Notes under the pieces: generated by a model
Databases searched by the model: none
Told to the model about the DNA's origin: nothing
What the model saw: the letters and a program-made list of their open reading frames with translations, nothing else
Shown here: piece by piece, positions 1-26,821 of the stretch
How the letters are laid out: every line of letters starts with the position of its first letter
How positions within the stretch are numbered: position 1 is the stretch's first letter
Source of the DNA: a virus
Reading direction: 5' to 3' (one strand)
IMG/VR virus record: IMGVR_UViG_3300046009_010534
Location: 1-26,821 of that record
DNA length: 26,821 nt
Program-made: the position numbers and the translations under genes

Positions 1-177
1 AAGCCCGGAGCGGATGATGCGCCGGAGATCAAGATCGTTGACGTGCTGGTGTGCAAGGTCAGGAAGAAGATCGCCCTGTTCGGCCTGAGCATCGAGACGG
101 TTTGGGGGCACGGCTATCGCATGCCTCCGTTGTCGCGCGAGCGGGCGAAGGCGCTGATCGAAAGGGCCGCCGCATGA
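1..177 (+). CDS. Winged-helix DNA-binding protein, C-terminal fragment
   Basis: The reading frame is open from the first base to a TGA at 175-177, giving the last 58 residues of a protein that starts outside the window. The segment [20 protein letters not shown] followed by TVWGHGYRM matches the end of an OmpR/PhoB-type winged helix: the recognition helix, then the beta-hairpin wing with its W/R-G-x-GYR signature. Such domains bind DNA, often as tandem dimers on direct repeats. No receiver domain can be judged because the N-terminus is missing. The stop overlaps the next start (ATGA), so it is probably co-translated with the replication ATPase and may be a phage early-gene regulator. The fold is fairly sure; the role is inferred. 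Confidence 0.75.
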
Positions 178-2222
178 CCGCGACGCCGCTTCCGCTGGAC
201 GACGCCCTGCGGCCCATCGCGGAGGCGCATCAGGCCGCCGCCGCCGATCGGGCGCGGATCGAGGCCGAGCGCCGCGCGGAGGACGAGCGCAAGCGGGACG
301 CCGAAAGCATCCTGCGCATCTATCACGCCAAGGGCCTCGCCAAGGCGCGCGGCATGGGAAAGCTCTACGGCTGGTCGAAAGACCAGGTCGACGCCCTCTG
401 CGAACCGCCGACGCCGCCGCCTCTCCTCCCCGGCGGCGCTGGCGGGGACGCGGGCGGCGGCGGGGATGGGGCATCCCCGCCGCCTGCCCACGGAGACGAC
501 GGGCCGCCCCGCCCGACCCTTAAGAAGCAGCCGGTGAAGCCGCTGCCCAAGGACTGCCCCGTGACGCCGCTGGGCACGCGGGACGGGGCGTGCTGGTATC
601 TCGATCCTCACAAGCAGCTTTTGCCGCCGATCCGGAAACATTCGGCGGATGAGATGCGGGGGCTTTTTTCCACGAATATTGCGTGGTTGTGGAGCAACTA
701 TCCAAAATTCAACGAAAGGAACGGCCAGCATACGGGCGTTAAATTCGACCAGGCCGCCGAAAGCTTGATCGACGCCTGCGGGCGCGTCGGCGTGTTTGAT
801 CCGGCCGAAAAGCTGCGCGGCGCGGGCGCGTGGCTCGCCGAGGACGGCGGGCTGATCTGGCATCACGGCGACGAAATCCTCACCGCCGAGGGCTGGCGCA
901 AGCCGGGATACCTCGGCGCGCACATCTACCCCGGCGAAGCGCCGCTGCCCCGCCCGGCCGACAGCGCCGGGCCGGACGCGGCGCGCCGGCTGCTCGGCCT
1001 GCTCAACGGCTGGCCCTGGATCTGGGCCGACGACGACGACGCGCCTTTCCGCCTCGCGATCGGCGGGCGCGAGGACATCTCCCCCGCCGCGCTGATGCTG
1101 CTCGGGCAGGTCGGCTGCATGTTGGTGGGCGGGGCGCTGGCCTGGCGCCCCATGGTCTGGGTGCGCGGGCTCGAAGGCTCGGGCAAATCGACGCTGCAGG
1201 CGCTGATCGCCAGCGTCTGCGGCAAGGCGCTGCTGTCGAGCTCCGACGCCACCGCCGCCGGCATCTTCCAGACCATCGGGTTCTCGTCGCGCGCCGTGGC
1301 GATCGACGAGGCTGAGGCCGATCCGAACTCGCAGAAGATGAAGGCGATGGTCGAGCTCGTGCGCCAGTCCGCATCCGGCGGCGTGGTGCTGCGCGGCAGC
1401 CCCGACGCGAAGGTGCGCGGCTTCACGGCGCGCTCGGCGTTTTTGCTCTCCTCCATCATCATTCCGCCGCTCAACTCGCAGGATCTGACGCGCATCACGA
1501 TCCTGGCGCTGGGCGCGCTGACCTCGATCACGCCGCCCAAGCTGACGCCGGGCGAGGCGGCCGGCATCGGCGCGGCGCTGCGTCGCCGCATCATCGACCA
1601 CTGGCCGCGCTGGGGCGAGACGCTGGAGCGCTACCGCGAGGCGCTGCGCGTGCAGGGGCACACCGCCCGCTCCTGCGACCAGTACGGCAGCCTCTTCGCG
1701 ATGGCCGACATGCTGCTGTTCGACGGGGAGCCGGACAGCGACACGGCCTACGAATGGGCGCTCACCGTGCAGCATCTGGCCGGCGCGGCGCATCGCGTGA
1801 CGTCCTCCCAATCCATGCTGGTCTGGCTCAACTCCAAGTCGATCGAGCTGTTCAACACCAAGCAGGCCTACGCCGTTTCGACGCTGGTGACGATCGCCGC
1901 CGGGCTGACGCCGGACGGCATGAAGGAGCACGAAAGGCCCTTCGAGGCCGGAACGGCGCTGAAAACCCTGCGCGAGCACGGCATTTTCGTCGACGGCGCG
2001 GAGAAGAAGGCGACCGTGACCCTGCCCAACATGCACGCGGGCCTCGCCAGGCTGTTCGACGGCACGCAATGGGGCACACGGGGCGGCGCGGCGACGAGCG
2101 GCTGGCAGCAGGTGATGGAGAACCTGCCCGGCGCGAAACGGGCGAAATCAAGCCGGATCGGCGGGCGCGGATGGTCCGCGCCCGTGGGCGTGTTCCTGAC
2201 GGAGATGGAGGAACGGGCGTGA
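174..2222 (+). CDS. P-loop ATPase, primase/helicase-like replication protein
   Basis: This encodes 682 residues from the ATG at 174, chosen because it overlaps the upstream stop as ATGA; the frame is open further upstream but there it only shadows the regulator gene. A Walker A motif GLEGSGKST lies at about residues 332-340 and a Walker B motif ([10 protein letters not shown], acidic pair D378/E379) about 40 residues later. A segment then ends in TRITIL, which could hold sensor and arginine-finger residues. This arrangement resembles the ATPase half of phage and plasmid primase-helicases. The N-terminal part has an Arg/Glu-rich helix (about 10-50), a Pro/Gly-rich linker (about 80-110) and no primase zinc finger I can recognise. 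The likely job is DNA unwinding at replication start. The ATPase call is strong; the helicase role is inferred from motif and context. Confidence 0.75.
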
Positions 2223-2485
2223 GACGCGGAGCTAAACGGGCAGACAAGCCGACGTGCGCTCAGGCTGCGGCTGTGCGCTACGCGACCGGTCGCGCGCAAT
2301 TGTTCGCGCTGGGCGATGTGGTCGAACTGAAATGTGGCGGCCAAAAAATGGTGATCGTTGGCCCCGGAACGTGCGCCGAATTTCCCTCGCATTATGAAGT
2401 GACCTGGTTTGATGGCTCGAGGCTGCAGACTGACGAAATAGTCGCGGAAGCGCTGCAGACCGCGCGCGACGCCATCCCGTTCTGA
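2219..2485 (+). CDS. YodC/DUF2158-like small protein
   Basis: The 88-residue product starts at a GTG at 2219 that overlaps the ATPase stop as GTGA, which suggests coupled translation. After a basic N-terminus, the stretch FALGDVVELKCGGQKMVIVG and the later YEVTWFDGSRLQTDEI carry the pattern of the YodC/DUF2158 family (GDVV.LKSGGP.M.V ... WFDG). This is a small SH3-like barrel of unknown function found in bacteria and many phages. No catalytic residues are known. It sits between the replication ATPase and an HNH nuclease in the early rightward cluster. The family assignment rests on motif memory and the function is unknown. Confidence 0.7.
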   Translation: MRRGAKRADKPTCAQAAAVRYATGRAQLFALGDVVELKCGGQKMVIVGPGTCAEFPSHYEVTWFDGSRLQTDEIVAEALQTARDAIPF

Positions 2486-2488
2486 CCC

Positions 2489-2920
2489 ATGCCGATCCGC
2501 CCCGAAAACCGCGCGCTTTATCCCGCTGATTGGCCGGCGATCTCGCTGGCGATCCGCGAGCGCGCCGGCCAGCGCTGCGAGGACTGCGGCGTGCCGAACC
2601 ACGCGCTCGGCGGACGGGATGGTGGAAAATTCTATCCGGCGGCGTCGCAAGGCGAATGCTCCCTTGGCCTCGATTGGCCCAAGCCGGGCGATTATGCGTG
2701 GTGCAGGGGGCTCCAGACGGCGCGGCTCCGCATCATCCGCATCGTGCTGACCGTGGCGCACCTCAACCACGATCCGACCGACAATCGGCCGGAGAACCTG
2801 CGGGCGCTCTGCCAGCGCTGCCACAACCGGCTGGACGCCGCGCACCGCGCCGCCGGGCGCAAGGCGCGCGCGCGGCGGGACATGGCGGCCGGCGACCTGC
2901 TTCAGGAGGGCTCGCCTTGA
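2489..2920 (+). CDS. HNH endonuclease
   Basis: The 143-residue protein begins three bases after the preceding stop. It has a CxxC pair (C30, C33), the HNH core H91-LNH94 followed by DNRPENL (N99, N103), and a second CxxC-H (C108, C111, H112) in CQRCHNRLD. The two cysteine pairs would bind structural zinc, and the histidine/asparagine core would bind the catalytic metal. The size and architecture fit free-standing phage HNH nucleases, which act in DNA packaging, homing or degradation of competing DNA. It is far from the terminase (about 3.5 kb and a leftward operon between), so a packaging role is less clear than for terminase-linked HNH proteins. Its last 19 bases overlap the end of the convergent XRE gene. 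Confidence 0.85.
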   Translation: MPIRPENRALYPADWPAISLAIRERAGQRCEDCGVPNHALGGRDGGKFYPAASQGECSLGLDWPKPGDYAWCRGLQTARLRIIRIVLTVAHLNHDPTDNRPENLRALCQRCHNRLDAAHRAAGRKARARRDMAAGDLLQEGSP

Positions 2921-3156
2921 CCCTCGCCCCGCGCCCCGATCGGCTCAAGGCCGGCCTCGATCGCCGCGCAGGCGAGCGCCGCCATGCGCGGCGGCGGGGC
3001 CGGCGCGCGCGCGGGGTTGAGCTGATACCCGCGTTCCCACAGCTTGACGGCCTCGACGCTGACGCCCAGCAGCGCCGCGAGGCGCGGGCGGGACAGGCCG
3101 CGCCCCTCGCGCCAGGCGCGAAGGGCGGGGCCGGTGAGGGACGAGGCGGGCGGCAT
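2902..3156 (-). CDS. XRE-family helix-turn-helix protein (repressor/Cro-like candidate)
   Basis: The 84-residue protein is read leftward and starts at the ATG immediately after the upstream gene's stop. Residues about 12-48 (LRAWREGRGLSRPRLAALLG followed by VSVEAVKLWERG) form a classic lambda-repressor-type helix-turn-helix, with helix 2 at RPRLAALLG and recognition helix at SVEAVKLWERG. The C-terminal 30 residues are Pro/Ala-rich and probably unstructured, with no dimerisation or peptidase domain, so it is Cro-like in size. It is the last gene of a five-gene leftward operon. The best guess is that it binds the inverted repeats at the operon promoter (4722-4768), but no direct evidence links them. 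Its tail overlaps the convergent HNH gene by 19 bases. Confidence 0.8.
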   Translation of the reverse strand: MPPASSLTGPALRAWREGRGLSRPRLAALLGVSVEAVKLWERGYQLNPARAPAPPPRMAALACAAIEAGLEPIGARGEGQGEPS

Positions 3157-3351
3157 TCAGGCGGGCTCCCAGGCGAGCGGCGTGACGCGGAGAACATCCA
3201 CGCCCTGGCCCTCGCCGTCAAATCGCTTCGTGGGATCGTCGCTCTCGGCCCAGACATCGCAGGCGAGATCGCCGGCCTCGTCCTCGTTCTCCGCCTCGAC
3301 CTCGACCCAATAGCGGACCGTCTCGACCAGCGTGACGTTGTATCGCGGCAT
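3157..3351 (-). CDS. Small acidic protein, DpnD/PcfM-like
   Basis: The product is 64 residues and strongly acidic. Its N-terminus (YNVTLVETVRYWVEVEAENE then DEAGDLACDVW) reads as two beta strands followed by a helix. That pattern resembles the DpnD/PcfM small-protein group, whose members have the form Y.V.I.E......VEAES.EEA. I make that comparison from memory, so it is tentative, and the biochemical role of that group is unknown. A Shine-Dalgarno-like GGGAGG lies 8 bases upstream of the ATG. The gene is packed between neighbours with only 3 bases on the upstream side and a direct stop/start junction downstream, so it is part of the leftward operon. Confidence 0.65.
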   Translation of the reverse strand: MPRYNVTLVETVRYWVEVEAENEDEAGDLACDVWAESDDPTKRFDGEGQGVDVLRVTPLAWEPA

Positions 3352-3354
3352 GGC

Positions 3355-3756
3355 TCAGCCCTCCCGTCCGATCAAGTCCATAAGGTCAATCTGCGCCGCG
3401 CCATCCCCGAACAGGGGCAGGGCGGACGTGTCGAACTCCTGCGCCCGCGCGGGGCGCAGCGGCGCGGCGGCGCGGCGCTGTATTTCCCCGGTCCGCGCCG
3501 GGCTGAGGCTGCAGACGCCGACGGCCAGCCGTCGCCCGCACGCGCCACGCACGCGGGCCATTTCCATCGCGCGGATAGAGTCGGTCCGCATCCAGATCGC
3601 CTCGATCGTGCTCGCGCCGATCGCGCGGCCGTCGACGGCGACCTGATCGCCGACCAAAAGGCCGCGCGCGCCGGAAATAGCGACATCGCCGCGCCTGGCG
3701 TCAAAATCGCCATGGCATGGGCGCTCGATATTGGTGTTAGGTTCGGTCGTTTTCAT
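3355..3756 (-). CDS. Hypothetical protein of the leftward operon
   Basis: I do not recognise this 133-residue protein. Two in-frame ATGs exist, at 3762 and 3756. An AGGAG at 3766-3770 stands 3 bases from the first and 9 from the second, so 3756 is preferred; the longer form has 135 residues. The central part (VAISGARGLLVGDQVAVDGR followed by AIGASTIEAIWMRTDSIRAM) alternates strands and short turns. The C-terminal third is Ala/Arg-rich and ends in a short acidic-hydrophobic tail (ALPLFGDGAAQIDLMDLIG) that could be a docking peptide. It has no cysteine pairs, signal peptide or membrane segment. A GC-rich hairpin separates it from the gene upstream. Confidence 0.6.
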   Translation of the reverse strand: MKTTEPNTNIERPCHGDFDARRGDVAISGARGLLVGDQVAVDGRAIGASTIEAIWMRTDSIRAMEMARVRGACGRRLAVGVCSLSPARTGEIQRRAAAPLRPARAQEFDTSALPLFGDGAAQIDLMDLIGREG

Positions 3757-3787
3757 GATCATGCGCTCCTGTGTGATCGTGGGGACT

Positions 3788-3815
3788 GCCCCGGCGGCGT
3801 GCAGGCCGCCGGGGC
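3788..3815 (-). other. Intercistronic GC-rich hairpin
   Basis: GCCCCGGCGG at 3788-3797 and CCGCCGGGGC at 3806-3815 are perfect inverted repeats. One more C-G pair can form inside, giving an 11-bp stem with a 6-base loop. It sits directly downstream of the 162-residue gene's stop on the leftward transcript. No run of T follows on that strand, so it is not a clear intrinsic terminator. It may act as an RNA-stability or partial attenuation element between the two promoter-proximal genes and the rest of the operon. Confidence 0.55.
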
Positions 3816-3822
3816 GATGGGC

Positions 3823-4311
3823 TCAGGCAATGGCGATCTGGCGGACGTTGTCCGCCGTGATGCACCACGGCGCGTCAGCATAGCCGGGCAGGCGCGAAAT
3901 AATGGCGTAGCGCAGCCGATCGCAGACAACGCGCGCGGGCGAGGCTTCCCATTCCGGATGATCGCAGGACTGATATTCGAACGCGTCAAGAGCCTTCAGG
4001 ACGCCAATCATGGACTTGACCTGCACGCGCCAGTTGGCGCGATAGGCGTTGAGGGCCGCCACGTAGCCGGCGCGCTCGGACAGGACCTGGTCGTTGGCGT
4101 CGTTGCGGTCGAGCCGGTAACGATGCGTCACGCTGCGCAGGTTCTCGGACCAAAGCGCGCGGCCAAGCGCCTGCATGTCCTCTGGCGTCAATATCGTCGT
4201 ATAGCCGACGCCCGACGATCCAATCGCCTTGCAGGGGACGTCCAGCCGGACGGCAAGTGCAGCCGCGACGAGAACGTCGATATGTTCCTTGTCGACGAAA
4301 TAGCAGGACAT
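3823..4311 (-). CDS. Phage protein of a widespread uncharacterised family
   Basis: The product has 162 residues. It has the general pattern of an uncharacterised family common in phages and mobile elements: an N-terminal F.V...HIDVLV segment (residues about 5-16), a central LW.ENLRSV.HRY segment (about 54-65), a later VLKALDAFEYQSCDHPEWE segment, and a C-terminal RYAIISRLPGYADAPW. I recall this layout from many phage accessory regions but know no function for it. A GGAGG lies 9 bases before the ATG, and only 3 bases separate it from the upstream gene's stop. It is the second gene of the leftward operon. There are no membrane segments; the spread of cysteines does not look like a zinc site. 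Confidence 0.7.
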   Translation of the reverse strand: MSCYFVDKEHIDVLVAAALAVRLDVPCKAIGSSGVGYTTILTPEDMQALGRALWSENLRSVTHRYRLDRNDANDQVLSERAGYVAALNAYRANWRVQVKSMIGVLKALDAFEYQSCDHPEWEASPARVVCDRLRYAIISRLPGYADAPWCITADNVRQIAIA

Positions 4312-4314
4312 GGC

Positions 4315-4674
4315 TCAGGCCTCCATCTGACGCTGGCGGAAGGCTGCGCCGTAGTGCTTCGGGCCTGGCTTGAAGCTGCTGGCGCGCTTCAGGAGCGCCG
4401 CAGGGCAGCGCGCGGCGTAGGTGTATGGTCCCTGCAGCTCTTCCATGTACTTGACATAGCCGCCTTCAAACTTGGCGACGCCGATCCACAGGTAGCGACC
4501 GTCAAGCTCCGGCTCATAGTAATCCGCGATGGCGTCGTAGCGGTCGGCATAGGCGAGCGTGAAAACATACGAGCCGACGCGCTCGATAGCGGCAAACGTC
4601 GTGCGGGGATTGTCGCGGCGAACGAAGTCCTCAAGCGTTTCGCCGGGCTTCAAGGTGTAGCTGATGGAACCCAT
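4315..4674 (-). CDS. Hypothetical protein, first gene of the leftward operon (DUF6927-like)
   Basis: The product is 119 residues, starting at the ATG at 4674. That start is chosen because an AGGAG stands 8 bases upstream and the protein-like sequence (MGSISYTLKPGETLEDFVRR) begins there; the frame stays open to 5145 but that part lies over the control region. The protein has a central strand-rich block (YLWIGVAKFE) and GPYTYAARCPAALLKRAS. This reminds me of the small phage/plasmid family DUF6927 (MG...PE...; GPYY.DCP..IL.LL). The resemblance is from memory and weak. The function is unknown. As the promoter-proximal gene it should be the most highly made product of the operon. Confidence 0.65.
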   Translation of the reverse strand: MGSISYTLKPGETLEDFVRRDNPRTTFAAIERVGSYVFTLAYADRYDAIADYYEPELDGRYLWIGVAKFEGGYVKYMEELQGPYTYAARCPAALLKRASSFKPGPKHYGAAFRQRQMEA

Positions 4675-4721
4675 GTTCGTGATCTCCTGTTGGTCAGCCG
4701 TGCAGGGCTGATGACGAATGC

Positions 4722-4734
4722 GGTATACAATACC
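4722..4734. promoter_or_regulatory. Operator candidate O1 (GGTAT-ACA-ATACC)
   Basis: This is a 13-bp site with perfect 5-bp inverted arms around a 3-base centre. The same arms and spacing recur at 4756-4768. It covers the -10 of the leftward promoter, so a bound repressor would block polymerase. The XRE protein of the same operon is the nearest candidate ligand, by inference. Confidence 0.6.
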
Positions 4735-4748
4735 CGATGCGGCGTCAA
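4722..4748 (-). promoter_or_regulatory. Candidate leftward promoter
   Basis: Read on the minus strand, TTGACG (4748-4743) is followed after 15 bases by TATACC (4727-4722). An alternative -35, TTGTTG (4751-4746), gives an 18-base spacer to the same -10. The -10 lies 48-53 bases upstream of the first leftward start at 4674. The -10 is inside operator O1, and O2 lies just upstream of the -35, as expected for a repressible phage promoter. Spacing is imperfect in either reading. Confidence 0.5.
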
Positions 4749-4755
4749 CAAAAAT

Positions 4756-4768
4756 GGTATTGAATACC
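4756..4768. promoter_or_regulatory. Operator candidate O2 (GGTAT-TGA-ATACC)
   Basis: This is the second copy of the 13-bp inverted repeat, identical in its arms to O1 and different only in the 3-base centre. The two centres are 34 bp apart, a little over three helical turns. Two dimers could therefore bind roughly the same face and touch. It lies just upstream of the -35. Confidence 0.6.
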
Positions 4769-4769
4769 T

Positions 4770-4788
4770 CTGCGACAGGATGTCGCAG
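4770..4788. promoter_or_regulatory. 19-bp inverted repeat, third operator-like site
   Basis: CTGCGACAGGATGTCGCAG has perfect 8-bp arms around a 3-base centre and begins one base after O2. Its arms differ from O1/O2, so it would need a different binding protein. As RNA it could also form a small hairpin with a 3-base loop, but no T-run follows on either strand, so a terminator is unlikely. Confidence 0.5.
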
Positions 4789-4891
4789 GGTGTGGAAGAA
4801 TGCGCCAAGCCTCAGAGTTGCAACGAGATTGCGCGCCTTAATCACAAGCGCGTGATCGACGGATCGGCGCGGATAGGCGCGGCGACCCGCA

Positions 4892-4905
4892 ATTGTCTTG
4901 ACAAT
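4892..4905. promoter_or_regulatory. Inverted repeat ATTGTC-TT-GACAAT
   Basis: This is a perfect 6-bp-arm inverted repeat with a 2-base centre, standing alone in the middle of the control region. It contains a TTGACA (4898-4903), but no -10 stands 16-18 bases downstream, so it is read as a protein-binding site rather than a promoter. A half-site GACAAT recurs at 5109-5114. Confidence 0.4.
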
Positions 4906-4984
4906 CCCCGCGCCCCATCGCAGCCCTTCACCCTGTCGGCCCTGGAACCCGAAGATTTCAAGCAGGAAGACGGGGCCGGGGTTT

Positions 4985-5298
4985 GGGACGCTCGGGACGC
5001 TTTCGGGACGCTCCCCCATTTCGCGCAAGGCGTTGATATCGCTGGCGAAAATGGAAAGTTGGGACGCCGGGACGCTTGGGACGGCCTCGCGCGTATAGGA
5101 AAACGCCAGACAATCGAGCGGTGCGCAAACGTGAAGTTCTCTCACGCGCGCGCGCGTCCCTATCGTCCCATCGTCCCAAGAACTCTAAAGATATATATAT
5201 ATCAATGGGTTAGAGCTTGGGACACCTTCAAGGCGATCCGTCCCGAGCGTCCCGACTTTCCGATTTTGCAAGCAACATCAAGGGCTTGGCTGCGTCCC
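4985..5298. repeat. GGGAC(G) iteron-like array
   Basis: GGGACG occurs on the plus strand at 4985, 4994, 5005, 5061, 5069 and 5078. Its complement CGTCCC occurs at 5155, 5164, 5172, 5239, 5248 and 5293, and a GGGAC lies at 5219. Most neighbours within a cluster are 8-9 bases apart, with one gap of 11. The unequal steps break any reading frame, so the repeat is a DNA-level pattern and not a protein repeat. The copies face each other across an AT-rich palindrome at 5173-5223. The layout resembles replication iterons or a cooperative operator array. Confidence 0.65.
5173..5223. repeat. Interrupted AT-centred palindrome inside the iteron array
   Basis: GTCCCAAG-AA-CTCTAA at 5173-5188 mirrors TTAGAG-CTTGGGAC at 5210-5223: 14 paired bases with one AA bulge. 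Between them lies the 14-bp palindrome GATATATATATATC (5190-5203). It is the most AT-rich spot in the window and the outermost arm bases are iteron copies. It could be a duplex-unwinding element, a strong late promoter region, or a cruciform. Confidence 0.6.
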
Positions 5299-5351
5299 GG
5301 CGCGGCGGAAGGGTTTTTTACGGGCGGAAACCGGGGTGGGAGCATCCGGCC

Positions 5352-5942
5352 ATGACCGCGAAAGCCAAAAGCGGGGTGTTGGGCGTGATTGCGGGAGCCG
5401 TGGCGGAAACCGAGGCCGCGCTCCTGGCCGCGCGCGGCGAGCAGCTGGGGTTTTTCGAGCCGGCCGGGCGGGCGATGACCGCCGAGGAAGCCGCCGCCGA
5501 GCGCAAGGGCGGCAGGCCCAAGGGCGCGACCAGCGCGAAAACCCGCGACGTGGCGCGGTTTCTCCAGCAGGTCGGGGCCGATCCGCTCCTGCACCTGGCG
5601 CGCTGGCTGACCCTCTCGCCGGAAGAAATGGCGGCGCGGCTGCGGATCAAGGTCAGCGAAGCGATGGACCGGCAGACCCTGATCGCCAAGGAGCTCGTGC
5701 CCTTCGTCCACGCCAAGCTGGCCCCGACCGACGATCAGGGACGCGTCGCGCCGTCGATCGTGTTCCAGATTGGCGCGACGGGCGGCGCGGGAAGCCTCGA
5801 CCAGGCGGGCGGGATGCCGGCCTGGCAGGCCGATCTGATCGCGCAGGGCGTGGACCTGAAAACCGTGGAAAATCAAGCGCTTGCGATTGAGGCGGGAGAA
5901 GAAACCGCGTCCGTCGCGACGGAACGGGAGGAAAAGCCGTGA
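5352..5942 (+). CDS. Hypothetical protein at the head of the packaging cluster
   Basis: The product has 196 residues from the ATG at 5352, which has a GGGAG about 9 bases upstream. The frame is open from 5217, but that part is the repeat region. The sequence is largely helical, with a basic patch KGGRPKGATSAKTRDVARFL (about residues 52-71) and a segment SPEEMAARLRIKVSEAMDRQ that could be a helix-turn-helix-like unit. It is the first gene of the late operon and stands near the large terminase. A small terminase role (DNA recognition) is therefore possible, but the ring-forming domain is not evident, so this is inference from position. Downstream it overlaps the next start as GTGA. Confidence 0.65.
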   Translation: MTAKAKSGVLGVIAGAVAETEAALLAARGEQLGFFEPAGRAMTAEEAAAERKGGRPKGATSAKTRDVARFLQQVGADPLLHLARWLTLSPEEMAARLRIKVSEAMDRQTLIAKELVPFVHAKLAPTDDQGRVAPSIVFQIGATGGAGSLDQAGGMPAWQADLIAQGVDLKTVENQALAIEAGEETASVATEREEKP

Positions 5943-6226
5943 GACATCAACGGGTTGAGGATCATCGCGCACCAGTTGAGTTGACTAGGGCCTACGCCAT
6001 CGCGGCGGCGCGCCGGCGCGGCCTGGAGGCCTTCGCGCGCGGACCCCGCCCCCCCCATGCCGAGGCCCCCCCACCCCCGGGCGATCCCGCCCGGCTTCCT
6101 CCTGCTGCGTCCGCGCTGAGCGCGCCGGACCGCCGGACGGCCTCCAGCCGGCCAGACGCCCCTGGGCGGGGAACCGGAACCTTGTCGACTTGCGCCGGGG
6201 TCCGGGGCGAGGGGAGGCGGGCGTGA
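5939..6226 (+). CDS. Small Pro/Arg-rich hypothetical protein
   Basis: A GTG at 5939 overlapping the previous stop (GTGA) opens a 95-codon frame that ends in another GTGA overlap at 6223. The gene is therefore supported mainly by its fit in a coupled chain. Only residues about 16-36 (LTRAYAIAAARRRGLEAFAR) look like a folded helix; the rest is low-complexity Pro/Ala/Arg sequence. The first 15 codons use A/T at the third position far more than the neighbours do. It may be a genuine short disordered protein or just a spacer that translation reads through. Confidence 0.45.
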   Translation: MRHQRVEDHRAPVELTRAYAIAAARRRGLEAFARGPRPPHAEAPPPPGDPARLPPAASALSAPDRRTASSRPDAPGRGTGTLSTCAGVRGEGRRA

Positions 6227-6483
6227 AGCCGCCGGCCCCGATGTCCCGGCAGGTCGAGGCGGTCCGCCTGGTGCTGGCGCGGCAGATGCGGCTCGCCGCG
6301 GGCGGCGGCGCGTCCGCGCTCAACATCGGCCGGCAAGCCGAAGAGGCCCTGATCGCCGACGATCTGACGGACGCGCTGAAAACGATGGAATGGCTTGCCG
6401 CCAACGCGAACGACCTTCGCGCGGCGCTCCGCGCGTGGCGAGACCGGGACGGCGCAAGAGAAATCGGGGAGCAGGCGGCATGA
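6223..6483 (+). CDS. Small helical protein next to TerL (small terminase candidate)
   Basis: The product has 86 residues, starting at GTG 6223 with a strong GGGGAGG 5 bases upstream; the start overlaps the preceding stop and the end overlaps the TerL start (ATGA). The protein is nearly all helix: SRQVEAVRLVLARQMRLAAG, then QAEEALIADDLTDALKTMEW, then DLRAALRAWRDRDGAR. Its place directly before the large terminase is where small terminase subunits usually lie, yet it is short for one and no DNA-binding motif is visible. Either this gene or the 196-residue gene could fill that role. Confidence 0.65.
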   Translation: MKPPAPMSRQVEAVRLVLARQMRLAAGGGASALNIGRQAEEALIADDLTDALKTMEWLAANANDLRAALRAWRDRDGAREIGEQAA

Positions 6484-8015
6484 CCTCCTTCGGCTCGCTC
6501 GATCCGGTCCTGAAGGCGTATGAAGCCGGGGCGCGGGTGTTCGGCTCGGCCGGCCCGGTGTCGGACGCGTTCATCCTGTCGCGCGGCGCGGTCGATCTTT
6601 TGAACGGGCCGCTCGGATCGGCCAAGACGACGAGCTGCGTCAAGCGCGGGCTGAACGCGGCGCGGCTCCAGCCGCCGATCCGGACGATGACGGGGCAGTA
6701 TGTGCGGCGCTATGTGCTGACCGTGTTTCGGGAGACCTACGACCAGCTCTGGGGCGCGACCATTCCAAGCTGGAAGAAGGTTCTCAATCCGGACCTTGGC
6801 GTCGGCGCGTTCACAGGCTCGAGCCCGCGCCCCGCCGAGCATGTGATCGAGTTCGTTGACCGCGACGGGCCGGTGCAATTCATCGCGCGGTTCAGGGCTT
6901 TCTCGGACGACGCGGACCCGGACAGCCTCGGCGGCTTCGAGTGCACGGACGCCTACCTGAACGAAATGGACCAGCTGCCGGAAAAGCTGTTCACCAACAT
7001 TCTCGGGCGCATCGGGCGCGATCCGACGCGCGGCGAGGTCGGCCTGCCCGATGTGGACGGGCTGGTCTATGGCCGCGTCTTCGGCGACTGCAACGCGCCC
7101 TCGCCGGACAGCTGGGTATTCCGCGATTTCTGGAGCGCGACGAAGCCGGCGGGCTACCGCCTGTTCCGCCAGCCCGGCGGGCTGGACGAGGGCGCGGAGA
7201 ACCTTGGCGCGGTCGGACGCCAGTATTACGTCCAGCAGGAGCAGGCGAACCGCCATCGCCCCTGGTGGGTGAAGATCAAGATCCACAACAAGCCCGGCTA
7301 CAACCGGGAAAACGACGTGGTCTTCGCCGACTTCGAGCATGAGGACCATGTCTCGCCGGTCGAGATCAGGGTTGAGCCCAACCTGCCGGTGATCGTCGGC
7401 TTCGACGGCGGCGCGACGCCGGCGGCGGCGCTGCTGCAGGAGCATGGCGGCGGCAAGGTCCGCATCCTCCACGAGGTGGTGATCGAGCGCGGCGACGAAA
7501 TCGATCTGGCGCGCGAGCTGCAGCGGGTGATGGGCCTGCCGCGCTTCAAGGGCTGCGAGTTCGTGCTGAACGGCGATCCGGCGACGGGGACGGGCGAGGA
7601 CCTGCCGAACGGCTCGTTCCGCCGGCGGCTGGCGGAAGAGCTCGGCATGTCGGACGATTGGGTGCGCGTGGCCGAAACCAACGATCCGGAAATCCGCCAC
7701 CGCGCCTTCCGCGAGGCGATGAAGCAGCGCGGCGGCTTTCTGGTGGACGGCGTCCACTGCCCAACCATCGTGAGGGCGCTGAATGGCACGTTCCACTATC
7801 ACACGATCCGGGGCTCGAAAGGGCGCGGCAATGTCGTCAAGACGCCGGACAGCCATGTGATGGAGGCGGCTGAATACGCCGGGCTCCTGCTCGGCTCGGA
7901 GCGGGCGCGGTTGCGCCGCTCGGCCCTCAAGGAACAGCGTGAGCGTCGGCGTCAGGAAGTCCAGCAGGGCCGGACGGGCCAGCGGTATTCGCCGCTGCGC
8001 CGCGCCGGCCCCTAA
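6480..8015 (+). CDS. terL: Terminase large subunit
   Basis: The 511-residue packaging motor is started at the ATG overlapping the previous stop. The ATPase half has a terminase-style Walker A, GPLGSAKT (residues 43-50), and a Walker B-like stretch DAYLNEMDQ (about 157-165). The C-terminal half looks like the RNase H-fold nuclease: IVGFDGG (D309), NGDPATG (D366), and DSHVMEAAEY (about 457-466), each providing an acidic metal ligand. The protein cuts concatemeric phage DNA and pumps it into the prohead through the portal encoded two genes downstream. Length is typical for podovirus terminases. The function is secure; the packaging mode (pac, cos or terminal repeats) cannot be told from the sequence. 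Confidence 0.92.
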   Translation: MTSFGSLDPVLKAYEAGARVFGSAGPVSDAFILSRGAVDLLNGPLGSAKTTSCVKRGLNAARLQPPIRTMTGQYVRRYVLTVFRETYDQLWGATIPSWKKVLNPDLGVGAFTGSSPRPAEHVIEFVDRDGPVQFIARFRAFSDDADPDSLGGFECTDAYLNEMDQLPEKLFTNILGRIGRDPTRGEVGLPDVDGLVYGRVFGDCNAPSPDSWVFRDFWSATKPAGYRLFRQPGGLDEGAENLGAVGRQYYVQQEQANRHRPWWVKIKIHNKPGYNRENDVVFADFEHEDHVSPVEIRVEPNLPVIVGFDGGATPAAALLQEHGGGKVRILHEVVIERGDEIDLARELQRVMGLPRFKGCEFVLNGDPATGTGEDLPNGSFRRRLAEELGMSDDWVRVAETNDPEIRHRAFREAMKQRGGFLVDGVHCPTIVRALNGTFHYHTIRGSKGRGNVVKTPDSHVMEAAEYAGLLLGSERARLRRSALKEQRERRRQEVQQGRTGQRYSPLRRAGP

Positions 8016-8031
8016 CCCAAGGAGCATGATC

Positions 8032-8409
8032 ATGGCGTGGTTTTCCAAGTTTTTCGGCGGCGGCTCGAAAGAGTTCGCGATGCAGGCCCTCGCGCAGCAG
8101 CAGGCGCAGCAACAGGCGGCGGCGGCGGCGGCCGAACAGCAGCGCCTGACCAACCTGCTCGCGGAAGGGCAGGCGGCGGCGGCGGCGGCGCTGGAGGAGC
8201 AGAACCGCAAGGTGCTGGAGGCGCAGAAGGCGGCGGAAGAAGCGAGCTATCGCGCCTCCCTCTCGCCCGGCGACAGCGAGGACGCGCGCACGGCGCAGGA
8301 CACGCGGATCAAGCGCCTGCTCGGCAGGCGAGGGCTCGCCTCCATGTTTGGCCGCGGCTCGCCGCTGGGCGCGCCGGCCACGGCGGCGCCGGCGCTCACC
8401 GGCGCGTAA
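8032..8409 (+). CDS. Small Gln/Ala-rich coiled-coil protein
   Basis: The product has 125 residues. ATGs occur at 8026 and 8032; AAGGAG at 8019-8024 is 1 base from the first and 7 from the second, so 8032 is the start. Residues about 16-75 are a long helix rich in Gln, Ala and Glu that should form a coiled coil. A hydrophobic-aromatic N-terminus (MAWFSKFFGG) precedes it and a Gly/Ala-rich tail follows. It lies between TerL and the portal, a place where T7-like phages carry small virion or assembly factors. I recognise no family. Confidence 0.7.
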   Translation: MAWFSKFFGGGSKEFAMQALAQQQAQQQAAAAAAEQQRLTNLLAEGQAAAAAALEEQNRKVLEAQKAAEEASYRASLSPGDSEDARTAQDTRIKRLLGRRGLASMFGRGSPLGAPATAAPALTGA

Positions 8410-8434
8410 TTTCATCCATCGCAAGGAGGCGGAC

Positions 8435-10054
8435 ATGATTGAAGCCAAGACGCTGCTCGACCGGCATGAAGACCTGAAGTCGCTGCGCCAGCCGTTCGAG
8501 ACGGGCTGGCGCGATAACGCCCGCCTCTTCGCGCCGGAGGACCGAGACCTCTTCGACGGGGCGACGACGCAGAACAACAACCGGCACGAGGATATCTATG
8601 ACGCGACGCCGATCCATGCGGCGGACGATTTCGCATCCGGCCTTTTCGGGCAGATGACGAACCCGTCCAACCGCTGGTTCGGCGTTTCGTCCGGCGATCC
8701 GGACCTTGACCGCTGGGGGCCGGCGCAGGCCTGGCTGTGGAGCGTGGGCACTGCGATCGGCGCATCCCTCGGCTCGACGGTGACGCGCTTCTACTCGAAT
8801 GCGCCGGGCTGGTTCCGCGATCTCGGCGTCTACGGCTTCGGGACGATGTACTCGGAAGAAGTCGTTGGCCAGGCGCGCTTCCGCGATCTGCATGTGCCGG
8901 TCAACGAGGGCTTCATCGACACCAACGCCGACGGCGACGTCGTCGGGTATCACCGCGAGATGCGCGTGAAGGGCGAGAAGGCCAAGGCCAAGTTTCCCGA
9001 GCTCGCGGCGATGGGCTCGCGCGTCAGCGACAAGGCGGATCTGCGCATCATCCATTGCGTGCGCGAAAATCCGGACGTGAAGCCGGGCGTCGCCGGCCCG
9101 CGCGGCATGGCGTGGCTGAGCTACTATCTGTCGCCCGACGCGAAGGACTTCCGGCGGATGGGCGCGTATCACGAGTTTCCCTATCATGTGCTGCGCTGGA
9201 AGACGCGGGCGGGCCGCGCCTATCCCTCCGGGCCGGGCGATGTGGCGCGGCCGGACGCCGCGATGCTGCAGGAAATGGAGCGCACGCATATCGTCGCGGC
9301 GCAGTTCGCCGCCGAACCGACGCTCCTGGCGACGGACATGGCGGACATCGTCGCCTCGGACATCGTGCCCAACGGCATCCTGTACGGCGGCGTGACGGCG
9401 GCGGGGCGGCAGGCGCTGCTGCCGCTCAACCGGGCGCAGAACCTCCAGCTCTCGCTGGAGCAGAGCCGGGAGCGGCGCGAGGCGATCCGCCGCGCGTTCT
9501 TCTTCTCGATCCTTTCGCTCATCAACCGGCCGCAGATGACGGCGACGGAGGTGGAAAAGTTCGACATGGAGCGGCTGCGCCAGATGGCGCCTTACGTCGA
9601 GCGCATCCAGTCGGACGGGCTGACGCCGCTGCTCGCGCGCCGGTTCAACATCCTGCAGCGGGCGGGCGCGCTGCCGCCGCCGCCGCCGGAACTGGAGAAG
9701 CGCGCGCTGACCATCACGCATGTCTCGCCGCTGGCGAAGCTTCAGCAGCTGGACGAGGCGAAGGGCGTCCTGAATTACGTCACTGGCGCGGCGCAGATCG
9801 CGCAGCTCACCGGCGACATGTCGGTCATGGACAACATCGACGGCGACGAGGCGCAGTCGGTGCTTCACGCCGTCTCCGGCGCGCCGCCGGCGGTCAAGCG
9901 CTCGCAGCAGGGCGTCGAGCGCATCCGGCAGGCGCGGGCAGGCGCGCAACAGCAGGCCGTGGCGATCGAGCAGGAGGCGCAGCAGGTCGAGACGGCGGCG
10001 GTCGCGGCCCACGCCATGCAGGCTTCATCGACCGCGAAGAAGAGGGCGGCATGA
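8435..10054 (+). CDS. Portal (head-tail connector) protein
   Basis: The product has 539 residues from ATG 8435, with AAGGAGG 5 bases upstream. The protein opens with LLDRHEDLKSLRQPFETGWR, then a DATPIHAADDFASGLFGQMT segment and NRWF. These are features of the podovirus head-tail connector family (T7 gp8-like, Pfam Head-tail_con). A late SILSLINRPQMTATEV segment matches the crown/stem part of that family, and the C-terminus is a Gln/Ala-rich helix. Twelve copies would form the ring through which DNA enters and leaves. The order TerL, portal, scaffold, capsid supports the call. Its stop overlaps the next start as ATGA. Confidence 0.92.
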   Translation: MIEAKTLLDRHEDLKSLRQPFETGWRDNARLFAPEDRDLFDGATTQNNNRHEDIYDATPIHAADDFASGLFGQMTNPSNRWFGVSSGDPDLDRWGPAQAWLWSVGTAIGASLGSTVTRFYSNAPGWFRDLGVYGFGTMYSEEVVGQARFRDLHVPVNEGFIDTNADGDVVGYHREMRVKGEKAKAKFPELAAMGSRVSDKADLRIIHCVRENPDVKPGVAGPRGMAWLSYYLSPDAKDFRRMGAYHEFPYHVLRWKTRAGRAYPSGPGDVARPDAAMLQEMERTHIVAAQFAAEPTLLATDMADIVASDIVPNGILYGGVTAAGRQALLPLNRAQNLQLSLEQSRERREAIRRAFFFSILSLINRPQMTATEVEKFDMERLRQMAPYVERIQSDGLTPLLARRFNILQRAGALPPPPPELEKRALTITHVSPLAKLQQLDEAKGVLNYVTGAAQIAQLTGDMSVMDNIDGDEAQSVLHAVSGAPPAVKRSQQGVERIRQARAGAQQQAVAIEQEAQQVETAAVAAHAMQASSTAKKRAA

Positions 10055-10326
10055 CGTCGGCCAGCATCCGCGCCTGGTTCCAGCACTTCTGGCCGGACAA
10101 GGGCGAGCGCCATGCGGCGCTCGCCGAATACCAGGAGCTCAAGCACAAGCGGTTCCTGCTCGCGGACATCGCCGCGCGGGCCAAGCTCTTCACCGACATC
10201 GGGCCGGGGCCGAACTCCGACTTCGAGCTGGGGCGGCGCTCGCTCGCCCTCGAAATCCTTCACCTCGCGGAAGCCGACATGAAACGGCTGATGCAGCTCG
10301 CCTTCACCGACACGAAAGGACAGTGA
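10051..10326 (+). CDS. Small hypothetical protein between portal and scaffold
   Basis: The product has 91 residues; the start overlaps the portal stop as ATGA. The protein is rich in charged helices (HAALAEYQELKHKRFLLADI) and an LEILHLAEADMKRLMQLAFT tail. There are no membrane segments, cysteine pairs or known motif. Small proteins of this size often stand between portal and scaffold in podophages, so an assembly or virion role is likely but unproven. Confidence 0.7.
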   Translation: MTSASIRAWFQHFWPDKGERHAALAEYQELKHKRFLLADIAARAKLFTDIGPGPNSDFELGRRSLALEILHLAEADMKRLMQLAFTDTKGQ

Positions 10327-10327
10327 C

Positions 10328-11320
10328 ATGACCGACCAGACGACAGCGCAGGCCGGCGGGGCCGCCGCCGGGCAGACGCAGGGGCAGACGCAGGGGCAGA
10401 CGCAACAAACGACGGCGCAACAGAAGACGGCGCAAGCCGGCGCCGGCCAGACGCAGGGGCAGACGCAGGCGCAATCCGCCGCGCCGCCCGGCAACTGGTA
10501 CGACGCCTTCGAGCCTTCCGACGACGGGCGGCGCTGGCTCGGCGACAAGGGCTTCACCGGCGAGAACGGCAAGGAGACGTTCAACAAGTTCCTGTCCTCG
10601 GCCATGGAGGCCGACCGCCTGACGCGCTCGCGCAACGTGATCGAGAAGCCCGATCCGGCGAAGCTGAACGACTGGCAGGGCTGGCAGGAAATCGGCTGGA
10701 AACCCGACGCGAAGGAGTACGTGCTCAAGCCCGCCCGCCTGTCGGACGCGCGCAAGGGCGACGACGCCTTCAACAAGGAACTGGGCATGGTCGAAAGGAC
10801 CGTGCGCCAGGCGGCGCACGAGGCCCGGGTGCCGCTGCACCAGGCGCAGGCGATTTTCGACGCGCTGGCGAAGTTCACCGACGACACGGTCTCGCAGATC
10901 GACGCCTATGGCCAGAAGCAACGGGCCGAAGGCATCGCCAGGCTGCAGGAAGAGTGGGGCCGCGAGTTCGACCGCAACAAGACGCTGGCCGAACGCGCGT
11001 TTAAACACTTCGGCGGGGGGGCGACCGAATTGGCCGAGCTTTCCGGTCTGGTCGAGAGCCCGGCGATCCTCTCAATGTTCGCTCGGATCGGCCAGGCGAT
11101 CGGCGAGGACGCGATCGTGACGGGCGACGGCGCGGGGCCGCTGCCGGCCTCGCTCGACGCGCTGGACGCGCAGATCCGCGCCCTGCGCGGCGACCCGGCC
11201 AAGCGGGCGGCGCTCAACGATCCGGGGCACCGCGACCACAAGGCCGTGATGGCCGAATACCAGGCGCTCTCCGAACGCAAGGCCAAGGCCGAGCTGGCGA
11301 CGCGCCAGAAGGCCGCCTGA
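10328..11320 (+). CDS. Capsid assembly scaffolding protein
   Basis: The product has 330 residues. The N-terminal 50 are low-complexity Gln/Thr/Gly/Ala containing QTQG repeats. Residues about 55-130 contain an FEPSDDGRRWLGDKGFT-type motif and a stretch reading NKFLSSAMEADRLTR, of a kind seen in podophage scaffolds. The rest is charged helix ending in a basic tail (ERKAKAELATRQKAA) such as scaffold proteins use to bind coat subunits. A scaffold directs coat assembly and leaves the shell before or during packaging. Position between portal and major capsid is diagnostic for T7-like phages. I am fairly sure of the role; no sequence search was possible. Confidence 0.8.
   Translation: MTDQTTAQAGGAAAGQTQGQTQGQTQQTTAQQKTAQAGAGQTQGQTQAQSAAPPGNWYDAFEPSDDGRRWLGDKGFTGENGKETFNKFLSSAMEADRLTRSRNVIEKPDPAKLNDWQGWQEIGWKPDAKEYVLKPARLSDARKGDDAFNKELGMVERTVRQAAHEARVPLHQAQAIFDALAKFTDDTVSQIDAYGQKQRAEGIARLQEEWGREFDRNKTLAERAFKHFGGGATELAELSGLVESPAILSMFARIGQAIGEDAIVTGDGAGPLPASLDALDAQIRALRGDPAKRAALNDPGHRDHKAVMAEYQALSERKAKAELATRQKAA
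10373..10471 (+). repeat. 12-bp tandem repeats coding QTQG in the scaffold gene
   Basis: The unit CAGACGCAGGGG is repeated at 10373 and 10385 with a partial copy at 10397, then again at 10448 with a diverged copy at 10460. Each unit is four codons (Gln-Thr-Gln-Gly), so gain or loss keeps the frame. The two clusters are separated by diverged Gln/Thr-rich sequence. Confidence 0.8.
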
Positions 11321-11352
11321 TCCACCTCAACCCCCAGAGAAAGGAACCGAGC

Positions 11353-11634
11353 ATGACCAAGACTGCAAAGGGCGCGCCGCCGCCCGCGACCGATCCGAAC
11401 ACGGCCGGCGCGCCGACGCCCGTTATGGACGCGATGCGGGCGGAGTTCGCCCGGGCCGTGCTGGAGGACATGCCCGAGCATGGGCGGCTCGGCTCCTACC
11501 AGCCCGGCGCCGTCGATCGCTGGGCGAGCGAGCCCGCCGAACTGCCGGACGGAGATTTCGAGGCGCTGGGCTGGCGCTTCACCATCGCCGGAGACAGGCT
11601 GGCGCTTGCTGTGAAGCTGCCGGAAGCGGCTTGA
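11353..11634 (+). CDS. Small hypothetical protein before the capsid gene
   Basis: The product has 93 residues, with AAAGGAA about 8 bases before the ATG. The N-terminus is Pro/Ala-rich and flexible. Residues about 24-60 form a helix plus a GSYQPGAVDRWASEPAELPD segment, and the C-terminus reads FTIAGDRLALAVKLPEAA, two probable strands. I know no family. It is separated from the capsid gene by a 447-base leader, and its stop is embedded in a TTGACA hexamer. Confidence 0.65.
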   Translation: MTKTAKGAPPPATDPNTAGAPTPVMDAMRAEFARAVLEDMPEHGRLGSYQPGAVDRWASEPAELPDGDFEALGWRFTIAGDRLALAVKLPEAA

Positions 11635-11654
11635 CAAGCGGGCGCGAATATGAT
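11631..11654 (+). promoter_or_regulatory. Possible capsid promoter (weak)
   Basis: TTGACA (11631-11636) and TATGAT (11649-11654) are each close to the sigma-70 consensus, but only 12 bases lie between them instead of about 17. They stand at the start of the long leader before the capsid gene, where an extra promoter would make sense. The spacing makes this a weak call. Confidence 0.3.
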
Positions 11655-12081
11655 CGCCCTGACGCCATAAGCGCCGCCGTCCGGAACGCGTTGCGTCCTC
11701 CGGGCGGCCCAACCGCCAATAACTCCCGAGGCGCGCGGGGGCCACGCCGTCCGAAGGCCGGACGTTAAACTCCCCAGAGCGGCCCGCTGGCCCCGTTGCG
11801 ACGGACCAGCCGCACCCCTCGGACACTCTCCCCACGTTTCGTTCGTTGCGTTGTCTGCGCGCGCCGCCCGTCGCGGCGTCTGCCCACCAACCCGGCGCGC
11901 ACCGGGCCGGCTGCCCCGCGGGAGAAGTCCCGCCGCCCACGCGAGCGTCATGCGCGAGGACGGACCCGACAGGGCGGCTGCGGCTTCCCTGTCCGCAAAC
12001 CGGCCGAAGCAACCAAAGGGTTTTCACGCGGTCCGCGTCGCCCTTGCAGGACGCGCCGCAGCTTCGACCAGGAGGACGGCC
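11635..12081 (+). other. Structured noncoding leader of the capsid gene
   Basis: These 447 bases have no gene I can support, in an operon where genes otherwise touch or overlap. They can form many hairpins: a 9-bp stem 11676-11684/11700-11708 with an inner ACGC/GCGT stem; a 7-bp stem 11738-11744/11788-11794 enclosing a GTCCG/CGGAC hairpin (11749-11753/11759-11763); GCGGGA-GAAG-TCCCGC at 11918-11933; GACAGGG/CCCTGTC at 11968-11974/11987-11993; and CGCGTC/GACGCG at 12034-12039/12050-12055. It ends in the capsid ribosome binding site. A leader RNA is the best reading, though GC-rich DNA forms stems easily by chance. Confidence 0.5.
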
Positions 12082-12924
12082 ATGGCCGGACCAGTCACCG
12101 ACGCACACCGGATCATGTTCCGGGACAATTTCATCATGGCGCTGCAGGAAAAGCGCGGCATGTTCGACGACGCCTTCACCTCGACCGAGGAGCTGAAGGG
12201 CAAGCAGGTGCAGCTCGTCGACATCATCGGCGCGGTGGACGCGATCGAGGATGCGCCGGAGGGCGGCGACACGCCGGACATCAAGCCGAGCCACGAGCCG
12301 GTCTGGGTGCGCCCGAAGCGCCTGATCTGGGGCCAGCTCATGTCCGGCGAGGACCCGGTCAAGGGGCTGACCGTGCCCAACTCGACCTACATCCAGGGCG
12401 GCGTCGCCGGCATCATCCGGAAGAAGAACATCCACTACGCCAACGCGCTGCTCGGAAACCGGCTGATCGGCAACGAGAACCCGACCGAGACCGCATGGGC
12501 CGGCACGACCGTCGCGGCCGGCGGCGCAAACCTCACCGTCGACAAGTTCTCTGCAGCGCTCACCGCCTTTCAGGAGGCGGACGTCGAAATCGACGATGAG
12601 GAAATCTTCTGCGCCGCCAGCCCGGCGATGCTTGAGAACCTGACGAAGGACGCAAAGTTCACCTCGAAGGACTACCGCAACCGCGCCGTGCTTGAGGAAA
12701 AACGCGTCAAGGAATTCATGGGCGTGCGGATCATCGTCCGCAACTCTCTCACCTCCGCGATCTTCTGGTGCAAGTCGGGCATGGTCGCCGCGCCGTTCCA
12801 CGCGCTGAGCGTGGTTTCGCAGCCCAACCCGGCCAAGCAATACCGCGAACATCCCTTCGCGGAGACGTGGATCGCCGCATCGCGCATCGAGGACAAGAAA
12901 GTCGTCAGGGTCGCGATGGCCTAA
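12082..12924 (+). CDS. Major capsid protein
   Basis: The product has 280 residues from ATG 12082, with AGGAGG (12070-12075) 6 bases upstream. The frame runs upstream into the leader, but no ribosome binding site supports a longer form. The protein has an N-terminal helical part, an extended loop (GGVAGIIRKKNIHYANALLG), then strand-rich segments and DIEEIF-like KDAKFTSKDY and YREHPFAETWIAASRIEDKK. The final stretch, with a conserved aromatic plus AASRIEDKKVVRV, is typical of podophage coat proteins with an HK97-like fold. Hundreds of copies would build the icosahedral head. Size is at the small end for the class. Position after scaffold makes the call strong even without a search. Confidence 0.85.
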   Translation: MAGPVTDAHRIMFRDNFIMALQEKRGMFDDAFTSTEELKGKQVQLVDIIGAVDAIEDAPEGGDTPDIKPSHEPVWVRPKRLIWGQLMSGEDPVKGLTVPNSTYIQGGVAGIIRKKNIHYANALLGNRLIGNENPTETAWAGTTVAAGGANLTVDKFSAALTAFQEADVEIDDEEIFCAASPAMLENLTKDAKFTSKDYRNRAVLEEKRVKEFMGVRIIVRNSLTSAIFWCKSGMVAAPFHALSVVSQPNPAKQYREHPFAETWIAASRIEDKKVVRVAMA

Positions 12925-12930
12925 CGCCGC

Positions 12931-12960
12931 GCCGCCGGCGGACGCTGCGCCGCCGGCGGC
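12931..12960 (+). terminator. Post-capsid hairpin, possible attenuator
   Basis: GCCGCCGGCG at 12931-12940 pairs perfectly with CGCCGGCGGC at 12951-12960 around a 10-base loop, 7 bases after the capsid stop. The sequence after it is TCCATTCACCTTTTC, with only a short T-run 9 bases away. It may be a weak terminator or a 3' stabiliser that raises capsid mRNA relative to downstream genes, as the strong terminator after T7 gene 10 does. Confidence 0.45.
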
Positions 12961-12987
12961 TCCATTCACCTTTTCATGGAGGGCCAA

Positions 12988-13464
12988 ATGGCCGTCGTCA
13001 CCCTTTACGCCGCTTCCTTCAAGGACCCCGCGGCCGTCAATTCCGTCGCGCCCGTCTTCGCCGAGGGCACCCCGCGCGTCGTCAACACCAAGGCCGTCAC
13101 CATCACGAGTGGCGACAGCATCAACAGCAAGGTCTATCTGGGTAAAATCCAGTCCTCGGCGATCCCGGACCTCGCCTCGCTCATCTACCACGACAGCCTG
13201 ACCAGCCTGAACGACTTCGACATCGGCGTCGAATACAACGGCGTCGCGGTCGACATCGACGTCTTCGCCGATGGGCTCGACCTCACGTCGGCGGGGTCCA
13301 AGTCCGTCTTCGCCGCGATCACCCGCGCCAACACCGGCAAGCGCGTGTGGGAGCTGCTGGGTCTGTCGAGCGATCCGGGGCGTGTTTACGACATCATCGG
13401 CACGCTCAAGGCGGCGTCCGGCGCGACCGGCGTCGTCGCGGCGCAGATCCGCTACGCCAAGTAG
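12988..13464 (+). CDS. Capsid-area structural protein (decoration/stabiliser candidate)
   Basis: The product has 158 residues. ATGs lie at 12976 and 12988; GGAGGG at 12978-12983 is 4 bases before the second, so 12988 is preferred. The protein is compact and beta-rich (AVTITSGDSINSKVYLGKIQ, then DFDIGVEYNGVAVDIDVFAD), with a C-terminal helical segment, and has no low-complexity or membrane parts. It sits right after the major capsid gene and its codon use is equally strong, both of which suggest an abundant virion component such as a decoration protein. I do not recognise the family. Confidence 0.65.
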   Translation: MAVVTLYAASFKDPAAVNSVAPVFAEGTPRVVNTKAVTITSGDSINSKVYLGKIQSSAIPDLASLIYHDSLTSLNDFDIGVEYNGVAVDIDVFADGLDLTSAGSKSVFAAITRANTGKRVWELLGLSSDPGRVYDIIGTLKAASGATGVVAAQIRYAK

Positions 13465-13470
13465 CCGCCC

Positions 13471-14100
13471 ATGGCCTCCCGCGCGGCCTCGGAAGTCGAA
13501 GCGGCGAACGGCGCGCTGGCCCTGTGCGGCCAGCCGCCGATCGCCTCGCTCGACGAGGCGACCGTGGCCGCGCGGCGCTGCAAGGAGCGCTTCGCCGATG
13601 TGCGCGACGCGCTGCTCAGGGGATACGACTGGAACTTCGCGTCCGCCTGGGTCGTGCCCTCGCTCGATCCCGTCGCCGCGCTGGGCGCGCTGACGAAGCG
13701 CTATCCGCTGCCGGCGGAATGCCTGCGCGTGCGGGGCGTGAAAGACCTTGAACAGAACGAATGGGCCGTCGAGGCGGCGGCCGTCAATCCAGGGCAGGAC
13801 GCCGGCACCATCATGGTGCTGACGACCAACGCCGCGAGCCCGCGCGTGAACTACACGCGCCGCGTCGAACTGCCGGCGCTGTGGGACGCGCTCTTCCTGC
13901 GCCAGTTCCAGCTCAGGCTCGGCGCGGAGATCGCGCCGCAGCTCGCCCGCGAGGGCGGGCTCGGCGACCGGCTTCTCCAGCGCGCGGACGTCGAGCTCGC
14001 CCGGGCGCAGCGCAACGACGCCCGCGAGGGGGCGCGCGGCGAGGTCAGGCGCGACACCAGCTGGCTCGCCGCCCGCCGCCATGGCGGATGGGGGCGCTGA
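13471..14100 (+). CDS. Tail tubular protein A-like (T7 gp11 type)
   Basis: The product has 209 residues. The opening (EVEAANGALALCGQPPIASL) followed by RCKERFADVRDALLRGYDWNFA is the pattern of podophage tail tubular A / adaptor proteins, whose start is usually N..L..IG..PI.SL ... A......R...L....W.FA. The middle has PLPAECLRVRGV and the later part FLRQFQLRLGAEIAPQLARE, the helical end of that family. Twelve copies would sit under the portal and join it to the nozzle. No strong Shine-Dalgarno is visible. The stop shares a TGATG junction with the next gene, which encodes the partner nozzle protein. Confidence 0.85.
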   Translation: MASRAASEVEAANGALALCGQPPIASLDEATVAARRCKERFADVRDALLRGYDWNFASAWVVPSLDPVAALGALTKRYPLPAECLRVRGVKDLEQNEWAVEAAAVNPGQDAGTIMVLTTNAASPRVNYTRRVELPALWDALFLRQFQLRLGAEIAPQLAREGGLGDRLLQRADVELARAQRNDAREGARGEVRRDTSWLAARRHGGWGR

Positions 14101-16295
14101 TGGCGACCGCCGCGCTCGTCGAACGCACCGCCTTCACCGCCGGCGAGGTCGATCCGCTGCTGCAGGCGCGGCAGGACATCGCGAAGTACCAGACCGGCCT
14201 GAAGCGCCTGCGCAACATGATCCCGATGGTCGAGGGCGGCGTGACGCGCCGGCCGGGTACGCGCTACGTCGGCACGCTGAAGGTGCAGTCCGCCGAGGGG
14301 CTTCTGATGCCCTTCGAATACGCGCGGACGGACAGCTACATGCTGATCTTCAACGCCGCCGTCATGCGCGTGATGCGCAACGGCGGCGTCGTCGAAAGCT
14401 CGCCGGGGACGCCCTACGAAATGGCGACCCCCTTCGCGACGGCGGACCTGCCCAACATCCGCTATGCGCAGGTCGGCAACCAGATTTTCGTCGCCTGGGG
14501 CAAGAAGCCGCGCGTGATCGCGCGCAGCGACCACGCGAGCTGGAGCGTGAGCGACTACGCCTTCACGCGCGGCCCGCTGAAGGAGCCGAACGTCACGGCG
14601 ACCACGATCTACGCCTCGGGGCAGACCGGGACCGTGACGCTGACCGCCTCGGCCTCGATCTTCCAGGCCGGCCATGTCGGCTCGATCTGGCGGCTGGACG
14701 AAAAGGACCTGTCGGCCGTGCAGGCCTGGGTGGGCGGGGAAACGAGCCTTTCCGCCGGCAATCTGAGGCGCAACCGGGGCAACATCTATTCGGTTGTCTC
14801 GGGCACGGAAGCCGGCCCGAACGCGCCGGTCCACACGGAAGGCGATTATGCCTCCGGGCAGGGCAAGGCGGTCTGGCGGTTCGAGACGGCCTCAGCCGGC
14901 TATGTCCGCATCACGGGCTACACCAACGCCACGACAGTCACGGCCGAGGTCATAGACAAGCTGCCGCTGGGTTGCGTCGGATCGGGCAACGCGACCACGC
15001 GCTGGTGGGAGGGCGAATGGTCCGACGTCAACGGCTGGCCGACGCAGGTGCTGTTCTTCGAGAACCGGCTGGTCTGGGCGCGCGGCAACAAGGTCTGGTT
15101 CACGCAGCTTGGCGACTTCTACGACTTCGCCCTGACCGACGCCGACGACAGCGGCATCGCGCTGGCGCTCGGCTCCTCGGACGGCCGGCTGGTCGACGTG
15201 AGCTGGATGCTGCACTCGGGCGTCATCGTGGTCGGCACGGACAGTTCAGAATGGACGCTGCGCGGCAAGGAGGTCTTCGCCACGATCACGCTGGCGAACG
15301 CGCGCTCCACGCCGTCGGGCTCGGAAGGCTCCTCGCCGCATCGCCCGCTCGGCGTCGACGGCGGGGTTATCTTCATCGGCCGGTCGAAAAAGAGGCTGCA
15401 CTTCGCGCGGTTCGACGCGGTGAACGAGCGCGTCGACGTGCAGGAGCTCACGCTCTTCGCGCGCCGGATGCTGGCGGGCGGGGCGCTCGGCCTCGCCTAC
15501 CAGCGCGATCCCAACCGCCTGATCTGGGTGCGGCAGGCCAACGGCGAGCTCGCCAGCCTGACCTTCCGCCCGGACCAGGAGGTGACGGCCTGGGCCAAGC
15601 ATCCGATGGCCAACGGCTTTGTCGAGGACATCGCGGTGATCCCCTCGCCGGACGCCGCGACCTCCGAGGTTTGGATGATCGTCCGGCGCACGGTGAACGG
15701 CGGCACGGTGCGCTACGTCGAGGCGCTGCAGCCCTTCTTCGAAGCGGCCAATCCGGACGCCCCGACCGCGACGGGCGCATGGTTCGTGGATTGCGGGCTC
15801 GCCTACGCCGGCGCGGCGGCCACCACGATTTCCGGCCTGTCGCATCTGGCCGGGCAGGAGGTGGCGATCCTGGCGGACGGGATCGAGCACCGCAAGCTGA
15901 CGGTGAGCGGCGGCGGGCAGATCACGCTCGACCGGGCCGCGTCCAGCGTGATCGTGGGCCTGCCCATCGTCTGGCGCGCGCGTCTGCTCCCCGTGGACGC
16001 CGCGCTGCGCGGCGGCCCCTCGCGGGGCGGCAAGAAGAAAACCAAGCAGATCGCCATCGAGCGCTTCGAGAGCGCGGGCGGCTTCGTCTCCGCCAACGAC
16101 GGCTTCGCCGAGCCGCTGCTGCTGACCGGGGCGGCGGCGCTGTCGACGCCGCAGCCGCTGAGCACGGGCCTCGTGTGGGCGAACTGCGAGTGCGGCGACG
16201 CCGAGACGCTGGAGATCGAGATCAACGGCGACACGGTCTATCCCACCACGCTGCTGGGCGTCTCCCCGCGCGTCACCTTCGCGGAGCCGGGCTGA
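14100..16295 (+). CDS. Tail tubular protein B-like (T7 gp12 type) nozzle protein
   Basis: The product has 731 residues from the ATG in the TGATG junction at 14100; an in-frame ATG at 14088 would add four residues. The N-terminal block FTAGEVDPLLQARQDIAKY, then GLKRLRNMIPMVEGGVTRRPGTRY, is a hallmark of podophage nozzle/stabilisation proteins. Later typical features are WPTQVLFFENRLVWARGNKVWFTQ (about 310-335), the SSEWTLRG motif, and GGVIFIGRSKKRLHF, consistent with beta-propeller repeats. Six copies would form the tip of the short tail through which DNA leaves. The call is strong from these motifs and gene order. Confidence 0.9.
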   Translation: MATAALVERTAFTAGEVDPLLQARQDIAKYQTGLKRLRNMIPMVEGGVTRRPGTRYVGTLKVQSAEGLLMPFEYARTDSYMLIFNAAVMRVMRNGGVVESSPGTPYEMATPFATADLPNIRYAQVGNQIFVAWGKKPRVIARSDHASWSVSDYAFTRGPLKEPNVTATTIYASGQTGTVTLTASASIFQAGHVGSIWRLDEKDLSAVQAWVGGETSLSAGNLRRNRGNIYSVVSGTEAGPNAPVHTEGDYASGQGKAVWRFETASAGYVRITGYTNATTVTAEVIDKLPLGCVGSGNATTRWWEGEWSDVNGWPTQVLFFENRLVWARGNKVWFTQLGDFYDFALTDADDSGIALALGSSDGRLVDVSWMLHSGVIVVGTDSSEWTLRGKEVFATITLANARSTPSGSEGSSPHRPLGVDGGVIFIGRSKKRLHFARFDAVNERVDVQELTLFARRMLAGGALGLAYQRDPNRLIWVRQANGELASLTFRPDQEVTAWAKHPMANGFVEDIAVIPSPDAATSEVWMIVRRTVNGGTVRYVEALQPFFEAANPDAPTATGAWFVDCGLAYAGAAATTISGLSHLAGQEVAILADGIEHRKLTVSGGGQITLDRAASSVIVGLPIVWRARLLPVDAALRGGPSRGGKKKTKQIAIERFESAGGFVSANDGFAEPLLLTGAAALSTPQPLSTGLVWANCECGDAETLEIEINGDTVYPTTLLGVSPRVTFAEPG

Positions 16296-16960
16296 TGCTG
16301 CCGCAGCTGATCATGGGCGGGCTGGCGCTCGGGAGCTTCGCGGTCAACGCGGCGATGAGCTCGCGCGCCGCGCGCCGGCAGTCGAACCTCGCGCTCTGGA
16401 ACGCGGCGCAGCAATCGCAGGCCGCCTGGGACGAGGCGGGCGATACGGGAGCCGCGATCGTCCGCCAGACGGGCGTCGCCGACCGGACGCTGAAACTGCA
16501 GGGCGAGATCGCCGATTTCAACGCGGGCGTGGCGATGCGGCGCGGCGCGCTGGAGGAAAACCGGACGCGCGACCAGATCGACCGCGTGACGGGGGCGCAG
16601 GAGGCGGCCTTCGCCGGCGCGGGGTTCGATCCCGCCTACGGCTCGCCGCTCGCGGCCATCGCAAGCTCGGCGGCGCAGGGCGAGATGGACGCGCTGATCA
16701 TCCGCTCGGGCGCGCTGAACGAGAACGCCGGCCAGCGCTTCGCCGGCCTCGGCGTCGCGCAGCAGCGGCAGGAGGCCTACGACAGCGCGCGCTTCGGCAT
16801 CGAGGGCGCCTATCGCGCGGCGGGGCGGCGCGCCTCGGGCGCGACGGCGACGGGGATGATCAGCGCGCAGACGATCCAGAAACAGGCGATGTACGGGGTC
16901 GCGAGCGACCTGCTCCAGACGACGGGCAAGCTCGCCTCCTACTTCCGCAAGCCGGCGTGA
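16295..16960 (+). CDS. Internal virion protein, T7 gp14-like
   Basis: The product has 221 residues, starting in a TGATG junction. A hydrophobic segment with small residues (LIMGGLALGSFAVNAAMSSR, about residues 5-24) is followed by a long Ala/Gln-rich helix. The signature AAFAGAGFDPAYGSPLAAIA (about 108-127), then EMDALIIRSGALN, matches the conserved core of podophage gp14-type internal core proteins, in which a G-SP-D motif precedes ...GE.DAL.IR. In T7 this protein is ejected first and forms a channel in the outer membrane. The length is near T7 gp14 (196 residues). Two large ejection-type proteins follow. Confidence 0.82.
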   Translation: MLPQLIMGGLALGSFAVNAAMSSRAARRQSNLALWNAAQQSQAAWDEAGDTGAAIVRQTGVADRTLKLQGEIADFNAGVAMRRGALEENRTRDQIDRVTGAQEAAFAGAGFDPAYGSPLAAIASSAAQGEMDALIIRSGALNENAGQRFAGLGVAQQRQEAYDSARFGIEGAYRAAGRRASGATATGMISAQTIQKQAMYGVASDLLQTTGKLASYFRKPA

Positions 16961-16964
16961 GATC

Positions 16965-19787
16965 ATGGCGCAGGTACCCATGATCGTCTCCTCCCAGCGG
17001 CTTTCCCCCGGCATCGCCGCGCCGCAGCTGCCGCAGGGCGAGCGCGTCCTCGCGGCGGAGCTTTCCGGCATCCGTCAGGAGGCGGCGGCGGGCCGCGAGG
17101 CGCAGGGGCAGGTCTATCAGGCGGTGCGCCAGCAGGGCGAGGTCGACCGGCAGGGGATCGCCGCGATCGGCCAGGGCGCGCTGAACGTCGGCCTGCTCGT
17201 GGGCGGGGCGATCCGCGCGGCGGACAAGCAGCGCGCACGGACCGACTACATCACCGGCCTCGACCAGATCGAGCGCGAGATCAAGGACAGCCCGGACTAC
17301 GCCGACGCGGCGAAAACCTTCGAGGAGCGCCGGGCCGAACTCGAAGGCCGCACCTTCGGCCGGCTGTTCGGGCCGGACGGCGACGCGGCGCGGGCCGAGG
17401 CTCTGGCGACGACGCTGTCCTCGCGCAAGCGCATGGCCGCGCATGTGGCGGAAAAGACCGCCTCGGCGGCGAACGCGGCCTATCAGGAAGGGCTGACCAG
17501 CCAGATGCAGCGGGCGGCGGACGCCGGCTCGCCGGCGGAGCGGCAGGCGCAGTTCGACGAGCACGACAAGGGCGTCGCCGAGCGCGTCTCGGCCGGGCAT
17601 CTGACGGCGGAACAGGGGCAGGGCCAGATCCGCGCCTTCCGCCGCAATATCGACATCGCGGACCTGTCGCGCGGCACGGTGAAGAACCCGGCGGCGGTGC
17701 TGCGCCAGCTCGACGATCCCCAGCAATTCGCCTCCCTGACGCCGAAGGAGCGCGAAGACTACCGCGCCAGCGTGCAGGCGGCGCATGACCAGCGCGAGAG
17801 CCTGCGCGCCGGCGAGCGGGCGAAGGCCGATCCGGCCTCGGCCGCGGCGACCTATGCGCTGCGCTTCCCGGTCGAGAAAATCCCCGACGTGGTCGACCGG
17901 GGGCTGATCCCGCAGGAGAGCGGCGGCAATCCGCGCGCGCTGAGCCCGGCCGGCGCGGCGGGCCTGACGCAGTTCATGCCGGGCACGGCGCGCATGGTGG
18001 CGCAGCAGATGCGCCTCGACGTCTTCGCCGGGCAGTCGGACGAGCAAATCCGCCAGACGCTCTACGCCAATCCGGCGCTCGCCCGCGACATGGCGATCTT
18101 CCACCTGAGCGACCTCACGAAGCGCTACAACGGCTCCCTGCCGGCGGCGCTCGCCGCCTACAATGCCGGGCCGGGCGGGGAGGGAAAGCCGCGCGCCGAC
18201 GCCTGGCACAGGCAGGCCGTCGCCCAATTCGGCCCAGAATATTCGGCGGCGCAATTCGCGTCGATCATCCCCATCGCGGAAACGCGCAACTACGTCACCA
18301 GCATCTATGCGAAGCTCGGGGCCGATCCGGGGCGCGGCGGGCTCTCGGTCGCCGCGACCTATCGCGCCTCGAACGCCGTGCAGGGCGTGTTCGACGAAGA
18401 GCGGGCGGCGCTGAAGTCGGCGGCGCGCGATCTCGTCAGCGAACAGTCCGACCAGCGGTCCTCGCTGGCCGCGATGTACCGCGACGGCTACGCCGCCGAT
18501 CCGGCGGCCGTGGCGCGGATCAAGGCTCCGCTGGAGTTCGCGGCGGCGCAAGGCGACGCCAGCGCCGTCTCGGAACTGCGCAAGCTCGCCGACGCGGAGG
18601 CGATGGCCCCCATGGTGGCGCAGGCCTTCCGCATGGGGCCGATGCAGCGCGAGGCGGCGCTGGCGGAGATGCGCGACCAGGCCTCGGCCGGGACCATGTC
18701 GCCGGACAGCTATCGCCGGATGACGGCGCTGGAGACGGTGCACCAGAAGGCGACGGAGCTGGCGCGTTCGAACCCGATCCATCTGGTCGAACGCGAGCAG
18801 GCCATCCCCGTTACGGCGCTGCCCGCGCCCGAGGCGGCGGCGGGACCGGATTTCGCAAAATCCGTGATGTTGCGGGGCGCGGCGGCGCAGGTCTCTCTGA
18901 ACCGGACCGGCTCCGACATGATGCTGAAGCCGCAGGAGGCGGCGGCCTACAAGCAGGCTTTCGAGGCCATGCCGCCCGGCCGGCGCGTCGAGATGATCGC
19001 GACAGTGAAGGACAGCCTCGACGCGGCGCGCCTGCCGGGCGCGCGGACCCTGTTCAACGGCTTCCTGAAGCAGGTGGGCGGCGACAGCCCGGAATTGCAG
19101 GTGGCGGGGCTCGTCGCCAGCCGCGACCCGAAACTGGCGACGGACATCCTGAACGGGCAGGCGCTGATGGGCACGGAAGGCTACGCCACGAAAAAGGCGG
19201 ACATCGTCGCCGCTTTCAACCGCGCGCTGCCGCCGGACGCGTTTCCGGCGGGCGAAATGCCGAAAGTCACCGCCGCCGCGCTGGCGCTCTACGCCAACGA
19301 CCGGCAGGGATCGAGCCATCTGTTCGAGCCGTCCGACAAGGCTGGGATCGAGGCGGCGACGAAGCGGCTCGTCGGCGAGGTGGTGAGCTTCAACGGCCAC
19401 AAGACCGTGATGCCGGACGGGGCGACGCACGGGCGCATGACCGACGCCTGGAGCGTGCTCGACCGGGCCATGCTGGACAGGATCGGCGCGGAGCCGATCG
19501 ACGCGGGCCTTGTGAAGGACCGGGGCCGGCTGAAGCCCGGCGGCCTCAAGGACGGGACCTTCCTGATCGAGGTTCCGGGCGCGAGCGGCTATGCGCCGCT
19601 GCTCGGCGCGAACGGCGCGCCCCTGCGGTTTTCCGGCGACGCGCTGTGGAGCGCGGCGCAGCCGGCGCTGGCGCAGCGGGACGCGGACCGGGCGGAACGG
19701 CTGCTGCGCATGGGGGCGACGCGCGGCGCGCCCTCGCCCTCGTTCAACTTCGGCAGCGGCTTCCTTGCGGGAGGCGGCGCGCGATGA
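16965..19787 (+). CDS. Internal virion protein with lytic transglycosylase (SLT) domain
   Basis: The product has 940 residues. The lysozyme-like SLT domain occupies about residues 300-430. The catalytic glutamate is E318 in LIPQESGGNPRALS, followed by GAAGLTQFMPGTA and AYNAGPGG (about 398-405), all standard SLT motifs. The enzyme cleaves peptidoglycan so that the DNA ejection tube can cross the cell wall, as T7 gp16 does. Here the domain is in the middle of the chain, not at the N-terminus as in T7. The flanks are long helical regions without recognisable domains, and residues about 68-80 are hydrophobic. Its neighbours on both sides are other likely ejection proteins. Enzyme class is secure; virion location is inferred from the cluster. 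Confidence 0.9.
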   Translation: MAQVPMIVSSQRLSPGIAAPQLPQGERVLAAELSGIRQEAAAGREAQGQVYQAVRQQGEVDRQGIAAIGQGALNVGLLVGGAIRAADKQRARTDYITGLDQIEREIKDSPDYADAAKTFEERRAELEGRTFGRLFGPDGDAARAEALATTLSSRKRMAAHVAEKTASAANAAYQEGLTSQMQRAADAGSPAERQAQFDEHDKGVAERVSAGHLTAEQGQGQIRAFRRNIDIADLSRGTVKNPAAVLRQLDDPQQFASLTPKEREDYRASVQAAHDQRESLRAGERAKADPASAAATYALRFPVEKIPDVVDRGLIPQESGGNPRALSPAGAAGLTQFMPGTARMVAQQMRLDVFAGQSDEQIRQTLYANPALARDMAIFHLSDLTKRYNGSLPAALAAYNAGPGGEGKPRADAWHRQAVAQFGPEYSAAQFASIIPIAETRNYVTSIYAKLGADPGRGGLSVAATYRASNAVQGVFDEERAALKSAARDLVSEQSDQRSSLAAMYRDGYAADPAAVARIKAPLEFAAAQGDASAVSELRKLADAEAMAPMVAQAFRMGPMQREAALAEMRDQASAGTMSPDSYRRMTALETVHQKATELARSNPIHLVEREQAIPVTALPAPEAAAGPDFAKSVMLRGAAAQVSLNRTGSDMMLKPQEAAAYKQAFEAMPPGRRVEMIATVKDSLDAARLPGARTLFNGFLKQVGGDSPELQVAGLVASRDPKLATDILNGQALMGTEGYATKKADIVAAFNRALPPDAFPAGEMPKVTAAALALYANDRQGSSHLFEPSDKAGIEAATKRLVGEVVSFNGHKTVMPDGATHGRMTDAWSVLDRAMLDRIGAEPIDAGLVKDRGRLKPGGLKDGTFLIEVPGASGYAPLLGANGAPLRFSGDALWSAAQPALAQRDADRAERLLRMGATRGAPSPSFNFGSGFLAGGGAR

Positions 19788-22345
19788 GCGATTTCGAGCA
19801 GGCCATTCTCGACGATGCGGCGGCGCGGCGGCAGTCCGCCGGCGCGCCGGCCGCGCCGTCCACCCTCGGCCAGGTGTGGGACGCGATGTGGAAGCGCGGC
19901 GCGCTCGACACGGCGGCAGGCGTCGGCCAGCCGCTGCGCGAGGCCAACGACCGGCTGGAACAGGCGCTGAGCGCGACGACGGGGGCGAGCTTCGACGACA
20001 TGGCGCTGGCGGTGACGGGGCGGCGGCAGACGCCGGCCGGGTTCACCGACGCGGGGCGCGCCAACCTGCTCGCGGCCTATGCGCAGGGGCTGGAGCCCGA
20101 GCGGCTGAAGGCGATCCCCGAGGACATGCGCGATCCGCGCAAGGCGGCCGAGCGCGCGGCGGCGAAGCTGGAGCGCGACGCGGCCGAAGCGATGGAGCGG
20201 GGGCCGTGGCTCTCGGGCGCGGCGGTGGGCTTCGCGGCCTCCATGGCGCGGGCGGTGGTCGATCCGGTCAATCTCGCCGCCACGCTGGCGACCGGCCCGC
20301 TCGGCGGCACGGCGCGCATGGGCGTCGCGCGGTTCGCGATGCGCGAGGCCGGCGTGAACGCCGCGGCGCAGGCGGCGCAGGAGCCGTTCGTGCAGGCGGG
20401 CCGGGCGCAGCTCGGTCTGGAGCATGGCCTTGGCGACGCGATGGAGAACATCCTCGTGGCCGGCGCGGCCGGGGCGGCGCTGCATCCCTTCGTCTATCTC
20501 AAGGCCGGCGCGCGGGCGCTGGAAGCGCGGCGGGCCGCGCCGGCGCTCCCGGCGGATGCGCCGGCGGCGATGACGGTGGAGCCCGCGCCCGCCCGTCAAG
20601 CCGAGCAGCCGGTCCGTCAACCAGAAGCGCCCGTCCGTCAACCCATGCCGGACCGTGTGGAGCCGGTGCTGTCCCCGGACGATCTGCGCGCGGCTGCGCT
20701 GGTGGCCGAGCGCGACGCGGCGCTGGAGGCGCAGGCCCCGAGCGCGCGCGCCGTGGGCGACCTGGCGGCCGGGATCGAGCGGGCGGCGGCGGCGATCGAG
20801 ACGGCGCAGCCCGCGCCGGAGCCGCCGGCGCTGAAAATGACGATCTTCGACCGGCACCGCGTTACCGACGCGGACGGGGCGGCGATCGAGGTTCAGCCGC
20901 GCGTCGTGGAGCTGTCGGACCTGATCGCATCGGACAATCCTGCGTTTCCGCGCGAACTTCAGCCGCGCGACCGCTCGCGGGCCGCCTCCGAGCAGCAGGT
21001 GCGCGAGATGGCCGGAAGGCTCGATCCGGAGCGGCTGGCGCTGTCCAGCGAGGCGGACCGGGGTGCGCCGATCGTCGGCGACGGCAACATCGTCGAAAGC
21101 GGCAACGGGCGCATCATGGCGATCCGCATGGCCTATGCGGCCGGCGGCGAGGCTGCGGAGCGCTATCGTTCCTATCTGGCGGCTCAAGGCGTCGATGTGA
21201 CAAAGTTCAGGCAGCCCGTGCTGATCCGCGAACGGCTGACGCCGCTCTCGCCGGAAGGGCGCGAGGCCTTCGTCGTCGCCGCCAACAAGGGCGCGACCCT
21301 GGCGCTCTCCGCCACGGAGCGGGCGCTGGCGGATGCGCGCCTGCTGAGCGCCGACCTGCTGGCGACCGTTCGCAACCCGGACGATCTGGCGTCCGGCGCG
21401 AACCGCGATTTCTGGCGGGCCTTCGTGCGCGCCCTGCCGCAATCGGAAAGCGGCGCGCTGCTCAACGCCGCCGGCGACCTGTCGAGCGAAGGATTGTCGC
21501 GGCTGCGCAACGCCGTGGTGGCGGCGGCCTATGGCGACGCGCCGGTGCTGGCGCGCATCGGCGAGGCGGCTACGGACGACGTGAAATCCATTTCCTCGGC
21601 GCTGGTCGCCGTGGCGCCGGAATGGGTGCGGCTGAGGGCGGACGTCGCCGCCGGCCTCGTGCGCGCCGACCTGGACATCACGCCTGACCTGATGGCGGCC
21701 GTTGAGAAAACGGTCTGGCTGCGCCAGACCGGGCAGAAGCTGAACGACTTTCTCGCCCAGCAGGATGCCTTCGAGCGGCTTTCGCCGGAGGTCGAGCGGC
21801 TGATGGCGATCTTCTACAATCCGCAGGGGACGCGCGCGGCGGGCGTCGACCGGATCACGGGCGCGATCCGTTTCTACGCGCGGGAAGCGCGCAAGGTTTC
21901 GGCCGACGCCGGCCTTGATCTTGGCCTCGCGCCGGTGCAGAGTTCCGACCTTCTTTCCGCAGCCCTCGACCAAGGAGCCGGTCGTGACCCAAGACAGGCC
22001 AGCCTCTTCGGCGGTGATGCTCGCCCTGGCGCGGACGATGGTCCACGTCGGGGAGACGTTCAACGATCCGGCGCTGAAGGAGCGGGGCCTGAAGGAGGAA
22101 GCCGAGGCGAGCGCGGCGCTGAAGGCCAGCCAGCCCAAGCCGGACAATCCCCAGACCAGGCAGTAGACGCCGGCCGCCGCGCGGCCATCGCCGCCGCGCT
22201 TGAGCGGCACGGCGACCTTCTCACCCTTGAAACCGACGCGCAGGGACGCGCCGTTCCGGCGCGCGAGACGCTGGCGCGCATCGAGCGCGAGCGCGCGGCC
22301 GGCGACGAACTGGCGGACTGCCTCCGCAAGGGGGGATCGCCATGA
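19784..22345 (+). CDS. Large ejection-type protein with DdrB-like ParB domain
   Basis: The product has 853 residues from ATG 19784 (ATGA overlap). Three parts are visible. Residues 1-260 are Ala-rich helices, with a hydrophobic stretch around 145-165. A linker at about 265-370 has VRQP repeats. A ParB/sulfiredoxin-like domain of the DdrB-ParB type runs over about 374-525, with VVELSDLIASDN, then GAPIVGDGNIVESGNGRIMA (about 428-447) and FVVAANKGATLALSATERAL. Such domains occur in large phage and mobile-element proteins; ParB folds can bind nucleotides, DNA or act as nucleases. The C-terminal 150 residues are helical, then low-complexity, then helical. Between about residues 734 and 794 another gene is encoded in a second frame. 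Position suggests an ejected virion protein; activity is unknown. Confidence 0.8.
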   Translation: MSDFEQAILDDAAARRQSAGAPAAPSTLGQVWDAMWKRGALDTAAGVGQPLREANDRLEQALSATTGASFDDMALAVTGRRQTPAGFTDAGRANLLAAYAQGLEPERLKAIPEDMRDPRKAAERAAAKLERDAAEAMERGPWLSGAAVGFAASMARAVVDPVNLAATLATGPLGGTARMGVARFAMREAGVNAAAQAAQEPFVQAGRAQLGLEHGLGDAMENILVAGAAGAALHPFVYLKAGARALEARRAAPALPADAPAAMTVEPAPARQAEQPVRQPEAPVRQPMPDRVEPVLSPDDLRAAALVAERDAALEAQAPSARAVGDLAAGIERAAAAIETAQPAPEPPALKMTIFDRHRVTDADGAAIEVQPRVVELSDLIASDNPAFPRELQPRDRSRAASEQQVREMAGRLDPERLALSSEADRGAPIVGDGNIVESGNGRIMAIRMAYAAGGEAAERYRSYLAAQGVDVTKFRQPVLIRERLTPLSPEGREAFVVAANKGATLALSATERALADARLLSADLLATVRNPDDLASGANRDFWRAFVRALPQSESGALLNAAGDLSSEGLSRLRNAVVAAAYGDAPVLARIGEAATDDVKSISSALVAVAPEWVRLRADVAAGLVRADLDITPDLMAAVEKTVWLRQTGQKLNDFLAQQDAFERLSPEVERLMAIFYNPQGTRAAGVDRITGAIRFYAREARKVSADAGLDLGLAPVQSSDLLSAALDQGAGRDPRQASLFGGDARPGADDGPRRGDVQRSGAEGAGPEGGSRGERGAEGQPAQAGQSPDQAVDAGRRAAIAAALERHGDLLTLETDAQGRAVPARETLARIERERAAGDELADCLRKGGSP
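21984..22166 (+). CDS. Nested out-of-frame small gene within the ParB-domain gene
   Basis: A 60-codon frame starts at GTG 21984, with a perfect AAGGAG (21972-21977) 6 bases upstream, and ends at TAG 22166. It lies wholly inside the 853-residue gene, one base further on. By my hand count about 54 of 60 codons end in G or C in the nested frame, against about 29 of 61 in the outer frame, so here the nested frame carries the genome's codon signature. The product has an amphipathic helix (AVMLALARTMVHVGETF) and a charged tail (DPALKERGLKEEAEASAALK), with a faint CsbD-like look. Function unknown. An ATG at 22017 is an alternative start without a clear ribosome binding site. Confidence 0.65.
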   Translation: MTQDRPASSAVMLALARTMVHVGETFNDPALKERGLKEEAEASAALKASQPKPDNPQTRQ

Positions 22346-24957
22346 GCGTCCTTGGCTGCTTCCGGACGAAAATCGCCACAGGCAAGGTCGACATCGAGGC
22401 CGGGCGCAAGCTCCTGGGCTGGATCGATGCGCTGAAAGACGAATATCGCGACAAGGTCGCGGCGGCGGAAGCCGACCGCATGGCGGCGCAGGGCGCAGTC
22501 GCCCGCGTCGATTTCGAGGCGCGCCGCGCCGAGGAGCTGGCGATGCGCGCGCTGGAGGCGCGGATCGAGGCGCTGGACCGGATCGCGACGTATCGCGCGG
22601 CGACCGACGCGCTGGGCGCTGAAAAGGGCGATTTCGGCGTTGGCGACAAGCGGCCGATCACCATGGCCTGGGGGGTCGTGCCCATGCCGCTTGGCACGGA
22701 CCGCACGCCTGTCGTCGGCCGGGCGCTGCGATCGCTGTTCGCGCGCGACCAGCACGAGATCATGGACGGGCCAAACGTTCATTACCGCGCCCGCGACATC
22801 CGCGGGCGGGCTCATGCGATCTTCGCCGAGGGCATCGAGGCGATGCGCCCGAAAATGCTGGGGCTCAAGACGGACGCCGCGCTGGACGAGGCGGTCGGCC
22901 GCGCCATCCTGGACGGGAAGGCGGACGACGCGCTGGCGCGCGACATCGCCGGGCGGTGGAAGAAAACCGACGCCTATCTGGTCGACGAGTTCAACAAGGC
23001 GGGCGGCGACGTCCTGCCGCGCGACAATTACCTGCCGCAGATCCACGACCGGGCCAAGGTCAAGGCGGCGTCGAAGGAGGCCTGGGTCGCCTTCACGAAG
23101 GATCATCTCGACCGCGCCGCGATGATCGACCGCGCGACGGACGCGCCCATGAGCGACGCGCGGCTGACAGAAGTCCTCAACACGGTCTACGACACCATCT
23201 CGCGCGGCGGCCTCGACGACAGGGTTCCCGACGCCACGCCGCGCGGCGGGCCGCCGCTCGCGGAACAGCGCGGCTTTGAGCGCATCCTGCATTTCAGGGG
23301 GTATGACGGCTGGAACGCCTATCGCGAGCAGTTCGGCGATGGCCGTTCCGTCTATGAAACGATCCTGTCGCATATCCAGAACATCAGCAGCGACACGGCG
23401 CAAATGGCGCTGCTCGGCCCCGATCCGCGCGCGTTCCGGCGGTTTGTCGAAAACACGTATGCGCAGTATCGCGCCGCCCTGTCCGGCGAGGCCGCGCCGG
23501 CCGACGCCAAGGCCTTCGCCGCCTCGGTGAAGAGCGTCAAGACGGCGGAAGCGGCGCTCGCCCGCGACGAGAGGCTGACGCTGGCCCTGTTCGACGAGGT
23601 GACGGGCGCGGCCCATGCGCCGGTCGACGTCGGCCTTGCCCACGCGATGGCGACGATGCGGGGGTATCTGTCCGGCGTTCAGCTCGGATCGGCGGTGATC
23701 TCGTCCCTTGCCGATCAGGGCTCGCTCGCCATGACGGCGCGGATCAACGGGGTTCCGGCGATGGCCGTGCTGCGCCGCGCCCTCGCCGACATGAAGGACG
23801 GGACCAGCGAAATCCGCGCGGCGCAGGCCGGGCTGATCGCCGACACGCTGGCGCACACCGCGCGCGTCGCCCACGACGACACGATGGTCGCGCTCGGGCA
23901 GGCGCGGGTCATGCAGATGTCGACGGCGCTGATCCGCGCCTCGGGGCTGAGGCGCTGGACGGCGGTGCTGCGCAACGCCTTCGCGATGGAATGGATGGCG
24001 CAGCTCGCCAACAAGAGCGGCCAGGCCTTCGACCAGCTGGACGAGCGCACCCTGAAGGCCTTCGCGCGCTACGGCATCACGGAAACGCAATGGGACGCCA
24101 TGCGGCGGTCGCAGCCGTTCGAGCCGGAGCCCGGCGCGACGCTGCTGCGCCCGGTGGACGTCGCCGACCGCGACGCCTCGGAACGCTTCCTCAGGATGCT
24201 CAACCAGGAGATGGATCACGCCGTCATCGAGACCGACGCCAACACGCGGGCGCTGCTGACGCAAGGAACGCGGCCGGGCACGCTGGAAGGCGAGATGCTG
24301 CGCGCCGGCGCGCTCTACAAGGGCTTCCCCGTGACGTTCTTCGCCATGCACTTCGGCCGCGCCTTCGCGCGCGGCTGGGACGGCGACCGGCTGGGCCATG
24401 GCGCGCTGACGCTGCTCGCCGTCTGGGGCATGGGCGCGCTCGCGATGCAGGCCAAGGAAATATCGCAGGGGCGCGATCCGCTCTCGCTCGATCCGTCCGA
24501 GGCGGCGGGGCGGAAAGCGTGGATCAAGGCGCTGTTCCAGTCGGGCGGCCTCGGCATCTTCGGCGACCTCGTGGCGCAGGACAAGACGCGCATGGGCAAC
24601 TCCTGGGCGGCGACGCTGGCCGGTCCGCAGGTCGGGCTCGCCGAAAGCGTGTTCGGCCAATGGCTGATCAAGAACACGCAGCTCGCCGCCGCCGGCAAGG
24701 AGACGCATTTCGCCGGCGATGCGCTCTATATCGGCGCGCGGTATCTGCCCGGCTCCTCGCTCTGGTACGCGCGGCTCGCCCTGCAGCGCGCCGTCTTCGA
24801 CCAGGCCGCGCTGATGATCGACGAGCGCGCGCCCGAGCGCTTCCGCCGCATCGAGCGCGAGGCGCGCGAGAAATTCGCCCAGGACTTCTGGGCTCCGCCG
24901 GGCGAGGCGCCCTTCCGAGCGCCGGACCTCTCCCGCATGTTTGGAGGCCAGCCATGA
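22342..24957 (+). CDS. Large internal virion/ejection-type protein
   Basis: The product has 871 residues, starting in an ATGA overlap and ending in another. The first 100 residues form an amphipathic helical stretch of Ala, Glu and Arg. The middle is a mostly helical, charged protein (GWNAYREQFGDGRSVYETIL; HIQNISSDTAQMALLG). From about residue 620 on there are GALYKGFPVTFFAMHFGRAF and a hydrophobic stretch around 686-706 (ALTLLAVWGMGALAMQAKEI) that may insert in a membrane. It is the last of four large proteins between the nozzle and the fibre, where T7 has gp15 and gp16, so a role as an internal core protein injected with the DNA is likely. I see no catalytic motif. Confidence 0.7.
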   Translation: MSVLGCFRTKIATGKVDIEAGRKLLGWIDALKDEYRDKVAAAEADRMAAQGAVARVDFEARRAEELAMRALEARIEALDRIATYRAATDALGAEKGDFGVGDKRPITMAWGVVPMPLGTDRTPVVGRALRSLFARDQHEIMDGPNVHYRARDIRGRAHAIFAEGIEAMRPKMLGLKTDAALDEAVGRAILDGKADDALARDIAGRWKKTDAYLVDEFNKAGGDVLPRDNYLPQIHDRAKVKAASKEAWVAFTKDHLDRAAMIDRATDAPMSDARLTEVLNTVYDTISRGGLDDRVPDATPRGGPPLAEQRGFERILHFRGYDGWNAYREQFGDGRSVYETILSHIQNISSDTAQMALLGPDPRAFRRFVENTYAQYRAALSGEAAPADAKAFAASVKSVKTAEAALARDERLTLALFDEVTGAAHAPVDVGLAHAMATMRGYLSGVQLGSAVISSLADQGSLAMTARINGVPAMAVLRRALADMKDGTSEIRAAQAGLIADTLAHTARVAHDDTMVALGQARVMQMSTALIRASGLRRWTAVLRNAFAMEWMAQLANKSGQAFDQLDERTLKAFARYGITETQWDAMRRSQPFEPEPGATLLRPVDVADRDASERFLRMLNQEMDHAVIETDANTRALLTQGTRPGTLEGEMLRAGALYKGFPVTFFAMHFGRAFARGWDGDRLGHGALTLLAVWGMGALAMQAKEISQGRDPLSLDPSEAAGRKAWIKALFQSGGLGIFGDLVAQDKTRMGNSWAATLAGPQVGLAESVFGQWLIKNTQLAAAGKETHFAGDALYIGARYLPGSSLWYARLALQRAVFDQAALMIDERAPERFRRIEREAREKFAQDFWAPPGEAPFRAPDLSRMFGGQP

Positions 24958-26821
24958 CCGTCTCGACCGAACTCGTCCGCTCGACCCATGGCTGGACGGG
25001 CGTGGAGACCTCCTTCGCGACGGGCTGGCCCGCCGACAAGATCGCCGACGTCAAGGGCGTGTTTGTCACCGGGGCGGGCGTCGAAAGCGCGCTGACGCAA
25101 GGCGTGCATTTTTCGGTGACGCTCGCGTCGGGAACAAAGCTCGCGACCTGCGCGCCGATCGCCATGCCGGCTCCGGCCGGCACGATCAAGTTCTACCGCG
25201 AGACGCCAGCCCTGAACGAAATCGTTCTGGTCGACGGCCAGAACTTCCCCGCGACGACCCATCAGCAGCTGCACGACCGCGCCGCGCTGCGCGACGCGGA
25301 GGCCAAGGACAACTACAGCCGCGTCATCAAGCTGACGCCGGGCGATACGGCTTTCGACGCCGGATCGAAGCGCATCGTCAATCTGGCTGCGCCGACCGGC
25401 GCGAACGACGCCGCGCGCAAGACCGACGTCGATGCGATCGCCGGCTCCGCCGCCGCCGCCGCCGCCAGCGCCGCTAGCGCCGCCGCCAGCGCGTCGTCGG
25501 CGTCAAGCAGCGCCGCCATGGTGCCGCCCGCCTTCGCGACGCGGGCCGCCGCGATCAGCGCGACGCTTGGGGCGAGCGTCCTGAGCATCACCCTGCTCGG
25601 CTGGGCCACGCAGGGCGACGGCGGCGGCGGGCGGTGGATCAAGGCCGCGTCCGAGCCTACGCACGGCATGAAATTACAGACAGCGGACGGCGCGTGGTGG
25701 GAGCTGGCGCGCGGGCAGTTCTACGATATCCGAATGTTTGGCGTGATCGTTGGACCGCATGGCGCGGCTCCCGCTGATAGCACAACGGCGCTCGTCAATA
25801 TGAACGGTTACGATCCGGGCGCGGTGTTCATCCCGCCGGGCATCGTCAAGGGCAATCTGGTTATTACCAACCGGATTTATCTTTGGGGATCGGGCGGAAC
25901 GCACGAAGGGCTTACCGATGTCATCGCCATTTCCGGCGGATCGGCCTTCATGGCGGCGGTGACATCAACGCCAGTGATTGATGTGCGCGCCAATTCGACC
26001 ACGCTGGAAAATTTCCATGTCTATGGCGGCTCAGGCGGCGGCGTGAAGATCGGCCATGTCGTGTCCGGGGTGTCATGCACGACTGTTTCCGGAAGCACGA
26101 CAGTCACCGTTCCCGGCGGCGGCATGACCGCCGGCGACGTGGGGAAATTCATCCGGATCGAGACATCGGGCGGGCCGGCCTATCGGACCATCGCGGCGTT
26201 CGGCTCCGCAACCTCGATTACGGTCGACAGTTCGGCGGGCCTGCTTTCCGAGACCGTCACCATGTCCTACGGCGCGCCCGTCACGCATGTCCGCCTTGAA
26301 GATATCTCGACCAACTACGGGTGCCAGCGCGGAATTGATGTCCGCATGGGCGGATCGTATCACATCCTCAACTGCTACGCCTGGGGCTACGCGGCGGCGC
26401 TCTATCTCGACAACGTGCTGAACCCCGATACGGGCGACAGCGCCGTGATCGGCGGCGTGTTCAACTCCGATCCGAGTACGGGCGCTTGCGTCCATCACAT
26501 CGGCGGCGGTTCGGTCCGGTTTCAGGGCATCAAGTTCGCGCAAGGCCAGCACCACTATCGGATGCGCTGGTCGCATGGCTCGTCCGCATCGGTCATGTTT
26601 GTCAACAACACATGGGAAGATTGTACTGGCGCGTCCATTCACGTTGAAAACAGCTATCCCTTCAACCGTTTTACGATTGGCGCGGGCAACAATTTCGGCG
26701 CAATGTCATGCCCTGTCATCGTGTTTTCCGATGTGCCGGGCGTTGGCGGCGTTGTGCGGCAGATCGTGATTGACGGCGCGACGTTCGACCAGACCGGCGG
26801 CGCGGTTGATCTGATTCATTT
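24954..26821 (+). CDS. Tail fibre/spike protein, N-terminal part
   Basis: The frame begins at ATG 24954 (ATGA overlap; GGAGG about 6-8 bases upstream) and runs off the right edge, leaving 622 codons. Residues 1-155 resemble the T7 gp17-type tail-attachment domain (FATGWPADKIADVKGVFVTG; FPATTHQQLHDRAALRDAEA). An Ala/Ser-rich linker follows (about 163-190). From about 240 on, GQFYDIRMFGVIVGPHGAAP and STTALVN look like the start of a pectate-lyase-type beta-helix, and the rest shows the short Gly/Asn-rich strands of such a helix. It would bind, and perhaps degrade, a host surface polysaccharide. Codon use turns A/T-richer from about 25670, a sign that the receptor-binding part was exchanged. Confidence 0.85.
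   Translation, partial: MTVSTELVRSTHGWTGVETSFATGWPADKIADVKGVFVTGAGVESALTQGVHFSVTLASGTKLATCAPIAMPAPAGTIKFYRETPALNEIVLVDGQNFPATTHQQLHDRAALRDAEAKDNYSRVIKLTPGDTAFDAGSKRIVNLAAPTGANDAARKTDVDAIAGSAAAAAASAASAAASASSASSSAAMVPPAFATRAAAISATLGASVLSITLLGWATQGDGGGGRWIKAASEPTHGMKLQTADGAWWELARGQFYDIRMFGVIVGPHGAAPADSTTALVNMNGYDPGAVFIPPGIVKGNLVITNRIYLWGSGGTHEGLTDVIAISGGSAFMAAVTSTPVIDVRANSTTLENFHVYGGSGGGVKIGHVVSGVSCTTVSGSTTVTVPGGGMTAGDVGKFIRIETSGGPAYRTIAAFGSATSITVDSSAGLLSETVTMSYGAPVTHVRLEDISTNYGCQRGIDVRMGGSYHILNCYAWGYAAALYLDNVLNPDTGDSAVIGGVFNSDPSTGACVHHIGGGSVRFQGIKFAQGQHHYRMRWSHGSSASVMFVNNTWEDCTGASIHVENSYPFNRFTIGAGNNFGAMSCPVIVFSDVPGVGGVVRQIVIDGATFDQTGGAVDLIH

Follow-up and report, generated by a model that had tools for sequence, protein, structure and literature searches.

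Positions 4985–5298 of IMG/VR virus record IMGVR_UViG_3300046009_010534 hold a dense array of short GGGAC repeats in two orientations, which raises the question of whether this phage initiates replication of its DNA there or uses the repeats for some other purpose. The window analysed here is the whole record, 26,821 bases in length. It is probably a fragment of a genome because no end repeats were found in it. A preliminary description of this DNA had proposed either a replication origin or a cooperative operator.

Layout of the GGGACG array

A recount of the array bore out the repeat counts, coordinates, strands and steps of the preliminary description. Twelve copies of GGGACG lie within the 314 bp, six on each strand, whereas 200 dinucleotide shuffles of the window placed at most 5 in any 314 bp. 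Across the record the hexamer shows no overall enrichment (31 copies observed, 32.2 expected), and 12 of the 31 are inside the array; the motif is therefore not equally dense throughout, a point the description had asked to see checked. The array sits in a 677-bp gap between divergent genes, one running leftward (4315–4674) and the other rightward (5352–5942). The leftward ORF, which had been taken for an OmpR/PhoB-type winged-helix protein at the left edge, has no Pfam or PHROG match, and that assignment could not be upheld. Cumulative GC skew, another proposed check, was calculated around the array site and yielded nothing in favour of an origin, with no switch at the array in this 26,821-base record fragment. 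A nucleotide search of the array region among named phages gave no match.

The copies are arranged as an exact dyad. Five plus/minus pairs (5078/5155, 5069/5164, 5061/5172, 4994/5239 and 4985/5248) share a common centre at 5119 with 0 bp deviation. The left half holds six plus-strand iterons, each a full GGGACG, in an outer triplet, L1 to L3 (4985–4990, 4994–4999 and 5005–5010, with GGGAC cores at −132, −123 and −112 from the centre), and an inner triplet, L4 to L6 (5061–5066, 5069–5074 and 5078–5083; −56, −48 and −39). L3 has no exact mirror partner. The right half also has six GGGAC cores: the minus-strand inner triplet R1 to R3 (5155–5160, 5164–5169 and 5172–5177; +39, +48 and +56), the plus-strand R4 (5219–5223; +102), and the minus-strand outer iterons R5 and R6 (5239–5244 and 5248–5253; +123 and +132). 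Separating the inner triplets is a central core of 71 bp (5084–5154) that is not strongly AT-rich, with a GC content of 62% compared to 69.5% for the record.

R4 matches the GGGAC core only, being followed by A, and had been described as a lone plus-strand copy. The copy is indeed present, but it is not an outlier, since it fills an out-facing slot at about +102 that is used in most relatives (see below). The outlier is instead the thirteenth copy, on the minus strand, at 5293–5298 (core at position 5294, +177), which lies outside the 6+6 core.

Perfect matches to the IHF consensus occur three times in the whole record, and two of these are mirrored at exactly −87 and +87. The left site (5026–5038) is a perfect WATCAANNNNTTR on the minus strand. 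The right site (5200–5212) is a perfect TATCAATGGGTTA on the plus strand and is also found in the closest relative, L393. The WATCAANNNNTTR consensus was thus matched at non-random positions, although there are no binding data. The highest AT content of any 24-mer region in the record is found at 5178–5207, a segment that may represent an unwinding element as well as the A-tract of the IHF site. That the AT-richest spot lies amid the repeats, as the description had noted, is correct in that this is the AT maximum of the record; however, the spot is off-centre, between the inner and outer clusters of the right half. Its interpretation as a plain melting site is not supported, as the spot includes a perfect IHF consensus with a mirrored counterpart in the left half. 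As a separate observation, an inverted repeat (CTCTAA ... TTAGAG, 5183–5216) brackets the ATATATATAT/IHF segment.

The two halves of the array are thus near-perfect mirror images about 5119, each with an IHF-consensus site between its inner and outer triplets. Shuffles of the array region produced no more than two mirror pairs, compared to the five observed. Five pairs were reached in 4 of 20,000 trials under a uniform-position null and in 295 of 20,000 under a step-shuffled null, and the symmetry in the window alone is therefore good, but not overwhelming, evidence.

Helicase genes and the arrays found with them

The gene at 51–2222 on the plus strand encodes a Cch/SaPI-Rep/D5-like AAA+ helicase, which we propose as the origin-binding initiator. 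The protein matched phrog_21086 (2.6e-61) and phrog_35358, annotated as 'DNA primase' (4.3e-32). Its predicted structure (mean pLDDT 80) aligned best with SCCmec Cch (5dgk_A; Z 16.6, 427 residues over model residues 161–720, rmsd 6.2), with the SaPI5 primase-helicase (Z 15.1) and MCM close behind, and Foldseek matched the model to the SaPI5 primase-helicase, poxvirus D5/E5 and AsfvPrimPol. An isolated model of the C-terminal region had no significant PDB match. The predicted fold is that expected of a self-loading AAA+ initiator of the SaPI Rep/Cch/D5 type, with self-loading itself being inferred. In the window, helicase and array are separated by 2.76 kb of cargo, a distance that counts against an origin. 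This island (2489–4674) contains, as judged by Pfam and PHROG, an HNH endonuclease gene followed by leftward small genes encoding an HTH_3 protein (2902–3156), a DpnD/PcfM-like protein and unknowns. Cargo or extra spacing is found at the same place in ∼17 of 75 relatives.

Relatives were collected without reference to the motif. Single-protein locus searches were too narrow, and we instead aligned the window helicase with three relatives; this family alignment alone fetched 80 viral loci. A clustered 6-mer (p<1e-7) was present within 800 bp 3′ of the helicase gene in 58 of the 80 loci. The corresponding figures were 65 of 1791 for other tiles, a count that includes real arrays at a greater distance from the helicase, and 0 of 400 for shuffles. 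With the window included, 76 of 81 helicase-family loci carry an array somewhere in the locus. Conservation in relatives, which the description had named as a check, thus did not refute an origin, and it extends to the closest relative found (L393/L014). There, amid sequence that has otherwise diverged, both inner triplets are retained together with the AT-rich/IHF segment and the +102 site, which reads TGGGACAC in L393.

Each lineage tends to have its own repeat, with 19 different cores in all, but the core has the form NNNAC in 74 of 75 arrays. The exact number of cores is 12 in 36 of the 75 arrays and 11–13 in 58 (median 12), laid out as 3+3 and 3+3 in mirror order. Measured from the centre, in-facing inner sites lie at 28–50 bp, out-facing sites at 84–115 and in-facing outer sites at 120–138, and the mean AT fraction of the family is highest on the helicase-distal side, +60 to +80 from the dyad. 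Of 51 non-redundant arrays, 38 have IHF-like sites in the gaps between inner and outer sites and 13 have them in both gaps; shuffles gave 2.4 and 0.0, respectively. Named phages fetched by helicase similarity, not by motif, also have 11–12-copy arrays directly 3′ of the helicase gene, starting no more than 20 bp from its end: Synechococcus MinM1 (CTCACA), Bdellovibrio phi1422 (GGTAAC), Stenotrophomonas S1 (CCGCAC) and Pseudomonas Lodos (ACCCAACA). Several other named phages fetched in this way had no such array.

Searches by motif were also performed. Scanning viral contigs for three spaced GGGACG copies gave 119 stretches, many with mirror arrays in two orientations, and in 10 of 10 cases tested the long ORF ending just before such an array belonged to replication primase/helicase or helicase families (PHROGs; also Pfam). 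A stricter mirror pattern was matched by 63 bacterial genome contigs and 56 viral stretches. By tblastn, a D5-type helicase was detected in 25 of the 63 genome contigs and in 29 of 42 newly fetched viral loci, in most cases with between a few tens and a few hundred bp separating its 3′ end from the array. A sizeable share of the genome-contig matches to the strict pattern have only 4–5 copies or lie near unrelated genes, and may be due to chance. The reversed hexamer, GCAGGG, was intended as a negative control for the geometry but returned real 12-copy mirror arrays of another lineage, making its raw match counts unusable for that purpose; the controls used instead were shuffles and the remaining tiles of each locus. 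Most GCAGGG arrays have an ORF of 700–900 residues ending within ∼60 bp, which was of the DUF5906/Toprim or Prim-Pol type in the cases tested. Because these arrays share both the geometry and the primase-helicase ORFs, the array geometry is more general than the GGGACG hexamer. It also recurs in a second helicase family, D5/DUF5906, in which an array lies within 1 kb 3′ of the helicase gene at p<1e-8 in 53 of 80 loci, compared to 4 of 597 tiles. IHF sites are strongly enriched in the family of the window, positionally suggestive in the D5 family and not enriched in the GCAGGG family, indicating that IHF is not a universal part of the array.

Function of the array and rival explanations

The gene immediately right of the array (5352–5942, plus strand) occupies the position of a terminase small subunit (TerS) gene, directly before the gene for the terminase large subunit (TerL; 6390–8015, plus strand; phrog_2, 1.5e-12), and has only a weak match to phrog_15261, of unknown function. 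Similarity of the variable triplet was compared to identity of each neighbouring protein. The partial r for the helicase was 0.141, above the permutation 99% level of 0.102, whereas the TerS-position gene gave 0.062, below the 95% level of 0.074, and TerL gave 0.031. The triplet thus appears to covary with the helicase and not with the TerS-position gene, but the covariation is weak, the largest permuted value (0.174) being greater than that observed. Which helicase segment would read the repeat is uncertain, since a whole-set scan of segments peaked at residues 201–279 while matched close pairs favoured the C-terminus. Assignment of repeat binding to the C-terminal region rests mainly on the SaPI/Cch2 literature.

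We consider it very probable that the GGGAC array is the DNA replication origin of this phage. The earlier guess at an origin is strongly supported by computation, though not by experiment: the clustering, the dyad, the recurrence of arrays in the helicase family with repeats of their own, the structure matches and the PICI literature all seem to favour it. The sites, their symmetry, the IHF consensus and the helicase association were computed, while binding, bending, stoichiometry and replication are inferred. In the mechanism we propose, the helicase encoded at 51–2222 would bind each GGGAC through its C-terminal region, with roughly one site per subunit. IHF would bend each half such that the inner and outer triplets could reach one ring, and one helicase hexamer would sit on each half-origin, made up of three sites, the IHF bend and three further sites. 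The two mirrored halves would then bring two rings head to head as a double hexamer, the DNA would open in the AT-rich right arm, and replication would proceed both ways. The variable triplet, GGG of GGGAC, could give each phage its own origin specificity.

The main rival is a packaging site (cos/pac), because the distance from array to TerL is tighter than that from array to helicase. The repeats would then be binding sites for the small terminase, with bending by IHF as at lambda cosB, where repeated sites and IHF lie next to the small terminase gene and IHF is likewise found between repeats. The array is always just before the gene in the TerS position, and its spacing to TerL is 778–1577 bp in 70 of 71 relatives, even with cargo between array and helicase; in the family of the window this spacing is tighter than that between helicase and array, as a packaging site would predict. 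TerS also adjoins the arrays of L026-type and many GCAGGG loci. Lambda cosB has three R sites without a 6+6 dyad and is bound by TerS, not by a helicase. Adjacency to the terminase holds in the family of the window but was detected for only 1 of 51 D5-family arrays (few query families and short flanks limited the sensitivity), which follow the helicase and have phrog_9306 as the next conserved gene. In phi1422 and Lodos the array follows the 3′ end of the helicase gene and no terminase is annotated nearby, and the iteron triplet tracks the helicase instead of the TerS-position gene. Packaging remains, in our view, an improbable explanation.

The cooperative operator of the preliminary description, which would serve divergent leftward and rightward transcription, was not supported and is in our view very improbable. 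The divergent intergenic location and the HTH_3 protein are consistent with it, but in most relatives the array is downstream of a co-oriented helicase gene, the helicase is the neighbour that the array families have in common, and twelve sites in a two-fold layout would be unusual for an operator. No sigma-70-like promoter was found in the array region, which is weak evidence. A partition or centromere-like site of the parS/parC type is hardly credible: short tandem repeats bound cooperatively are typical of parC, yet none of the genes scanned near the array was recognised as encoding a partition protein, and arrays associate with helicase genes across families. We can practically dismiss a chance repeat or coding-sequence relic, already disfavoured by the shuffles (at most 5 copies in 314 bp) together with the exact dyad. 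While coding sequence or simple repeats can account for short runs of GGGAC in other contigs, the sites are conserved in L393 within a diverged background, and arrays recur in relatives with other motifs.

Relation to known origins and wider occurrence

SV40 T-antigen and papillomavirus E1 are self-loading double-hexamer helicases whose origins contain short sites arranged as mirror images. Compared to the array, which we read as an origin, these systems have fewer sites, an N-terminal DNA-binding domain and no IHF. A closer likeness is found in the rep-ori of SaPI/PICI elements. In PICIs the origin is located 3′ of rep, an AT-rich region is invariably flanked by two sets of iterons, and the rep-ori of an E. 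coli PICI functions as a replicon in E. coli and maintains a plasmid (PMC6092414). SaPI Rep is thought to bind as two hexamers (PMC6092414, PMC7581432), and a site of 5-bp iterons located downstream of the Cch2 gene is bound by the C-terminal domain of that protein (PMC7581432). Like the SaPI/PICI rep-ori (SaPIbov1, EcCICFT073; PMC6092414, PMC7581432), the window has short iterons in two mirrored sets (6+6 cores, with 5 pairs mirrored exactly) near a putatively self-loading AAA+ replication helicase, an element-specific iteron sequence and AT-rich DNA nearby. Unlike those elements, it has mirrored IHF sites, about 12 iterons, and its AT-rich stretch within the right half rather than at the centre. 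Direct placement 3′ of the initiator gene (within 800 bp) is seen for 58 of 80 relatives but not in the window, in which cargo intervenes. The element is also no satellite lacking a full structural gene set, but a tailed phage whose record encodes its own large terminase and head-tail connector. For these last two reasons we do not file the array as a strict SaPI/PICI member; the best reading is that an autonomous tailed phage here carries an origin of SaPI/PICI type. SCCmec Cch is the best structural match to the helicase, but its own origin is not described in PMC7581432, and the Cch2 site reported there has three iterons only and no mirror layout.

Whether these arrays form a general origin class of tailed phages is, in our judgement, evenly balanced. 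Such a class would have about twelve 5-bp iterons in a mirrored order of three, IHF and three per half, one iteron per subunit of a double hexamer, and a fixed AC anchor with a variable triplet as a private origin code. Most database phages have no assigned replication origin. If the origin reading of the array is right, origins of phages with these helicases could be read from sequence, and a short variable repeat would allow initiators to be matched to their origins. The layout, which PMC6092414 describes as unique to satellites, would then be widespread among autonomous phages, and the present results indicate that it is common in tailed phages. A sharp, directly testable prediction about double-hexamer helicase loading also follows from the 6+6 arrangement. 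We found no published report of the mirror-array layout in autonomous phages, but the literature search was largely without subscription journals and priority is not established.

Several further arrays were observed. The GCAGGG/GTGCGG loci (L231, L242, L308 and others) constitute a second lineage, with 12-copy mirror arrays 6–80 bp after DUF5906/Toprim helicases and without IHF enrichment. The gene phrog_9306, of unknown function, is conserved directly 3′ of D5-type arrays (L395, 3955–4746; L401, L404, L423, L448 and L470) and may be involved in initiation. Three Lentisphaeria contigs (L137, 3984–4216; L138, 3160–3400; L181, 2762–2985) contain 16–19 copies of ATGGGA with no recognised helicase beside them. 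One-strand GGGAC arrays in L109 (2007–2269; 8-bp steps), L088 (10163–10347; 11-bp steps) and L080 (10085–10418; 21 copies) are apparently a different kind of repeat. Lastly, the Streptococcus satellite phage Javan71 (L307, 3942–4200) has eight GTCAC copies in an irregular layout directly 3′ of its primase gene, as expected of a satellite-type origin.
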